This document shows, piece by piece, positions 1 through 64,000 of a DNA stretch of 64,000 bases (the first letter of the stretch is position 1; each line of letters starts with the position of its first letter). A model generated the notes under the pieces. That model made no database searches. It was not told the DNA's origin and was given only the letters and a program-made list of their open reading frames with translations. Made by a program: the position numbers and the translations under genes. The DNA is from Sphingopyxis sp. MWB1 (GTDB taxonomy: Bacteria; Pseudomonadota; Alphaproteobacteria; Sphingomonadales; Sphingomonadaceae): positions 2,407,501 to 2,471,500 of the forward strand of contig NZ_JQFJ01000002.1 of the NCBI RefSeq assembly GCF_000763945.1, in the 5' to 3' direction.

Positions 1-10
1 ACCTAATCTA

Positions 11-1426
11 TTAATCGCCGGATGGGGACGAGGGTTCCGGACCCAGCATTTTTCGCGGATCGACCAGCTGGTCGAAGGTGGCGGCATCGACATAGCCAAG
101 TTGAAGCGCAGCCTCTTTCAGCGTGGTTCCACTTTCATGGGCGTGCTTGGCAATTTTGGCGGCCTTGTCATAGCCGATTTCGGGCGCGAGCGCGGTGACG
201 AGCATCAGCGACCGGTCCACCAGTTCGGATATGCGCGCGCGATTGGGGGTTATGCCTGTCACACAATGATCGGTGAAACCCGCCATGCCGCGCGCGAGCA
301 GGTCGACCGAGCGCAGCACATTGGCGCCGATCAGCGGCTTGAAGACATTGAGTTGTAAATGCCCTTGCATCCCGCCGACGGTCACCGCCTGATGATTGCC
401 GATGACCTGCGCCGCGACCATCGTGAGCATTTCGCACTGGGTCGGATTGACCTTGCCCGGCATGATCGAGCTGCCCGGTTCATTGGCGGGCAGGTCAATC
501 TCCCCCAGCCCCGCGCGCGGACCGGAGGCGAGGAGGCGGATATCATTGGCAATTTTGGTCAGCGTGACCGCCAGCGTGTTGAGCGCGCCTGAGAAAAAGA
601 CCAGGCCGTCGTTTGACGCCAGTGCCTCGAACTTGTTGGGGGCGGGTTCAAAGGCGATGCTGGTCATGCGGCTCAGTTCGCTCGTCATGGCGCGGTCAAA
701 ATCCGGCGGGGCGTTGAGCCCGGTGCCGACCGCCGTGCCGCCTTGCGCCAATTTGCAGATATTGTGCGTGAGCGCGCTTTCGATCCGCGCGCGGCAGGCA
801 ATAAGCTGCGCAACAAAGGCGGAAAATTCCTGACCCAGCGTCAGCGGAGTTGCATCCTGCAAATGGGTGCGGCCGATCTTGACCAGATCGTCCCACGCCG
901 CGGCCTTTTCGGTGAGCGCGTCGATCAGCGCGCCAAGGGCGGGGAGCAGATGCTGCTGCGTTTCGAGCGCGACGGCGATATGAAGCGCGGTGGGAAAGCT
1001 GTCGTTCGACGACTGGCCGCGATTGACATGATCATTGGGATGGACCGGGCTTTTGCCGCCGCGCGTTCCCGTCAGCGCTTCATTGGCAATCCCCGCGATC
1101 ACTTCATTCACATTCATGTTCGACTGGGTGCCGCTGCCCGTTTGCCAGATGGCGAGCGGAAACTGGCCGTCATATCGCCCGCTGGCCACCGCATCGGCGG
1201 CTTGTTCGATGACTTCGGCAATTTGGGGGTCGAGGCCGTGCCCGCGATTGACCCGCGCCGCCGCGCCCTTGATCCGCGCGAGCGCGTGGATGATCGGCAT
1301 CGGCATGCGCTCGGCATCGGGAAAGGCGAAATTATGGCGGCTACGCTCGGTTTGCGCGCCCCAATAGGCGGTGGCGGGGACAGCAATATCGCCGAGGCTG
1401 TCGCTTTCGATCCGCTGGTCGGTCAT
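11..1426 (-). CDS. fumC: Fumarate hydratase, class II
   Basis: Catalyses the reversible hydration of fumarate to L-malate in the TCA cycle, in the cytoplasm as a homotetramer. The 471-residue product has the usual class II length. It carries the superfamily signature [11 protein letters not shown] and the upstream [14 protein letters not shown] region that forms part of the active site. I chose the ATG at 1426 (MTDQRIESD) over an upstream in-frame start. It overlaps the stop of the preceding small membrane gene as ATGA, which implies translational coupling, and family proteins start about here. It is the last gene of a minus-strand group sspB - small membrane gene - fumC. The class II enzyme is iron-independent and oxygen-stable. 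Confidence 0.97.
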
Positions 1427-1737
1427 GCCCATAATATCCTGATCAGCAATATGGCGGCGGCCCATATCATCGCAACCGCGCCCAATATCTGCCAATAGCC
1501 ATTGTCGCCAAGCCGGCGACGCAGCCAGGCTGCCGCGAGCCAGACGATGACGAGCGCGGGGGTCAGCGCCACGAGGCTGAAGCGCAAAAGCCCGTCGATC
1601 ATTTCATTTTGCGGCCGCGCGGTGCGGAAAATCGTAGTGCCTTCGACCCCCCACCAAAAGGCGGCGGTCAACACGACCATTCCGATGATCGCCCAATATT
1701 GCCAGAAACGCGACGGCGGCCAGAAGGGGCCGGCCAC
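1423..1737 (-). CDS. Small integral membrane protein, unknown function
   Basis: A 104-residue protein with about three hydrophobic segments: residues 12-30, 51-70 ([20 protein letters not shown]) and 82-101. I see no catalytic motif and do not recognise a named family. The likely start is GTG at 1737, one base after the sspB stop, and the end overlaps fumC as ATGA. It is therefore tightly co-transcribed with both. Its tryptophan-rich, helical make-up suggests an inner-membrane protein. The link to fumarase is positional only. Confidence 0.7.
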
Positions 1738-1738
1738 G

Positions 1739-2221
1739 CTATTTTCTCTTGCCGAAGTCCACCGTCACGACGTTGGATCCATCTTCGCTCAACACTTCGG
1801 GGCGGTCATTTTCCGCTTCATCATGCGGTTCGGGCGAAGCAAAATCTTCATCGCTAACCTGAAATTGCAGGCCGAAATCCACCGAGGGATCGACGAAGGC
1901 AGTGATGGCGGCATAAGGAATAACCAGGATCGAAGGCGTCTGGTTGAAGGACAGGCCGACACTGAAATGATCGGGCTCGACCGTCAGATCCCAGAAGCGA
2001 TTCTGGAGGACGATCGTCATTTCATCGGGAAATTTGGCGACCAGATGCGCGGGAATGTCGACGCCCGGCGCCTGTGTCTTGAAGGTGATATAGAAATGAT
2101 GCTCGCCGGGCAGGCTGTCGCTGCCCTCTATCTGCCGCAAAACGCGGCCGACCACGGCGCGCAACGCATCCTGCACGATTTCATCATAGGGAATCAGGCT
2201 GTCACGAACATCATCACTCAT
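1739..2221 (-). CDS. sspB: SspB-family ClpXP adaptor
   Basis: 160 residues matching the alphaproteobacterial SspB (stringent starvation protein B) family. In this family SspB tethers ssrA-tagged or other substrates to the ClpX unfoldase for degradation. The central region (HHFYITFKTQAPGVDIP, then FPDEMTIVLQNRFWDL) is the conserved beta-sandwich fold. The acidic tail (EDFASPEPHDEAEND) ends in a short basic/hydrophobic C-terminus (VTVDFGKRK), like the ClpX-docking tail of known SspB proteins. The start at 2221 is chosen because the longer reading frame upstream is antisense to hisB. Divergent from hisB with a 96-bp intergenic region. Confidence 0.88.
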   Translation of the reverse strand: MSDDVRDSLIPYDEIVQDALRAVVGRVLRQIEGSDSLPGEHHFYITFKTQAPGVDIPAHLVAKFPDEMTIVLQNRFWDLTVEPDHFSVGLSFNQTPSILVIPYAAITAFVDPSVDFGLQFQVSDEDFASPEPHDEAENDRPEVLSEDGSNVVTVDFGKRK

Positions 2222-2317
2222 GCCTGCGGGGATGAACGCGCGTCGCGCGCCGGTCAAGGGGGTCGCGTGGGAAGAGAGTCTCCTTGCACCGCGAAAAGCG
2301 GGTGCTAAAGGGACGCC

Positions 2318-2905
2318 ATGCGAACCGCCACCGTCCAGCGCACGACCAAGGAAACCGACATTTCCATCACCGTCAATCTCGACGGGACGGGAAATTATGT
2401 TGTTTCCACCGGCATCGGTTTTCTCGACCATATGGTCGAGCAATTGTCGCGCCATTCGCTGATCGACATTAGCATGCAAGTGAAGGGCGACCTTCACATC
2501 GACCAGCATCATACGGTCGAGGACAGCGCGCTGGCGCTGGGCGAAGCCATGGCGAAAGCGCTGGGCGACAAGCGCGGCATCGCCCGTTACGGCGAGGCGC
2601 ATGCGCCGATGGACGAAACGCTGACCCGCTGTATCCTCGATATTTCGGGGCGTCCGCATTGCGTGTGGAAGTCGGGCTTTTCGCAGCCGCGGCTGGGCGA
2701 AATGGACACCGAGCTTTTCTCGCACTGGTTCCAGAGCTTTTCGCAGACGGCGGGCATCACCCTGCATATCGAAACCCTTTATGGTGAGAATAATCACCAT
2801 ATTGCCGAGAGCATGTACAAGGCGCTGGCGCGCGCGCTGCGCCAGGCGGTCGAGATCGACCCGCGCAAGGGCGACAGCATTCCCAGCACCAAGGGGGTGC
2901 TGTGA
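2318..2905 (+). CDS. hisB: Imidazoleglycerol-phosphate dehydratase
   Basis: Sixth step of histidine biosynthesis: imidazole glycerol phosphate to imidazole acetol phosphate. The 195-residue monofunctional form is typical outside enterobacteria, with no phosphatase domain. The metal-binding His/Glu clusters are visible: GFLDHM and HHTVEDSAL in the first half, [14 protein letters not shown] in the second. It is the first gene of a his cluster hisB-hisH-hisA-hisF on the plus strand. A GC-rich palindrome separates it from hisH. Confidence 0.97.
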
Positions 2906-2908
2906 TCC

Positions 2909-2932
2909 TCCCCTCCCGCAAGCGGGAGGGGA
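2909..2932. repeat. Perfect GC palindrome between hisB and hisH
   Basis: Two 11-base arms (2909-2919 and 2922-2932) are perfect reverse complements around an AA loop; the core is CCCTCCCGC/GCGGGAGGG. Its right arm holds the purine-rich ribosome binding site of hisH, which starts five bases downstream. It resembles a common short intergenic repeat of sphingomonad genomes (from memory). No T-run follows, so it is not a simple terminator. Confidence 0.8.
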
Positions 2933-2936
2933 TGAG

Positions 2937-3542
2937 ATGACCCTGGCCCTTATCGATTATGGCGCGGGCAATCTTCGCTCGGTGCATAATGCGCTGCGTG
3001 CCGCGGGGGCCGATGATGTCGCGGTGACCGCCGATCCCGATGTGGTGGCACGGGCCGACCGCATCCTTCTGCCCGGTGTTGGCGCTTTTGCCGCCTGCAT
3101 GAACGGGCTGCGCGCAATCGACGGGATGGTCGAGGCGCTGGAAGCGCGGGTGCGCGGCGAAGGCGCGCCTTTTCTAGGCATTTGTGTCGGCATGCAATTG
3201 CTCGCCGAAGCGGGCGAGGAACATGGGCGGCATCCGGGACTTGGCTGGATCGGTGGGACGGTGCGCGCCTTTGCGCCGCAGCCGGGCCTGCGTATTCCGC
3301 ATATGGGCTGGAATGATGTGACGCCGGCGGCGGCGCATCCGGTGATTGCCGCGGGCGAGGCTTATTATCTGCACGGCTATCATTTCGCCGACGCTGCCGA
3401 TGTGGCGGCGACGAGCCGCCATGGCGGGGATTTTGTCGCGGCGGTCGCGCGGGACAATATCATCGGCGTTCAGTTTCACCCCGAAAAAAGCCAGGCCTAT
3501 GGGCTGGCGACGCTTGAAAGGTTTTTGACGTGGCGTCCGTAA
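2937..3542 (+). CDS. hisH: Imidazole glycerol phosphate synthase, glutaminase subunit
   Basis: Class I glutamine amidotransferase subunit that supplies ammonia to HisF. The catalytic cysteine is in [10 protein letters not shown] and the His/Glu pair in VQFHPEKSQ. It starts with the usual [14 protein letters not shown] segment. At 201 residues it has normal length. The ATG at 2937 is chosen because homology begins there and GGGAGGGG lies just upstream, inside the palindrome at 2909-2932. It overlaps the start of hisA by 13 bases, so the two are probably coupled. Confidence 0.96.
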
Positions 3543-4276
3543 ATTCCGGCCTGACTATCTTTCCCGCCATCGACCTCAAAGGCGGGCAGGTGGTGCGGCT
3601 GGCCGAGGGCGATATGGATCGCGCGACCGTCTATGGCGACGATCCGGCGGGGCAGGCGCGCCTTTTTGCCGAAGCGGGCGCGACGCATCTGCATGTCGTC
3701 GACCTTGATGGCGCCTTTGCGGGCGCGAGCGTCAATGGCGCGGCGGTTGAGGCCATCATCGCGGCCTTTCCCGGCAAGGTGCAGGTCGGCGGGGGCATTC
3801 GCGACAGGGCGGGCGTGGATCGCTGGCTGGCGCTGGGGGTCGAGCGGGTGATCATCGGCACGGCGGCGCTCAAAAATCCCGATTTCGTCAAATCGGCGGC
3901 GCGCGACCTGCCGGGGCGGATCGTCGTCGGGGTCGATGCGCGCGAGGGCATGGTCGCGACCGAGGGCTGGGCCGATGTGTCCGACGTGCGCGTCGAGGAT
4001 CTCGCCCGCCGGTTCGAGGATGCAGGCGTCGCGGCGCTGCTCTTCACCGATGTGGGGCGCGACGGGCTGCTGAAAGGCTGCAATGTTGCGGCGACCGTGG
4101 CGCTGGCGCAGGCGGTCGATATCCCGGTGATTGCGAGCGGCGGGGTCGCGGCGATCGGCGATATTCACGCGCTGCGCCCCCACGTCGCGGATGGCATCGA
4201 GGGGGTGATTACCGGGCGGGCGCTTTATGACGGGCGGCTCGATCTGGCCCAGGCGATTGCGGTGGGGCAGGCGTGA
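3530..4276 (+). CDS. hisA: ProFAR isomerase (phosphoribosylformimino-AICAR-P isomerase)
   Basis: Fourth step of histidine biosynthesis, an Amadori rearrangement carried out by a TIM barrel. Visible are the N-terminal general-base Asp ([14 protein letters not shown]), the first phosphate site GGGIRD, and the second-half catalytic region FTDVGRDG with a phosphate loop at VIASGGVA. 248 residues. Starts with GTG at 3530 inside the end of hisH. HisA and HisF are homologous half-barrel duplications, and both halves are intact here. Confidence 0.96.
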
Positions 4277-4282
4277 ATCCTG

Positions 4283-4383
4283 CCTCTCAACCCCGTTCGT
4301 GTCGAGCGAAGTCGAGACACCCCCAGGCAAAGCGCCCAGCCAAGACGTGTCTCGACTTCGCTCGACACGAGCGGAATGAGAGG
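4283..4383. repeat. Large imperfect inverted repeat between hisA and hisF
   Basis: Two 27-base arms at 4294-4320 and 4347-4373 match as reverse complements with a single difference (the core is GTGTCTCGACTTCGCTCGAC). An outer CCTCTCA/TGAGAGG pair at 4283-4289 and 4377-4383 extends it. The 26-base centre is GC-rich. It fills almost the whole hisA-hisF gap. A degenerate single arm of the same type lies at about 5675-5702 of the 55 kb region (55672-55701), upstream of lysA, so this is a dispersed REP-like element. Confidence 0.85.
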
Positions 4384-4391
4384 TTGGTGCC

Positions 4392-5156
4392 ATGACTGTT
4401 CGCACCCGTGTGATTCCCTGCCTCGACGTCGCCGATGGGCGCGTGGTGAAGGGGGTGAATTTCGTCGATCTGCGCGATGCGGGCGATCCGGTCGAGGCGG
4501 CGCGCGCTTATGATGCCGCCGGAGCCGACGAGCTTTGCTTCCTTGACATCAGCGCGAGCCATCAGGGGCGCGGCACTTTGCTCGATATGGTGGCGCGTAC
4601 CGCCGAGGTCTGCTTCATGCCGCTGACCGTCGGCGGCGGGGTGCGTAGCGCCGAGGATGCGCGCGCGCTGTTGCTCGCGGGCGCGGACAAGGTGGCGGTA
4701 AACAGCGCGGCTGTCGCGCGTCCCGAACTGGTCGCCGATATTGCCGACCGCTTTGGCAGCCAATGCGCGGTGGGCAGTATTGACGCGCGCAAAGTCGCGG
4801 ATGGCCGGTGGGAGATTTTCACCCATGGCGGCCGCAAGCCCACGGGGATCGACGCGCTCGACCATGCGGTGCGGCTGGCAGAGCTGGGCGCGGGCGAGCT
4901 GCTGGTGACGAGCATGGACCGCGACGGGACGAAGGATGGCTATGACCTCGCGCTCACCCGCGCGATTGCCGATGCGGTGTCGGTGCCGGTGATAGCATCG
5001 GGGGGCGTCGGCAATCTCGACCATCTGGTGGCAGGCGTCCTCGAAGGCGGGGCGAGCGCGGTGCTGGCGGCGAGCATCTTTCATTTTGGCGAAGCGACCA
5101 TTGCCGAGGCGCATGCGCGGCTGGCGGCGGCAGGACTGCCCGTTCGCGCGCATTAG
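4392..5156 (+). CDS. hisF: Imidazole glycerol phosphate synthase, cyclase subunit
   Basis: Condenses ammonia from HisH with PRFAR to give imidazole glycerol phosphate plus AICAR. 254 residues, a TIM barrel. Key elements are [15 protein letters not shown] with the catalytic Asp near residue 11, phosphate loop [21 protein letters not shown] with the second catalytic Asp, and VIASGGVGN. The start is ATG at 4392 after GAGAGG, which forms part of the upstream inverted repeat. Last his gene of this cluster; hisE, which often follows hisF in alphaproteobacteria, is absent here. Confidence 0.97.
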
Positions 5157-5257
5157 TCTCCCCCCTTCGCGGGGACGCGCTATGTTTATAAAGGAGTGGC
5201 CCATATCGGCCGCGACAACGGGCTGGTCAGCCGCGATTGTCGATGTAATAGAAGCCT

Positions 5258-6331
5258 ATGCTTCTCCTGCGCCGCCATATGACCGATATTTTGCCCATCG
5301 CGGCTGTTGTGGTCGCGATTTTGTGCCTGTCGGTGGCGTTACCGCCGCTTTTCGTTGCCCTGATCCTCGGCGCGGCGGTGATGATGGCGGTGCATCATGC
5401 CGAAGTGGTCGCGCACCGGGTCGGCGAGCCCTTTGGCACACTGATCCTCGCGCTCGCGGTCACGGTGATCGAGGTGGGGCTGATCCTGACGCTGATGCAG
5501 GCCGAGCCCGAAAAGACCGAAGCGCTGGCGCGCGACACGGTTTTTGCCGCCGTGATGGTGATCATCAATCTGTTAATGGGGCTGTGCCTGCTCGTCGGCA
5601 GTTTGCGCCACCATGAGCAGCGGTTCCAGCGTACCGGCATCGGCGCGGCGCTCGCAACACTGACCGTGCTAACGGTGGTTTCGCTGGTGCTGCCCAATTT
5701 CACGTCGAGCGCGCCGGGGCCGCGCTATACCAATGACCAGCTTGCCTTTGTCGCGGCGGCGTCGCTGATCCTTTATGCGACCTTTGCGCTCGTCCAGACG
5801 GTGCGGCACCGCTATTATTTTCTGCCCGATGCCGAGGATATTGCCGCGGGCGACGATCATGCCGATCCGCCGAGCAACCGGCGGACGCTGGCGTCGGGGG
5901 CGCTGCTACTCGCGAGCCTGATCGCGGTGGTGCTGCTCGCCAAATATCTCTCGCCGGTGATTGGCGAGATGCTGGCGAGCGCAGGCGCGCCTGCCGCAGT
6001 GCTGGGGGTGATTATCGCTGCGCTGGTGCTTGCGCCCGAGGGCGTGGCGGCGGCGCGCGCGGCGCGGGCCGACCGGCTTCAGACCAGCCTCAACCTTGCG
6101 CTGGGATCGGCGCTGGCGACCATCGGGCTGACCATTCCCGCTGTCGCCATCCTGTCGATCGTTGCCGATATGCCGATTGTGCTGGGACTCGACGCCAAAA
6201 GCTCGGTGCTGCTTTTCCTGTCGCTGATCGTCGCGTCGCAAACACTGGCCAATGGGCGGACGACCGTGCTGCAAGGCACGATCCACCTCATTCTGTTCGC
6301 CATTTACCTGTTCACCACATTCGAGCCCTGA
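5258..6331 (+). CDS. chaA: ChaA-type Ca2+/Na+:H+ antiporter
   Basis: Inner-membrane cation/proton exchanger of the CaCA superfamily (CAX/ChaA branch), about 357 residues with some 11 hydrophobic helices. The two inverted alpha-repeat regions are clear: GEPFGTLILALAVTVIE in the first half and LAPEGVAAARAARAD followed by LNLALGSALATIGLTIP in the second. These acidic residues bind the cation in known members. The start could be ATG 5258 or 5279; neither has a strong ribosome binding site. It follows hisF by about 100 bases and is probably a separate unit. Confidence 0.9.
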   Translation: MLLLRRHMTDILPIAAVVVAILCLSVALPPLFVALILGAAVMMAVHHAEVVAHRVGEPFGTLILALAVTVIEVGLILTLMQAEPEKTEALARDTVFAAVMVIINLLMGLCLLVGSLRHHEQRFQRTGIGAALATLTVLTVVSLVLPNFTSSAPGPRYTNDQLAFVAAASLILYATFALVQTVRHRYYFLPDAEDIAAGDDHADPPSNRRTLASGALLLASLIAVVLLAKYLSPVIGEMLASAGAPAAVLGVIIAALVLAPEGVAAARAARADRLQTSLNLALGSALATIGLTIPAVAILSIVADMPIVLGLDAKSSVLLFLSLIVASQTLANGRTTVLQGTIHLILFAIYLFTTFEP

Positions 6332-6349
6332 GCGGGGCGCCCGCACGGG

Positions 6350-7486
6350 TCAGGTCCGGCGAACGAACACCGTTCCGGCTGAATAGCCCGCGCCAAAGGA
6401 GCAGATGAGGCCGGTGTCGCCCGCCTGCATGTCGTCATGGTGCAGGTGGAAGGCAATGATCGACCCCGCACTCGATGTATTGCCATAGCGGTCGAGCACG
6501 GTCGGGCTTTCCTCTGCGCTCGCTTCATGGCCCAGCACCTTGTGCGCGATCAGGCGGTTCATATTGCTGTTCGCCTGATGCAGCCACAGCCGGCGCATGT
6601 CGGCGCCCGCCAGCCCCAGCCGTTCCATTTCCTCGACGATCATCGCCGCGACCATGGGAACGACTTCCTTGAACACCTTGCGCCCTTCCTGAACAAACAG
6701 CTTGTCGGTCTTGGGCGCTTGCTGGTCGATGCCGCCATGGGCGTGGTTGAGGAAGCCGAAATTATTGCGGATATTGTTGGAAAAGACGGTTTTGAGCCTG
6801 GTACCCAAAATGTCCCAATGGCCGGCGGGGGCGATATCCTTTGCCTCGACCAATATGGCGGTGGCGACATCGCCAAAGATGAAATGGCTGTCGCGGTCGC
6901 GCCAGTTCAAATGGCCCGAACAGATTTCGGGGTTCACCACCAGCACGCTCTTCGCATGGCCCGCGCGAATATAATCGGCGGCGGTCTGAATGCCGAAGGT
7001 CGCCGAGGAGCAGGCGACATTCATGTCAAAGGCAAAGCCGTCGATGCCCAGCGCATTCTGAATTTCGATGGCCATGGCGGGATAGGCGCGCTGCATATTG
7101 GAGGCCGCGCAAAGCACCGCATTGACCTCTGAAGCATCGCGGCCCGCGCGGGTCAGCGCGTCTTTTGCCGCGGCGACGCCTATTTCGGCCAATATGGAGA
7201 GATCTTCATCGGCGCGTTCGGCGAGGCGCGGCGCCATATGCTGCGGGTCCAAAATCCCTGCCTTGTCGACGACATGACGCGCCCCGATGCCGCTTGCCTT
7301 TTCTATAAATTCGACGCTCGATTCGGTCAGCGGCTCCAGCTCTCCCGCCGCGATGGCATCGGCATTTTCCCTGTTGTAAAGAGCAACATAGGCGTTAAAA
7401 CTTGTCACAAGTTCTTCGTTCGAAATGGTTTCGGCGGGGGTGAACAGGCCGGTTGCGGAAATAACCGGCTGCAGTGCGTGCGACAT
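6350..7486 (-). CDS. Beta-ketoacyl-ACP synthase III-like enzyme
   Basis: Thiolase-fold condensing enzyme of the FabH type, 378 residues, longer than E. coli FabH (317). The Cys-His-Asn triad is visible: Cys159 in NVACSSATFG, His in LWLHQANSNMNR and Asn in RYGNTSSAGS. Long FabH paralogues of this type (for example the Pseudomonas PA3286 group) prime fatty acid synthesis from medium-chain acyl-CoA rather than acetyl-CoA. That specificity is an inference here. Convergent with chaA and not in a fab cluster. Confidence 0.88.
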   Translation of the reverse strand: MSHALQPVISATGLFTPAETISNEELVTSFNAYVALYNRENADAIAAGELEPLTESSVEFIEKASGIGARHVVDKAGILDPQHMAPRLAERADEDLSILAEIGVAAAKDALTRAGRDASEVNAVLCAASNMQRAYPAMAIEIQNALGIDGFAFDMNVACSSATFGIQTAADYIRAGHAKSVLVVNPEICSGHLNWRDRDSHFIFGDVATAILVEAKDIAPAGHWDILGTRLKTVFSNNIRNNFGFLNHAHGGIDQQAPKTDKLFVQEGRKVFKEVVPMVAAMIVEEMERLGLAGADMRRLWLHQANSNMNRLIAHKVLGHEASAEESPTVLDRYGNTSSAGSIIAFHLHHDDMQAGDTGLICSFGAGYSAGTVFVRRT

Positions 7487-7680
7487 ATTGGGTCTCGCCT
7501 GTCTTATGATAGTGAAACAGCCTGATTAGGCCCGCTCGCGGCGCGGTGCAACGGCCTATCCCACGCTGGCTTCAAACCATTTCGGCGTCCTGGTTAACCT
7601 GTCACTAAGCTTTTGAGTGGCAGATTATGGGATGAAGCCTCCGGGGGATGGCTCCCCGGGCGCGATGCGGGAGCATGACC

Positions 7681-8232
7681 ATGGCGACGTCATCCGGACC
7701 GGCCGCTGGCGATATGTCGCTGGCTGAAATCAAGGAATTTGCAGGCTTTCCTGCGGGAACGCAGCGCTATATCCGCCGCTCGCTCGACATCGGGCTGGAA
7801 CGCGACGACGCCGTCGCCCGCTGGTCGCGCGATGTGGTCGAGGAAACTGCGATTCGCGTACAGGCAAAAGTCTATCGCCGCCTCGATGATATTCGCTCGC
7901 ACATGCCCGAGGACAGCGGGCTCGACGCGCTCGAAGGCTTTATGGCGCCGCTGGTGGCGGTATCGGCCTTTGATCTGGGTCAGGACCGGTTGCCGGGCTT
8001 TGGCCCCTATCGTTTCCTGTATGAGCGATTGCTTGGCGCACATGTCCGTCCCTGGCTGCCCGGCGCCTTTTGCGCGGCGGCCTCGCTGCCGCACCTCCAC
8101 CCCGACAAGCGCAAGACCCTGCTCCAGTCGATCAGCGAGGCGGCGGCGACAGCCCCCGGATGGTCCTCACGCGAGCCGAGTTTTTACCCCGAATGGGTCG
8201 AGAAGATCGACGAGACGCGGCCCGCCAATTGA
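7681..8232 (+). CDS. Hypothetical protein
   Basis: 183 residues, not recognised. The protein is soluble, with no signal peptide or membrane segment. It has an N-terminal FPAGTQRYIRRSLDIGLERDDAVARW region of helical character, charged mid-region helices, and a proline/tryptophan-rich end (GWSSREPSFYPEWVEKIDE). I chose ATG 7681 because GGGAG lies seven bases upstream; an ATG at 7675 is too close to it. Convergent with the TSUP gene, from which it is separated by a perfect hairpin at 8237-8260. No neighbour suggests a role. Confidence 0.65.
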   Translation: MATSSGPAAGDMSLAEIKEFAGFPAGTQRYIRRSLDIGLERDDAVARWSRDVVEETAIRVQAKVYRRLDDIRSHMPEDSGLDALEGFMAPLVAVSAFDLGQDRLPGFGPYRFLYERLLGAHVRPWLPGAFCAAASLPHLHPDKRKTLLQSISEAAATAPGWSSREPSFYPEWVEKIDETRPAN

Positions 8233-8236
8233 GGAA

Positions 8237-8260
8237 GCGGAAGCTCGTCGCAGCTTCCGC
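8237..8260. terminator. Probable bidirectional terminator hairpin
   Basis: A perfect 9-bp stem (GCGGAAGCT / AGCTTCCGC) with a six-base loop lies exactly between two convergent genes ending at 8232 and 8263. The T-run is weak, so termination is inferred from position and stem strength. Confidence 0.55.
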
Positions 8261-8262
8261 CC

Positions 8263-9033
8263 CTAGGCCGCGAGGAAACGCCACAGGCCGAAACTGCTCG
8301 TCGCGGTGAGGACGACGCCCACCAGAATGAGCAGCAGCTTGGGCGAAAAGCGCTTGGCCATGAAGGCACCGATCGGTGCCGCCATCACGCCGCCGATCAG
8401 CAGCCCCAGCGTGGCCCCGGCAATATCTTCAATGCCCAAATGCCAGATGAAGGTGGCGGAGACGGCGACGGTCAGGAAGAATTCGACGCTGTTGACCGTC
8501 CCGACGACCTTGCGCGGCTCGGCCCCCTGTACGAGAAGGTTCGAGGTGACCACCGGTCCCCAGCCGCCGCCCCCCGCCGCGTCGAGAAAGCCGCCGACAA
8601 GGCCGAGCGGCGCGATGACTTTCGGCTTGCGGAATTTGGGGGGATAGAAAAGCCCCCGAAAGAGGAGCCAGACGCCAACCGCGACCAGATAGCCGAGGAT
8701 GAAGGGCTTGACGATATCGCCGTCGATCGAGGTGAGGAGATAGGCGCCCGTCACCCCGCCGATCACGCCCGGAATGAGCAGGCGGAAGAAGAGCGACCAT
8801 TCGATATTGCGCTGGATCATATGGCTGATCCCCGAAACCGCGGTGGTGAACACCTCCACCACATGGATGCGCGCCGAAGCGGTGGCGGGGGGAACCCCCA
8901 TGACCGCGACGAGCAACGTGTTGCAGATGACCCCAAAGGCCATGCCGAGCGCGCCGTCGACGAGCTGCGCTGCAAAGCCGATCAGGATGAACGGCAGGAT
9001 CGCCGTCAGATCCAAAGGCAAAAATTCGCTCAT
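8263..9033 (-). CDS. TSUP/TauE-SafE family membrane permease
   Basis: 256-residue inner-membrane protein with about eight hydrophobic helices in two homologous halves. The family signatures are the N-terminal GFAAQLVDGALGMAFGV and, in the second half, GGFLDAAGGGGWGPVVTSNL. Members move anions such as sulfite, sulfoacetate or other small carboxylates/sulfonates. The substrate here cannot be told from sequence. It stands alone: LysR lies upstream on the same strand but 197 bases away, with a GC-rich hairpin at about 9086-9113 between them. Confidence 0.88.
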   Translation of the reverse strand: MSEFLPLDLTAILPFILIGFAAQLVDGALGMAFGVICNTLLVAVMGVPPATASARIHVVEVFTTAVSGISHMIQRNIEWSLFFRLLIPGVIGGVTGAYLLTSIDGDIVKPFILGYLVAVGVWLLFRGLFYPPKFRKPKVIAPLGLVGGFLDAAGGGGWGPVVTSNLLVQGAEPRKVVGTVNSVEFFLTVAVSATFIWHLGIEDIAGATLGLLIGGVMAAPIGAFMAKRFSPKLLLILVGVVLTATSSFGLWRFLAA

Positions 9034-9192
9034 GCCATTATCCCAACTGTAGGAGTTGAGAAGTGGCTGCCCGTTTTTTGATTATCGCGCCAGCGCAAAT
9101 TTTCTGCTGGCGCCCAAGCTAATTATTTATGCGCCGAACCGAGGCGGGGAAGCGCGCGTCTTTTCGGTATCAGGGCGCAATAACGGGACTGC

Positions 9193-9216
9193 GGATCAAG
9201 CCCGGGGTCAGGATGA
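9193..9216. repeat. Single-arm copy of a dispersed repeat
   Basis: Reads GGATCAAGCCCGGGGTCAGG and onward, a variant of the arm seen as an inverted pair at 57047-57124 and singly at 58179-58203. It lies in the 197-base gap between the LysR and TSUP genes. Nothing coding is seen there. Confidence 0.6.
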
Positions 9217-9230
9217 GGAAAGAGGTTGTA

Positions 9231-10163
9231 TCAGGCCTGACGCCGCAGTTCGTCGGGCAGATGTTCCAGCACATAATCGATGAAGGCGCGCAATTTGGGC
9301 ATCATCTGCTTGCGGCTGGGATAATAGAGAAAAAGGCCCGATGTGGAGGCGGCATGATCGGTCAGCACAAGCGCGATCTCGCCCGTCGCAACCATCGCCT
9401 TGGCCATCGGTTCGGCGAGCATCGCCATGGCGACCCCTGCGCGCATCGCGACCATCGCGGCGATCCAGTCATTGACGATGACGGGGCCGGTGACCGCGAC
9501 TTCATATTCGCGGTTTCCCTTTTCAAAGGTCCAGGGCATCAGCGCGCCGCTGGCGAGGCGGAAGCGGATGCAGCGGTGGCTGCGTAGCGCCTCGGGGCTC
9601 GCGGGACAGCCATGGCGTTCGAGATAGGCGGGCGCGGCGGCGACGACGAAGCGAAAAGGGCCGGTCAGCCGCACCGCGATCATGTCGGCCTCGAGCGCCT
9701 CGCCCATACGCACCCCCGCGTCGAAACCGCCCGCGCTGAGGTCGGCGAGCCCGTCGTCGGCGTAAATTTCGAGCTCAATATCGGGATAGGCTTCGCAAAA
9801 GCCCGCGATGATCGGTTCGAACATCGGCTGGACCGCGCCGCGCATCAAATTGATGCGAAGCCGCCCGGCGGGACGATTGCCAAGATTGCGCGCCGCTTCA
9901 TAGGCATCGGCCAGCCCCGCATAAGCCGGGGCGGCGCGTTCGAGGAACATTTCGCCCGCCTGCGTCAGCCCGACGCTGCGCGTTGTTCGCATGAAAAGCG
10001 GCGCGCCGACGCGGGCTTCCAGCGCCTTGATCGTCTGGCTGATCGCCGAGGGAGAAACGCCAAGGTCGGTAGCGGCGGCGGTAAAGCTTCGCCTTTCTGC
10101 AACGCGCAGAAAAGCTTCGATCCCGTCGAGCGCCCCTTGGGGGATTGTTAAATCCTGCTTCAA
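9231..10163 (-). CDS. LysR-family transcriptional regulator
   Basis: 310 residues. The N-terminal winged helix-turn-helix (residues about 10-70; FTAAATDLGVSPSAISQTIKALE) is typical LysR. The rest is a periplasmic-binding-protein-like effector domain starting near residue 95 (GRLRINL). It belongs to the common alphaproteobacterial subgroup with a short DAGVRMGEALEADMIAV motif. It is divergent from a small exported protein (start 10247) with an 83-base shared promoter region, so that gene is the most likely neighbour target. The effector is unknown. Confidence 0.92.
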   Translation of the reverse strand: MKQDLTIPQGALDGIEAFLRVAERRSFTAAATDLGVSPSAISQTIKALEARVGAPLFMRTTRSVGLTQAGEMFLERAAPAYAGLADAYEAARNLGNRPAGRLRINLMRGAVQPMFEPIIAGFCEAYPDIELEIYADDGLADLSAGGFDAGVRMGEALEADMIAVRLTGPFRFVVAAAPAYLERHGCPASPEALRSHRCIRFRLASGALMPWTFEKGNREYEVAVTGPVIVNDWIAAMVAMRAGVAMAMLAEPMAKAMVATGEIALVLTDHAASTSGLFLYYPSRKQMMPKLRAFIDYVLEHLPDELRRQA

Positions 10164-10246
10164 AGCACTTGCAGATTATCGACGATTATCTAAGGGCGCA
10201 ACCACCGCTACAAAGGTTGCACAAGAAAACGAAAGGAATCTCTCCC

Positions 10247-10576
10247 ATGTCCATTCAGCTCTCCTCATTTCGACGCTTTCCCTCTGCTTTCGCCGTGGTT
10301 GCGGCGTCGGCGCTTGCCTTCACCGGCCTGATCGCCTCGACCCAGCCGGCCTATGCCGCCGAAGGCGATTATCGCTGCAACGGTCTGGTCGAACAGGCGC
10401 GCGCCGCGGCCGATAACGCCACCGGCAAGGCGCAGAGCAATGCGCAGCGCTATGTCGCCACCGGGCTTGCGCTTTGCAAAGCAGGCAATGAACGCGCCGC
10501 CGCCAAGCAGTTCCGCGCCGCGCTGAAAGTCACCGGCGTTGACGAAGTCAATGACAGCGAAGTCGCTTCGCGCTGA
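10247..10576 (+). CDS. Small exported alanine-rich protein
   Basis: 109 residues with a clear Sec signal peptide: basic start, hydrophobic core near residues 15-30, cleavage likely after QPAYA. The mature part is about 72 residues, rich in Ala and charged residues and probably all helical. Two cysteines (YRCNG and ALCKAG) may form a disulfide, and the tail reads VDEVNDSEVASR. Start ATG 10247 has GAAAGGAA upstream. It is divergent from the LysR gene and followed by a strong terminator at 10637. Not recognised as a named family. Confidence 0.75.
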   Translation: MSIQLSSFRRFPSAFAVVAASALAFTGLIASTQPAYAAEGDYRCNGLVEQARAAADNATGKAQSNAQRYVATGLALCKAGNERAAAKQFRAALKVTGVDEVNDSEVASR

Positions 10577-10636
10577 TCGCGCCTGCGACACCCAAACTCC
10601 GGTCCGTCCTCTCCCTCTCCAGACGGACAGATACTT

Positions 10637-10673
10637 GGGGCGGCGCCGCATCGCGGGCCGCCCCATTTGTTTG
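10637..10673 (+). terminator. Rho-independent terminator
   Basis: A perfect 8-bp stem (GGGGCGGC at 10637-10644, GCCGCCCC at 10657-10664), a 12-base loop and a T-rich tail ATTTGTTTG. It follows the small exported gene by about 60 bases. Confidence 0.75.
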
Positions 10674-10749
10674 ACATTGGCGCCCGCTTGCTGTGAGCCA
10701 AGGGCAAGGCCCGGTCCGGCAGAGGCCGCGCTGACAAGGAGAGGATGGC

Positions 10750-11901
10750 TTGTTCGATGCTTTGACCTTCGCCGCGCTTCCCGCCGGGGATGAGGCGCTG
10801 CGCCCGCTCGCTCGCCAGTTCGCCGAGGAAGCGCTGGCGGCGCTGCCCCCGGACATAAGGGCGCGATCCTGGTCGGGGTTCGACCAGGACTTCAGCCGCC
10901 GCTTGGGCGCGGCCGGGCTGCTCGGCCTGACCTTGCCCAAGGCTTATGGCGGGGGCGCGCGCGGACCTTTTGCGCGGTTTGTCGTGGTCGAGGAATTGCT
11001 GGCGGTCGGCGCGCCGGTGGCGGCGCACTGGATCGCCGACCGGCAGAGCGCGCCGCTGATCCTCAATTTCGGCAGCGAGGCGCAGCGCCAGACCTATCTG
11101 CCCGCCATCTGCCGCGGCGAGCTGGTCTTTTGCATCGGGATGAGCGAGCCCGGCGCTGGTTCTGACCTTGCGGGCGTGCGCACCCGCGCGGAGCGGACAG
11201 CGGAGGGGTGGCGGGTAAATGGCCAGAAAATCTGGACCACCAACGCGATGCACGGCGATTATATGATCGCGCTGGTCCGCACCTCGGGCGGGGTGGAGGA
11301 TCGCCGTGCGGGGCTGTCGCAGATCATCATCGACCTGAAGGCGCCGGGGGTGACGGTGCGCCCCATCGCCGACCTGACCGGCGATGCCCATTTTGCCGAA
11401 GTCTTTTTCGACAATGTCGACCTGCCCGCCGATGCGCTGATCGGCGAAGAGGGTGAGGGATGGGCGCAGGTGACCGCCGAACTCGCCTTTGAGCGGAGCG
11501 GGCCGGAGCGTATTTATTCGAGCGTCGTGCTGCTCGATGCCTGGACCGAGCATCTGCGGCGGGTCGGGCGCGCGGATGGCGCGGCGCTGGCCCTGCTCGG
11601 TGAATTGACCGCGCGGCTGGCGGTGCTGCGCGCCATGTCGATTGCCTGCACCGCGCGGCTGGCGGCGGGCGAAAGCCCGGTGGTCGAGGCTTCGCTGGTC
11701 AAGGACCTTGGCACCGCGTTCGAACAGGCGTTGCCGGCCACCATCGGCGATGATCTGGCCGCGCATCCCGACGAGGGCGTCGATCCCGATCTTTACCGCA
11801 CGTTGCTTTATACCACCCATATCGCGCCCAGCTTTTCGCTACGCGGGGGAACGCGCGAGATTTTGCGCGGGATCATCGCGCGCGGCATGGGTCTGCGATA
11901 G
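10750..11901 (+). CDS. Acyl-CoA dehydrogenase, first subunit of a pair
   Basis: 383-residue FAD-dependent acyl-CoA dehydrogenase. The FAD/substrate loop is typical (FCIGMSEPGAGSDLAGVRTRA), followed by GWRVNGQKIWTTNA and a C-terminal LRGGTREILRGIIARGMG in place of the classic YEGT motif. It starts with TTG at 10750 after AAGGAGAGG. The next gene (11916) encodes a shorter family member 14 bases downstream. Such adjacent unequal pairs form alpha2beta2 dehydrogenases in actinobacterial steroid side-chain degradation (the FadE/ChsE type), so a heteromeric enzyme is likely. The substrate is unknown. Confidence 0.9.
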   Translation: MFDALTFAALPAGDEALRPLARQFAEEALAALPPDIRARSWSGFDQDFSRRLGAAGLLGLTLPKAYGGGARGPFARFVVVEELLAVGAPVAAHWIADRQSAPLILNFGSEAQRQTYLPAICRGELVFCIGMSEPGAGSDLAGVRTRAERTAEGWRVNGQKIWTTNAMHGDYMIALVRTSGGVEDRRAGLSQIIIDLKAPGVTVRPIADLTGDAHFAEVFFDNVDLPADALIGEEGEGWAQVTAELAFERSGPERIYSSVVLLDAWTEHLRRVGRADGAALALLGELTARLAVLRAMSIACTARLAAGESPVVEASLVKDLGTAFEQALPATIGDDLAAHPDEGVDPDLYRTLLYTTHIAPSFSLRGGTREILRGIIARGMGLR

Positions 11902-11915
11902 AGGGGCGCGCGACG

Positions 11916-12893
11916 ATGAGCGATTTTCTGGACGCTTTTGAAAAGCTGCTCGCCAATGCGGCGCCGCTGCATGCCGTGCGGGCGGTCGAGGCGGGCGCGG
12001 ATAGCGCGGCGATGTGGGACGCCCTTGCAGCATCGGGCTTCCTCGATGCGCTGGTGCCCGAGGGCCGCGGCGGCGCGGGGCTGACGCTGGCCGAGGTGCA
12101 GCCGCTATGGATGGCGCTGGGCCGCCATGCCGTGCCGCTGCCGGTCGGGGAGACGATGATTGCCCGGATGCTGCTCGCTATCGCGCCCGAGCCGGTCGAG
12201 CCGCCCCAAGGCCCCATCGCGCTTGCCGTCGCCGGGAAGGGTGCGGCGCTGATCGTGCCGCAGGCACAGGGCGCCGCGCATCTGCTGGTCGAGGCGGGGG
12301 ACGGCCTGCACCTTGCCCTCGCCAGCGGAGGGGAGGCGACGGGCGTGGCGGGCGATGTCGCGGTGCGCTTTTCCTTCACGCCCGGCGAGCCCGTGGCACC
12401 GTCGCCGCAGGGCGGGCTGCGCGCGCGGGCGGCGGTGCTGCGCGCGGCGCTGATTGCGGGAGCGGCGAACCATCTGACCGCGATGACCGCCGCCTATGCC
12501 GGCGAGCGGGTGCAGTTCGGCAAAGCCATCGGGCGGCAACAGGCGCTGCAGCAGCAGATGGCGGTGATGGCCGAGGAAGCAGTGGCGGCGCGGATCGCAT
12601 CCGAACTTGGCTGTGCGGCGGGCTGTCCACCGCCCCTGCCTGCCGCCGCGACCGCCAAATCGGTTACGAGCCGCGCGGCGGCAAAGGTCGCGGCCATCGC
12701 GCATGGCGTGCATGGCGCCATCGGGATCAGCGCCGAATATGATCTTCAGCTTTTCACCCGGCGGCTCCACCAATGGCGGCTCGCCGATGGCGGGGAGCGT
12801 TACTGGAACCGCCTGCTGGGTGCAGCGCGGCTGGCCGATGGCGCGCGCTCGGTCGATTATGTGCGGACGGCCATTTTCCCGAACCAGGACTGA
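11916..12893 (+). CDS. Acyl-CoA dehydrogenase-like partner subunit (short)
   Basis: 325 residues, about 55 shorter than a standard acyl-CoA dehydrogenase. The middle beta-domain is degenerate: the usual TEP.AGSD and WITNG motifs are absent. The C-terminal helical domain is well kept (YAGERVQFGKAIGRQQALQQQ, then HGVHGAIGISAEYDLQLFTRR). This is the pattern of the non-classical subunit in heteromeric enzymes. It follows the catalytic-looking partner by 14 bases in the same operon. It is most likely non-functional alone. Confidence 0.85.
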   Translation: MSDFLDAFEKLLANAAPLHAVRAVEAGADSAAMWDALAASGFLDALVPEGRGGAGLTLAEVQPLWMALGRHAVPLPVGETMIARMLLAIAPEPVEPPQGPIALAVAGKGAALIVPQAQGAAHLLVEAGDGLHLALASGGEATGVAGDVAVRFSFTPGEPVAPSPQGGLRARAAVLRAALIAGAANHLTAMTAAYAGERVQFGKAIGRQQALQQQMAVMAEEAVAARIASELGCAAGCPPPLPAAATAKSVTSRAAAKVAAIAHGVHGAIGISAEYDLQLFTRRLHQWRLADGGERYWNRLLGAARLADGARSVDYVRTAIFPNQD

Positions 12894-12921
12894 CATGTAT
12901 TTGTAACGTAAATCGCGTGAA

Positions 12922-12938
12922 TTGACACGTATATGTCA
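12922..12938. promoter_or_regulatory. Palindrome upstream of TonB-dependent receptor
   Basis: TGACA-CGTATA-TGTCA (12923-12938) is a perfect interrupted palindrome overlapping a TTGACA hexamer at 12922. It lies about 70 bases before the receptor start, in an A/T-richer island. A regulator site or promoter element is plausible, but no partner regulator is adjacent. Confidence 0.4.
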
Positions 12939-13005
12939 TGCGAGGCTCCTAGGGCGGCGGCGGAACGAGAAAAGATAATCCGTCGCAACGTCCCAAGGAG
13001 CATTT

Positions 13006-15408
13006 ATGAAACGCCTGACCGCCGGCGCGCTTTTCGCGCTGCCCTTCGCTGCGCCCTCTTTCGCCTTTGCCGCCGATGCTGCTTCGCTCGACGCCAGCAT
13101 GGAGGCCGCCGCCGAAGCCGATGCCGACCGGGACGGCAACCTGATCATCGTCACCGGAACGCGCGATGCCGGGCGCACCCAGTTCGACACGCTGGCGCCG
13201 ATCGACGTGCTGTCGTCGGGGGCGATCGACAATAGTGTCTCGGACGATCTGTCGGACACGCTGGCGCAGCTTTTGCCCTCTTTCAATGTGCAGCGCCTGC
13301 CCGCGAATGACGGGCTGGCCTTTGTCCGCCCCGCGACGCTGCGCGGCCTGTCGCCCGACCAGACGCTCGTCCTCGTCAATGGCAAGCGTTATCACCGCTC
13401 GGCGCTGCTCGGCACGCGCGGGGCGCAGGCGGCGGATCTGGCCTCCATTCCCAATCTGGCGATCAAGCGCATCGAAGTGCTGCGCGACGGTGCGTCGGCT
13501 CAATATGGGTCGGATGCGATTGCCGGGGTGATCAACATCATTCTCGACGATCAGCCGGGGATGGAGGCCTATGGCCAATTTTCCCAATATTATGAAGGCG
13601 ACGGCACGGCCTATCGCACCGGCGCGCAGGGCGGCACCCTGCTGGGTGAGCGCGGCTCGCTGGTCATCAGCGGTGAATTTTCCAAATCGGACGCAACCTC
13701 GCGCACGCGCCAGCGCCCCGACGCCATCGTCTTTCAGGAAGCCAATCCGCATTTTGATGTACCCAACCCGGTGCAGCGCTGGGGCCAGCCCGATCTGCGC
13801 TCGGTGCGTGCGGCTTTCAACGCCGATTATGAGATTGTCGATGGCGCGACGCTTTATGGCTTCGGCACCTGGTCCGAAGGCGAAGGGGTAACCGACTTCA
13901 ACTGGCGCAACCCCAGCTTTACGGCCAATGTCTATGGCTCCAGCCCGGCCTTTCCCGATTTCAACTTTGCCGAAATCTACCCCGCCGGTTTCACCCCGCG
14001 CTTTGGCAGCGAATTTGACGATTTTCAGCTTGCGGGCGGGATGCGCGGCGAGTTGGGCGCGCGGCTGACCTATGACCTCAGCGCATCGACCGGGCGCAAC
14101 CGCATCGATTATAATATGAAGGAATCGCTCAACGCCTCGCTCGGTCCCGATAGCCCGACGAGCTTTTACCTTGGCCGGCTGCGCCAGAGCGAGCTGAATT
14201 TCAACGCCGATTTCGTCTATCGCCTGCCGTTGGGGCTGGTCGATCCCGCAAACATCGCCTTTGGTGCGGAACGGCGCAAGGAAAGCTATGCCATCTTCCC
14301 CGGCGATCCGGCCTCCTATGCCATCGGGCCGGCTGCGGCTTCGGGGCTGGCGCCGAACAGCAATGGCTTTCCGGGGTTCAGCCCGCTGAATGCCGGTAGC
14401 TGGTCGCAGACAAGCTATGCGGGCTATGTCGATGTCGAAGCGCGCCCCGCCGAGATGCTCACTTTGGGCGCGGCGGGCCGCTATGAGGATTTCTCCGCCT
14501 TTGGCGATACGTTCAACTACAAGCTGTCGGCGCGGCTGGAGCCGGTGCGCGGCGTCGCGCTCCGCTCGACCTATTCGACCGGCTTTCGCGCGCCGACACC
14601 GGGGCAGCTTAATGCGGTGAATACGAGCCAGGGGCTCGACACCACGACGATGCAGATTTTCAACCGGGGGCGGCTGTCGCCCAACGACCCCATTGCCATA
14701 GCCCTGGGGGCCGCGCCGCTGAAGCCCGAAAAGTCGCGCACGCTGACCGCCGGGTTGACCTTTCAGTCGGATTTCGGGCTGACGGGCAGCGTCGATCTCT
14801 ATCAGATCAAGCTGCGCGACCGTTTCGGCCAGTCGCGCACTTTCACCGTGCCCGATGATTTCCCCAATCCGCAGCGTTTCACCGCGGTCAATTTCTTCAC
14901 CAATGATTTTGACACGCGCACCCGGGGTATCGACGCGGTGATCGCCTATGCCCGTAACCTTGGCGCCGGGCGCGCCGACATCAGCCTAGCCTATAATTAT
15001 AATGAGACCAAGGTGACGAGCGGCCTGACCGACGCCATCGCCAATGAAACCCAGCGCATATTGTTCGAGGACCGGCTGCCCAAGCATAATGCCACGGCCT
15101 CGCTGGGCTATAGCATCGGCGGTTTCGGCATTCAGGCGCGCGGGCGCTATTATGGCGCGTGGACCGATGTGAGCGGCAATGCGACGGGCGAGATTTTCCA
15201 GCGCTTTGGCTCGATGATGCTGTTCGACCTGTCGGCCAGCCTGAAGCTCAACGAGCATATGACCTTGCGCGCGGGCGCGGAGAATATCTTCGACGCCTAC
15301 CCCGATGAAGCCACCAATCAGGCGGTGCGCGGGCTGATCTATTCGCGCCATGCCCCCTATGACACCGACGGCGGCCAATATTATGTCCGCCTCGGGGTGA
15401 GCTTTTAA
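13006..15408 (+). CDS. TonB-dependent outer-membrane receptor
   Basis: 800 residues. Signal peptide at 1-23 (cleavage near FAFA-ADA). The plug domain covers about residues 60-170, with the hallmark LRGLSPDQTLVLVNGKRYH and VLRDGASAQYGSDAIAGVINI. A 22-strand barrel follows and ends in aromatic VRLGVSF. There is no N-terminal STN signalling domain, so it is a plain transporter. Start ATG 13006 follows CAAGGAG. A Tat-exported PLP-fold enzyme starts 11 bases downstream, so its ligand may be an amine or amino-acid-like molecule (inference). No siderophore genes are nearby. Confidence 0.95.
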   Translation: MKRLTAGALFALPFAAPSFAFAADAASLDASMEAAAEADADRDGNLIIVTGTRDAGRTQFDTLAPIDVLSSGAIDNSVSDDLSDTLAQLLPSFNVQRLPANDGLAFVRPATLRGLSPDQTLVLVNGKRYHRSALLGTRGAQAADLASIPNLAIKRIEVLRDGASAQYGSDAIAGVINIILDDQPGMEAYGQFSQYYEGDGTAYRTGAQGGTLLGERGSLVISGEFSKSDATSRTRQRPDAIVFQEANPHFDVPNPVQRWGQPDLRSVRAAFNADYEIVDGATLYGFGTWSEGEGVTDFNWRNPSFTANVYGSSPAFPDFNFAEIYPAGFTPRFGSEFDDFQLAGGMRGELGARLTYDLSASTGRNRIDYNMKESLNASLGPDSPTSFYLGRLRQSELNFNADFVYRLPLGLVDPANIAFGAERRKESYAIFPGDPASYAIGPAAASGLAPNSNGFPGFSPLNAGSWSQTSYAGYVDVEARPAEMLTLGAAGRYEDFSAFGDTFNYKLSARLEPVRGVALRSTYSTGFRAPTPGQLNAVNTSQGLDTTTMQIFNRGRLSPNDPIAIALGAAPLKPEKSRTLTAGLTFQSDFGLTGSVDLYQIKLRDRFGQSRTFTVPDDFPNPQRFTAVNFFTNDFDTRTRGIDAVIAYARNLGAGRADISLAYNYNETKVTSGLTDAIANETQRILFEDRLPKHNATASLGYSIGGFGIQARGRYYGAWTDVSGNATGEIFQRFGSMMLFDLSASLKLNEHMTLRAGAENIFDAYPDEATNQAVRGLIYSRHAPYDTDGGQYYVRLGVSF

Positions 15409-15419
15409 GGGGTAGGGCG

Positions 15420-16691
15420 ATGCGGTTCAGCCGAAGGGCAATGATCGCGGGGGCCGCAGCGGTTCCGGTGGCGGGCGGGGCAATGGCTGCCCCGCCGCTG
15501 CCGCCGGGCCCGGCGCGGGCGGATGACGAAGCCTATTGGGGCGCGGTCGCCGACCAATATGATGTCGTCCCTAATGTCATCCAGCTTGAAAATGGCAATT
15601 GGGGGATGATGGCGCGCCCCGTGCTTGATCATTATGAACAAATGGTGCGGCGGGTGAACAGCGCGACCAGCTTTTACGCGCGGCGCGATATGATCCCCGA
15701 TCTGATTGCGGTGCACAGGCTACTCGCGGCGCGGCTGGGGGTGGGTGAGGATGAAATTGCCATCACCCGCAATGCGACCGAGGCGCTGAAGGCGCTGATC
15801 GGCGGTTATAACCGGCTGCGTCCCGGCGATGCGGTGCTCTATGCCGATCTGGACTATGATTCGATGCAGGCGTGTTTCGAGGGCTTGCAGGCGCGGCGCG
15901 GGGTGGAGATTGTCCGCATCGCGCTGCCCGAACCCGCGACGCATCAAGGATTGATCGACACCTATGCCAAGGCGCTGGATGACAATCCGGCGGTGCGGCT
16001 GATCCTGCTCACCCATTTGAGCCATCGCACCGGGCTGGTGGTGCCGGTGCGCGAGATTGTCGCCATGGCGCGGGCGCGCGGCGTCGATGCCATTGTCGAT
16101 GCGGCGCATAGCTGGGGGCAGCTTGATTTCGCGCTTCCCGACCTCGGCGCCGATTTCGTCGGATTGAACCTTCATAAGTGGATTGGCGCGCCGCTGGGGG
16201 TGGGGGCGGTCTATATCCGCAAGGATCGGCTGGACCTTATTGACCCCGATATCGCCAATGCGCCGCCGCATGGGGATAGGGCGCGGTCGCGTGTTCATAC
16301 CGGAACGGTCGATTATGCCGCGCAGCTGAGCGTGCCCGCGGCCTTTGCCTTTCAGGACCGCATAGGTGATGCGCCCCGCGCCGCGCGGCTGCGCCATTTG
16401 CGGGACTTGTGGGCCGAGGAGATGCGGGACACGCCGGGAATTGAGATTCTGACCCCGGCGGACCCGCGCCTTTATGGCGGGATCACTTCCTTTCGCTTTG
16501 CCGGCCGAACAAGCGTGGCGGAGAATGTCGCGCTCGCGAAACAGCTGCTCGATGCGCATGGCATTTTCACCGTGCATCGCAGCGGCCCCGCGCGCGGCGC
16601 CTGTGTCCGCGTGACGCCCGCGCTCTTTACCCGCGCCGCCGATATGGAACGACTGGTCGGGGCGCTGCGGCAGATGCTGAGGAGCGCCTGA
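15420..16691 (+). CDS. Tat-exported class V aminotransferase-fold PLP enzyme
   Basis: 423 residues of the class V aminotransferase/isopenicillin-N epimerase-like family. The PLP-binding lysine is Lys253 in LNLHKWIGAPLG, and Asp227 in VDAAHSWGQ would contact the pyridine nitrogen. The N-terminus has a twin-arginine signal (RFSRRAMIAG, then a hydrophobic stretch ending AMAAPP). It is therefore predicted to fold with its cofactor in the cytoplasm and be exported. It sits 11 bases after a TonB-dependent receptor and is surely co-transcribed. The reaction (lyase, epimerase or transaminase) cannot be told from sequence. Confidence 0.88.
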   Translation: MRFSRRAMIAGAAAVPVAGGAMAAPPLPPGPARADDEAYWGAVADQYDVVPNVIQLENGNWGMMARPVLDHYEQMVRRVNSATSFYARRDMIPDLIAVHRLLAARLGVGEDEIAITRNATEALKALIGGYNRLRPGDAVLYADLDYDSMQACFEGLQARRGVEIVRIALPEPATHQGLIDTYAKALDDNPAVRLILLTHLSHRTGLVVPVREIVAMARARGVDAIVDAAHSWGQLDFALPDLGADFVGLNLHKWIGAPLGVGAVYIRKDRLDLIDPDIANAPPHGDRARSRVHTGTVDYAAQLSVPAAFAFQDRIGDAPRAARLRHLRDLWAEEMRDTPGIEILTPADPRLYGGITSFRFAGRTSVAENVALAKQLLDAHGIFTVHRSGPARGACVRVTPALFTRAADMERLVGALRQMLRSA

Positions 16692-16700
16692 CGGAGAAGG

Positions 16701-16720
16701 GTCCCCGCCTACGCGGGGAC
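16701..16720. repeat. Short palindromic intergenic repeat
   Basis: GTCCCCGC-CTAC-GCGGGGAC, a perfect 8-bp stem. It is related to the copies at 35175-35256 and lies between convergent genes ending at 16691 and 16746. It may also act as a terminator. Confidence 0.6.
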
Positions 16721-16745
16721 ACATGCCGTTAGGGCGATGCTTTCG

Positions 16746-17171
16746 TTATGGGGAGAACTTTGCAGGCGCCGCCTCTTCCGCGAGTGGCGGCACCGGCCTT
16801 GGCCTACGGTCGGGGCCGACTGCGACGAAGATGAAGCGCGCTTCGGTCACGCGATGTTCGTCGCTGGCATGGCGATCGCGCGCCCAGGCTTCGACCGCGA
16901 CATGCATCGAGGTGCGGCCCACCTTGACCAGCCGGGCATAGACGGAGACTTCATCGCCGACGAAGACCGGACGGTGGAAGGACATGCCCTCCACCGAAAT
17001 GGTCACGGCGCGCCCGCGCGCGTGAAGCGAGGCGACCGAGGATGCGGCAAGGTCCATCTGCGCCATCAGCCAGCCGCCAAATATATCGCCATAGACATTG
17101 GCATTGGCGGGCATGGCGGTGACGCGGACGGCGGGCGCGCTCGTCGGCGCTGTGTCAGCGGCGGGCATCAT
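16746..17171 (-). CDS. Hotdog-fold acyl-CoA thioesterase (YciA-like)
   Basis: 141 residues. Family motifs are ANVYGDIFGGWLMAQMDLAAS near residues 24-44, with the catalytic Asp, and VSVEGMSFHRPVFVGDEVS-like text (ISVEGMSFHRPVFVGDEV). It hydrolyses acyl-CoA esters in the cytoplasm as a hexamer in related proteins. The start overlaps the end of metE (ATG at 17171 or 17168 inside the last metE codons), so it is probably translated from the metE message. Confidence 0.9.
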   Translation of the reverse strand: MMPAADTAPTSAPAVRVTAMPANANVYGDIFGGWLMAQMDLAASSVASLHARGRAVTISVEGMSFHRPVFVGDEVSVYARLVKVGRTSMHVAVEAWARDRHASDEHRVTEARFIFVAVGPDRRPRPVPPLAEEAAPAKFSP

Positions 17172-19467
17172 AGGCGCCCTTCACCCGCATCGCATGGGCG
17201 GCGGCGACCATGGCGACAAGCGCCGGGCGCACTTCTTCCCATTTGCGCGTCTTGAGCCCGCAATCGGGGTTCACCCAAATTTGCTCGGCTGGGACATGTT
17301 TCCCCGCCAGCGACAAAAGCTGCATCATCTCATCCGTCGCGGGAATGCGCGGACTGTGAATGTCATAGACGCCGGGGCCGACCTCGTTCGGATAGGAATA
17401 GCTGGCGAAGGCGTCGAGCAATTCCATCTGCGAACGCGCGGTTTCGATCGAGATGACATCGGCGTCCATGGCACCGATGGCGCGGATGATGTCGTTAAAC
17501 TCCGAATAGCACATATGGGTGTGGATCTGCGCATCATCGCGTACGCCCGACGAGGTGAGGCGAAAGCTTTCGACCGCCCAGTCCAGATAAGCCTGCCATT
17601 CGCTACGGCGCAGCGGCAGGCCTTCGCGCAACGCGGCTTCATCAATCTGAATGATCGCGGCGCCCGCGGCTTCCAGATCCTGCACCTCGTCGCGGATCGC
17701 AAGGGCAATCTGGCGGCAGCTGACCGCGCGCGGCTGATCGTCGCGGACAAAGGACCAGTTGAGGATGGTGACGGGGCCGGTGAGCATGGCCTTTACCGGC
17801 TTGTCGGTCTGATCCTGGGCATAGCGCCACCAGTCGACGGTCATCGGCGCGGGGCGCGATACATCGCCATAAAGGATCGGCGGTCGGACGCAGCGCGAGC
17901 CATAGCTTTGCACCCAGCCCGCCCGCGTGAAAGCAAAGCCCGAAAGCTGCTCGCCGAAATATTGCACCATGTCATTGCGTTCAAATTCGCCGTGAACCAG
18001 GACGTCGAGGCCGATTTCCTCCTGCCATTTCACTGCGGCGCGGGTTTCGACGCGCAGATATTGGGCATAGGCGGCATCGTCCATTTCGCCCCGCCGGTGC
18101 GCGGCGCGCGCCTTTCGCACCTCGGCCGTCTGGGGGAAGGAGCCGATGGTCGTCGTCGGATAGGCGGGAAGGCGCAGCCGCCTTTGTTGCAATTTGCGGC
18201 GTTCGGCGAAGGGGGAAGCGCGGCTTGTGTCGCTTTCGCCAAGCGTCGCCAGCCGGGCTGCCACATCCGGATTGTGGATGCGCGTCGAGGTCTGACGGGC
18301 GACGGCGGCGATGCGTGAGGCGGAAAAAGCGGAGAAGCTCGCATCCTCGCCTTCGTTGAGCGCCATGGCGAGAGCAGCCAGCTCCTCGATTTTCTGCGCG
18401 GCAAAAGCGAGCCATTGCGCGATTTCCGGATCAAGCCCGGTTTCAAGCGCGAGGTCGGCGGGCACATGAAGCAGCGAGCAGGAGGGGGCAAGGATCAGGT
18501 CGCGCTTTGCGGCATGCTCCTTCAATCGCCAGTAAAGCGCAGGCAGGTTGGCGCGCCAGATATTGCGACCGTCGATGACGCCAAGCGAAAGAAGCACATG
18601 CGGTCGCAACTTTTCAAGCACGGGTTCGAGTTGTTCGGGCGCGCGGACAAGATCAAGGTGGAGGCCGTGGACGGGAAGTCCCGCGACCAGACCAAGATTG
18701 TCGCCAAGCCCGCCAAAATAGGTGGTGAGCATGAGCTTTGGCCCGGAGGTTGCGAGGCGGGCATAGGCGCGTTCAAAGGCGTTGCGCTGTTCGCTTGTCA
18801 AATCGAGAACGAGACAGGGCTCGTCGATCTGGACCCATTCGGCCCCCGCTTTCGCCAGCCGCGCCAATATTTCCCCATAAATGTCGAGCAAAGCGGGAAG
18901 CAGCGCCAGCGGTTCGACCGCCTTGCCCTTCGCCAGCATCAGATAGGAGACGGGGCCGAGCAGCACCGGGCGGGTGGCATAGCCCAGCGCCTTTGCCTCC
19001 TCAAATTCGTCGAAAATCTTGGTCGAGGCGATGCGGAAACGCTGTCCGGCGGTGAGTTCGGGGACCATATAATGATAGTTGGTGTCGAACCATTTGGTCA
19101 TTTCCTGCGCGGTTCTGTCATGGGCATGGCCGCAGCCTGTGCGGTCCCCATCCCCCGGCGCGCCGCGCGCCATCGCGAAATAGGTGTCGATATCGACCCG
19201 ATCGCCGTCCCAGCCATAGCGCGCGGGAATCGCGCCGATCAGCGCGCTGGTGTCGAGCACATGGTCGTAGAGCGAGAAATCATTGGAAGGCAGAATATCG
19301 GCACCCAGCGCCTTTTGCCGCGCCCAATGCGCAAGGCGCAGCCCGGCGGCGGCATTGTCGAGATCGGCGCGGGACGATTTGCCCGCCCAATAGCTTTCGA
19401 GCGCGAATTTCAGTTCACGGCGAAGGCCGATGCGGGGAAAGCCAAGAGTGGCAACGCTGACAGTCAT
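17155..19467 (-). CDS. metE: Cobalamin-independent methionine synthase
   Basis: Transfers the methyl group of methyl-tetrahydrofolate (polyglutamate) to homocysteine without B12. 770 residues, a double TIM barrel. The N-terminal FPRIGLRRELKFALESYW is typical. Zinc/homocysteine ligands are in IHTHMCYSEF and WVNPDCGLKTR near the C-terminus. I start at ATG 19467 (TVSVATLGF), where homology begins; AAGG lies upstream. The 5' leader holds a cobalamin riboswitch (19595-19757), which should shut the gene off when B12 is plentiful and MetH can work. Confidence 0.97.
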   Translation of the reverse strand: MTVSVATLGFPRIGLRRELKFALESYWAGKSSRADLDNAAAGLRLAHWARQKALGADILPSNDFSLYDHVLDTSALIGAIPARYGWDGDRVDIDTYFAMARGAPGDGDRTGCGHAHDRTAQEMTKWFDTNYHYMVPELTAGQRFRIASTKIFDEFEEAKALGYATRPVLLGPVSYLMLAKGKAVEPLALLPALLDIYGEILARLAKAGAEWVQIDEPCLVLDLTSEQRNAFERAYARLATSGPKLMLTTYFGGLGDNLGLVAGLPVHGLHLDLVRAPEQLEPVLEKLRPHVLLSLGVIDGRNIWRANLPALYWRLKEHAAKRDLILAPSCSLLHVPADLALETGLDPEIAQWLAFAAQKIEELAALAMALNEGEDASFSAFSASRIAAVARQTSTRIHNPDVAARLATLGESDTSRASPFAERRKLQQRRLRLPAYPTTTIGSFPQTAEVRKARAAHRRGEMDDAAYAQYLRVETRAAVKWQEEIGLDVLVHGEFERNDMVQYFGEQLSGFAFTRAGWVQSYGSRCVRPPILYGDVSRPAPMTVDWWRYAQDQTDKPVKAMLTGPVTILNWSFVRDDQPRAVSCRQIALAIRDEVQDLEAAGAAIIQIDEAALREGLPLRRSEWQAYLDWAVESFRLTSSGVRDDAQIHTHMCYSEFNDIIRAIGAMDADVISIETARSQMELLDAFASYSYPNEVGPGVYDIHSPRIPATDEMMQLLSLAGKHVPAEQIWVNPDCGLKTRKWEEVRPALVAMVAAAHAMRVKGAYDARR

Positions 19468-19594
19468 TTTCTGGCACCTTGCATGAAGGCAAGGGTTCGG
19501 CAGGCGAGCAGGCACAGGGCCCCGCGCCCAGACGGCAAGGTCGGACGCAGCCATGCTTGCGGCCTGACCGGACACCCCGCCGGAGGACGTATCT

Positions 19595-19757
19595 GACGAG
19601 GCAGGTCTCCTGGCTCGCGGGTCAAAGCATACGGTCGGGCCTTCCCGGTTCCTTGCCGAACCAGTGACACATGATGACCGCCGCTCACCGCTTACAGTTG
19701 CGGGGGCAGCGCCGGCCTTGCCCCGAAAGGCGCACCGGCTTCCCGTCTTAGCTTTGC
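19595..19757 (-). promoter_or_regulatory. Cobalamin riboswitch in metE leader
   Basis: On the minus strand, the consensus elements occur in the right order. They are GGGAAGCCGGTGCG near 19742-19729, CCCCCGCAACTGTAAGCGG near 19709-19690, GTCACTGG near 19669, and the B12 box GAGCCAGGAGACCTGCC ending near 19600. The aptamer begins about 30 bases after the predicted transcription start, with the metE start 128 bases further on. Binding of adenosyl- or methylcobalamin is expected to repress metE. The expression platform is not obvious. Confidence 0.95.
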
Positions 19758-19794
19758 ATGCCGAAAGGGCGCGCGAAGAACCTCGACAGGGTGA

Positions 19795-19822
19795 AGCATA
19801 GACATGCCATCGCGCCTGTCAA
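19795..19822 (-). promoter_or_regulatory. Predicted sigma-70 promoter of metE
   Basis: On the minus strand, TTGACA (19822-19817) and TATGCT (19800-19795) are separated by 16 bases. Transcription would start near 19788, just before the riboswitch. The position and both hexamers fit well. Confidence 0.65.
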
Positions 19823-19823
19823 T

Positions 19824-19851
19824 CAAGATATAAAGATTTCTTTATATCTTG
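19824..19851. promoter_or_regulatory. Perfect A/T-rich palindrome upstream of metE promoter
   Basis: CAAGATATAAAGA (19824-19836) and TCTTTATATCTTG (19839-19851) are perfect reverse complements separated by TT. It abuts the -35 hexamer of metE and the stop codon of hxlR. No T-run follows, so an operator is more likely than a terminator. It is the right place for a methionine/SAH-type regulator (for example ArsR-type SahR), but the factor is unknown. Confidence 0.6.
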
Positions 19852-19853
19852 CT

Positions 19854-20231
19854 TTAGGAGGTGTGCGCGGCTTTGGGTGGCCCGCTTTTCTGAAGTGCTT
19901 TCAGCCGGTGGCCAACCGCAACAATGGCATCGAGCGCCGGGATGAGTTCGAAGCCGAGCGGCGTCAGCTCATATTCGGTGGACGGGGGCGAGGTGCGCCG
20001 GACATGGCGCAGCAGCACGCCCTTGGCCTCCAGTTCGGACAGGCGGGCGGACAGCACTTTGGCCGATATGGGCGGTATATCGACGCGCAACTCGCTGAAG
20101 CGGCGCGGCCCGGCGCGCAGCGACCAGATGACATTGGGCGCCCAGGCCCCGGCGATGACCGCCATACATTCGGTCAACATACAGGGTTCGGGCGGGCGAG
20201 GGACCTGATTGCGGCGCATTTTGAGCGGCAT
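19854..20231 (-). CDS. HxlR-family transcriptional regulator
   Basis: 125 residues, a winged-helix repressor/activator of the HxlR (DUF24) type. Features are the N-terminal cysteine near residue 17 (EPCMLTECMAVIAGAW), RRFSELRVDIPPISAKVLSARLSELEAKGVL, and VEYELTPLG-like text (STEYELTPLG). HxlR proteins often sense electrophiles or oxidants through the N-terminal Cys. It is divergent from gst (20360), and the intergenic region carries TAACC/GGTTA dyads. This fits control of the gst-NTF2-tautomerase genes. Confidence 0.88.
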   Translation of the reverse strand: MPLKMRRNQVPRPPEPCMLTECMAVIAGAWAPNVIWSLRAGPRRFSELRVDIPPISAKVLSARLSELEAKGVLLRHVRRTSPPSTEYELTPLGFELIPALDAIVAVGHRLKALQKSGPPKAAHTS

Positions 20232-20237
20232 GATGCG

Positions 20238-20308
20238 GGTTACCTGGTTTCTGTGGAGTAACGCATTTCTTCAAGTAACCAATGGTTATCATGTTGTCAA
20301 AGGTAACT
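20238..20308. promoter_or_regulatory. Candidate HxlR operators between hxlR and gst
   Basis: Repeated GGTTAC/GTAACC words occur here: GGTTACC at 20238, GTAAC at about 20257, TAACC-AAT-GGTTA at 20276-20288 (a perfect dyad), and GGTAAC at 20302. The spacing suggests a multi-dimer operator controlling both divergent genes. Confidence 0.55.
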
Positions 20309-20359
20309 ATGTCCGGCATCGCCGCGCACAGCCTGAATTGCACGAAAGGATGATGCGTC

Positions 20360-20968
20360 ATGAAGCTGTTTTACAAGGCGGGGGCCTGTTCGCTGGCCAG
20401 CCATATCGCGCTTTTGGAAATGGCCGCCGATTTCACGCTGGAGGCGGTCGATACGGTGAAGGGCGCCACGGCCAGCGGCGCGGATTATCGCGCCATCAAT
20501 CCCAAGGGCTATGTTCCCGCGCTGGCCCTTGCAGACGGGGAGATATTGACCGAAGGACCGGCCATTCTCCTCTATCTTGCCGATCAGGCCGGAGCAGGCG
20601 TGCTCGCGCCGCTCGCCAGCCGCGAGCGGGCGCGCATGGTCGAGCAGCTCATCTTTACCTCGTCCGAGCTACATCGCGCCTTCAAGCCGCTGTTCCGGCC
20701 CGGCGCGAACGAAGCCGACCAGCAGGCGGCCCGTGCCGAGGTCGCGCAAAAGCTCGCGCATGTCGAAGCATGGCTCGCCGATGGGCGGGACTATGTCGTC
20801 GGGGAGCATTTCACCGTCGCCGACGCCTATTTGTTCGTTGTCGCCAATTGGACGGGCTTTACCGGCATGACGCTTGATCCCTGGCCGCATCTGGCCGCGC
20901 ATCATCAGCGCATTGCCGAGCGCCCGGCGGTTCGCGCGGCGATGCAGGGCGAAGGGCTGCGTCCTTGA
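20360..20968 (+). CDS. Glutathione S-transferase (beta class-like)
   Basis: 202 residues. The N-terminal thioredoxin-like domain starts KLFYKAGACSLASHIAL, with Cys10 as in beta-class GSTs, and has the cis-Pro segment PKGYVPAL and TEGPAILLYLAD. The C-terminal helical domain includes VVGEHFTVADAYLFVVANW. It conjugates or reduces electrophiles with glutathione in the cytoplasm. First gene of a three-gene set (with the NTF2-like protein and tautomerase), divergent from HxlR. Confidence 0.92.
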   Translation: MKLFYKAGACSLASHIALLEMAADFTLEAVDTVKGATASGADYRAINPKGYVPALALADGEILTEGPAILLYLADQAGAGVLAPLASRERARMVEQLIFTSSELHRAFKPLFRPGANEADQQAARAEVAQKLAHVEAWLADGRDYVVGEHFTVADAYLFVVANWTGFTGMTLDPWPHLAAHHQRIAERPAVRAAMQGEGLRP

Positions 20969-21360
20969 GCCGTGCCGATTTCGAAGCGGTGCAGCAGCTG
21001 ATGACCGCCTATTTCGACGGGCTCTACCGCGCCGACAGCGCTGCGCTGCGCCCTCTTTTTCACCCCAGCCTCACCTATGTGTCGGCAGGTGCGGGCGATG
21101 ATTTCACGCTCGATCTTGAGGCCTATATGGCGCGGATCGACCAGCGCGAGCCGCCGGCCATGCGCGGCGAGAAAAATAATGGCGCGGTGCTGGAGATCGG
21201 CTTTGGCGGGGAGCGCATGGCGCGGGTCACGGCGCGCATGGCCATGATGGGCCGCGACTATCTCGATTTTCTGACCCTTGTTCGCGATGTGGGCGGGGCC
21301 CCCGGCTGGCGCATCGCCGCCAAGATTTTCACCTATGACGCGCATGCGCGGGAGGCCTGA
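20965..21360 (+). CDS. NTF2-like / SnoaL-type small protein
   Basis: 131 residues with the cone-shaped NTF2 fold pattern of the putative lumazine-binding/DUF4440 type: FEAVQQLMTAYFDGLYRADSAALRPLFHPSLTYVSA at the start and WRIAAKIFTYD at the end. The start is TTG at 20965, overlapping the gst stop (TTGA), so translation is coupled. Its role is unknown. Such proteins can be small-molecule isomerases or binding proteins, and co-expression with GST and a tautomerase suggests a shared substrate. Confidence 0.8.
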   Translation: MSRADFEAVQQLMTAYFDGLYRADSAALRPLFHPSLTYVSAGAGDDFTLDLEAYMARIDQREPPAMRGEKNNGAVLEIGFGGERMARVTARMAMMGRDYLDFLTLVRDVGGAPGWRIAAKIFTYDAHAREA

Positions 21361-21363
21361 TCC

Positions 21364-21588
21364 ATGCCCTATATCCTGATTCAAGTGACGCGCGAAGGCG
21401 GTCCCGAAGGCAGAGGCCCATCGCGCGCCGAAAAGGCTGAACTGATAGCGGGCACCACCCGGCTGCTACAAGAGGTGCTGGGCAAGGACCCCGCCGCGAC
21501 CATGGTGGTGATCGACGAGGTCGAACTCGACAATTGGGGAATAGGCGGCCTGCCGGTTCCCGAATTTCGGCGCCGGAGCAAGGGCTAG
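21364..21588 (+). CDS. 4-oxalocrotonate tautomerase-like protein
   Basis: 74 residues. After removal of Met the N-terminal residue is Pro (PYILIQVTREG), the catalytic base of this superfamily. The helix SRAEKAELIAGTTRLLQEVLG and the strand TMVVIDEVELDNWGIGG follow the family pattern. It starts four bases after the NTF2-like gene. Members tautomerise or dehalogenate small acids; the substrate here is unknown. Confidence 0.9.
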   Translation: MPYILIQVTREGGPEGRGPSRAEKAELIAGTTRLLQEVLGKDPAATMVVIDEVELDNWGIGGLPVPEFRRRSKG

Positions 21589-21766
21589 CGGATGGTGTGC
21601 CAGCTAGCGAGAAGAGCGAGGACAGCAAGGGCCAATGTGGCGGCCGCTAGGGCGGTGGGCGGATTGCCGCGAGACTGATGAACGGGGGCAGGGCAGCAAA
21701 TTCGCACACCACCATGATGGCGGTGTCCGCGCCGAGCTACGCCCCCCCCCCCGCCCAGCGGGTCAT
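21585..21766 (-). pseudogene. Possible broken small membrane-protein gene with G11 tract
   Basis: On the minus strand an ATG (21766) overlaps the SDR stop as ATGA and runs into a tract of 11 G (21742-21752), then meets TAG. Beyond the tract the same frame reads TAIMVVCEFAALPPFISLAAI, and a second frame then reads ALAAATLALAVLALLASWHTIR; both are membrane-like. Two frame changes would join them into a protein of about 60 residues with two helices. This could be decay, homopolymer sequencing error or phase variation. Alternatively it is noncoding. Confidence 0.3.
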
Positions 21767-22503
21767 GCATTTGCGCCATTGTCGACGAGAAGCGCGGTGC
21801 CGGTTATCGACCCTGCTTCGGGGCTGGCCAGATAGGCGACCGCCGATGCGATATCGTCGGGGGTGCCATAGCGTTTGGCCGCGGTGCGCGCGATCTGGTC
21901 GGGGGCATGATCGCCGCTCGCCGGGTTCATATCGGTATCGGTCGAACCGGGATGTACGGTGTTGACGGTAATGCCGCGCGGGGCAAGGTCGCGGGCCAGC
22001 GCCTGGTTGAACATCGTCAGCCCGGCTTTGCTTGCGGCATAAGCGGCAATCCCCGCGATCGGCGCCTGCAGGGCCAGATTGCTGCCAATTCCGATGATGC
22101 GTCCGCCTTCGCTCATATGCGGCAGGGCGGCTTGGATGGCGATGAAGGGCGCGCGCAGGTTCACCGTCATTGTGGCGTCGAAATCCTCCAAGGCCATTGT
22201 CGGCACGGGCGCCGCGATGAAGATGCCCGCATTGTTGACGAGAATGTCGAGGCCGCCGAGCGTCTGGGCCGCTTGGTCCACCGCCTGTTTGACCGCCGCG
22301 GCATCGCGATTGTCGGCGGCGATGGCGAGCGCCCGGCGCCCCATGGCCTTGATCGCATGTACCACGCCGTCTGCCGCGTCGGCGGATGATGCATAGCTGA
22401 TCGCGACATCGGCGCCATCTTCCGCCAGCCGCCGGGCGATGGCGGCGCCGATACCGCGACTTCCGCCGGTGATAAAGGCGCGTTTTCCAGCAAGTTTCAT
22501 CAT
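21763..22503 (-). CDS. Short-chain dehydrogenase/reductase
   Basis: 246-residue Rossmann-fold oxidoreductase. The NADP(H)-type glycine motif is GGSRGIGAAIARRLAEDG, with NNAGIF, catalytic Ser in IIGIGSNLAL and Tyr-x3-Lys in AAYAASKAGLTM. The substrate is unknown; the closest general type is the FabG-like 3-oxoacyl reductases. The start is ATG 22503 or 22500. It is divergent from a TetR regulator, with a long palindrome at the promoter. An ATGA overlap at its end couples it to a doubtful small reading frame. Confidence 0.92.
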   Translation of the reverse strand: MMKLAGKRAFITGGSRGIGAAIARRLAEDGADVAISYASSADAADGVVHAIKAMGRRALAIAADNRDAAAVKQAVDQAAQTLGGLDILVNNAGIFIAAPVPTMALEDFDATMTVNLRAPFIAIQAALPHMSEGGRIIGIGSNLALQAPIAGIAAYAASKAGLTMFNQALARDLAPRGITVNTVHPGSTDTDMNPASGDHAPDQIARTAAKRYGTPDDIASAVAYLASPEAGSITGTALLVDNGANA

Positions 22504-22506
22504 ATT

Positions 22507-22548
22507 GCCTGCCTATTTATGTAGTGATTGATACATAAATAGGCAGGC
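22507..22548. promoter_or_regulatory. Long inverted repeat/operator before SDR gene
   Basis: Perfect 17-base arms (22507-22523 and 22532-22548, arm GCCTGCCTATTTATGTA) flank GTGATTGA. The centre (22520-22535, TGTAGTGATTGATACA) resembles the 16-base dyad at 22574-22589, so it is probably a TetR operator placed over the SDR start region. Confidence 0.65.
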
Positions 22549-22573
22549 TTGCAAAAACATGTCAATCGAAATA

Positions 22574-22589
22574 TGTATCAACTGATACA
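22574..22589. promoter_or_regulatory. TetR operator before the TetR gene
   Basis: TGTATCA-AC-TGATACA is a perfect 16-base dyad 12 bases before the tetR start. It matches the centre of the longer repeat at 22507-22548. Autoregulation and repression of the SDR gene by the TetR protein are likely. Confidence 0.65.
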
Positions 22590-22601
22590 GAAAGGTAGGA
22601 T

Positions 22602-23210
22602 ATGGCGGAACGTGGCCGTCCACGCAGCTTTGATCGCACCCAGGCACTGGACCGTGCGATGCATTTATTCTGGCGCCAGGGCTATGGCGCGCCCCTTGGC
22701 GAACTGACTCGCGCGATGGGGATCAACGCCCCCAGTCTTTATGCTGCCTTTGGCAGCAAGGACGCGCTGTTCTGCGAAGCCGTGGATCATTATTGCCGGC
22801 ATCATGGACAGGATATTTGGCAAAGCCTGACCAGCCGCCCCGACGTGCGCGACGCGATCGCTCATTTTCTGCTGGCGACGGCGGAGGCCTATTCGGTGCC
22901 CGGTGATCCGCCGGGATGCATGGTGGTGCTGGGCGCGCCCTTTGCGGTCGATCAAGACAGTGCGGCGCATCGTGAATTGCATGGGCGTCGCCGCGCCAAT
23001 TTGCGCGAACTGGCCGCCCGTCTCCGCCGCGGAGTCGAAGAGGGGCAGCTGCCGCCCGACTTTCCGGTCGAAGAAGCCGCGGCTTTTTACCTCACCGTTC
23101 AGAGCGGCATGTCGGTCATGGTGCGCGACGGGGCGGACCGCGATACGCTGCTAGCGGTGGCGCGGGGTGCGATGCTGGGATGGGACCGCTGGATGGGCGA
23201 GCCCGACTGA
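22602..23210 (+). CDS. TetR/AcrR-family regulator
   Basis: 202 residues. The N-terminal helix-turn-helix (residues about 8-55) reads FDRTQALDRAMHLFWRQGYG and then PSLYAAFGSKDALF. This is the subgroup that recognises palindromes next to divergently transcribed oxidoreductases. The C-terminal ligand domain has the hydrophobic FLLATAEAYSVPGDPPGC segment. It is divergent from the SDR gene, with two related dyads between them. Confidence 0.92.
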   Translation: MAERGRPRSFDRTQALDRAMHLFWRQGYGAPLGELTRAMGINAPSLYAAFGSKDALFCEAVDHYCRHHGQDIWQSLTSRPDVRDAIAHFLLATAEAYSVPGDPPGCMVVLGAPFAVDQDSAAHRELHGRRRANLRELAARLRRGVEEGQLPPDFPVEEAAAFYLTVQSGMSVMVRDGADRDTLLAVARGAMLGWDRWMGEPD

Positions 23211-23224
23211 ACAGGCACGGAAAG

Positions 23225-23260
23225 AGCCGCGTATCGCCTTTATCGTTTACGCGGCTTTTA
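23225..23260 (+). terminator. Terminator after tetR
   Basis: A perfect 9-bp stem AGCCGCGTA / TACGCGGCT, with a 14-base loop and trailing TTTTA, 15 bases after the tetR stop. Confidence 0.65.
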
Positions 23261-23309
23261 CCAATTCGGGTGCATCACCGTCGGCGATATTTGCGACTGG
23301 GGATAGGTG

Positions 23310-24608
23310 ATGGACAGCATGCGCGGTCTGCTTTCGGGCAACCACGGCCAGGATGACGGCGCAATCGACGCCCCCCCGGTCGTGGGCGTCGATGAACGGC
23401 GGATGCAGGTTCGGGCCTATAATTATTGGGCTTCCTTGCTGGGCGACCGCAGCTATCCTTCGGTTGAGGATCTGAACCTCGATCGCGCCGATTTCGGCGC
23501 CAATGCGGTGCTTCTTGATTTCACCAGCGGTGTCGAAAATCCGGGGCTGGCCTTTATCGGCGAAAAGTTGCGCGCTGAATCCGAGATCGGCGACGATGTT
23601 CATTATATCAGCCAGATTCCGGGGCGGTCGCTGCTGTCACGGCTGACCGACCATTATCTTCAGATCATCGCCAATCGTTCGCCCATCGGTTTTGAGGCGG
23701 AGTTTGAAAATGAGCGCGGCATGACGATCATGTACCGCGGCATTTTGCTGCCCTTTTCCTCCGACGACGATACGATCGACTTCATTCTGGGCGTGATCAA
23801 CTGGAAGGAAGTAGCACCCGCCGACCAGGAAGCCGAATTGCAATTGTCGGTTGAGCAGGCGCTTCGCAGCGCGGCTCCGCTGACGGCGCCCGCACCGATA
23901 TGGGCCGACGGCCCTGTTTCGGGACAGGGGATCGAGGAAGCCGCACCGGGCTTTGGCGCATTGGGGGACGACGCTGGGGCGCCGTCGACGCCGGTTGCGC
24001 CCGATGCAGCGCTTTCCGACTGGCTTGCGCTTGCTCGCGAAACCGCCGCCCGCGCGTACCAGGCCGATAGTCGCAGCCGCGCGGCGCTGTATCAGGCCGT
24101 CGGAACGGCCTGGGATTTTGCACTTGCAGCGCAAAGCCATCCCGATGATTTCGCAGCCTTGCTGCGCGATGCGGGATTGGGCGTCCAGGCGCGCGCACCG
24201 ATGACGCCGGTGGTCAAGCTGGTCTTTGGCGCCGATTATGACAAGACGCGGCTGGCTGAATATGCCTGTGCCTTGACCCATGCGGGCGAAGCCAATGTCG
24301 GGCGCGGCGAGTTGGCTGCCTATCTGGAAAATTATGCCGGCGGCCTGAAAGGGCTGGTCAAGGATGTGCGCGCCCTGCGCCGTAGCCGTGCGGCCCCGCG
24401 CCGCCATTCGGCCAAGGCATTAAACGCGCTGCGCGAAGCCCGCCCTGCGGCGATGCTGAAACATGATGCGGGAGAGGCGGAGTTCGTCCTCCTGATCGCG
24501 CGCAGCATGGCCGATGGCCAGGTGGGAATTGTCGCGCGCGCCGATGACGATCCGGCGCTGGTCGAACGGCTGGCCAAAAAGGCCAAGCCGCTTGCCAACG
24601 GCGAATGA
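23310..24608 (+). CDS. PAS-domain protein upstream of NAD-GDH
   Basis: 432 residues from ATG 23310 (GTG 23307 is also possible). A PAS-like fold covers about residues 35-165 (ISQIPGRSLLSRLTDHYLQI and RGILLPFSSDDDTIDFILGV). No histidine kinase, GGDEF or helix-turn-helix domain follows. Instead there is an Ala/Pro-rich linker near 185-235 and a helical C-terminal region of about 180 residues, ending in a Lys-rich tail. Its output mechanism is not evident. It lies 157 bases before the NAD-glutamate dehydrogenase gene on the same strand. Confidence 0.75.
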   Translation: MDSMRGLLSGNHGQDDGAIDAPPVVGVDERRMQVRAYNYWASLLGDRSYPSVEDLNLDRADFGANAVLLDFTSGVENPGLAFIGEKLRAESEIGDDVHYISQIPGRSLLSRLTDHYLQIIANRSPIGFEAEFENERGMTIMYRGILLPFSSDDDTIDFILGVINWKEVAPADQEAELQLSVEQALRSAAPLTAPAPIWADGPVSGQGIEEAAPGFGALGDDAGAPSTPVAPDAALSDWLALARETAARAYQADSRSRAALYQAVGTAWDFALAAQSHPDDFAALLRDAGLGVQARAPMTPVVKLVFGADYDKTRLAEYACALTHAGEANVGRGELAAYLENYAGGLKGLVKDVRALRRSRAAPRRHSAKALNALREARPAAMLKHDAGEAEFVLLIARSMADGQVGIVARADDDPALVERLAKKAKPLANGE

Positions 24609-24765
24609 CCTGCACAGCGCAACGACGAGACCAAAAATTGAAATAATTTTATGCGCGCGGCGCTGCAGGCCTTGAGCCTCGCGCGCGGTGGGCGCATAGG
24701 GTGGCCGTAGCGAAAGGGTCCGCCGATCCTGGTGAACCCCGCGCCATTGTTACGGATGTTGACCC

Positions 24766-27700
24766 ATGTCTGAAAATATGTCCGACGCCCCCCGAGCGGA
24801 CGATTCCTCCCCCGAAGCCACCCCCGACATTCCCCTCCATATCGCCAAGGCCTATCGAGCCGCTTTGCAAGGCAGCGCGCTGCCGGGCGAAGGCGATGAT
24901 ATGGACAAGGCCGCGCTGGCCGAGGCCGGTGCCTTTGCCGCCCGCGCATCACTGATGCGACAGGCGGCGACGCCCTCGCTGCTGCTGGAACCGCTTGCCG
25001 CTGACGGCACGGATCGCCGCATGCGTCTGGCCGTCATCAATGACGATATGCCCTTTCTGGTCGATTCGGTGTCGCAGGTCGCGGGCGCGCAGGGGCTTGT
25101 CATCCACCGTATCTTGCACCCCGTCGTCGCAATCGAGCGCGATGCGAAGGGCGTGTTGCAAAATGTCGGCGCGGGTGAGGCGCGTGAGTCGGTCATTTAT
25201 ATGGAATTGGAACGCGGCGATGCGCGGGCGCGCCGCCGCCTGCTCGACGCGATAGAGGCCGCGCTGGCCGATGTACGCGCCGCCGTTGCCGACTGGAAGG
25301 CGATGCGTGCCGCGATGCTGGCCGACGCCGCCATGCGCACCGAAGGCGAGGGCGCGGAGCTGCTGCGCTGGTTCGAGGGCGGATCAATGACCCAATTGGG
25401 CCATGAATGGCGCACCCGTGATGGCAAGATGCACGATCCGCTGGGGCTGAGCGCCTCTGCCACGGGCGAGCTGTTGTCGGATGCCGGATTGGAAGCGGCT
25501 TTCGACTGGTTTGAAAACGGCGGCCGCGCGCCGCTGTTGATCAAATCGAACCGCCTGTCGTCGGTGCATCGCCGCGTCCTGCTCGACCTGGTGGTCGTGC
25601 CCGAATATAAGGGCAAAAAGGTGGAACGCCTGTCGATCCATTCGGGCCTGTGGACCAGCGCGGCTTTGTCGGCGCGGCCCGACAAGGTGCCGGTGCTGCG
25701 CGCGCAGCTCGACACGTTGATGGACAAATTCGGTTTCGACCCCGCTGGCCATGCAGGCAAGGCGCTTGCCCATTCGCTGACCGCGTTGCCGCATGATCTG
25801 CTCATTGCTTTTGATGCGACCGCGCTCGAAGAACTGGTGCTGACGTCGATGTCGATCACCGATCGTCCGCGGCCAAAGATTGTCACGGTGCGCAGCGCGC
25901 TGGGACGGCATCTCTTCGCTTTTGTCTGGCTGCCGCGCGACGAAGTGTCGACCGGCCGCCGCCTGGCGGTCGAGGCGATGCTGGTGCGCGAGGCGCGCGC
26001 CGGTGTGATCGGCTGGACGATGGTGCTCGAAGATGGCGGTGCGGCGCTGCTGCGCTTTACGCTGGACCTTCGCAGCGGCGGTATCGTTCCCGACACGGCG
26101 GCGCTCAACGCACAGCTTGAACAGATGGTGCGGGGCTGGCAGCCCGAGGTCGAGGCCGCCCTGGCGCGGCAGGGCGATCCCGGACGCGCCGCCGCGCTGA
26201 CCGCGCGCTTTGCTCCGTTGCTGCCTGCCAATTACCGCAATCTTTATGATCCCGAAGAGGCTGCACGCGACATCTTGCGGTTGCGCGAACTGGATAGCGA
26301 CACGCCGCGCAGCGTGCGGCTGGCGCTGACCAGCCTGGATGGCGACGACCGCTTGCGGCTCAAAGTCTATAGCGCGGCCGGGCCGCTGGCCTTGTCGGAT
26401 GTGGTTCCCGCGCTGGAGCATTTCGGCTTTGAGGTTCTGGAAGAAATTCCGACCGCTCTCAATCCGCTTCGCTCGGTCGAGGACGGCAGCGAGCCTTCGC
26501 CGATCGTCATCCACGACTTCACCCTGCGCTCGCCGGCCTCGGTCGATGAAAAGGCGCTGTTGCCGCATGTCGCGATGATCGAAAATGCCATTGCGGCGGT
26601 GCTCGATGGCCGGGCAGAGGATGACGCCTTCAACGAATTGATGCTCGTCACCCAGACCGATCCGCAGGCGGTCGTGTGGCTGCGCGCCTGGTTCCGCTAT
26701 ATGCGCCAGGGCGGTTCAAGCTATGGCATGGACACGGTGGTCGCCGCGCTGCGTCACGCTCCCGAACTTACCCGCGCCATGATCGAGCGTTTCCATGCGC
26801 TGCACAATCCCGCGCGCCATGATGCGGCGCGCGCCGAGGCACTGGACAAGGAAATTGTCGCAGGCTTTGCCGCGGTGAAGTCGATCGACGATGACCGCAT
26901 CCTGCGCCTGTTCAATTCGGTGATCGGCGCGATCATGCGGACCAACGCCTTTGCGCCCGCTGGCGCCGAAGCGCTGGCGTTCAAGATTGATTCCAGCCTG
27001 GTCCCCGGCCTTCCCAAGCCGCTGCCGTGGCGCGAAGTGTTCGTCTATTCGCCGCGGGTCGAGGGCACGCATTTGCGCTCCGGCCCCGTGGCGCGTGGCG
27101 GGCTGCGCTGGTCCGACCGGCGCGACGATTTCCGCACCGAAATATTGGGCCTTTTGAAGGCGCAGCGGGTGAAAAACGCCGTCATCGTGCCAACCGGCGC
27201 AAAGGGCGGCTTCTATCCCAAGATGCTGCCCGATCCGGCGGTGGACCGCGATGCCTGGTTTGCCGAAGGCACCGAATGCTATCGCATCTTCATTCGTTCG
27301 CTTCTGTCGATCACCGACAATATCGTTGGCGGCAAGCTGGTTCACCCCGACCAGGTGGTGATCCGCGACGGCGAAGATCCCTATTTCGTTGTGGCCGCCG
27401 ACAAGGGCACGGCGACCTTCTCCGACGTTGCCAATGCGCTGGCGATGGAACGCGATTTCTGGCTGGGCGATGCTTTCGCCAGCGGCGGGTCGAACGGCTA
27501 TGATCACAAGGCGATGGGCATTACCGCGCGCGGCGCCTGGGTCTCGGTCCAGCGTCACTTTGCCGAAATGGGCGTCGATGTGCAGACCGACAGCATTCGC
27601 GTCGTCGGCTGCGGCGACATGTCGGGCGACGTGTTCGGCAATGGCATGCTGCTCTCAAAGGCGATCAAGCTCGTTGCTGCCTTTGACCATCGCCATATTT

Positions 27701-29472
27701 TCATCGACCCCGATCCCGACCCGGCGAAAAGCTGGAAGGAGCGCGAACGCTTGTTCAACCTCCCCCGGTCGAGCTGGGAGGATTATGACAAGAAGCTGAT
27801 CTCCAAGGGCGGCGGGGTCTTCCCGCGCAGCCAGAAGAGCATCCCCCTGACCGCCGAAATCAAGGCGGCGCTCGGCCTGACAGTGGACGAGATTGATCCG
27901 CTGGGGCTGATATCCGCCATTCTGAAGGCGCCAGCTGACCTCCTCTGGTTCGGCGGTATCGGCACCTATATCAAGGCGGCGAGCCAGAATAATGCTGAGG
28001 TCGGCGATCCCGCCAATGACGCGCTGCGCGTCGATGCCGAAGACCTGCGCGTCAAGGCGATTGGCGAGGGCGCCAATCTGGGCGTGACCCAGGCGGCGCG
28101 CATTGCCTTTGCCGCCAAGGGAGGCCGGATCAACACCGACTTCATCGACAATAGCGCGGGCGTCGATTGCTCCGACAATGAGGTCAATATCAAGATCGCG
28201 CTCAACCGCGAAATGGCCGAAGGCCGGCTCGCGCAGGCCGACCGCGATGCCCTGCTCGTACGGATGACCGACGATGTCGCCGCGCTGGTGCTGGAGGATA
28301 ACCGGCTGCAGGCGCTGGCCTTGTCGATCGCCGAAAAGGGCGGCGCGGCGGCGGTGCCCTCGCTCGTGCGGATCATGGAGACGTTCGAGGCGTCCGGCCG
28401 GCTCGACCGCAAGGTTGAGGGGCTGGCGGTCAACGACGACCTGCTCCGCCGCGCGCAAGAAGGGCGCGGGCTCACGCGTCCCGAACTCGCGATTTTGATG
28501 GCGACATCGAAACTGGCGCTTCAGGACGCAATCGAGGCAAGCGACCTGCCCGACGATCCGGAATTGGCCAGCGATCTTGCGGCGGCCTTCCCGACCGAAA
28601 TGCAGCGCGATTTCGCCGATGCCATCGCCGATCACCAGCTGCGCCGCGAAATCATCGCGACCAAGCTGGCGAACCGGATCGTCAACCGTCTGGGTATCGT
28701 CTTCCCCTTTGAACTGGTCGAAGAGGAAGGTTGCGCGCTGGGCGAAGTGGCGGCGGCCTTTGTCGCGGTCGAACGCGTGCTCGACATGCCCGAGCTTTGG
28801 GCGGCGCTGGATAGCGCAAAGATCGACGAAGGCGTGCGTTTGTCGCTCTTTTCGCAGGCGGCGGCGGCGATGGCGTCGCAAATCGCCGACCTGCTGCGCG
28901 TCAACCCGGCCTTGTCGAAGCCGAGCGCGGCCATCGCGCGGCTGGAGCCGGGAGTCGACCGGCTGACCGCGGCGGTCGACGGGCTGCTTAGCCCTTCGGT
29001 GCGGCGCCAGTGGGACCAGCTGATGCAGCAATTGCTCGATGCGGGCGCGCCGGCAGAGCTCACCGCGCGGGTCGTACGGCTGTTCAAGACCGACGGCGCC
29101 ATCGGTATCGTCGATCTCGCCGAACGGCGCGGCGATGACGAGGTCGCGGTGACCGGTGCCTTCAGCCACTTGGGCGAAGCGTTGGGCCTTGATTGGGCGC
29201 AGACGCTGGCGGCGCATATGAGCCCGACCGATCCGTGGGAACGGCTGCTCGTCAACAGCCTCGCGCGCGATTTCCAGCAGATGCGCCTCGGCTTTCTGGC
29301 GGGGCTGAAAGGTCAGGATCTGGAGGCGGCGGTGAGCCAATGGCTTGGCGACAATGCGCCGCGCGTCACCCAGTTCCGCGCCGTCGTGGAACGCGCACGC
29401 ACCATTCCCAACCCCAATGGTGCAATGCTGTCGCATATTGCAGGTCAGGCGCGTTCGCTGCTGGGACGCTAG
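24766..29472 (+). CDS. gdhB: NAD-specific glutamate dehydrogenase, giant form
   Basis: 1568 residues, the L_180-type NAD-GDH that deaminates glutamate to 2-oxoglutarate. The catalytic core sits in the middle: RGGLRWSDRRDDFRTEILGL, QRVKNAVIVPTGAKGGFYPK (substrate lysines) and GCGDMSGDVFGNGMLLSK for NAD binding. Long N-terminal (about 690 residues, with ACT-like regions) and C-terminal helical parts flank it, as in Streptomyces and Pseudomonas homologues. The start at 24766 has the family-like acidic N-terminus. The gene is intact over its full length. The symbol is assigned by type. Confidence 0.96.
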   Translation: MSENMSDAPRADDSSPEATPDIPLHIAKAYRAALQGSALPGEGDDMDKAALAEAGAFAARASLMRQAATPSLLLEPLAADGTDRRMRLAVINDDMPFLVDSVSQVAGAQGLVIHRILHPVVAIERDAKGVLQNVGAGEARESVIYMELERGDARARRRLLDAIEAALADVRAAVADWKAMRAAMLADAAMRTEGEGAELLRWFEGGSMTQLGHEWRTRDGKMHDPLGLSASATGELLSDAGLEAAFDWFENGGRAPLLIKSNRLSSVHRRVLLDLVVVPEYKGKKVERLSIHSGLWTSAALSARPDKVPVLRAQLDTLMDKFGFDPAGHAGKALAHSLTALPHDLLIAFDATALEELVLTSMSITDRPRPKIVTVRSALGRHLFAFVWLPRDEVSTGRRLAVEAMLVREARAGVIGWTMVLEDGGAALLRFTLDLRSGGIVPDTAALNAQLEQMVRGWQPEVEAALARQGDPGRAAALTARFAPLLPANYRNLYDPEEAARDILRLRELDSDTPRSVRLALTSLDGDDRLRLKVYSAAGPLALSDVVPALEHFGFEVLEEIPTALNPLRSVEDGSEPSPIVIHDFTLRSPASVDEKALLPHVAMIENAIAAVLDGRAEDDAFNELMLVTQTDPQAVVWLRAWFRYMRQGGSSYGMDTVVAALRHAPELTRAMIERFHALHNPARHDAARAEALDKEIVAGFAAVKSIDDDRILRLFNSVIGAIMRTNAFAPAGAEALAFKIDSSLVPGLPKPLPWREVFVYSPRVEGTHLRSGPVARGGLRWSDRRDDFRTEILGLLKAQRVKNAVIVPTGAKGGFYPKMLPDPAVDRDAWFAEGTECYRIFIRSLLSITDNIVGGKLVHPDQVVIRDGEDPYFVVAADKGTATFSDVANALAMERDFWLGDAFASGGSNGYDHKAMGITARGAWVSVQRHFAEMGVDVQTDSIRVVGCGDMSGDVFGNGMLLSKAIKLVAAFDHRHIFIDPDPDPAKSWKERERLFNLPRSSWEDYDKKLISKGGGVFPRSQKSIPLTAEIKAALGLTVDEIDPLGLISAILKAPADLLWFGGIGTYIKAASQNNAEVGDPANDALRVDAEDLRVKAIGEGANLGVTQAARIAFAAKGGRINTDFIDNSAGVDCSDNEVNIKIALNREMAEGRLAQADRDALLVRMTDDVAALVLEDNRLQALALSIAEKGGAAAVPSLVRIMETFEASGRLDRKVEGLAVNDDLLRRAQEGRGLTRPELAILMATSKLALQDAIEASDLPDDPELASDLAAAFPTEMQRDFADAIADHQLRREIIATKLANRIVNRLGIVFPFELVEEEGCALGEVAAAFVAVERVLDMPELWAALDSAKIDEGVRLSLFSQAAAAMASQIADLLRVNPALSKPSAAIARLEPGVDRLTAAVDGLLSPSVRRQWDQLMQQLLDAGAPAELTARVVRLFKTDGAIGIVDLAERRGDDEVAVTGAFSHLGEALGLDWAQTLAAHMSPTDPWERLLVNSLARDFQQMRLGFLAGLKGQDLEAAVSQWLGDNAPRVTQFRAVVERARTIPNPNGAMLSHIAGQARSLLGR

Positions 29473-29516
29473 GGAGGACGCGGATCAGGCAAGGAGGCGG
29501 CGCTTTACGAATAAAG

Positions 29517-29548
29517 TAAAATGATATAATTTTGATTTTATCATTTTA
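29517..29548. promoter_or_regulatory. A/T-rich palindrome before ICMT-like/TetR operon
   Basis: Perfect 10-base arms TAAAATGATA (29517-29526) and TATCATTTTA (29539-29548) with a 12-base spacer, ending just before the Shine-Dalgarno of the 29562 gene. It sits in strikingly A/T-rich sequence. It is a likely operator for the TetR protein encoded second in the operon. Confidence 0.6.
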
Positions 29549-29561
29549 AGGAGATTCGTTC

Positions 29562-30005
29562 ATGCGCCGTCTTCTTCCGCCTGTTCTCCTGCTTCTGCTG
29601 CTTTCGGGACAGGCGTTGCTGCACGCGCTCCACCCGCCCGCCGCGATGCTTGGCGCGGCGGGACGGCCGCTGGGGCTGGGCCTGATCCTTTTGGGGATGG
29701 CGGGATTGGCTGCATCGCGGCTGGCGTTCAAACGGTCGGATTCGGAAATCATGACCTTTGGCCAGCCGCGCAATCTGGTAACCAGCGGGCTGTTTCGTTT
29801 CAGCCGCAATCCCATGTATCTGTCGATGCTTCTGCTGCTGCTGGGGGCCACGGCGTTGGTTGACCTGTGGTGCGCCTTATTGGCGCCCATTCTCTTTTTT
29901 GCCGCTGCCAACTGGTGGTATATTCCCTTTGAAGAGCAGGCAGCCTCGACGGCTTTCGGGGACGCTTATGGAGCTTATCGCCGCCGGGTGCGGCGCTGGC
30001 TTTGA
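29562..30005 (+). CDS. Isoprenylcysteine-carboxyl-methyltransferase-like membrane protein
   Basis: 147 residues with about four membrane helices. The PEMT/ICMT signature is present: GLFRFSRNPMYLSMLLLLLG, then the C-terminal IPFEEQAASTAFGDAYGAYRRRVRRW, where the SAM- and substrate-binding residues lie. It probably uses S-adenosylmethionine to methylate a lipid or small molecule in the inner membrane; the bacterial substrate is unknown. It is followed 27 bases later by a TetR gene, and a palindrome precedes it. Confidence 0.87.
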   Translation: MRRLLPPVLLLLLLSGQALLHALHPPAAMLGAAGRPLGLGLILLGMAGLAASRLAFKRSDSEIMTFGQPRNLVTSGLFRFSRNPMYLSMLLLLLGATALVDLWCALLAPILFFAAANWWYIPFEEQAASTAFGDAYGAYRRRVRRWL

Positions 30006-30032
30006 TCCCCAAAATGATGAGGGGCTTTGACC

Positions 30033-30638
30033 TTGGCGCGACCTAAGGCGGACGTGGCGGCGATGCGCGAGCGGCTGCTTGCCGCCGCTGAAGATATTAT
30101 GCGCCGCGATCCTTTGGCGCGACTGTCGGTGAGCGACGTTGCGGCCCGGGTCGGCATGGGGCAATCCAATGTCTACCGCTATATCCGCTCCCGCCAACAT
30201 CTGGCCGAACTGCTCGCCCAGCGCTGGTTCGAGGATTTGGAACGGGGGGTGGCCAGCGCTGTGACAGATGCATCGTCGCCGCGTGAAAAAATCATCGCCT
30301 GGGTGATGGAAACCATGACCCGCAAGATAGCGCTCCACGACCGCGACCCGGAACTTTTCGCGGCCTATCTCCAATTGGCGGGCGAGCACGCCGATATTGT
30401 CGCAGGGCATGTCGAACGGCTGCGTAGCCTTGTCAGGCCTTCGGTCGAAGCGCTGGTCGGGCAGGCGGCGTCAGGCACGGCGCTCCATCTGCTGGAAGAT
30501 GCGACGGCGCAATTCCGGGTGCCGCACGTGATTATACTCGCCCGCGAGCGTGTGACGCCCCAGCGGGCCAAGGTCGTTCTCGACGCGATATGGCTTGCCT
30601 TCGCCGCCATGGCCGCGCGGGATCAGCCCGCGTCCTGA
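30033..30638 (+). CDS. TetR-family regulator of the ICMT-like operon
   Basis: 201 residues starting with TTG at 30033 (ARPKADVAAMRERLL), with GAGGGG eight bases upstream; TTG 30027 is too close to it. The helix-turn-helix is SVSDVAARVGMGQSNVYRYIRSRQHLAELL. The C-terminal region is all helical, as in this family. It is likely autoregulatory through the palindrome at 29517-29548. The 3' end overlaps the convergent RHH gene by 16 bases. Confidence 0.88.
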   Translation: MARPKADVAAMRERLLAAAEDIMRRDPLARLSVSDVAARVGMGQSNVYRYIRSRQHLAELLAQRWFEDLERGVASAVTDASSPREKIIAWVMETMTRKIALHDRDPELFAAYLQLAGEHADIVAGHVERLRSLVRPSVEALVGQAASGTALHLLEDATAQFRVPHVIILARERVTPQRAKVVLDAIWLAFAAMAARDQPAS

Positions 30639-30877
30639 CCGCTCTCCTCTCGGCCCTTCGCCCACAGCCATTGGCGGATCGCCGAGGTCAGGTTGGGCGG
30701 CTCATCCGCTTCCATCCGCTCGACGTCGATCCGTGCGACCAGCGCATTGACCGGCAGGCCGCGCGCCGCAGCCGCCACCTCCAGCGCATCCCAGAATAAT
30801 GGTTCAAGGCTGATCGACGTCGGATGCCCGGCGATGGTGACCGATCGTTTGACGGGCGGATGATAGGGCGCGCGCAT
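30623..30877 (-). CDS. Ribbon-helix-helix domain protein
   Basis: 84 residues matching the alphaproteobacterial RHH family: VKRSVTIAGHPTSISLEPLFWDALEVAAAARGLPVNALVARID, then NLTSAIRQWLW. The beta-strand KRSVTIAG would contact DNA as a dimer. The target is unknown. It overlaps the end of the convergent tetR by 16 bases. Confidence 0.85.
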   Translation of the reverse strand: MRAPYHPPVKRSVTIAGHPTSISLEPLFWDALEVAAAARGLPVNALVARIDVERMEADEPPNLTSAIRQWLWAKGREESGQDAG

Positions 30878-30943
30878 CGCATCATCATAGCGGCGCCGAG
30901 GGGGAAGGGCGACGGCAAAGCGCCTCCGCCCCTCCGCCCCGCA

Positions 30944-31666
30944 TCAATACATATGCTGGCCACCGTTGATGCTCATCGTCGATCCGGTGACAAAACCGGC
31001 TTCCTCGCTGCATAGAAAGGCGACGCCGCGCGCGATTTCATGCGCCTGCCCCAGCCGGCCGACCGGAATCTTGGCGACGATTTTTTCGAGCACCGGCGCG
31101 GGCACGGCGGCGACCATGTCGGTGTCGATATAGCCCGGCGCGATGGCGTTGACGGTCACGCCCTTCTTGGCGCCCTCCTGCGCCAGTGCCTTGGTAAAGC
31201 CATGGATGCCCGATTTGGCGGCGGCATAATTGACCTGCCCATATTGGCCCGCCTGCCCGTTGATCGAGCCGATGTTGACGATGCGGCCCCAGCCGCGCTC
31301 GACCATGCCGCCAAAGGTCGCCTTGGCCATGTTGAAACAGCCGCCAAGGTTGATGCGCATCACATCGTTCCAGTCCTCGAAGCTCATTCGTGCGAGGGTG
31401 CCGTCGCGGGTGATGCCGGCATTGTTGACGACAATGTCGATGGGGCCGACCTCTTGCGTGACGCGGGCGCAGCCGTCGAGGCAGGCCTGATGGTCGCCGA
31501 CATCCCATTTATAGGCCTTGATGCCCGTGCGTTCGGTAAAGGCGCGCGCCTTTTCGTCATTGCCGGCATAGTTGGCGACGACCGTCACCCCCTGTTCCTG
31601 AAGCGCGAGGCTGATCGCCTCTCCGATACCGCGGCTGCCGCCGGTGACGATTGCAATGCGTGCCAT
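30944..31666 (-). CDS. phaB: Acetoacetyl-CoA reductase
   Basis: 240-residue SDR that reduces acetoacetyl-CoA to (R)-3-hydroxybutyryl-CoA with NADPH for polyhydroxyalkanoate synthesis. Motifs are GGSRGIGEAISLAL, NNAGITRDGTLARM, catalytic Ser/Tyr/Lys in NIGSINGQAGQYGQVNYAAAK, and PGYIDTDMV. The GQAGQYGQ-type text is characteristic of PhaB versus FabG. No phaC or phaA is adjacent in the window, although a thiolase gene lies at 63272. Confidence 0.9.
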   Translation of the reverse strand: MARIAIVTGGSRGIGEAISLALQEQGVTVVANYAGNDEKARAFTERTGIKAYKWDVGDHQACLDGCARVTQEVGPIDIVVNNAGITRDGTLARMSFEDWNDVMRINLGGCFNMAKATFGGMVERGWGRIVNIGSINGQAGQYGQVNYAAAKSGIHGFTKALAQEGAKKGVTVNAIAPGYIDTDMVAAVPAPVLEKIVAKIPVGRLGQAHEIARGVAFLCSEEAGFVTGSTMSINGGQHMY

Positions 31667-31791
31667 TCAGGCTCTCCCACAAAAAGGTGTCCCTACAGAA
31701 GGTCCCCTGTCCCTTCCTGCCTAGGATGACCGCCGAACGGGCGCAAGAGGAGGGGGGAAGGGTGCAGACGTTTGCAGCAGCGTGCGGGAGA

Positions 31792-32783
<992 letters not shown>

Positions 32784-32787
<4 letters not shown>

Positions 32788-35075
32788 AGCGGGTGCGCCG
32801 ACAGGGGAAGGCGGCGGATGCGCCGTCCGGTTGCAGCGAAAAGGGCATTGGCGATGGCGGGGGCGACCACGGGCACGGCGATTTCGCCAACGCCGCCGGG
32901 GTCGCGGTCGCTGTCGATAAATTCGACCAATATGCGCGGGCTTTGCGCGAGGCGGGGGAGGCCCAGCTGGTGCAGCTTGCGCGCGGTGGCAAGGCCGCCT
33001 TCATAATCGGTCGTTGCGCCCACCGCGGCGGCAAGGCCGAAGATCAGCCCTCCCTCTATTTGCTGGCGCGCAATGGCGGGGTTGACCAGCCGCCCGGCAT
33101 CGACCGCGGCGACCAGTTGCTCGACCTGCAGCCCCTTGTCGCTTTGCCGCGCGGTCGCCATCAGCGCGATATGGCTGCCGCGCATGCTGTGACAGGCCAG
33201 CCCCTGCGCGCTCCCCGACAATCCGCCCTCCCAGCCGCCAAGGCTGGTCGCGGTGAGCAGGCAGCGCGCGAGCAAGGGCGCATCGCCCAGCATCGCCATG
33301 CGATAGGATAGCGCATCGGCCCCGGCGCGCGCCGCCAGTTCGTCGATAAAGCTTTCGGTGAAAAAGGCGGTGTAGCTGTCCGCATTACCCCGCCAGCGCC
33401 CGGTGGGAAGGCCGATGTCGGCGGGGCAGTGATCGAGCGCGAAATGCGGAATGGCATAGGGGGGATCGCCCCCCTCGACCGCTGCTGCATCGGGCTTTCC
33501 GGCCGCCGCGCGCTGCGCCTCGTCGGCGGGCATTCCCGCAAACAGTCGGTCGCGCACTTCATGGTTGGTGGAGGGGACGGCAATGCGCGCGACCATCGCG
33601 TCAATGCCATCGGCCGCGTTCAGCGTCGCGCTCATCCGCGCCCGCGCCGGGGCGCGCGGGGGCACGCGCATGATTTCCTCGGCCCGCGACCAGGCAAGCT
33701 GGACGGGGCGGTCGATCTGGCGCGCGATGATGGCCGCCTGCACCGCGGCGCTATGGTCAAGGCAGGCGTCGAACGAACCGCCCGCCATCATCGGGAACAG
33801 GATGACGGCATGTTCGGGCAGGCCGATGGCGCGCGCGACGGCGGCGCGGCACTGGGCGGGGGCCTGCGTTGCGACCCACAGCCGCAGCCGGTCCGGCCCG
33901 TCGGGCGCGGCGGTCGCGGTGCGGGTTTCAATCGGCGCGTGGAGCGCGGGGGCGACCAGATATTCGGCCGCCACGCGCGCGCGCCCTTCCATCGCTTCCC
34001 CGACATCGCCGCGCTTGGCGATGCGATAGCCGTCGGCGGCAAGCGCCGCTTTCAGCGCGGCGTCGATGCTGGCGGTCGAGACGGGATCGCCGCGCGTTTC
34101 AAAAACGGGAGCAAAACGGTCGAGCGCGCGGTTTGCCGCCCACCAGTTGCGCGCGACCGCCGCGATCCAGCGGTCATGGGTGACGACATGAAGCAGGTCG
34201 GGCGAGGCCAGCCCCGCCTTGCGGTCGATGCTCTTGAGCCGGGTTGCGCCCACCGGGCCTTGACGGATGGCGGCATAGACAAGGCCGGGCAGGCGAATAT
34301 CGCCCGCATAATTGGCCGATCCATCGACCTTGGACGGCAGGTCGAGCCGCGTCAGTTCCTTGCCATAAAGCGGGTCGGCGCTGCTGGAACGATAAACCGG
34401 ATGACCGGGCGGATCGAGCGTTGCAGCGAGCGCGGCGACTTCGCCGAAACGGATCTTGCGCTCGCCCAGCGTGACAAAGCCGTCCTGCGTATCGCATTCT
34501 TCCCAATCGGCATCCCAGCGCCGCGCCGCCGCCATCATCAGCAGCGCGCGCGCCTGTGCGGCGGCATCGCGGCAGGGGTCTTCGAACATGCGGACCGATG
34601 TGTCGTTCGCGGTGATCATCACGGCATTGCGGACCGCCCATTCGCGCCGCACCCAAGTGCGAACATCGGACACAAGATCGGGCACGCCGGCGCGCGGGGT
34701 AAAGACCGCGCTGTCTTCATCGACGAGCAGCGTATTGGCGTAAAGCGGGCTGATCGGTGCGGTTTCGACCGCAATCGTCCGCCAGTCCGCCCCCAGTTCA
34801 TCGGCCATGATCTGGGGCAGCAGCGTCGTCACCCCCTGGCCCATCTCGCATTGCGGGACGATGGCGCTGATATGTCCATCGACGCCGATTTTCAGAAAGG
34901 CGTTGAAGATATGCTCATCTTCGGTGGCTGAAATATTGGGGCGATAATCGCGCGGCCAGACGCTCCATGCCAGCGCCAGCCCGCCCGCGGCGCCAGCGCC
35001 GATCAGCACGGTGCGGCGGCTGATTTTCGGCAGCCGCGCTTTGTCGTCGGTCAATCTGTCGCGAAGGCCGGTCAT
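32784..35075 (-). CDS. Tat-exported molybdopterin-binding oxidoreductase subunit (IorB-like)
   Basis: 763 residues of the xanthine dehydrogenase/aldehyde oxidase large-subunit family, closest in layout to isoquinoline 1-oxidoreductase beta subunit. A twin-arginine signal is at residues 17-45 (KISRRTVLIGAGAAGG). Molybdenum-cofactor segments such as VPQCEMGQGVTTLLPQ and VGATTDYEGGLATARKLH follow. Partners of this type normally need a 2Fe-2S alpha subunit and often a cytochrome c. None is encoded next to it here. Its substrate is unknown. Its stop overlaps the hemH start. Confidence 0.88.
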
Positions 35076-35174
35076 CGCCTTTTCTGATAAGCTGCACCGA
35101 AAGGGGAGGCAAAGGCTTTCGCTCGCGATTGAGCGTCGACTTGCGGATAATCCATCAGCCGATCCATATGCGTG

Positions 35175-35256
35175 CGTCCCCGCGAAGGCGGGGACCCATC
35201 ACCCGAAAGCGTCACCCTGCACCGGTCGGAGGCGGGCTCCCGCCTTCGCGGGAGCA
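35175..35256. repeat. Paired palindromic repeats
   Basis: Two hairpins, GTCCCCGCGAAGGCGGGGAC (35176-35195) and a relative reading GGCTCCCGCCTTCGCGGGAGC with one extra base (35235-35255). They are oriented as an inverted pair 40 bases apart in the gap between two minus-strand genes. Same family as 16701-16720. Confidence 0.7.
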
Positions 35257-35271
35257 GAAAATCGCCATTCC

Positions 35272-35877
35272 TTACCAGCCCCACGGGGCGGGCGGCGGTG
35301 TGACCGGACGGTCATAATCAAAGGTCGCGCGGAAATGCCGGCCTTCGCGGTCCAGCGCATAGGAAAAGCCCTCCGCATCGGTTTCCACCGTCCAGATATT
35401 GGTGACCGATGCGCCCAGGCCATTGGCCTTGAACATGGCGATGGATTCGGCATCGACCGGAAAGCGTTGCTGCGTGGCGCTGCCCGCATCGGCGGTATCG
35501 CCGCCATACATGGTGACATCATCCTTGCTGCCATCGGCGTGACGATGATCATGCTTCAGCCGCAGGCCCTCCGCCGTGCGGCTGATGATCCAGGTGCGCG
35601 ACCGGTCCCAGCCGCCATCGGGGCCAAGCCCTTCGATGTGAAAGGGGATTTCGATGCGGTCGGGGGTGCAATGGCGGATATGCATCACCATCGCCTTGCC
35701 CTTCATATCGGCATCGGCGGGCTGGTCGCTCGCGAGCTCGCCCGCATAGGCCTGACCGCAGCGCGTGGTGAGGGCCGCAAAGAACATATCCTGCGGACTT
35801 GTGGACGGGGAGGGAGTGACGCATCCCACGAGCAGCGCTGCGCTCGACAGCGCGAGCGGCAGGGAAAGCGTCTTCAT
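35272..35877 (-). CDS. Predicted lipoprotein, unknown function
   Basis: 201 residues from ATG 35877. The signal peptide ends in the lipobox LLVGC (Cys19), so the mature protein should be lipidated. The mature part has no recognised motif. It contains DMKGKAMVMHIRHCTP, a likely beta-rich segment RTWIISRTAEGLRLKHDHRH, and a proline-rich end. The start overlaps the stop of the CoA-binding protein gene as ATGA. It is a conserved-looking extracytoplasmic protein of unknown role. Confidence 0.75.
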   Translation of the reverse strand: MKTLSLPLALSSAALLVGCVTPSPSTSPQDMFFAALTTRCGQAYAGELASDQPADADMKGKAMVMHIRHCTPDRIEIPFHIEGLGPDGGWDRSRTWIISRTAEGLRLKHDHRHADGSKDDVTMYGGDTADAGSATQQRFPVDAESIAMFKANGLGASVTNIWTVETDAEGFSYALDREGRHFRATFDYDRPVTPPPAPWGW

Positions 35878-36296
35878 TTCAAAAGGCCCAGACGCGGAAT
35901 CTCGACCTTGGGGCAACGGTCCATAACGACGATCAATCCCGCCTCTTCGGCGCGCTTGGCCGCCGCGTCGTTGATCACGCCAATCTGCATCCACACCGCC
36001 TTGGCGCCGTGGACAATGGCTTCATCGACGGCGTGTCCGGCATCTTCGCTGTTGCGGAAAATATCGACGATCTCGGCGGCGGGTTCGACATCGGCAAGGC
36101 TGGCGACGACGGGCGCGCCATGGATCGTCTTGCCGGCATGGCCGGGATTGACGGCAATCACGTCATGCCCCTGTTCGACCAGAAAGCCGAGCACGCCATT
36201 GGAGGGGCGCGATGGATTGGGCGAGGCGCCCACCACGGCAATGCGCCGGGGCTGACCCAGCAGTTCGCGCATCTGCGCTTCGTCGTTCACGGCCAT
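35874..36296 (-). CDS. CoA-binding domain protein (YccU-like)
   Basis: 140 residues, a Rossmann-like CoA-binding protein: RRIAVVGASPNPSRPSNGVLGFL, VNPGHAGKTIHGAPVVASL, and VWMQIGVINDAAAKRAEEAGL ending in VVMDRCPKVE. The family binds CoA or NAD and has no proven reaction. It lies between the Mrp gene (2 bases upstream) and a lipoprotein gene (ATGA overlap), so the three form one operon. Confidence 0.9.
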   Translation of the reverse strand: MAVNDEAQMRELLGQPRRIAVVGASPNPSRPSNGVLGFLVEQGHDVIAVNPGHAGKTIHGAPVVASLADVEPAAEIVDIFRNSEDAGHAVDEAIVHGAKAVWMQIGVINDAAAKRAEEAGLIVVMDRCPKVEIPRLGLLK

Positions 36297-36298
36297 GC

Positions 36299-37279
36299 TT
36301 ATCCCTTTCGCGCGTCAAGCCAGTCGGCAATTTTCGATGCTATAGCATGGAATGGCTCGCCAAGGGGGTCGGTTCCGGCTGCTGGCGGAACCCCGGCATC
36401 GCTTGACAGGCGAATACCCATGGCGAGGGGGACGCGGCCCAGAAAGGGCAGCTCCATGGTCTTGGCCGCCGCCTCGGCGCCGCCGCTGCCAAAAGGATCG
36501 CTGACCTCGCCGCAATGGGGACAGGTATAGCCCGCCATATTTTCAACCAGCCCGATGATCGGGACATCGGCCTGTTTGAACAGGGTGACGGCGCGGGTCG
36601 CATCCATCAGCGCCAGATCCTGCGGGGTGGAGATGATCACGGCGCCTGCGGGCTTGTGCCGCTGGATCATGGTAATCTGCACATCGCCGGTGCCGGGGGG
36701 CAGGTCGACAATCAATGTGTCGATATCGCCCCAGCTTGCATCGACCAGCTGTTCCAGCGCCTTCCCCGCCATCGGTCCGCGCCACGCAATCGCCTGTCCC
36801 GGCGGGGCAATCTGGCCGGTCGACAGCATCGGCACGCCATAGGCATTGGGGACGGGGGAGAGTTTGGATCCCTTGGCTTCGGGCTTCTTGCCCTCGCTGT
36901 CCATCAGCCGGGGCTGCGACGGCCCATAGATATCGGCATCGACCAGCCCCACCTTGACCCCGCGCCGTTGCAGCGCGACCGCCAGATTGGCGGCGAGCGT
37001 CGATTTGCCGACCCCGCCCTTGCCGCTGCCCACTGCGATGATCGTCATCGCGCGGCGCTCTGCCGTCATGGCGATCCGCACCGTCACGGCGCCCGCCGCG
37101 ATCAGCGCGTCACGCAGCGCGGCCTCCAGCGGCGCGCGCGCCGTTTCGGCCAGGCCCGATACGTCGAGCATAAGCGCGACGGTGCCTGCATCGTCGAGCA
37201 GGCGGACGCCCGAGGCGCGGCCTTTCGACATATTTGCGGCAATTTCGGTGAGGCGGGAAAGGTCGAGATTTTGGGTCAT
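36299..37279 (-). CDS. mrp: Mrp/NBP35-type Fe-S carrier ATPase
   Basis: 326 residues. A short N-terminal MIP18-like domain is followed by a deviant Walker A P-loop (VGSGKGGVGKSTLAANLAV), DADIYGPSQPRLM, Walker B VDLPPGTGDVQ and the cluster-binding CPHCG near residue 245. It assembles or carries Fe-S clusters to apoproteins in the cytoplasm (the ApbC group). Divergent from hflK, with a short shared upstream region. Confidence 0.95.
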   Translation of the reverse strand: MTQNLDLSRLTEIAANMSKGRASGVRLLDDAGTVALMLDVSGLAETARAPLEAALRDALIAAGAVTVRIAMTAERRAMTIIAVGSGKGGVGKSTLAANLAVALQRRGVKVGLVDADIYGPSQPRLMDSEGKKPEAKGSKLSPVPNAYGVPMLSTGQIAPPGQAIAWRGPMAGKALEQLVDASWGDIDTLIVDLPPGTGDVQITMIQRHKPAGAVIISTPQDLALMDATRAVTLFKQADVPIIGLVENMAGYTCPHCGEVSDPFGSGGAEAAAKTMELPFLGRVPLAMGIRLSSDAGVPPAAGTDPLGEPFHAIASKIADWLDARKG

Positions 37280-37395
37280 GTCGGGGGCAGATAGGCATGA
37301 GCGCAGCGATTGCCAGCCATTTTCATCTGCTTCCCCCTGTTAATCGCGCGCGCCATCCCTATAAAAGCAGAATGAGCAACAAGAATGAAGGCAGC

Positions 37396-38547
37396 ATGGA
37401 ACGCCGCACCTCCTTGGGATTGCGGCGATTTTTCCATCAGATCAGCCAGATGGCAAATAGTCCCTGGGGCGGTGGGCCCAAGGATTCGGGGGATGGCGAC
37501 GGCGGTGAGGGAGAAAGAAAAAAACCCGGCCCCCGCAACCCCTGGGTCACCCCTGATCCGATCGATACCAACCGCGGTCGCAAGCCGCGCGGACCATCGG
37601 CGCTCGACGAGCTGCTTCGCAAGGGGCGCGGCCGCATGGGCGGTGGCGGCGGCCCAGGCGGCGGTGGCGGAATCGATTTCAGCGATTCCGCCAAATATTG
37701 GAAATGGGGCGTGCTGGCGGGGACCGGCCTGTGGCTCGCCATTTCCTCTTTCCATGTCGTGCCTCCCGAAAAGGAAGGGGTGGTCACCCGCTTGGGCAGC
37801 TATTCGCGGACTGTCGGACCGGGCGTGAAATTCACCTTTCCCGCGCCGATCGAGCGCATCCGCATGGAAGATGTGCGCGCCATTCGCACCATGCCCATCG
37901 GTTCGCCCAATGCGAGTGATGAAAATTTCGTGCTGACCCGCGATCAGAGCTTGGTCGATCTGGCCTATGAAGTGCGGTGGTCGGTGCGGGATCCGGAGCT
38001 TTTTTTCTTTCAGCTTGCCGATCCCGAAGGGACGATCCGCGAAGTTGCCGAGAGCGCGATGCGCGCGACGGTCGCCAATTTCGACCTTGTACAGGCGATT
38101 GGTCCGGGGCGTGTCGATATTGAAGCGCAGGTGCAGCGCCGCATGCAGGCCCTGCTCGACCAATATCGGGCCGGGGTCATGATCCAGGGCATCGCGATCC
38201 GGCAGGCGGACCCGCCCAGCCAGGTCGATGAGGCTTTCAAGGAAGTGACCGCCGCACGGCAGGAGCGCGAATCGGCGATCAACCGCTCGCGTGCTTATGA
38301 GCAGCAGGTGCTGGAACGCGCCCGCGGCGACACGGCGGCTTTCGACAAGATTTACGAGCAATATAAGCTGGCGCCTGAAGTCACGCGGCAGCGGCTTTAT
38401 TATGAAACGATGGAGAATGTGTTGTCGAACGTCGACAAGACGATCGTCGAACCGCGCGGTGTGAACACCTATTTGCCGCTGAGTGAATTGCAGCGGCGCG
38501 CGCGGCCGATGACCGAGCCCGATGCTGCACCAAAGGGAGGCCAGTGA
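37396..38547 (+). CDS. hflK: HflK, regulator of FtsH protease
   Basis: 383 residues from ATG 37396 (GAAGG five bases upstream); ATG 37372 and 37450 are possible alternatives. The Gly-rich cytoplasmic N-terminus includes GRMGGGGGPGGGGGIDFSD. One membrane helix (WGVLAGTGLWLAISSF) follows, then an SPFH/band-7 domain (PPEKEGVVTRLGSYSRTV). HflK and HflC form a large periplasmic cage around FtsH and modulate its proteolysis. The stop overlaps the hflC start (TGATG). Confidence 0.94.
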   Translation: MERRTSLGLRRFFHQISQMANSPWGGGPKDSGDGDGGEGERKKPGPRNPWVTPDPIDTNRGRKPRGPSALDELLRKGRGRMGGGGGPGGGGGIDFSDSAKYWKWGVLAGTGLWLAISSFHVVPPEKEGVVTRLGSYSRTVGPGVKFTFPAPIERIRMEDVRAIRTMPIGSPNASDENFVLTRDQSLVDLAYEVRWSVRDPELFFFQLADPEGTIREVAESAMRATVANFDLVQAIGPGRVDIEAQVQRRMQALLDQYRAGVMIQGIAIRQADPPSQVDEAFKEVTAARQERESAINRSRAYEQQVLERARGDTAAFDKIYEQYKLAPEVTRQRLYYETMENVLSNVDKTIVEPRGVNTYLPLSELQRRARPMTEPDAAPKGGQ

Positions 38548-39398
38548 TGCTGAAATCGCTGTTCCATAACCCGGTGCGGTTGCTGGTCGGAGTTCTAGCC
38601 CTGCTGGTACTTCTCTCGATGACGGTTACTATTGTTCCCGAGGACAAGCAGGCGGTCGTACTGCGTGTGGGCGAAGTTTATGGGACAAAAAATGCCTATA
38701 AACCCGGCGAAAATTTTGGCCGGTCGGGCGCGGGGCTTTTGATGACCATGCCCTTTGCCGACACGGTGCAACTGATCGACAAGCGCATATTGGGCATCAA
38801 TATGGAGCGTCAGCAGGTGCTGTCGACCGACCAGCAGCGTTTGCAGGTCGATGCTTTCGCCCGTTTCCGCATCACCGATCCCGTCCGTATGTATACGGCG
38901 ATCCGCACCGAAGAACGGTTGCAGCAGCAGCTTGCCACCATCCTGGGATCGTCGCTGCGGAACGAGCTGGGCAAGCGTACTTTTGCGACCTTGCTTTCGC
39001 CCGAACGCGGCGCGGTGATGGATAATATCCAGGTCGCGCTCAACCGCGAGGCGCAGAAATATGGCGCCGAGGTGATCGATGTGCGGATCAAGCGCGCCGA
39101 CCTGCCCGAAGGCGCAACGCTGGAGGCGGCTTATAATCGCATGCGAACCGCGCGGCAGCAGGAGGCCATTTCGATCCGTGCCGAAGGCGAAAAGGAAGCG
39201 CAGATCATTCGCGGTAACGCCGATGGTGAAGCCGCGCGCATCTATGCCGCCAGCTTTGGCAAGGATCCCGATTTTTACGATTTCTACCGCGCGATGCAAA
39301 GTTATCGCCAGACATTCATGGGTGAGAATAATCAGGGCGGGACGTCGATTATCCTGTCGCCCGACAATGAATATCTGAAACGCTTTCGCGGGAATTGA
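38547..39398 (+). CDS. hflC: HflC, partner of HflK
   Basis: 283 residues. One N-terminal membrane helix (LLVGVLALLVLLSM) precedes an SPFH domain (VPEDKQAVVLRVGEV), with the HflC-type tail FYDFYRAMQSYRQTF. The start ATG overlaps the hflK stop; GTG 38544 is also in frame. Forms the FtsH-HflKC complex in the inner membrane. Followed by a strong terminator. Confidence 0.95.
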   Translation: MLKSLFHNPVRLLVGVLALLVLLSMTVTIVPEDKQAVVLRVGEVYGTKNAYKPGENFGRSGAGLLMTMPFADTVQLIDKRILGINMERQQVLSTDQQRLQVDAFARFRITDPVRMYTAIRTEERLQQQLATILGSSLRNELGKRTFATLLSPERGAVMDNIQVALNREAQKYGAEVIDVRIKRADLPEGATLEAAYNRMRTARQQEAISIRAEGEKEAQIIRGNADGEAARIYAASFGKDPDFYDFYRAMQSYRQTFMGENNQGGTSIILSPDNEYLKRFRGN

Positions 39399-39438
39399 TC
39401 GACGCGGACCGTTGGAACTGGCGGTTCGGAGATAGAAG

Positions 39439-39477
39439 AACGGGAGGTCGCCTTGCGGCGGCCTCCCGTTTTTTTTT
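39439..39477 (+). terminator. Strong rho-independent terminator after hflC
   Basis: A long stem ACGGGAGG-x-CGCC / GGCG-x-CCTCCCGT with a TTGC loop, followed by nine T (39469-39477). Confidence 0.9.
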
Positions 39478-39481
39478 GTGG

Positions 39482-40180
39482 TTAGAAGCGCATTCCGATA
39501 CCCGCCAGCACTTGATGGCGATCCGAACGCATTTTCAGCATCGGGTCTTCGTCGCCGGCGCCAATGCGCTGTGATGCACTGCCATATTTGGTATAGGCAT
39601 ATTCCAGTTTGCCATAGACGCCCTGGTTCAGCCCGAATTCGACGCCGCCACCAGCATGGAATCCGCCGCGATTCTTGGAAAAGCCATAGGTGTCGCCAGG
39701 CTCTTCCTCATCATTGTCCGTCAGGTCGGGGTCATAAAAATTGCTGATCTTGCCGTGTGAATATCCACCTTTGACGTAGATCATCGACTTGTCGCTGAGA
39801 GGAAGACCGGCGCGCGCGCCGATGTTGAAGCTACGCTTCAGTTTGGAGCAACCCAAGTCATCGCCCACCAGTTCGGCGCAGGTTCGGCCATCTGAGAAGT
39901 CGGCGCCGATATAGCCGCCGAGTACCATCCCGCCTTCCAGCTGATAATCATAGCCGATTTCGGCGCCATAGCTGATCGAGCCGTCCTTGTCGGTCGCTTT
40001 CAGAATTTCGGGGCCGCTCTCTTCATCTTCGGGGTCATAATCGGGGTTTGGGAGGTGCGCCGTCGTGCCGAGCTGTTCCCATCCGCCGCGCACTTCGGCG
40101 CGGAATCCGGACAAATCCTGAGCGTAGGCGGGGGTCGCCGTCGCCGCGAGGAGGGCGGCCATGGAAATTATATATTTCAT
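39482..40180 (-). CDS. Outer-membrane beta-barrel protein (OmpA-like barrel)
   Basis: 232 residues. Signal peptide (residues 1-20, ending PAYA-QDL). The mature part looks like an eight-stranded porin-type barrel (SYGAEIGYDYQLEGGMVLGGYIGAD, FHAGGGVEFGLN), ending with terminal Phe in VLAGIGMRF. The acidic loops (DYDPEDEESG and LTDNDEEEPGD) would be surface-exposed. A ribosome binding site AAGGAAAGAGG precedes it. It is wedged, on the opposite strand, between hflC and the Do-protease gene, which are usually neighbours. Confidence 0.88.
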   Translation of the reverse strand: MKYIISMAALLAATATPAYAQDLSGFRAEVRGGWEQLGTTAHLPNPDYDPEDEESGPEILKATDKDGSISYGAEIGYDYQLEGGMVLGGYIGADFSDGRTCAELVGDDLGCSKLKRSFNIGARAGLPLSDKSMIYVKGGYSHGKISNFYDPDLTDNDEEEPGDTYGFSKNRGGFHAGGGVEFGLNQGVYGKLEYAYTKYGSASQRIGAGDEDPMLKMRSDRHQVLAGIGMRF

Positions 40181-40522
40181 CCTCTTTCCTTCTCCAAATA
40201 TTGGGGGGCTTTGGAAGGAAAGTCAGGCCGCCGGACAATTTCGTTCCCGGCCCGCTTTCCCCTTGGATGACGGAGCCCGGCGGGGCGGGCCTTGATCAAA
40301 ATTGGGGAAGCTGGGGTCTGTGACGAGCGGCAACATGTTTTCGCCGGGGCGTGATGAGGGAGAAAAGCAGCGGCTTGCGGTCCAGGCCAAGGAGCGGTAA
40401 CCCGTGCATAACCATGCAGCCATCCTATATGTTCAAATGATGTTAAGCCACGGGGCGCCAGAGAAGCCGCGCCGGGGTTCTTGGGTTGCCTGACACTCAA
40501 TAAGAGAAGAGGATTTGCGATC
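40181..40522. other. 342-base intergenic region with no gene
   Basis: Separates two divergent genes (the outer-membrane protein and the Do protease). No coding signal or structured RNA is evident. It must carry both promoters, but no clear hexamers could be fixed. Confidence 0.6.
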
Positions 40523-42019
40523 GTGCGTTATGTATATGGCATCACTTCGGCGCTGTTGATGGGCGGAACGGCGCTGGCGCTGGTTACCCAATCGCCTGTC
40601 GGCGCCCAGGTGGCCCAGAATGACAGCAGCGAAATCGCGCGGACTGTGCCGCGTTCGGGCGCACCCGAAAGCTTTGCCGATCTGGTCGAGCAGCTTCAGC
40701 CTGCCGTGGTCAATATCTCGACAAAGCAGCAGGTGACGCTGGGTGTTCGCCTCAACCCCTTTGCGGGGACCCGCGAACCGATCACCCAGGAACAGCAGGG
40801 CGGCGGATCGGGCTTTCTGATTTCAAATGACGGTTATATCGTCACCAATAATCATGTGATCTCTGGCGGCCCGCGCGGCGAGGAAGTCAATGAAGTCACC
40901 GTTACCCTGACCAATCAAAAGGAATATAAGGCAAAGATTGTCGGCCGTGATGCGGCATCCGATCTGGCCTTGCTGAAAATCGACGCCAAGGGCCTGCCCT
41001 TCGTCAAATTCGGCGACAGCAATGCCGCGCGCGTCGGCGACTGGGTGGTAGCGATCGGCAACCCGCTGGGGCTCGGCTCGACCGTGACCGCCGGTATTAT
41101 TTCGGCCGTTCAGCGCAACATTGGCCAGGGCGGCGCCTATGACCGCTATATTCAGACCGATACCGCGATTAACCGCGGCAATTCGGGCGGTCCGCTGTTC
41201 GATTTGCAGGGGAATGTTGTGGGGATCAACAATATGCTGATCTCCCCCGTTGGCGCGAACATCGGCGTTAATTTCGCCATTCCCGCCGATGCGGCGATTC
41301 CGGTGATCAATGCACTGCGCGCGGGCGAGCGACCGCAGCGCGGCTATCTGGGTATCGGCATTGCGCCGGTGAATGAAGATCTGGCAGCGGCGCTGGGTCT
41401 GCCCAAGGATCGTGGCGAATTCGTCCAGCGGGTTGAACCCGATGGTGCGGCTGCCAAAGCCGGAATGAAGCGCGGCGATGTCGTGACGATGGTCAATGGC
41501 AAGGAAGTCACGCCGCGCCAGACGCTTTCCTACATTGTCGCCAATACCAAGCCGGGAACCCGCATTCCGATCGAGATCGTGCGCGACGGCAAGAAGGTGA
41601 CGCTGCAGGCCGTGGTTGGCGAGCGCCCCCCGGAAAGTGAATTGGTCGGCTCCGACTTCGATCCTGAAGATGAGCAGGCGCTTCCTGACGATCCCAAGGG
41701 CAGCGCCGACAAGGTTCTGCAGGAGCAGCTGGGCCTTGCTGTTCAGCCGCTGACCAGCGATATCGCCCGGGCCGTGGGTGTCGACAGCGACACCAAGGGC
41801 CTGGTTATCGTGGCGGGTTCGCGGACGAGCGATGCGGCGCGCAAAGGATTGCGCCGCGGCGACGTGATCCTGAGCATCAATCGGTCGCCGGTTACGAGCA
41901 CCGAAGCGTTGGCAAAAGGCGTCACCGATGCCAAAAAGGCGGGCCGCGATGCCGTATTGCTGGAAATCCTTCGTCGAGGCGGCCCTGCGGCCTTCATTCC
42001 GGTTCGTCTCAACGACTGA
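40523..42019 (+). CDS. degP: Do/DegP-family periplasmic serine protease
   Basis: 498 residues from GTG 40523, with GAGAAGAGGA upstream. Signal peptide to about residue 28. The trypsin-like domain carries the triad His111 (NNHVI), Asp147 (ASDLALLKI) and Ser221 (NRGNSGGPLF). Two PDZ domains follow (about 275-365 and 405-495). It degrades or chaperones misfolded envelope proteins. In alphaproteobacteria it often follows hflKC. Here a minus-strand barrel gene intervenes. It could equally be called DegQ/MucD. Confidence 0.94.
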   Translation: MRYVYGITSALLMGGTALALVTQSPVGAQVAQNDSSEIARTVPRSGAPESFADLVEQLQPAVVNISTKQQVTLGVRLNPFAGTREPITQEQQGGGSGFLISNDGYIVTNNHVISGGPRGEEVNEVTVTLTNQKEYKAKIVGRDAASDLALLKIDAKGLPFVKFGDSNAARVGDWVVAIGNPLGLGSTVTAGIISAVQRNIGQGGAYDRYIQTDTAINRGNSGGPLFDLQGNVVGINNMLISPVGANIGVNFAIPADAAIPVINALRAGERPQRGYLGIGIAPVNEDLAAALGLPKDRGEFVQRVEPDGAAAKAGMKRGDVVTMVNGKEVTPRQTLSYIVANTKPGTRIPIEIVRDGKKVTLQAVVGERPPESELVGSDFDPEDEQALPDDPKGSADKVLQEQLGLAVQPLTSDIARAVGVDSDTKGLVIVAGSRTSDAARKGLRRGDVILSINRSPVTSTEALAKGVTDAKKAGRDAVLLEILRRGGPAAFIPVRLND

Positions 42020-42035
42020 GGAACGGCGTATCAAA

Positions 42036-42071
42036 GGGGCGTCGGCGTGTGCAATCCCGGCGCCCTTTTTT
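42036..42071 (+). terminator. Terminator after degP
   Basis: A nine-base stem GGGCGTCGG / CCGGCGCCC (one G-U pair) followed by TTTTTT. Confidence 0.8.
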
Positions 42072-42129
42072 CTTGCGCGACATCTAAAAAGTTCTACTTT
42101 TGTTCCCTGTTCGAGTCGGGAGGAAAGTG

Positions 42130-42498
42130 ATGATTGGATATGTGACGCTTGGAACCAGCGACCTGGAGCGGGGGGCTGTATTCTATGATGCAATTGCGAA
42201 GGAACTGGGCACCCCCCGGATGATGGAAACGGACGATTATATCGCCTGGGGAAAGATGGATGGTCCCGCCGGGGTCGCGTTGACCAAGCCTTTCGATGGC
42301 AATCCGGCTACGGTCGGAAACGGCGTGATGGTCGCTTTTCAGGCAAAGGATAAGGATCAGGTCCAGCGCCTCCATGATATTGCGCTAGCGAATGGCGGCA
42401 GCTGTGAAGGCGCTCCGGGACCACGGGGCGATAATTTTTATGCGGCTTATTTTCGGGATCCCGATGGAAACAAGCTTAACGCTTTCCTGATGGGGTGA
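42130..42498 (+). CDS. VOC-family (glyoxalase/dioxygenase fold) protein
   Basis: 122 residues from ATG 42130 with GGGAGGAAA upstream. Two beta-alpha-beta modules: MIGYVTLGTSDLERGAVFYDAIAKEL and FYAAYFRDPDGNKLNAF, the latter with the metal-ligand Glu position replaced by Asn (GNKLN). It may be a binding or resistance protein rather than an enzyme. It is an isolated gene between two terminator-bounded units. Confidence 0.87.
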   Translation: MIGYVTLGTSDLERGAVFYDAIAKELGTPRMMETDDYIAWGKMDGPAGVALTKPFDGNPATVGNGVMVAFQAKDKDQVQRLHDIALANGGSCEGAPGPRGDNFYAAYFRDPDGNKLNAFLMG

Positions 42499-42568
42499 CC
42501 CGGTGATTGCTTGATTTTCAGACGCGTGCGGCTGTAGACCTAGCTTTCTTTCTTCAGGGAGGCAGCGG

Positions 42569-44164
42569 GTGAGCGAGGGCAGCACGGCAAGCGAAATTTA
42601 TCTGGGGCTTGGCGGAGGCGGCGCGGCGGATGGCCCGCGTCAGTCGCTGGTACTGAAACGCGCCAACCGCCATGGTCTGATCGCCGGGGCGACCGGCACC
42701 GGCAAGACGGTGAGCTTGCAGGGTTTGGCGGAAAGCTTTTCCGCCGCAGGCGTGCCCGTATTTGTTGCCGACGTAAAAGGCGATTTGTCGGGCATGGCAA
42801 TGGCGGGAAGCCCGACCGCCAAGACGCATGAGCCCTTTTCCAAGCGGGCCGCAGAAATTGGCGATGCTGATTGGACCTATCACGATAATCCGGTAATTTT
42901 CTGGGACCTGTTCGGTGAGCAGGGGCATCCGGTTCGCACGACCATTTCCGAAATGGGGCCGCTGTTGCTCGCGCGGCTGATGGGGCTCAACGATACGCAG
43001 GAAGGCGTGCTCGCCATCGCCTTTCGGGTGGCTGACGAGCAGGAAATGCTGCTGCTCGATCTCGCCGATCTGCAGGCGATGCTGTCTTGGTGCGCCGAAA
43101 ATGCCAAGGAGCTTTCGGGGCAATATGGCAATGTATCGAAAGCCAGCGTCGGAGCGATCCAGCGTCAGCTTTTGACCCTGGAAAGCCAGGGCGGTGATCA
43201 TTTCTTTGGCGAGCCCGCGCTCGACATTATGGACATGATCCAGTGCGACGAAAAGGGGCGGGGATATGTGAACATCCTAGCCGCCGACAAGCTGATGGCC
43301 AGCCCCAAATTATATGGCACTTTTCTGCTGTGGCTTCTTTCCGAAATTTTCGAAACGTTGCCCGAAGTGGGCGATCCGGAAAAGCCCAAGCTCGTTTTCT
43401 TTTTTGACGAGGCCCATTTGTTGTTCGAAGACGCGCCGCCTGCGCTGACCGAGAAGATTGAACAGGTGGTGCGTCTTATTCGCTCCAAGGGGGTGGGCGT
43501 TTATTTCGTCACGCAAAACCCGATTGATGTGCCGGAAGATGTGGCGGGCCAATTGGGCAATCGCGTCCAGCATGCGCTGCGTGCCTTTACCCCGCGCGAC
43601 CAAAAAGCCGTAAAGGCCGCTGCCGATACTTTTCGGCCCAATCCAAAAGTCGATGTCGCGCGGGAAATTACGGAGCTGAAGGTCGGCGAGGCTCTGGTCT
43701 CGCTGCTCGATGCCGATGGTGCGCCGTCGCCGGTCGAGCGCACCTTGATCAAGCCGCCGTGCTCGCGTGCAGGTCCGCTCGACAAGAAAGAGCGGGCGAT
43801 CATCCAATCGGTTTCGCCCGTTGAGGGCAAATATGACACGGCGGTTAATCGCGAAAGCGCCGAAGAACTGCTCGCAGCCAAGGCTGAACAGGCCGTCGCG
43901 GCTGCCGCCGAGGCACAGGCGCAAGAGCAGGCTGAAAAAGAAGCTGCCGCCCAGGCCAAGGAAGAAGCCAAGCGCAAGGCGGACGAAGAACGCGAGCGCT
44001 TGCGTGCTGAAAAAGCCGCCGCGCGCGAGGCCGCCAAGCCGACTATGGCGGAAAAGATGATGCAATCGGCGGCGCGTTCCGCAGCCACCAGCCTGGGGCG
44101 TCAATTCGCTGGCAAGTTGGGCAGCCAGTTGATGCGCGGCATTATGGGCAGCTTGTTCAAATAA
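42569..44164 (+). CDS. HerA/YjgR-like ATPase (DUF853)
   Basis: 531 residues from GTG 42569 (GGGAGG upstream). P-loop ATPase of the HerA/FtsK group: Walker [16 protein letters not shown] at about residue 40, Walker [15 protein letters not shown] near 275, and arginine-finger-like [10 protein letters not shown]. The C-terminal 110 residues are a long Ala/Glu/Lys/Arg coiled coil ([20 protein letters not shown]), followed by a helical end. Function in bacteria is not established; a role in DNA metabolism is presumed. Confidence 0.9.
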
Positions 44165-44171
44165 GCGAAAA

Positions 44172-44211
44172 GGGGGCGGCGGCGCCAATCGTGCGGCCTC
44201 CCCCATTGTTT
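44172..44211 (+). terminator. Imperfect terminator after DUF853 gene
   Basis: GGGGG-x-GGC pairs with GCC-x-CCCCC across about 20 bases, followed by ATTGTTT. Weak T-run. Confidence 0.45.
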
Positions 44212-44259
44212 GGGAAAGCCAAGGAACGGCGAGGGGAGTAAGAGCGGCGCTGCGCCTGC

Positions 44260-44535
44260 TTATTTCGGCCCTCGCATGATCCAGTTGAACGCCATGGCAT
44301 TGAACATGGTATAAAGACCATAGAGAAGCAGGCCGGTAAACCAGTTGCGCGTGGCAATCGCCATGGCACCCACCAGCAGCAGAAATTCGAAGATATAGGT
44401 GAAGTGAGGACCGGTCTTTTTGATCAGCGGCGCAATCATTTGCCGGACCGTCGGGTCGTTGCTTTCCATGAAAGCGCGGTGCATGGCGAAATTTGCGACC
44501 CCCGCGCAGAAAATGGCAATGATGGCAATCCACAT
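44260..44535 (-). CDS. Small inner-membrane protein
   Basis: 91 residues with three hydrophobic stretches: residues 2-20, 46-62 (YIFEFLLLVGAMAIA) and 67-85 (FTGLLLYGLYTMFNAMAF). A polar HRAFMESNDPTVRQMIAP loop lies between the first two. I do not recognise the family. It is convergent with the DUF853 gene and divergent from the DUF481 gene. Confidence 0.65.
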   Translation of the reverse strand: MWIAIIAIFCAGVANFAMHRAFMESNDPTVRQMIAPLIKKTGPHFTYIFEFLLLVGAMAIATRNWFTGLLLYGLYTMFNAMAFNWIMRGPK

Positions 44536-44645
44536 AGGTTTGCAAAATGACGCAGACGGGGTGGAAATGCCAGCGCCATTCGGTTTAGATTCCCCAACAT
44601 TCCCAAATTTATACTGATACTCCGACCAAAAAGAAGATCTCGCCG

Positions 44646-45848
44646 ATGATTCTGCTTTCCCCTCTGACGACCCTCGCTGCGCTGACCGCCGTCCAGCCGC
44701 TGTCCTTTGGCCCCGTGCCGGTCCAGTTCGAAGCCGTGCCGAGCGAGGGCCTGGAAACGCGAAGCGCGGCCGTTCTGTTGTCCGCTGAAGAGCAGCTCAG
44801 CACGCCGCCATCGGTCATCCTGCCTTTGCCGGATGCGCTGAGGACGCTGATCGAAGCGGCAATGGTCAAGGGCGAAGATGGCGAAGTGGCGACCGTGATA
44901 ACCCTCGCGCGCGAGACGCATCCGCAAAGCGCGCCTGAAATTGATGCGCTATTTGCGGCCTATGAAGCGCAGCGGGATCCCGCCGACAAGAAGGAGGTCC
45001 CGAATCCGGTACGTGAAATGCTGGAGGTCGCGATTGAAAGCGGTCAGGACCGCGACGTCGAAACGGTCGGCAAGCTGGCCAAGCAGGCCAATCCAGAGGA
45101 TGCGGCGCTGTTCGAAACGATGCTTGCCGAATATCGTACCAAAAGAGCCAAGGAAAAAGCCGCCAAGGAAGCTGCTGAGCGTGCGCGGATCGAACAGGCG
45201 AAGCTGTGGGAAAATTGGACTGGTGAGGGGCAGATTGGCGCGTCGCATGCGACGGGCAATACCAAGTCTGCGGGCCTTAGCCTCGGAATTGGCATCACGC
45301 GCAAGGGCATCGACTGGGACCAGCGTTTTCGGGCCCAGGCCGATTATCAACGCACCAACGGACGCACAACGGTAGACAGATATTTGGCCGAATATGAACC
45401 GCAAATTCGTATCAGTCCGCGTGCCTTTGTTTTTGGTCTGGGACGCTGGGAAGATGACCGGATGCAAGGGTTTGACACCCGCTGGAGCGCCTCTGGCGGG
45501 CTAGGTTACAAGGTGATTCAGCAGGATAATATGACGCTGAACGTCAAGGCCGGGCCTGCCTGGAGGCAGACACATTATATCAAGGGGGGGCAGGACACCG
45601 AACTGACCGGGCTGGCAGGCCTTGATTTCGCCTGGCAGATGTCACCGACGCTGCGGTTGACCCAAACGGCGTCGACCATCGTCGGCGAACGCACGACGGC
45701 GACCAGTGCGCTAACCTCGGTCAACGCCAAGTTGACCGAGGATTTATCCGCGCGCTTTTCCTACGCTGCCGATCTCGACACCAATCCGCCGGCGGGGATT
45801 GAAAAGCTTGATACGCGTACGCGCTTTACGCTGGTTTACGGTTTTTAG
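44646..45848 (+). CDS. DUF481 outer-membrane protein with long N-terminal extension
   Basis: 400 residues. The C-terminal 215 residues form a DUF481/YdiY-type barrel (GQIGASHATGNTKSAGLSLGI, GLGRWEDDRMQGFDTRWSASGGLGYK) ending in LVYGF. Before it lie two repeats of a helical unit (LRTLIEAAMVKGEDGEVATV... and VREMLEVAIESGQDRDVETV...), followed by a Lys/Glu/Ala-rich helix. The repeated unit suggests a periplasmic extension. A weak signal peptide is at the N-terminus. Tail-to-tail with the anti-sigma gene, sharing bases at the stops. Confidence 0.85.
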   Translation: MILLSPLTTLAALTAVQPLSFGPVPVQFEAVPSEGLETRSAAVLLSAEEQLSTPPSVILPLPDALRTLIEAAMVKGEDGEVATVITLARETHPQSAPEIDALFAAYEAQRDPADKKEVPNPVREMLEVAIESGQDRDVETVGKLAKQANPEDAALFETMLAEYRTKRAKEKAAKEAAERARIEQAKLWENWTGEGQIGASHATGNTKSAGLSLGIGITRKGIDWDQRFRAQADYQRTNGRTTVDRYLAEYEPQIRISPRAFVFGLGRWEDDRMQGFDTRWSASGGLGYKVIQQDNMTLNVKAGPAWRQTHYIKGGQDTELTGLAGLDFAWQMSPTLRLTQTASTIVGERTTATSALTSVNAKLTEDLSARFSYAADLDTNPPAGIEKLDTRTRFTLVYGF

Positions 45849-46594
45849 CGGGTAGCGCCCCAACCTGCGTCGCGCGCAGCGCGTTCGGCGGCGCCGTCCA
45901 GCGGTGCGCCGACCATCATGGCGGCGGCCGCTTGGGCCAGTCCGCTGGAGGAGGCCTGCCGAAATTCGCTGCTCGCCGTCCCCGCCTGCGTGCGTTCGAG
46001 CGCCCAGCCATTGGCGCTGTGGCAGCCGATGCCGTCGAGCGCGTCGCTCTCAAAGCTGCGGCAATAACGGCCTTGACGGTCGCGAAAACTCATCCCGATC
46101 CGCACCGCGGCATCGCCTGTCTGATTGGACGCAAGCTGGGTGTCGAGCGCCTGGGCGAGCGGGCCGGCAGCCACAACCATGCCATCGGCCATGGCGACGG
46201 GCGCTGCCGGGGCCCATGGCCGCAGCCCGATGGTGAGGCCCAGCGCCAGCGAGGCCGCCATCGCGCCCCACTGCGCCCCGCTCCATTGGCCCATGAGCCA
46301 ATGTCTGCTGCGGCCTTTTGCTTCCCTTGCCGCGCGTCGCTCGGCTAGACTGTCAACGATCCTGTCTCCCGATTGCTCGCTTGCACCAGCAAGGAGCGCC
46401 GTGAGGCGATCGGGCACCGGCTCTTCGGCAACGGGTGCATAATGGGCAGCGAGCCGGTCACGCAGCGCGCGATGGCGCGCGATCTCGGCGGCAAGTGCGG
46501 CATTGGTTTCGGCCTCACGGGTGATGCGATGCGCCGTGAGATCATCAAGCTCGCCATCGACGAAAGCGGCGATGGTTTCAGGATCGAAAGTCAT
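45845..46594 (-). CDS. Anti-sigma factor (membrane-anchored)
   Basis: 249 residues. The N-terminal cytoplasmic region (FDPETIAAFVDGELDDLTAHRI, about residues 3-60) is a typical anti-sigma domain lacking the zinc HxxxCxxC motif. One membrane helix follows near residue 105-125 (WGAMAASLALGLTIGL), then a periplasmic domain of about 120 residues with two cysteines (GRYCRSFESDALDGIGCHS) that could form a disulfide sensor. It overlaps the sigma gene as ATGA. It would hold the sigma factor until an envelope signal. Confidence 0.85.
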   Translation of the reverse strand: MTFDPETIAAFVDGELDDLTAHRITREAETNAALAAEIARHRALRDRLAAHYAPVAEEPVPDRLTALLAGASEQSGDRIVDSLAERRAAREAKGRSRHWLMGQWSGAQWGAMAASLALGLTIGLRPWAPAAPVAMADGMVVAAGPLAQALDTQLASNQTGDAAVRIGMSFRDRQGRYCRSFESDALDGIGCHSANGWALERTQAGTASSEFRQASSSGLAQAAAAMMVGAPLDGAAERAARDAGWGATR

Positions 46595-47079
46595 GCGGCT
46601 TCTCCCAGCATCTGCATCAGGCTTTCGCGGCCCCGCGCCAGCCGTGATGTGACGGTGCCGATCGGCACGTCCAATATGTCGGCGGCTTCGCGATAGGCAT
46701 AGCCTTCGACCAGCACTAGCAGGACGACTTCGCGTTGTTCATCGGGAAGGCGCGCCATGGCCTTGTCGACATCGCCCCCGACCACGCCCGCCTCGACCTG
46801 TGCCGCATCGTCGCCCGCCACCTGAGTGACGGCATCGTCGATAGGGGCGTGGATGCCGCGCCGTCCGGCGGCGCGGCGGTCGTCGATCCAGAGGTTGCGC
46901 GTTATCCGGTACATCCAGCTATCCAGTCTTGTCCCATGGCTCCATTGATCCTGCGATTTCAGCGCGCGCTCGATCGCCGCCTGACACAGATCGTCGGCGT
47001 CGCTGGTGTTGCCGGTCAGCCCGCGCGCAAAGCGGCGCAGGCGCGGCAACAGCTCGACCAATTCGTCCTCAAAGCGCAT
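46591..47079 (-). CDS. ECF RNA polymerase sigma factor
   Basis: 162 residues. Region 2 (RLRRFARGLTGNTSDADDLCQAA and WMYRITRNLWIDDRRA) and region 4 (LPDEQREVVLLVLVEGYAYREAADILDVPIGTVTSRLARGRE) are complete, with a short linker between. Overlaps the downstream anti-sigma gene as ATGA. It is divergent from a subtilase gene, and a palindromic promoter-like element (47102-47133) sits between them. Autoregulation is therefore likely. It is distinct from the EcfG general stress sigma factor, which pairs with NepR/PhyR. Confidence 0.93.
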   Translation of the reverse strand: MRFEDELVELLPRLRRFARGLTGNTSDADDLCQAAIERALKSQDQWSHGTRLDSWMYRITRNLWIDDRRAAGRRGIHAPIDDAVTQVAGDDAAQVEAGVVGGDVDKAMARLPDEQREVVLLVLVEGYAYREAADILDVPIGTVTSRLARGRESLMQMLGEAA

Positions 47080-47101
47080 AATCGCCTTTTCGCCTTCTCC
47101 C

Positions 47102-47127
47102 GGATGAAACGATGCACTCCTATCGTT
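47102..47127 (+). promoter_or_regulatory. Candidate ECF-sigma promoter for the subtilase gene
   Basis: Reads GGATGAAA-N12-ATCGTT. GGATG and CGTT are 17 bases apart, the spacing of classical ECF promoters (GGAAC-N16/17-CGTT). The transcript leader would be about 75 bases. Confidence 0.6.
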
Positions 47128-47133
47128 TCTTCC
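47108..47133 (-). promoter_or_regulatory. Candidate ECF-sigma promoter for the sigma gene (overlapping, opposite strand)
   Basis: On the minus strand the same palindrome reads GGAAGAAA-N12-ATCGTT, ending 28 bases before the sigma start. Both -35 and -10 words are identical to the element before the Gly-rich gene. This predicts a bidirectional, autoregulated promoter. Confidence 0.6.
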
Positions 47134-47208
47134 CGCGGATGCTAAATTTTTTCGGCGGTGGGTGCCTGGTTCAACATTGGCTCATCATGCTGCGATCAAG
47201 GACGGCTT

Positions 47209-48513
47209 ATGCGATATGCGATTTTGGTTCTGGCGATAGGCGCGCTGCTGATCGGCGGCGGCGCCCCGAGCGCCTCGGCGCAGCTTTCGCTGCCGCAGAT
47301 CGGTGTTCCCGACCAGCGCGGGAGCCTGCCACCGCTTTCGCCCCTGCCGTCGCCGCTGCCCGAGGTCGAGCGGAGCGCGCGCGGGCTGGTGAATGGCGGG
47401 CTGGAGCGCGTTCGACTGGACCGGATCGCCACTTTGCTGCGCGAACATCCGGGACGGGTCGAGCTGGACCGCGACAAGCAGATTGCGCGTGCGGGCGTCC
47501 TGATCGCAAGCGGGGTCGATGCCGCTATGCTGGCCAAGGCTGAAGGAGCGGGTTTTACACTGATCGACCGGGAGCGGATTGAAGGACTCGACCTCGAGAT
47601 CATGCGCTTTCGCTTGCCCCGGGGGCAAAGCCTTGCGCGCGCGCAAAAACGGCTCGCCAAGCTTTTGCCCGAGGCGGAGGTCGATGCCGACCATCTTTAT
47701 TTTCAAAGCGCGGGCAGCGGGCATGCCGCGGGCGGCGCGCTTTCCGGCGCGGCGCTGGCGATGGCGACACCGGGCGGACGCGCCTCGCTGGGGCTGATCG
47801 ACGGCGGCGTTGCCAAGCATGCTGCCCTGTCTGGCCGCGTCGAGCAACGCGGCTTTGCTAGCGGCGCGCCCCGGCCGAGCGCGCATGGCACGGCGGTGGC
47901 GTCCTTGATGATCGGCACCGGGCCGGTCCGGGGGGGCGCCCCCGGAGCGCGGCTGCTCGCTGCCGATGTTTATGGCAATGATCCGGCGGGCGGTAATGCC
48001 AGCGCCATTGCCCGCGCGCTCGGCTGGCTTGCCGAACGCGGGGTTGCCGTGACAACGATCAGCCTCGTCGGGCCGGACAATAGGCTGTTGGGGCTTGCGG
48101 TGCGGCGCGCACAGCGACGCGGCATGCTGATTGTTGCGGCGGTGGGCAATGACGGCCCCGCTGCGCCGCCCGCCTATCCCGCCGCATGGCTGGGGGTGCT
48201 GGGCGTGACCGGGGTCGATGACAAGGCCCGCGCGCTTCCCGAAGCGCGGGTGAAGTCGGGGGTCGATTTTGCGGCGCCTGGCGCCGATATGGCCGCGGCG
48301 GATGAAAAGGGCGGGGTTGCGGCGGTGCGCGGCACCTCCTTTGCCGCGCCGCTCGTCGCGGGACGGCTCGCGCGCCATTATGGCGCGCCCGATGTTCAGC
48401 GGATCGAGCCTGCCGTCGCCGCCCTGATCGCCGAAGCGCATGATCTGGGTAAAAAGGGGCGTGACAAAATCTATGGCCATGGGCTGATTTGCGGCGATTG
48501 CGCGCGCCGCTGA
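47209..48513 (+). CDS. Exported S8 subtilisin-like serine protease
   Basis: 434 residues from ATG 47209 (AAGGA upstream). Signal peptide to about residue 24 (ASAQLSLP). An N-terminal region of about 160 residues may be a propeptide. The catalytic domain has Asp198 (LGLIDGG), His226 (SAHGTAVASL), oxyanion Asn314 (VAAVGNDGP) and Ser377 (RGTSFAAPLVAG). The C-terminus ends in a CGDC motif (GLICGDCARR). It is divergent from the sigma/anti-sigma pair, with an ECF-type promoter. Likely a periplasmic or secreted processing protease. Confidence 0.92.
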   Translation: MRYAILVLAIGALLIGGGAPSASAQLSLPQIGVPDQRGSLPPLSPLPSPLPEVERSARGLVNGGLERVRLDRIATLLREHPGRVELDRDKQIARAGVLIASGVDAAMLAKAEGAGFTLIDRERIEGLDLEIMRFRLPRGQSLARAQKRLAKLLPEAEVDADHLYFQSAGSGHAAGGALSGAALAMATPGGRASLGLIDGGVAKHAALSGRVEQRGFASGAPRPSAHGTAVASLMIGTGPVRGGAPGARLLAADVYGNDPAGGNASAIARALGWLAERGVAVTTISLVGPDNRLLGLAVRRAQRRGMLIVAAVGNDGPAAPPAYPAAWLGVLGVTGVDDKARALPEARVKSGVDFAAPGADMAAADEKGGVAAVRGTSFAAPLVAGRLARHYGAPDVQRIEPAVAALIAEAHDLGKKGRDKIYGHGLICGDCARR

Positions 48514-48522
48514 ATTTTTTTT

Positions 48523-48548
48523 GGAAGAAATCGCAAAGCGCCATCGTT
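48523..48548 (+). promoter_or_regulatory. Candidate ECF-sigma promoter for the Gly-rich gene
   Basis: GGAAGAAA-N12-ATCGTT, 50 bases before the 48598 start, with GGAAG and CGTT 17 bases apart. Same word as the two overlapping elements at 47102-47133, including the trailing CTTCC. Confidence 0.6.
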
Positions 48549-48597
48549 CTCTTCCCAGGCCCACCCCCTCCGGGCCGCAAGACTTAGGAGAAGGATT

Positions 48598-49485
48598 ATG
48601 GCGAAGAAGATTTTCATTCCCGCAGCGGCGCTGATGGTTTCGGCGCTGGCGATGGCAGCCCCCGCCTCGGCGCAGCTTCTGGGCGGTAGCGGCGGTCTGG
48701 GCGGAAGCCTTGGCGGCACCGTCGGCAGCACGCTGGGCGGATCGCTGGGTAATCCCGGCGACCGGATCGGCAGCACCATCGGCGGCGCAGGCGATCTGGC
48801 CGGATCGGGCCGGGGTGATGCGCAGGTCGATCGTCGTTCGGGCCGCGTGCGGTCGAGCGGCAAGGCCGATGCGCGCGGCAATGGTTCGGCCAATGGCGGC
48901 GCGGACCTGCTGGGCCGCCAGATTGGCGGATCGGCCAACAGCTCGGCAGAAGCCTCGGGCAGCGGTAGCGTGGACGCGCAACTGATCGGCACCGACGCGG
49001 TTGGCCAGACGGTGCGCGGCGCGGCCGGCACGGTGCGCGGTACCGCCTCCTCCGCGGTTGGCACCGCTGGCAATGTCGCCGCGACGGCTCGCAATCGCGC
49101 GGCCGGTGCGGCGTCGGGCGCTGGCTCGCTGGCGGGGCAGGCTGCCGGTTCGGCGTCGGGTAGCGCCAATGGCGTCTATCAGGGCAGCCTCGGCCAGCTT
49201 GCGGCGGCAGGCAGCGGTGCGGCCAATGCGGGCGGCATGTTCGCGGTTGAACCCGGAATGCCTGTCACTGACCCGCGCGGCAAGGTCATCGGCTATGTGC
49301 AGGATGTGCGCCAGACGGGCCGCGGCGTGGTTGACGCCGTGACCGTCGAAGTCGGCGATCGCGCCGCGACGCTCCCCGCCGCCAGCTTTGCCGGATCGGG
49401 CGATGTGCTCGTCAGCGGCATGACCAAGGGCGAGCTGAAAAATGCTGCCAAGCAGCAGGAAGCCGCCGGAGACGATGCCCAATAA
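48598..49485 (+). CDS. Exported Gly/Ala/Ser-rich protein with PRC-like C-terminus
   Basis: 295 residues. Signal peptide 1-24 (SALAMAAPASA-QLL). Residues 25-215 are low-complexity Gly, Ala and Ser (GGSGGLGGSLGGTVGSTLGG and similar), with NGSANGGADLLGRQIGGSAN islands. The last 75 residues resemble a PRC-barrel/YdeI-like fold (VEPGMPVTDPRGKVIGYVQD, then VSGMTKGELKNAAKQQE). It follows the subtilase by 84 bases, with its own promoter-like element. It could be a surface or matrix-type protein and a substrate of the protease (inference). Confidence 0.8.
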   Translation: MAKKIFIPAAALMVSALAMAAPASAQLLGGSGGLGGSLGGTVGSTLGGSLGNPGDRIGSTIGGAGDLAGSGRGDAQVDRRSGRVRSSGKADARGNGSANGGADLLGRQIGGSANSSAEASGSGSVDAQLIGTDAVGQTVRGAAGTVRGTASSAVGTAGNVAATARNRAAGAASGAGSLAGQAAGSASGSANGVYQGSLGQLAAAGSGAANAGGMFAVEPGMPVTDPRGKVIGYVQDVRQTGRGVVDAVTVEVGDRAATLPAASFAGSGDVLVSGMTKGELKNAAKQQEAAGDDAQ

Positions 49486-49544
49486 GCATTGGTAAGAAAT
49501 GGGCGTGACCGGCGCTCCACCCCCTCAAATGCCGGACACGACCG

Positions 49545-49576
49545 GGGCGGGTTCTTTGGGACCCGCCCTTTCTTTT
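49545..49576 (+). terminator. Rho-independent terminator after Gly-rich gene
   Basis: A perfect 8-bp stem GGGCGGGT / ACCCGCCC, an 8-base loop and TTTCTTTT. Convergent with the acyl-CoA dehydrogenase gene ending at 49586. Confidence 0.85.
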
Positions 49577-49585
49577 GCGTCCGGC

Positions 49586-50740
49586 TCAATAGCTGCGCGG
49601 CATTCCCAGCACATGTTCCGCGACATAGGACAGGATCATGTTCGTGCTGATCGGCGCGACCTGATAGAGGCGGGTTTCGCGGAATTTGCGTTCGATGTCA
49701 TATTCGGCGGCGAAGCCAAAGCCGCCATGGGTCTGGATGCACGCTTCGCCTGCCGCCCAGCTTGCCTCGGCCGCCAGCATCTTGGCCATATTCGCCTCTG
49801 CCCCCGCATTGTCGCCCGCTTCATATCTGGCGATCCCGTCGAGGACGAGCAGTTCGGCGGCGCGCATCTGGGCATAGGCGCGGGCGATGGGGAATTGCAC
49901 CCCCTGATTCTGGCCGATCGGGCGGCCGAACAGCACGCGCTCCTTCGCATAGCTGCTTGCTTTCTCGATGAACCATTTCGCATCGCCGATGCACTCGGCG
50001 GCGATCAGCAGCCGTTCGGCATTCATGCCGGAAAGGATGTAGCGAAAGCCCTTGCCCTCCTCGCCGATCAGGTTCGCTGCGGGCACGTGCATCTGGTCAA
50101 AGAAGATTTCGGTCGTCGCATGGTTCATCATCGTGTCGATCGGGCGGATCGACAGCGTGCTCGCGGCCAGCGCTTCCTTCATGTCGACCAGAAAGACCGA
50201 CAGACCCTCGGTACGGCTCGCCGCTTCCCCGCGCGGGGTCGTGCGCGCGAGCAGGATCATCAGGTCGCTGTGCTCCGCGCGGCTGGTCCACAATTTCTGG
50301 CCGCTGACGACATAATGGTCGCCATCCCTTTTGGCCGTGGTCTTCAGGCTCAGCGTGTCGGTGCCGCTCGTCGGTTCGGTGACGCCAAAGGCCTGCAACC
50401 GCAATTCGCCCGTGGCGACGCGCGGCAGATAGCGGCTTTTCTGTTCCTCTGATCCGTGGCGCAGCAAAGTGCCCATCACATACATTTGTGCGTGGACCGC
50501 GCCTCCGTTGCAACCCTGTCGCTGGATTTCCTCCAATATCGCGGCGGCGGCGGACAGCGGCAGTCCCGCGCCGCCATATTCCTCCGGGATCAGCGCGGCG
50601 AGATAGCCCGCTTCGCCCAGCGCGGCGACAAATTCGCTGGGATATTCGCGCGCGCGGTCCTTCGCCTGCCAATAGGGGCCGGGAAAGGCCGCGCAAAGCT
50701 TGGCGACCTCGGCGCGAATGTCGCTGTAATCGGGGATCAT
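49586..50740 (-). CDS. Acyl-CoA dehydrogenase
   Basis: 384 residues from ATG 50740, which overlaps the thiolase stop (ATGA). Full-length family member: FGVTEPTSGTDTLSLKTTA and YVVSGQKLWTSRAEHSD at the FAD site, then CIQTHGGFGFAAEYDIERKFRETRLYQVAPIS at the C-terminus. The catalytic Glu region reads ETRLYQVAPIST rather than YEGT. It follows thiolase and CoA-transferase in one minus-strand operon for degradation of a carboxylic acid. The substrate is unknown. Confidence 0.93.
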   Translation of the reverse strand: MIPDYSDIRAEVAKLCAAFPGPYWQAKDRAREYPSEFVAALGEAGYLAALIPEEYGGAGLPLSAAAAILEEIQRQGCNGGAVHAQMYVMGTLLRHGSEEQKSRYLPRVATGELRLQAFGVTEPTSGTDTLSLKTTAKRDGDHYVVSGQKLWTSRAEHSDLMILLARTTPRGEAASRTEGLSVFLVDMKEALAASTLSIRPIDTMMNHATTEIFFDQMHVPAANLIGEEGKGFRYILSGMNAERLLIAAECIGDAKWFIEKASSYAKERVLFGRPIGQNQGVQFPIARAYAQMRAAELLVLDGIARYEAGDNAGAEANMAKMLAAEASWAAGEACIQTHGGFGFAAEYDIERKFRETRLYQVAPISTNMILSYVAEHVLGMPRSY

Positions 50741-51948
50741 GCGGCCTCGAAGATCGCGGCGATGCCCTGGCCGCCGCCGATGCACATGGTTTCAAGCCCA
50801 TAGCGCCCGCCGCGCCGCTTGAGCTCGCGGGTCAGGTTGGCCAGGATGCGCCCGCCGGTCGCGCCAATGGGGTGGCCGAGCGAGATGCCCGATCCGTTGA
50901 CATTGAGCATGTCCATGCGGCTGTCGCCTTCCGACCAGCCCCAGCCCTTCAGCACCGCGAGCACCTGCGGCGCGAAGGCTTCGTTCAATTCGACCAGATC
51001 GATATCATCCCAGCCAAGGCCGCTGCGCGCAAAGAGCCGCTCGGTCGCGGGAACGGGGCCGATGCCCATGCGGCTGGGGTCGCAGCCCGCCGCTGCCGAG
51101 CTGTGATACCAGGCGACGGGTTCAAGGCCGAGTTCATCCAGCTTGTCCTCCGCCACCACCAGACAGGCGGCGGCGGCGTCATTCTGCTGGCTCGCATTGC
51201 CCGCGGTGACCACCCCGCCTTCCAGCGCGCGCAGCTTGCCCAGGCTCTCCATGCTCGCATCGGCGCGATAGCCCTCGTCATGGTCGAAGAGGATGGGATC
51301 GCCCTTGCGCTGCGGCACGCTGACTGGGACCATCTCGTCGTCGAACAGCCCTTTGGCCCAGGCCGCGGCAGCGTTCTGATGGCTGCGCACGGCATAGGCG
51401 TCGCACGCCTCGCGGCTGATATCGTAATCTTTGGCCAGATTTTCCGCCGTTTCGATCATGCCGCTGATCACGCCGAAACGCTCGATCGGCTGCGACATCA
51501 CGCGCCCACGCGTCAGCCGGTCGTGCAGCGTGACATTGCCCGCGCGCACGCCCTTTCGAAGGTCGGTCGAATAATGTTCGACGTTGGACATGCTCTCGCA
51601 CCCGCCCGCGACGATGACATCGGACATGCCGGTCTGCACCATCATCGCGGCGTTGACGATCGCCTGTAGCCCCGAACCGCAGCGGCGGTCGAGCTGATAG
51701 CCCGGAACCTCGATCGGCAGCCCAGCGGCGAGCCATGACCAGTGGCCGATGCACGGCGCCTCGCCATTGCCATAGCCCTGGCTGAAAACGACATCGTCGA
51801 CGCGCGCGGGGTCGATCGCGGTGCGCTCCATCAACGCCTTCAATATGACCGCGCCCAGATCGCCCGCGGTCATCGCGGACAGCGCGCCGCCGAACTTGCC
51901 GACGGGGGTGCGGATGGGGGCGACGATGGCGGCGCGGCGCAGGGTCAT
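50737..51948 (-). CDS. Acetyl-CoA acetyltransferase (thiolase)
   Basis: 403 residues. Nucleophile cysteine in YQLDRRCGSGLQAIVNAAMM, His in NEAFAPQVLAVLKGW, and the second Cys/Gly loop in [15 protein letters not shown]. Cleaves 3-ketoacyl-CoA or condenses acetyl-CoA. Lies between CoA-transferase (51 bases upstream) and acyl-CoA dehydrogenase (ATGA overlap). Confidence 0.95.
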   Translation of the reverse strand: MTLRRAAIVAPIRTPVGKFGGALSAMTAGDLGAVILKALMERTAIDPARVDDVVFSQGYGNGEAPCIGHWSWLAAGLPIEVPGYQLDRRCGSGLQAIVNAAMMVQTGMSDVIVAGGCESMSNVEHYSTDLRKGVRAGNVTLHDRLTRGRVMSQPIERFGVISGMIETAENLAKDYDISREACDAYAVRSHQNAAAAWAKGLFDDEMVPVSVPQRKGDPILFDHDEGYRADASMESLGKLRALEGGVVTAGNASQQNDAAAACLVVAEDKLDELGLEPVAWYHSSAAAGCDPSRMGIGPVPATERLFARSGLGWDDIDLVELNEAFAPQVLAVLKGWGWSEGDSRMDMLNVNGSGISLGHPIGATGGRILANLTRELKRRGGRYGLETMCIGGGQGIAAIFEAA

Positions 51949-51999
51949 GGCATTCTCCAGATTCGGATGATTATAAACGGAAGGGGAAGGGCGGGCGCA

Positions 52000-53196
52000 T
52001 CAACCGACACCGACAATCCCCGCATCGATCAGCCGGGCAATCTCGCCCGATGGCAGCGACAGGCGTTCGGCCAAAATTTGCTCGCTATGCTGGCCGTTGC
52101 GCGGCGCGGGGCGCGGTGGCTGGCGCTCCTGCTGCGGCAGCGTGGCGAAGCTACCTGCGGCGGGATAGGCAAAGCCGCTGGGGTTTTCCGCCGCGCCGAA
52201 AATGGGATTGTCCGCAACGAGCGCCGGGTCGTTCGCGGCGTCGAGCATGGTGCGATAGGGCGAATGGACGATGCCGCCTGCGTCAAAAGCGGCGGCAAGA
52301 TCGTCATGGTCGCGCGCGGCGATCGCGGCCTCGAACAGCGGATAGAGCGCGTCGCGATGGGTAAAGCGCAGGCCGTCGTCTCCGGCGAAGGACACGCCGC
52401 GTTCGGCCTCGACCGCAGCAACCGCTTCGCCCAGACGCAGCGCCGCGACCAGGTTCGCCCATTGCCGCGGGGTAACGACGACGATCATCGTCCGCCGTCC
52501 GTCGCGCGTCGTAAAATCGCGTCCGAACAGGCCATAGACGGCGTTGCCCAGCCGGGGGCGGTTCTCTCGCGCGTACAGCACCTCAGCAATCCCGCCCAGA
52601 TTGGCGACGGTGCCGATGGCGACATCGGACAGCGGGATGCGCACCTCGCCGCCCGTTCCGGTCGCGCGCCTCCGTTCGATCGCTGCCATCAGCGCAAAGG
52701 CGGTATAAGCGCCGGTCAGCAGGTCCCAGGCGGGAAGGACATGGTTGACCGGTTCCGGCCCGGCGCCGGTCAGCATCGGATAACCGACGCTGTTGTTGAC
52801 CGTATAGTCGAGCGCGGGCGAGCCGTCGGCCCAGCCCATGACGCGCACCGTGATCAACTCCGCGCATCGTTCGGCAAGGCGCTCGTGCGCCAGGAAACCG
52901 TCGACCGGAAAATTGGTGACGAACTGCCCGGCGGCGCGCACCAGCTCTTGCAGCAATTCACGACCTTCGGGGCGGGAGAGGTCGAGCGCCACCGACTTTT
53001 TCGCACGGTTGAGATTTTCCCAATAGAGGGAATCATTGTCTGCGGTGACGGGCCAGCGGCGAAAATCGGGGCCGCCGCCGATCTGGTCGACCCGGATCAC
53101 TTCGGCTCCCATTTGCGCCAAGTAAAGGCCGGCGGTGGGGGAGGCGACGAAGGAGGAGGCCTCGATCACGCTCAACGAAGGGAGAAGATCATACAT
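52000..53196 (-). CDS. CaiB/BaiF-type CoA-transferase
   Basis: 398 residues from ATG 53196 (YDLLPSLSVIEASSFVAS). Class III CoA-transferase: GAEVIRVDQIGGGPDFRRW and SVALDLSRPEGRELLQELV, with the catalytic Asp expected near LLTGAYTAF. The family swaps CoA between acids and acyl-CoAs. First gene of the CoA-transferase/thiolase/acyl-CoA dehydrogenase operon. The longer frame upstream covers a hairpin (53243-53260) and is not coding. Confidence 0.9.
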   Translation of the reverse strand: MYDLLPSLSVIEASSFVASPTAGLYLAQMGAEVIRVDQIGGGPDFRRWPVTADNDSLYWENLNRAKKSVALDLSRPEGRELLQELVRAAGQFVTNFPVDGFLAHERLAERCAELITVRVMGWADGSPALDYTVNNSVGYPMLTGAGPEPVNHVLPAWDLLTGAYTAFALMAAIERRRATGTGGEVRIPLSDVAIGTVANLGGIAEVLYARENRPRLGNAVYGLFGRDFTTRDGRRTMIVVVTPRQWANLVAALRLGEAVAAVEAERGVSFAGDDGLRFTHRDALYPLFEAAIAARDHDDLAAAFDAGGIVHSPYRTMLDAANDPALVADNPIFGAAENPSGFAYPAAGSFATLPQQERQPPRPAPRNGQHSEQILAERLSLPSGEIARLIDAGIVGVG

Positions 53197-53306
53197 GGCG
53201 CCCGTTTCAGCGCCTCCGGTCGCGGCTGGACATGGATCGACTCTCCTCTCGCGGGAGGAGCTACCGGCTATGGTTGCAAAGGGCAACCTATCAGTCGGCG
53301 GGACAA

Positions 53307-53903
53307 CTATCCCGCCTCGGCGAGCAGTGCCCTGGCTTCGTCGCCTTCCCAGTCGATGGCGCCGATCACCCGCCACAGTTCGCGGCCCGAGGCGTCATAA
53401 TAGATGCTGGTCGGCAGCGCGCTGTTATAAGCGTCGAGCAGCTCATTGTCGGGATCGAGATAGGGCTGCAGCGCCTTCAATCCCGCCTTCTGGAACCAGG
53501 GATCGACGATTTCGGCGCCCTGCAAATCCTGTGCGACCACCACGACATGCAGCCGCGCATTTAGAGCCGCCAGCGCGTCGAGCGTCGGCATTTCAGCAAC
53601 ACAGGGCGCGCACCATGTCGCCCAGAGATTGACGAGGAGCGGTTTGCCGCGAAAGGCGGCGAGCGTCACCAGCGAGTCATCGGGTGCGATAAAGCGGGCG
53701 CCGGGGGCAGGCTTGCCGCGGTGGCTGCGATCGACCTTGTGCGCTAAAGCTTCCAGCGAGGGGGTGTCCTTGGCGCTGGCGGCAATCGAATTGCCTGTGC
53801 CTTCAGCCGCTGCTTGCTCCGCGCCGGGCTTTTCCCTATCGCAGCCCGCGATGGCCGCCCCGACCAGCAGGGCGAACGTTGCGACAGTTTTTTTCGGGAT
53901 CAC
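53307..53903 (-). CDS. TlpA-like thioredoxin-fold lipoprotein
   Basis: 198 residues if started at GTG 53903, giving a good lipoprotein signal ([20 protein letters not shown], Cys21). An ATG at 53936 would also be in frame but overlaps argH. The thioredoxin domain has the [18 protein letters not shown] active site and cis-Pro near SALPTSIYY. It is a periplasmic membrane-anchored disulfide reductase, for example for cytochrome c maturation. Its start lies four bases from the divergent argH start. Confidence 0.88.
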
Positions 53904-53907
53904 GCGG

Positions 53908-55299
53908 ATGACCAAATCTCCGGACAGTAACAGCATGTGGGGCGGGCGCTTTGGTGGCGGCCCCGATGCGATCATGCAAGAGATTAACGCTTCTATCCCC
54001 ATCGACAAGCGCCTGTGGGAAGAGGATGTTGCCGCAAGCCGCGCCCATGCCGCGATGCTGGGGGCGCAGGGCATTATCTCTGGCGCCGATGCCGCGACCA
54101 TCGATGCAGGGTTAGCGCAGATCGCCGGGGAATTTGCGCGAGACGGCGTGCCCGTCGACCTCAGCCTTGAAGATATTCACATGACCGTCGAGGCGCGTTT
54201 GAAGGAGCTGGTGGGTGAAGCCGCCGGGCGTCTCCACACCGCGCGCTCGCGCAATGATCAGGTCGCGACCGATTTCCGCCTGTGGACACGCACCGCTTGC
54301 GAGCGGATCGACGCGGGGCTGAAGGCGCTGCAGGCTGCGCTGCTCGCCCGCGCCGAGGAGCATGCCGACAGCATCATGCCCGGCTTTACCCATTTGCAGG
54401 TCGCGCAGCCGGTGACGCTGGGCCATCATCTGCTCGCCTATGTCGAAATGCTCGCGCGCGACCGGGGGCGCTTTGTCGATGCGCGGGCGCGGCTCAACGA
54501 ATCGCCGCTTGGTGCTGCGGCGCTCGCGGGCACCAGCTTCCCGCTCGATCGCGACGCAACCGCCTCGGCGCTCGGCTTCGATCGCCCGATGGCGAACAGC
54601 ATCGACGCCGTGTCCGACCGTGATTTTGCGCTGGAATTTTGTGCCGCCGCTTCGATTTCTGCGATTCATCTGTCGCGCCTTGCCGAAGAAATCGTGATCT
54701 GGGCGAGCCAGCCCTTCGGCTTCATCAGCCTGCCCGATGCCTGGTCGACGGGCAGCTCGATCATGCCGCAAAAGCGCAATCCCGATGCCGCCGAACTGGT
54801 GCGTGGGCGCGCGGGCATGCTTCTTGGCGCCTTTCAGCGGCTCGCGGTGATCGTCAAAGGCCTGCCGCTCACCTATTCCAAGGATTTGCAGGATGACAAG
54901 GAAACGGTTTTCAGCGCCTTTGACGCGCTCGCCCTGTCACTCGCCGCGATGACCGGCATGGTCGAAACGCTGACTTTCCGCACCGACCGGATGCGCGCGC
55001 TCGCCGCGTCGGGCTATTCGACTGCGACCGACCTGGCCGACTGGCTGGTGCGCGAAGCAGGCGTGCCGTTCCGCGAGGCGCATCATATCGTTGGCGCCTG
55101 CGTCAAGCGTGCCGAGGAACTGGGCGTAGAGCTCTCCGCCTTGCCTCCCGCCGATGCAGCCGCCATTCATTCCGCCGTGACTCCCGATGCATTGGCCGCG
55201 TTGACGGTTGAAGCATCGGTTGCAAGTCGCGCAAGCTATGGCGGGACGGCACCCGAGAGGGTAAGGCAGGCCATCGCCGCAGCGCGCGCGGCGCTTTAG
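53908..55299 (+). CDS. argH: Argininosuccinate lyase
   Basis: 463 residues; cleaves argininosuccinate to arginine and fumarate. Starts [19 protein letters not shown], typical for this enzyme. Superfamily signature [16 protein letters not shown], catalytic His in [21 protein letters not shown] start at ATG 53908 because homology begins there; an in-frame extension upstream is antisense to the tlpA-like gene. Followed by an lptM-like lipoprotein and lysA, a common order. Confidence 0.97.
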
Positions 55300-55330
55300 G
55301 CATTCGCGAAAGCAGGCTGCAAGGAAGAGG

Positions 55331-55594
55331 ATGATGATTCAGCACCGCCCGATTGCCGTCACTCTGGTGGGTACCGCCTTGCTCGCGGCGCTGACGGCGT
55401 GCGGAGCCAAGGCCGATCTGCGCCCGCCCGCGAATCAACCCGATCCAGCTATCCCCGTGGGCGCGACGCGCGCCCCGACAACAGAGGAGCTTACGACGCC
55501 CGACGCGCAGGCACGGCCTGAGCGCAGCGACGAACTTCTCAAACGCTCCGAAACGCGCGAACCCGATGATTTCGATCTGCCCCCACCGGGCTGA
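55331..55594 (+). CDS. lptM: Small lipoprotein, LptM/YifL-like
   Basis: 87 residues (start ATG 55331 or 55334). Signal ending in lipobox LTACGAKADLRPP, with a short Pro-rich mature part. Small lipoproteins of this type between argH and lysA correspond to LptM, which helps the LptDE translocon mature. Assignment rests on the lipobox with the CG.K..L.PP pattern and on position. Confidence 0.8.
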   Translation: MMIQHRPIAVTLVGTALLAALTACGAKADLRPPANQPDPAIPVGATRAPTTEELTTPDAQARPERSDELLKRSETREPDDFDLPPPG

Positions 55595-55743
55595 ATTTCC
55601 GCGCTTCTTCCTTGCTGCACGCGTGTGGTGCGACGCCGAGACCGCTCTCGATTTGGGATCGAGGTAGATGGACATCTCGACTTCGCTTAATGCGAACGGA
55701 CGGCAAGACAGGGCGCGAGCATTGATACCAAGGATTTCCTTTC

Positions 55744-57003
55744 ATGGACCATTTTAAATATCGTGACGGTGTTCTTCACGCCGAAGACGTCCCCATGACC
55801 CGCATTGCCGAGGAAGTCGGCACCCCCGTTTATATTTATTCGCGCGCTACGCTGGAGCGCCATGCACAGGTGTTTCGCGACGGGCTGAAGGATGTGCCGA
55901 AGAAGCACATCGCCTTTGCGATCAAGTGCAACCCCAATCTGGGCGTGCTGCGCGTGCTCGCGCGGCAGGGCTATGGCGCCGATGTCGTGTCGGGCGGCGA
56001 GCTCGAGCGCGCGCTGGCGGCGGGCATAGCGGCGGAGGACATCGTCTTTTCGGGGGTCGGCAAGACGCGCGCCGAGCTGGCGCTGGGGCTCGACCGGGGC
56101 ATTGGCCAGTTCAACATCGAACATGAGCGCGAAGGCGTTGTGCTCGCCGAAATCGCGGCGGCCAAGGAAATGACCGCGCGCGCGGTGCTGCGCGTCAATC
56201 CCGATGTCGATGCGGGCACCCATGCCAAGATTTCGACCGGTAAGGCCGAAAACAAGTTTGGCGTGGGCATCGACAGCGCGCCGGCCATTTTTGATCGGCT
56301 CGCGGGCCTGCCGGGCTTGCAACTGCGCGGCGTCGCGCTGCATATCGGCAGCCAGCTCACCAGCCTCGCCCCGCTGGAAGCCGCCTTTGAGCGCGCGGGG
56401 CAGCTGGTCGCCGATCTGCGCGCGGCGGGGCACAGCATCACCCATGTCGATCTGGGCGGCGGCTTGGGTGTTCCCTATCGGCCCGACGATAATCCGCCGA
56501 CCCCGGCCGAATATGGCGCGATGGTGGCGCGGGTGACAAAGGATTGGGACGTCACCTTGATGTTCGAACCCGGCCGCGTGATCGCGGGTAATACCGGGGT
56601 GTTGTTGACCGAAGTGCTGTGGGTCAAGCCGGGGGCGACCGACCCCTTTGTCATCGTCGATGCGGCGATGAACGATCTGGCGCGGCCCGCGCTGTATGAC
56701 GCCTATCACGACTTTGTCGCGGTGGCGCCGAAGGGTGAAAAGATGACCGCCTCCATCGTTGGTCCGGTGTGCGAGACGGGCGACACCTTTGCGCGCGACC
56801 GGGAGATTGATGTGGTCGAGGAAGGCGACCTTGCCATTTTCCGCACCGCTGGGGCCTATGGCGCGACCATGGCATCGACCTATAACAGCCGCAGCCTGGT
56901 GCCCGAGGTGCTGGTGGATGGCGACCGTTTTGTCGTGGTCGCCGACCGCATTGCCGCGGGCACGATCATGGCGGCGGAGCGGGTGCCCGACTGGATCGAG
57001 TAA
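55744..57003 (+). CDS. lysA: Diaminopimelate decarboxylase
   Basis: 419 residues; makes lysine from meso-diaminopimelate with PLP. The PLP lysine is in AFAIKCNPNLGVLRVL, PLP phosphate loop DLGGGLGVPY, and the Cys of the dimer site in GPVCETGDTFARDRE. Fold type III. The 149-base gap before it carries a degenerate repeat arm (about 55672-55701). Confidence 0.97.
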   Translation: MDHFKYRDGVLHAEDVPMTRIAEEVGTPVYIYSRATLERHAQVFRDGLKDVPKKHIAFAIKCNPNLGVLRVLARQGYGADVVSGGELERALAAGIAAEDIVFSGVGKTRAELALGLDRGIGQFNIEHEREGVVLAEIAAAKEMTARAVLRVNPDVDAGTHAKISTGKAENKFGVGIDSAPAIFDRLAGLPGLQLRGVALHIGSQLTSLAPLEAAFERAGQLVADLRAAGHSITHVDLGGGLGVPYRPDDNPPTPAEYGAMVARVTKDWDVTLMFEPGRVIAGNTGVLLTEVLWVKPGATDPFVIVDAAMNDLARPALYDAYHDFVAVAPKGEKMTASIVGPVCETGDTFARDREIDVVEEGDLAIFRTAGAYGATMASTYNSRSLVPEVLVDGDRFVVVADRIAAGTIMAAERVPDWIE

Positions 57004-57046
57004 AGAGCCGCGTTGCACCGATTTGGCGCATCGCTATTCTCTTTCG

Positions 57047-57124
57047 TCACCCCGGACTTGATCCGGGGTCCCTTTCGCAAACGACGCGGGATGGATGCCG
57101 GACCCCGGATCAAGTCCGGGATGA
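57047..57124. repeat. Inverted pair of a dispersed repeat
   Basis: Two arms of about 25 bases at 57047-57071 and 57100-57124 are reverse complements with one mismatch; the core is CCCGGACTTGATCCGGG. A single arm occurs at 58179-58203 and a variant at 9193-9216. It lies between lysA and the siroheme gene. Confidence 0.85.
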
Positions 57125-57157
57125 CAGGTCCGGCATGACGAACATGAGGGACATGAC

Positions 57158-57940
57158 ATGCACCAGCTTCCCATCTTTCTGAACCTTGCCGGCCGAACCG
57201 TCGTGCTGGTGGGCGAGGGGGAGGCGGCGGAGGCCAAGGCGCGGCTGATCGAGCGCGCGGGCGGGGTGATCGTCCCCGAATGGCGAGAGGGGGCGATGTT
57301 GGCCTTTGTCGCACTGGACGAGGAAGGCGAAGCGCGTGCCGCGGCCGATGCGCTGCGCGCGCGCGGGCTCCTCGTCAATGTCGTTGATCGGCCAGCGCTG
57401 TGCGATTTCACCACCCCCGCCATTGTTGACCGCGCGCCGGTGACGATTGCCATTGGCACCGGTGGGGCCTCCGCAGGGTTGGCCAAGGCGGTGCGGCAGC
57501 GGATCGAGGCGATGCTACCTGCGCGGCTGGGCGACCTTGCGCGTGCGTTGCAGGTAGCACGGGAGGCAATGAAGGCGCGCTGGCCGGGGGCGAGCGCGCG
57601 GCGCCGCGCCATTGATGCGGCGCTGGCGCCGGGCGGGGTGCTCGACCCGCTGGCGAGCGAGGCCGCCGAAAGGGTCGATGCCTGGCTGGCGGCGGCGGAT
57701 GCGGTGGACAGAGCAGCGGCGCGGCTGGAGCATATCGCCCTTGCCAGCGACGATCCCGATGATCTGACGCTGCGCGCGGCGCGGCTGCTGGGGGAGGCCG
57801 ATCATATTTACCATCCCGCCGATTGCCCGCCGGGAATATTGGCACGCGCGCGCGCCGATGCGGTGCGGCATGTGGCGCAACAACCGCCCGCCGCGTCGCC
57901 GGAAGGTCTGTCGCTTTGGATTGCGCTGCCAGCGAAATAG
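57158..57940 (+). CDS. Precorrin-2 dehydrogenase/ferrochelatase with truncated methyltransferase stub
   Basis: 260 residues. The N-terminal half is a Met8p/SirC-like NAD-binding domain (FLNLAGRTVVLVGEGEAAEAKA), with a TTPAIVDRAPVTIAIGTGG segment. It oxidises precorrin-2 and inserts iron to make siroheme for sulfite or nitrite reductase. The last 60 residues read LEHIALASDDPDDLTLRAAR and so on, clearly the start of a CysG-type uroporphyrinogen methyltransferase domain. It stops after about 45 residues, too short to work, so methylation must be done by another gene. Confidence 0.87.
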   Translation: MHQLPIFLNLAGRTVVLVGEGEAAEAKARLIERAGGVIVPEWREGAMLAFVALDEEGEARAAADALRARGLLVNVVDRPALCDFTTPAIVDRAPVTIAIGTGGASAGLAKAVRQRIEAMLPARLGDLARALQVAREAMKARWPGASARRRAIDAALAPGGVLDPLASEAAERVDAWLAAADAVDRAAARLEHIALASDDPDDLTLRAARLLGEADHIYHPADCPPGILARARADAVRHVAQQPPAASPEGLSLWIALPAK

Positions 57941-58307
57941 CGCAAATCCGTGATCGGAACGCGTGGAAGTTTACGAAAGTGCCGCGCAGCGCTGGATCGG
58001 GGTGGCAAGTAAGCGTTTATATTACCATTATTTTTCAAAATGTTAGTTGGATTTTTGGAAGGTGTTGGCGCTATTTCGGGGGTTTGAAGTTGGTGGAGGG
58101 TAGCCGGGATCGGCTTTTCCTTGCCTTGCTTCATCATGTCGGCGTGTGATTTCCTGATCGACCGCGCGTAAGCGGGGGGGACCCCGGATCAAGTCCGGGG
58201 TGACGATGGGGAGACGGGGTGATGATGGAGGAGAGGCGCGCCCTTTGTCCTGCGCGCGCTCAGGGGCATCGCCCCAGGATCACAGCCCTAAGGTCAAGGT
58301 CACGGCC
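57941..58307. other. 367-base intergenic region without a gene
   Basis: Lies between the siroheme gene and the convergent DUF1232 gene. Contains only one single-arm copy of the dispersed repeat (58179-58203). The first half is unusually A/T-rich (about 58010-58050) without a clear hairpin-plus-T terminator. Confidence 0.6.
58179..58203. repeat. Single-arm copy of the dispersed repeat
   Basis: 25 bases matching the right arm of the pair at 57100-57124 with two or fewer differences (GACCCCGGATCAAGTCCGGG). Confidence 0.8.
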
Positions 58308-58703
58308 CTAATGCCAGGGCGAGATGCGGATGCTCCAGTAGAGGAGGTAGAGGGCGAAGGCCCAGAGGGCAAGGATGAGGATCATGCCCGCGCGGCTGGA
58401 GGGGCGTTCGCTCGCGGCTTCGGCCTCGGCATGAAGGTCGGCCCAGACGGGATCGGGGATCAGCCGCCGTACGATCCACAGCCCCAGCGGCACGATCATC
58501 AGATCGTCGAGCCAGCCAAGCACGGGAATGAAATCGGGGACGAGGTCGATCGGCGAGAGCGCATAGGCGGCGACCGCCACGGCGAGCAGCCGCGCCAAAG
58601 CCGGGACGCGCGGGTCGCGCGCGGCGAGCCATGCGGCATGGGCATCAACGGCGAGGCGACGGCCCAGATCGCCGATGAGCTCAGAAAGGGATTTACCCGG
58701 CAT
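58308..58703 (-). CDS. DUF1232 (YkvA-like) small membrane protein
   Basis: 131 residues. DUF1232 core: AARDPRVPALARLLAVAVAAYALSPIDLVPDFIPVLGWLDDL, with the invariant SPIDLVPDFIPVLG. A C-terminal membrane helix (ILILALWAFALYLLYW) ends the protein. Function unknown. The divergent epimerase start is only 24 bases away, so promoters must overlap coding sequence. Confidence 0.88.
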   Translation of the reverse strand: MPGKSLSELIGDLGRRLAVDAHAAWLAARDPRVPALARLLAVAVAAYALSPIDLVPDFIPVLGWLDDLMIVPLGLWIVRRLIPDPVWADLHAEAEAASERPSSRAGMILILALWAFALYLLYWSIRISPWH

Positions 58704-58727
58704 GATTTGCTCTCTTAAGCTCCTTTG

Positions 58728-59720
58728 ATGGGTATCCAACTGAAAAGCGCACGGGTCGAACGCTGGGACGTGGCGGGCGATTTCGTTATCAGCCGCGGCG
58801 CACGCAATCATGTCGATGTGGTCGTTGCCGCAATTGGCGTCGATGATCTTGTCGGGCGCGGCGAAGGAACGCCCATCTATTATCAGGGCGAGGATGCGCT
58901 GATGTGCCGCGACCAGATTTTGCGCGCCATGCCGCATATTGCCGGCATGGAAAGCGCCGAAGCGCGCGCGGCGGTGCAGGAAATTTTGGGCCCGGGCGCG
59001 GCGCGCAACGCGCTCGACTGCGCGCTGTGGGATCTGGAGGCGCAGGAACGCGGGGTACCGCTGTGGCAATTGGCGGGGGCCGAGGCCGCGCCCAGCCCGC
59101 GCACGACGGCATTGACCATTTCGCTGGCGGCGCCGGAGCGCATGGCCGAACAGGCGGCGCGGGCAGAGGCGCTGGGCTATCGGCTGCTGAAACTCAAATT
59201 GACCGGCGAGGGCGACCGTGAGCGGGTGGCGGCGGTGCGCGGCGGGGCGCCCGAAGCGCGGCTGCTCGTCGATGCCAATGAAAGCTGGGGCCAGCTTGAC
59301 CTGATGGAAGAGGCCGAGGCGCTCCTCGCGCTGGGCGTTGAAATGATCGAACAGCCGGTGCCTTCGGGGACCGATGCGCTGCTCGATGGCATTTATGCGC
59401 CGCTTCCTTTTGTGGCCGATGAAAGTTGCCACACCGTCGCCGATGTGGCGCGGATTGGTGCCTTTTATGACGGGGTGAATATCAAGCTCGACAAGGCGGG
59501 TGGGCTGACCGAAGCGCTGCGCCTCGCCGATGCCGCCGATGAGGCGGGGCTGGCGATCATGGCCGGCTGTATGCTCTCGACCAGTCTTGCCATTGCGCCC
59601 GCCTTCATCCTTGCCCAGCGGGCGCGTTGGGTCGATCTCGATGGACCGGCGCTGCTGGCGCGCGACCGGGAGCCGGGGTTTCGTTATGAGCGCGGCACGA
59701 TTTTGCCGCCGGGGGTTTAA
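58728..59720 (+). CDS. Dipeptide epimerase (enolase superfamily)
   Basis: 330 residues from ATG 58728. Muconate-lactonising-enzyme subgroup: KxK base in LKLKLTGEG, metal ligands in VDANESWG, EMIEQPVPSG and VADESCHTVAD, and the second lysine in VNIKLDKAGG. Members epimerise L-Ala-D/L-Glu in peptidoglycan recycling; that substrate is likely but not proven. The short gap from the divergent DUF1232 gene leaves no room for a long promoter. Confidence 0.9.
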   Translation: MGIQLKSARVERWDVAGDFVISRGARNHVDVVVAAIGVDDLVGRGEGTPIYYQGEDALMCRDQILRAMPHIAGMESAEARAAVQEILGPGAARNALDCALWDLEAQERGVPLWQLAGAEAAPSPRTTALTISLAAPERMAEQAARAEALGYRLLKLKLTGEGDRERVAAVRGGAPEARLLVDANESWGQLDLMEEAEALLALGVEMIEQPVPSGTDALLDGIYAPLPFVADESCHTVADVARIGAFYDGVNIKLDKAGGLTEALRLADAADEAGLAIMAGCMLSTSLAIAPAFILAQRARWVDLDGPALLARDREPGFRYERGTILPPGV

Positions 59721-59754
59721 GGGGGACGCCAGCGCTGGCGCTTGGCCGCTTTGG

Positions 59755-59774
59755 GCCCCGGCTTTCGCCGGGGC
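59755..59774. repeat. Short palindromic repeat
   Basis: GCCCCGGC-TTTC-GCCGGGGC, a perfect 8-bp stem. A copy in the opposite orientation is at 61765-61782. Lies after the epimerase gene. Confidence 0.65.
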
Positions 59775-59846
59775 ACGCGCTATGGGGTTGGGTGGGGTTC
59801 TCCGGCCCGGAGTCGGTTGGGGTCGCGTCAAGCTGCCTTACAAAGC

Positions 59847-60311
59847 TTACAGGGCAACCCGTTCATGATCGCCGATCTCGCCTTCGCGGATCGTCTTGCC
59901 GGTCATCAGCTTGAACAGCCCCTTGATGCCGGCGTCGGCGGTCCAGATTTCGGCGTCGGCAAGATCGAAGCGCAGCATGAGCAGATCGGGGTCGTCCCTT
60001 CCGCCTTCATACCAGGCTTCGACCGGCTTTGACCAATATTGGTCGATCAGCGCGCGGTCGTGGACCGGGGTGAGCGTGCCCGCGATGCAGGCGAACAGAT
60101 CATGCCCCTTGGCCGCATAATGGGCCATGGCGCCGCCGCCGCGTGCGAGCCGGCCGCTTCTGGAATGGAAGAAATAGAAATAACCGTCATTATCCTTGTC
60201 GAGCTGAGCGGTCATCGGGATCGCATGGTCGTGCGACCCCGACAGGCCAATCATCAGGAAGGGATTGTTGGCCAGCTCTTTCCAGAAGGCCTTTTTGATA
60301 TCGTCGCTCAT
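59847..60311 (-). CDS. Pyridoxamine 5'-phosphate oxidase-fold protein
   Basis: 154 residues from ATG 60311. General-stress-protein-26-like flavin-binding split barrel: FWKELANNPFLMIGLSGSHDHAIPMTAQLDKDNDGYFYFFHSRSG and WYEGGRDDPDLLMLRFDLADAEIW. The cofactor is FMN or F420-like and the substrate is unknown. Probably shares the SoxR-linked promoter of the VOC gene upstream (60373-60768). Confidence 0.88.
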   Translation of the reverse strand: MSDDIKKAFWKELANNPFLMIGLSGSHDHAIPMTAQLDKDNDGYFYFFHSRSGRLARGGGAMAHYAAKGHDLFACIAGTLTPVHDRALIDQYWSKPVEAWYEGGRDDPDLLMLRFDLADAEIWTADAGIKGLFKLMTGKTIREGEIGDHERVAL

Positions 60312-60372
60312 TGGCGTGTCTCCTTTCGCTTGTCGAAAGGGGAACGCGCGAGGCTGGCCGATGTTGCCCGCG

Positions 60373-60768
60373 TCAGCCTTGCGGCGCTGGAGCATAGCTG
60401 ACCACCTCAAATTCGATATCGTCGGGGTCCATGAAGTAAAAACGGCGGCCCGGTTCATAATCGCCATGGTTGAAGGGGATGAGGCCCGCTGCCTTCACCC
60501 GCGCTTCGACCGCGCCCAAATCTTCAACGACGATGCCGACATGATTGAAGGGCGCGCCCTTGGGCCATCGGGCGGGCGAGCCGTTGGCGTCCGCCTCGGC
60601 ATAAAGGGCGATATAGGCGTTGTCTGACCCCAGGTGGATGGTACGGCCATTGTCGCGCGCGGGGCCGCGCCAGCGTTCGCGCCAGCCGAAGATGCGCTGA
60701 AGCAGATCGGCAGTGCGGTCGGGGTCGCTGACGGTCAGATTCACATGTTCGATAAAGGGGGCGGCCAT
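60373..60768 (-). CDS. VOC-family protein next to SoxR
   Basis: 131 residues. Two VOC modules: EHVNLTVSDPDRTADLLQRIFGW and NHVGIVVEDLGAVEARV, ending YFMDPDDIEFEVVSYAP, with metal-ligand-like His8, His and Glu positions. Possibly a metalloenzyme or detoxification protein. On its own strand it has a promoter with 19-base hexamer spacing and a dyad, the mark of MerR/SoxR control. The soxR-like gene lies 377 bases upstream and divergent. Confidence 0.88.
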   Translation of the reverse strand: MAAPFIEHVNLTVSDPDRTADLLQRIFGWRERWRGPARDNGRTIHLGSDNAYIALYAEADANGSPARWPKGAPFNHVGIVVEDLGAVEARVKAAGLIPFNHGDYEPGRRFYFMDPDDIEFEVVSYAPAPQG

Positions 60769-60801
60769 GGGGAAAACTCCTGATTCGGGCTTGACCGCGC
60801 C

Positions 60802-60832
60802 TTTATGAAAGTTAAAGTGATCTTTAGGTTAA
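60802..60832 (-). promoter_or_regulatory. SoxR/MerR-type promoter of the VOC gene
   Basis: On the minus strand, TTAACC (60832-60827), a 19-base spacer containing TAAAG-ATCA-CTTTA, and CATAAA (60807-60802). SoxS of E. coli has the same layout: TTTACC, 19-base spacer with a dyad, then TATACT. The transcript would begin about 30 bases before the VOC start. Confidence 0.6.
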
Positions 60833-61145
60833 GGATTGTTGTCTTGAGGCTTTTCCCGTTGAGGCAGGCGGGGTGTTCCAGCGAAGGTCCGGGGTCCGTC
60901 CTGCGACGCCTGTACGCGCTTTTGCCGAGGGACGACTGCTGATTCGGTTTCAAGGGGTGAGATGATGCTTTGGGTGCAATCCGCGGAGAGCGAAGCGCGG
61001 GGCCGTTGGCTTGAGGACGGGGCGCGGGCTGGGGATTTCCGCGCGGCTTTGCCGCTCGCAATGACAGGGTTTCCGGGGGGCAGCGCATGATGAGCAAGGG
61101 TGTGTGGATGGAGAATAGAAAAATGCCGGAGGGCGGGGTGGATCG
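60833..61145. other. Intergenic region upstream of soxR, with a repeat-like arm
   Basis: No gene seen. At 61031-61066 it carries GGATTTCCGCGCGGCTTTGC and onward, the reverse of the ATTGCGAGCG-type repeat common in many bacterial genomes (from memory). The soxR promoter could not be fixed. Confidence 0.5.
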
Positions 61146-61703
61146 ATGAGCATGCATCGCACCGACCTGATTTCGATCGGCGAACTCGCTGCGCGCACCG
61201 GGGTCGCGGTGTCCGCGATCCGTTTTTACGAGAGCAAGGGGCTGATCGAGGCGCTGCGCACACGCGGGGGGCAGCGGCGATTTCTGCGCGCCGATATTCG
61301 CCGCGTGTCCTTTGTCCTGATCGCCCAGAAAATGGGGTTGAGCCTGGAGGAGGTCGCCGATGAACTCGCACGGCTGCCCGCTCAGCGTACCCCCAATGCC
61401 GAGGATTGGGGGCGGATCAGCACCGGCCTGCGCGCCCGGATCGACGATCAGATCGCCGCGCTGCAATGTACCCGCGCGCTGCTCGACAATTGTATCGGCT
61501 GCGGCTGTCTTTCGCTCAAAAATTGCAAGCTTTACAACCCGGGCGACCATTGTGCCGCGCGGGGCGCCGGGCCGCGCTATCTGATGGGCGACCGGCCTGA
61601 AGGCGAATGTCCGGAGATGGATGCGCTGATGGGCGGGGCATTGCAAGGCGGGAGGCCGGGGCTTGATCTGACGGTTGAAAAGGTTCCCTCGTCGCGGAGG
61701 TGA
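61146..61703 (+). CDS. soxR: SoxR-like redox-sensing transcription factor
   Basis: 185 residues of the MerR family. HTH: LISIGELAARTGVAVSAIRFYESKGLIE, then TRGGQRRFLRADIRRVSFV. The [2Fe-2S] signature CIGCGCLSLKNC follows the dimerisation helix, so the cluster is intact. In non-enteric bacteria SoxR often controls detoxification genes directly rather than soxS. Divergent from the VOC gene, whose promoter has a SoxR-like layout (60802-60832). The start could be ATG 61146 or 61152. Confidence 0.94.
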   Translation: MSMHRTDLISIGELAARTGVAVSAIRFYESKGLIEALRTRGGQRRFLRADIRRVSFVLIAQKMGLSLEEVADELARLPAQRTPNAEDWGRISTGLRARIDDQIAALQCTRALLDNCIGCGCLSLKNCKLYNPGDHCAARGAGPRYLMGDRPEGECPEMDALMGGALQGGRPGLDLTVEKVPSSRR

Positions 61704-61764
61704 GGCGGAAGTGAGAGGCCTCGGACCAGGCCGGTGATTATTCCACTCCGACACATTGCATGTA

Positions 61765-61782
61765 CCCCGGCGAAAGCCGGGG
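61765..61782. repeat. Short palindromic repeat
   Basis: CCCCGGC-GAAA-GCCGGGG, a perfect 7-bp stem, the opposite orientation of the element at 59755-59774. Between soxR and the pseudogene. Confidence 0.65.
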
Positions 61783-61852
61783 GCCGTCAGCCTTTGGTTG
61801 AAGGGTATAAGGAGCGATCGAGCCCGGGGTGACGAGAAGCGCGGCAAGCCCG

Positions 61853-62903
61853 TCAGCGCCGGGGCGGTGCAGCGCTGATATCGGCGGCGAGGATGGGTTT
61901 CAAAATGGCTCGGAGCGCCGCTGTCCATGCCCGCGCCCATAGGCGGCCGATGTGATGGCGATCACCAGCTTTTGTCGGGGACGACATAGATTTTATTTCC
62001 GCCATTTCCCGATGCAAAATACACATGGGCCATGCGGTCGCCGATTGGCTGACGTTGCCGTACCAGAAATAGCCATAGCTGTCGGCATAGGGATCGACCG
62101 CCGCGATATCGACTGCTGGCGCGAGCACGGCGGGAATCCAGTCACCGCTGATAATCTGTTTCCCGCGATACCGCCCTTTGCGGCGAACCATCTCGCCAAT
62201 TGCCGCAAGGCCGCGCGCCGTGATCCAGAGATTGCCCTGTCCCTTTGTATAGCCCGCCCGGTCCGCCTCCCACCGCCAGCGCGTGATGCCGAGCGGGGCG
62301 AAGAGCCGGCTGTCCGCAAATTGCGCGAGGCTGCGTCCGCTCGCCTTGGCGACGACCACGCCCGCGGCATAGGCGGTGGCCGAATTATAGCGATAGCGTT
62401 GCCCCGGCGGATCGGCGCGCGGCAAGGCGGCGACAAAGGCCAGCGGATCGTCGGCGGCGTCCATCCGGTCCTCGTGCCCCGGCGATGCGGCGTCGTCGTC
62501 ATCGGCGGCGAGGCCGGCGCGCATCGTCAACAGATGCTCCAGCGTGGCGGCGCCCAGCGGCGCCTTGCCTGTTTCGAGCCAATAATGCGAAACCGGATCA
62601 CTGACGGCGGCGATATGGCCGCTGTCTTTCGCCATTCCGAGCAGCAGCGCGGTGATGCTTTTGCCCACCGACCGCATCATGATAATAGCGTTCGGCGAGT
62701 TGCCGACCATTTTTCAGGATCACGATGCCGCGCAGATCAGCATGGGAGTCCTGATCCTGCGCCGTCAAAATGGCGTCGATGGACGCGGCGGTCAGGGCGG
62801 GAGTGCGGGCAAAGCTTTGGGCGATATGCGGCCCCGACGCCGCAGCGCCCAGTAACAAGAGCAGCGCGGCGAGGCGGGCACCGGGGAAGGGGAGGCCGGT
62901 CAT
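61853..62903 (-). pseudogene. Serine hydrolase (beta-lactamase class C family), frameshifted
   Basis: Would encode about 340 residues with a signal peptide (ARLAALLLLLGAAASG). The fragments fall in different frames. First frame to about 62690 ends LAERYYHD. A second frame holds the catalytic SxxK (MRSVGKSITALLLG) and YNS (YRYNSATAYAAGV). Then DRMAHVYFASGNGGNKIYVV, KLVIAITSAAYGRGHGQRRS and ILKPILAADI each need a further frame change. Three look like single-base losses, and the first also lost roughly 25 bases. Follows an ABM-domain gene. Degradation of a once normal gene is likely. Confidence 0.85.
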
Positions 62904-62926
62904 CCGCTTTCCCCTGACGCGCGGCG

Positions 62927-63217
62927 TCAGGCGGCGCTCAGCCGCTCGATTTCGGGCGGGGCGGCGAGGCATGGGGCGAGTTTGGCGCCCAGCGTGCGGA
63001 AATGGTCGGAAGCCCGATGCGCTTCGGTAGCGGCGGCATCGTCATAGCATTCGAGCACTTTATAGACGCCGGCTTCCTCGGCCTTGAACAACCGGTAATA
63101 GCTGTTGCCGGGCTCATTGGCGCGGACGGCGGGGGCGAGTTCGGCGAAGACGCCTTCAAATTCCGCTTCCTTGCCCGGTTGGACGCGCAGCGTCGCGATG
63201 ATGCCGATGGCGTTCAT
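62927..63217 (-). CDS. Antibiotic-biosynthesis-monooxygenase (ABM) domain protein
   Basis: 96 residues from ATG 63217 (NAIGIIATLRVQPGKEAEF), with GGGG eight bases upstream. Ferredoxin-like dimeric fold: PGNSYYRLFKAEEAGVYKVLECYDDAAATEAHRASDHF. The family includes small quinol or heme monooxygenases; the reaction here is unknown. Sits between the thiolase gene and the pseudogene on the same strand. Confidence 0.88.
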   Translation of the reverse strand: MNAIGIIATLRVQPGKEAEFEGVFAELAPAVRANEPGNSYYRLFKAEEAGVYKVLECYDDAAATEAHRASDHFRTLGAKLAPCLAAPPEIERLSAA

Positions 63218-63271
63218 GAATATTCCCCCCATAGAGAAAGGGCCGGTCCCGAAGGACCAGCCCGATGATGT

Positions 63272-64000
63272 TTAGAAAACTTCGAACAGTCCGGCAGCAC
63301 CCTGACCGCCGCCGATGCACATGGTGACGACGGCATATTTGACGCCGCGGCGCTTGCCTTCGAGCAGCGCGTGGCCGACGCAGCGCGCGCCGGTCATGCC
63401 AAAGGGGTGGCCGATCGAGATAGAGCCGCCGTTGACGTTGAGCAGCTCGTCAGGAATGCCGAGCTTGTCGCGGCAGTAGAGGACCTGCACCGCGAAGGCT
63501 TCGTTGAGTTCCCAAAGGCCGATGTCGTCCATCTTGAGATTGAAGCGTTCGAGCAGCTTCGGAATGGCATAGACGGGACCGATGCCCATTTCGTCGGGTT
63601 CGGTGCCCGCGACCGCCATGCCGACATAGCGGCCGAGCGGGTTGAGGCCGCGCTTTTCGGCGACCTTGGCTTCCATCAGCACCGATGCGGCCGAACCGTC
63701 GGACAGCTGGCTGGCATTGCCTGCGGTAATGGTGTGGCCTTCGCCCATCACCGGCTTGAGGCTGGCGAGCCCTTCGAGCGTGGTTTCGGGGCGGTTGCAT
63801 TCGTCGCGGTCGGCGACGACTTCCTTGAAGGAGACTTCCTTCGTTTCCTTGTCCATCACGCCCATCGTCGCCTTGCAGGCGATGATTTCGTCGGCGAATT
63901 TGCCCGCGGCCTGCGCGGCGGCGGTGCGCTGCTGCGACTGGAGCGAATATTCATCCTGCGCTTCGCGGCTGATATTGTAACGCTTGGCGACCACCTCTGC
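63272..64000 (-). CDS. Acetyl-CoA acetyltransferase, partial
   Basis: C-terminal part of a thiolase; the gene continues past the window edge, so its start and active-site cysteine are not visible. Present are the [17 protein letters not shown] histidine region, [19 protein letters not shown] and the final Cys loop [17 protein letters not shown]. Last three-quarters of the usual 390 residues are covered in part (about 243). It differs from the thiolase at 50737. It is read with the genes downstream at 62927. Confidence 0.93.

Follow-up and report, generated by a model that had tools for sequence, protein, structure and literature searches.

ECF sigma factors are a numerous class of signalling proteins in bacteria, and autoregulation is common among them (PMC3511301). 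In the RpoE6-EcfR6 system of S. meliloti, which belongs to the ECF26 group, a membrane anti-sigma factor is encoded downstream of the sigma gene and a serine protease gene, SMa0142, is divergent from it. According to the report on this system (PMC6180224), the start of SMa0142 was mapped by RNA-seq and 5'-RACE, the gene is induced when RpoE6 is overexpressed, and such overexpression raises 40 genes. Its authors argue for autoregulation of rpoE6, but motifs of the RpoD/RpoH kind are present at the start mapped for rpoE6, and therefore not every such sigma gene is preceded by an ECF promoter. As an ECF26 sigma gene divergent from a serine protease gene is reported there to be a widely conserved context in the group, the circuit described below is, by context, of a known kind, and this type had already been described before the earlier note on this DNA was made. 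Two other ECF26 factors of S. meliloti, RpoE1 and RpoE4, respond to sulfite, are autoregulated and have an anti-sigma factor of the COG5662 type; they resemble our locus, whose sigma is by context of the ECF26 type and is predicted to be autoregulated, in this pairing of sigma and anti-sigma, but their neighbours are different, namely the secreted protein SMc01418 and sulfite oxidase (PMC3511301).

The locus under study lies in a window of 64,000 nt (the whole stretch of DNA analysed) from Sphingopyxis sp. MWB1 (GCF_000763945.1; NZ_JQFJ01000002.1, positions 2,407,501-2,471,500, forward strand). On its minus strand are encoded an ECF sigma factor of 162 aa (46591..47079), with regions 2 and 4 (PF04542 and PF08281 above cut-off) and no sigma region 3 family among its Pfam matches, and an anti-sigma factor of 249 aa (45845..46594), whose start overlaps the sigma stop (ATGA). 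On the plus strand are a subtilase of the S8 family (47209..48513; PF00082, E 1.1e-25; signal peptide by eye) and a Gly/Ser-rich protein (48598..49485), so that a divergent serine protease adjoins the sigma gene here, as it does in relatives. Most of the nearest named relatives of the sigma come from Sphingopyxis, and in a tree of the sigmas of the loci it clusters with that of the S. meliloti 4H41 divergon (L142), apart from three protease-less relatives (support 100/100). The divergent promoter of L142 is identical, letter for letter, to the SMa0142 promoter of PMC6180224. The likeness to RpoE6 includes a GGAATA..CGTT promoter before the protease gene of S. meliloti and, in the homologous anti-sigma of L142, the same pair of cysteines as in ours. 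The differences are that the S. meliloti locus lacks the palindrome described below (13/20) and that 40 genes are raised there on overexpression, whereas the strict promoter word is here limited to one locus. In its letters the promoter of our locus is GGAAGA or GGATGA plus CGTT, compared to an ECF26 group consensus of GGAATA / GT and to GGAATA or GGAATG in sister loci.

The earlier note had claimed that the word GGAWGAAA-N12-ATCGTT occurs three times within 1.5 kb, which was confirmed by exact matching in the window, with copies at 47102-47127 (+), 47108-47133 (-) and 48523-48548 (+) against 0.00 expected per 64 kb in 100 shuffles. The spacing of 17 that it had given from GGA(A/T)G to CGTT is correct for all three copies. 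It had also placed two of them overlapping on opposite strands of a palindrome between the sigma and subtilase genes, and the third before the Gly-rich gene; both placements hold, the palindrome being an inverted repeat of 32 bp, GGATGAAACG-N12-CGTTTCTTCC (47102..47133; in full, GGATGAAACG-ATGCACTCCTAT-CGTTTCTTCC), found at the same place in relatives, and the third copy lying 49 bases ahead of its gene. The arms of the repeat are 10 bp long, separated by a 12-bp spacer and different from each other in a single letter, at arm position 4, and the distance from the palindrome is 22 bases to the sigma start codon and 75 bases to the subtilase ATG (47209).

Each arm contains a -35 on one strand and a -10 on the other (AACG being CGTT), and therefore two antiparallel ECF promoters of fixed spacing are superposed on the same 32 bp. 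The predicted subtilase promoter (47102..47127, plus strand) has GGATGAAA as -35 and CGTT at 47124-47127 as -10, and the predicted promoter of the sigma/anti-sigma operon (47108..47133, minus strand) has GGAAGAAA as -35 and CGTT at 47111-47108 as -10. When the spacing at the mapped SMa0142 start of S. meliloti is applied, transcription is predicted to begin at about 47136 towards the subtilase and at about 47099 towards the sigma gene. An A/T tract of the GAAAAATTTAGCA type (47140..47153, minus strand), which by eye covers -41 to -54 relative to the start predicted for the sigma gene, is a candidate UP element for one direction only; by eye also, tracts of this type recur in Sphingopyxis relatives, immediately upstream of the sigma-side -35. 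The palindrome has the pattern GGAWKAAACG-N12-CGTTTMWTCC, in which each -10 sits within the opposing -35. Among 88 distinct palindromes from 104 loci, the spacer is nearly free and the arms are near-invariant except for positions 4 and 5, with weak variation on one side at position 6. At position 4 the two arms agree with each other in a proportion of 0.94 vs. 0.57 expected, to which shared ancestry contributes, and at position 5 there is no agreement beyond chance (0.66 vs. 0.68).

Symmetric bidirectional sigma-70 promoters were reportedly described by Warman et al. in 2021, the symmetry concerning the -10 region of sigma-70. One symmetric element gives divergent starts there and is predicted to do so here, but in our locus it is a full ECF -35/-10 pair that overlies the reverse complement of itself. 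No description of a palindromic or overlapping ECF layout was found in searches of openly licensed PMC papers, including passages of PMC3817407, PMC10880074 and PMC8999054, although the NAR 2021 classification could mention it. The type of circuit is known and the superposed promoter is, as far as these searches show, a new variant of it.

In the whole genome (3,118,428 bases) the exact word was found three times, always at the sigma/subtilase locus; a word common at random positions of the genome, which the earlier note had named as grounds for refuting its proposal, is thus not what was seen. With up to 2 mismatches there were 45 genome matches, compared to 7 for a reversed-pattern control, and the three matches with 1 mismatch all fall within open reading frames, as expected of chance sites. 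The reversed pattern gave no matches in the exact-word, looser-form and palindrome searches across genomes; however, it was not relied on because steps of the CTA/TAG type in the reversed word are expected to be rare in high-GC DNA, and genomes with and without the sigma gene were compared instead. Among 80 congeneric genomes, the sigma was detected in 53 (E <=1e-50) and the word in 52, with both in 51 and neither in 26; that is, the word was found in 51/53 genomes with the sigma vs. 1/27 without it (Fisher p ~1e-17). The exceptions are G035 and G063, in which the sigma is present but the exact word is not, and G022, with the word and no sigma. Despite the missing exact word, G063 has a looser palindrome, and the promoter letters of the G035 locus (L055) are identical to those of L125, whose palindrome scores 18/20.

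These congeners contain 88 words, of which 54 adjoin the sigma start and 28 are at the place of the Gly-rich gene, 1.2 to 1.8 kb upstream, so that 82/88 are at the predicted places and the word is conserved at the same intergenic location in related sphingomonads, the comparison on which the earlier note had made its proposal depend. The remaining six are in G085 (two), G034, G077, G022 and G026 (one each); those of G077 and G022 lie within mechanical reading frames, the latter frame being possibly spurious. As off-locus exact words were so few (6/88), the idea of a wider regulon, pursued across the genus with both exact and looser forms of the word, was discarded. The off-locus word of G034 (contig 11; L062 1501-2928) stands before a second copy of the Gly-rich gene, of 451 aa, which adjoins a frame that looks like the remnant of a subtilase. 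A site of the looser form in our own genome, GGAATAAA-N13-TCGTTCTC (contig C2, ~1675654, minus strand; L023 1501-1526), lies ~46 bases 5' of the ATG of a small gene, whose product begins with a signal-like sequence (MKKWTALALLFALPASAAVA...). This site fits a promoter of the small gene, and this sigma or a different ECF factor may recognise it. It is, however, also covered by a mechanical frame on the opposite strand and had no counterpart in the other 79 genomes of the genus.

The association with the sigma extends beyond the genus. In a sample of 396 genomes of the order, the palindrome was detected with at most 1 mismatch in 95, all of them with the sigma, and in none of the 280 without it; the sigma was present in 116 genomes at a threshold of E <=1e-40, with at most nine candidates scored per genome, so that a sigma could be missed. 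Of the 21 sigma-bearing genomes without a palindrome at 1 mismatch, two score 18/20 (L227 and L229) and 19 score 15 or less. Outside Sphingopyxis, 74 among the 75 palindromes listed stand 23 to 52 bases from the sigma match and the remaining one (L213) adjoins a 44%-identical sigma, and at all 30 palindrome loci inspected from this search the repeat is between the sigma and a divergent subtilase. In G431 the same palindrome with an equally scoring sigma appears near the starts of contigs C1, C2, C9 and C10, which is either a multicopy element or an assembly repeat. Among 385 genomes of the class there were nine matches, of which the five perfect ones (our own genome, G107, G519, G732 and G622, the last three from outside the order) are at sigma-subtilase loci; the four with 1 mismatch are not, one of them (L242) having a 35%-identical sigma nearly 0.9 kb off and no subtilase. 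The set of 143 loci used in the following comparisons was a mixture chosen by sigma similarity (L090-L159 included, L160-L169 left out), by palindrome or by absence of palindrome, and for this reason the 103 palindromes at 124 subtilase loci do not represent a frequency. A fairer one is given by the named loci chosen by their sigma (L090-L141), in which 51/52 have a palindrome of at least 18/20, retained down to 51% sigma identity. The palindrome is thus a promoter layout retained across genera, a feature that goes beyond the earlier note.

The same data bear on which sigma reads these promoters, as another ECF factor, for instance EcfG of the general stress response, might do so. The EcfG consensus is GGAAC-N16/17-CGTT, and in ECF15 (EcfG) systems the anti-sigma NepR is small and soluble and a PhyR gene is nearby. 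The sigma of our locus is indeed related to the sigma domain of PhyR, and its anti-sigma has a NepR-like stretch, although the NepR match is below cut-off (24.2 vs. 25.7 bits). The regulons of RpoE2 and RpoE6 overlap in S. meliloti, according to PMC6180224. However, the anti-sigma here does not share the small, soluble nature of NepR, being a protein of 249 aa in which a TM helix is predicted and the C-terminal domain is large, and the -35 letters are GGATG/GGAAG instead of GGAAC. Moreover, when this sigma is absent the word is seen in just one of the 27 congeners and the palindrome in none of the 280 genomes of the order, although weaker ECF sigma matches exist in the 11 sigma-less congeners checked for them. 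We consider it highly unlikely that EcfG or another such factor is the reader. That the word follows the presence and absence of the sigma, together with the RpoE6 parallel, supports the single autoregulated sigma circuit that the earlier note had predicted.

Among the loci that have a subtilase but no palindrome, 21 in number, a promoter of the form GGAAT[AG]..CGTN faces each way in 14, the two standing back to back with their -35 ends separated by 10 to 112 bp; four have one on the sigma side only, two on the protease side only (L142 and L228), and one (L140) has none by this pattern. In most sister loci the palindrome is thus replaced by separate promoters of the GGAAT type, a finding that argues against its being the operator of a dimeric transcription factor and resembling ECF promoters by coincidence or as a secondary trait. 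With its 32 bp and arms of 10 bp, the inverted repeat does look like a dimer site, and nearly all palindrome-bearing genomes carry a single copy. But the third copy of the word has the same spacing without the dyad, and the arm consists of just the -35 (GGAWKAA) and the reversed -10 (CGTT) of this one-way promoter. In addition, palindrome and sigma are concordant in 375/396 genomes (95 with both and 280 with neither), all of which makes the operator a very improbable explanation.

The promoter words, their geometry, their conservation and their co-occurrence with the sigma are established by sequence and comparison, and we infer from them, with considerable confidence, that the palindrome is the two-way promoter of one ECF26-type sigma, that a one-way copy serves the Gly-rich gene and that a membrane anti-sigma restrains the sigma. 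RNA polymerase with this sigma would transcribe the sigma and anti-sigma genes when bound in one orientation and the subtilase gene in the other; as both promoters are superposed, their simultaneous occupancy should be mutually exclusive. The third promoter would drive expression of the Gly-rich PRC-barrel protein, and the anti-sigma, with its conserved cysteine pair, would hold the sigma until a putative envelope signal frees it.

The predicted promoter of the Gly-rich/PRC-barrel gene (48523..48548, plus strand; predicted start at 48557) has the same -35/-10 and spacing as the other two, and continues as CGTTCTC rather than CGTTTC, hence the absence of dyad. Its 26-base span is kept in all 47 loci with a Gly-rich homologue, with scores of 12 or 13 of 13, although some freedom of choice is implicit in these scores, taken as the best site per ~1.6 kb. 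It has GGAA in all 38 loci of the Sphingopyxis set (our own plus L090-L126) and GGAT in the nine others, a split that broadly parallels that of the palindrome arms. Residues of the sigma that track GGAA/GGAT were also looked at, and columns 143 and 148, for example, separate the groups, but no claim is made on them as one group is dominated by Sphingopyxis. The protein has a signal peptide, by eye, and a C-terminal PRC-barrel-like domain (residues ~215-275). Its model has pLDDT <50 over 166/295 residues, so that the low-complexity part is unusable and only the C-terminal domain is informative; the latter aligns with the PRC-barrel-type domains of CdvA, MTH1859, the reaction-centre H chain and RimM, with E values of 0.006 to 0.05, none below 0.001. 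Four relatives were scanned and each gave a weak, sub-threshold match to PF05239 (PRC-barrel), with E values of 0.0017 to 0.0084, and no match was found at E 0.01 in the protein of the window.

The subtilase has its catalytic residues (D198/H226/N314/S377) in place, and these are intact in 120/124 of the subtilases compared. Two of the exceptions (L128 and L132) are truncated at contig ends. In the other two, L208 and L251, Gly or Gln is aligned at the position of the catalytic Asp, which could be due to a slip in the alignment or correspond to inactive proteases.

The anti-sigma has an N-terminal helical anti-sigma domain (helices 5-75), which includes the NepR-like stretch, and in its AlphaFold model (mean pLDDT 84) a beta domain follows helix 107-124, a predicted TM helix that lies in the least confident part of the model. 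No convincing match to solved structures was found for it (best E 0.35). Residues ~130-249 form an alpha/beta domain, predicted to be periplasmic, with two facing cysteines. These cysteines, C178 and C191, are invariant in a 27-row alignment and, judging from the limits of strands 177-183 and 186-193, would face each other in a predicted hairpin; they may equally well form a structural disulfide or act as a sensor. The pattern C-[RKH]-x(9-20)-C after residue 100 was detected in all 105 complete anti-sigma frames adjoining a divergent subtilase, a count in which 32/143 loci gave no complete frame. At subtilase-less loci, the pair is present in three of six complete anti-sigmas (L127, L224 and L247, of which L247 is situated at a contig end) and absent from L144, L146 and L149; a second frame picker also yielded frames without the pair behind the sigma of the subtilase-less loci L144-L158, that of L148 being of 58 aa. 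Convergent with the anti-sigma gene, and with a 4-base overlap with its end, there is a DUF481 gene (44646-45848), for which no homologue was found in 57 relative loci, some of them short.

In a tree of 114 sigmas, the palindrome layout requires two changes, for which a single gain followed by a single loss is the best reading, and in a tree of 52 sigmas the palindrome rows plus L224 are on one side of a branch of moderate support (89/87), compatible with a putative single origin. L224, nested among the palindrome loci and without subtilase in the stretch read, has kept the sigma-ward promoter and lost the subtilase-side half. By contrast, the palindrome still scores 19/20 at L127, where no subtilase homologue was found alongside, thus the loss is not immediate after the absence of the subtilase. 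Second copies of the sigma, 73-75% identical to that of the window, are those of L127 (Sphingopyxis sp. JAI108) and of G061 (C1:2271000-2271491), the latter interrupted by an internal TAG.

Such a history would also be expected if both promoters were real but their superposition had no regulatory use and, once formed, was hard to undo because mutations in an arm mostly harm both promoters. The two changes in the tree, with the loss at a subtilase-less locus, and the separate promoters of the sister lineages speak for this possibility, to which we give slightly less than an even chance. Against it, the region shows some flexibility, as the gap from palindrome to subtilase varies widely among loci, L106 has ~260 bp extra between palindrome and sigma, and arm letters drift in L125, L227, L229 and L233. 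Despite this, a score of at least 18/20 is found at all 74 subtilase loci that the tree of 114 sigmas places in the palindrome group, although in a sample partly chosen by palindrome.

It is rather doubtful, although conceivable, that the superposition of the promoters evolved as a device of control and that the cysteine pair of the anti-sigma is a redox- or thiol-sensitive switch on whose state the induced protease feeds back. As the palindrome would be occupied in one orientation at a time, each protease transcript would then cost a sigma/anti-sigma transcript and, if this were true, the positive feedback of the sigma would be capped and the ratio of protease to regulators fixed.

Whichever applies to the two-way promoter of the sigma, a promoter that reads alike on both strands offers a simple, testable means by which autoregulatory feedback of an ECF sigma may be coupled or limited. 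Its pattern is short and rigid enough to be scanned for, so that one can follow through individual genomes where it is present, where it arose and where it was lost. For this uncharacterised sphingomonad system, the analysis provides the prediction of a compact regulon, with the cysteine pair of the anti-sigma as a candidate sensor.
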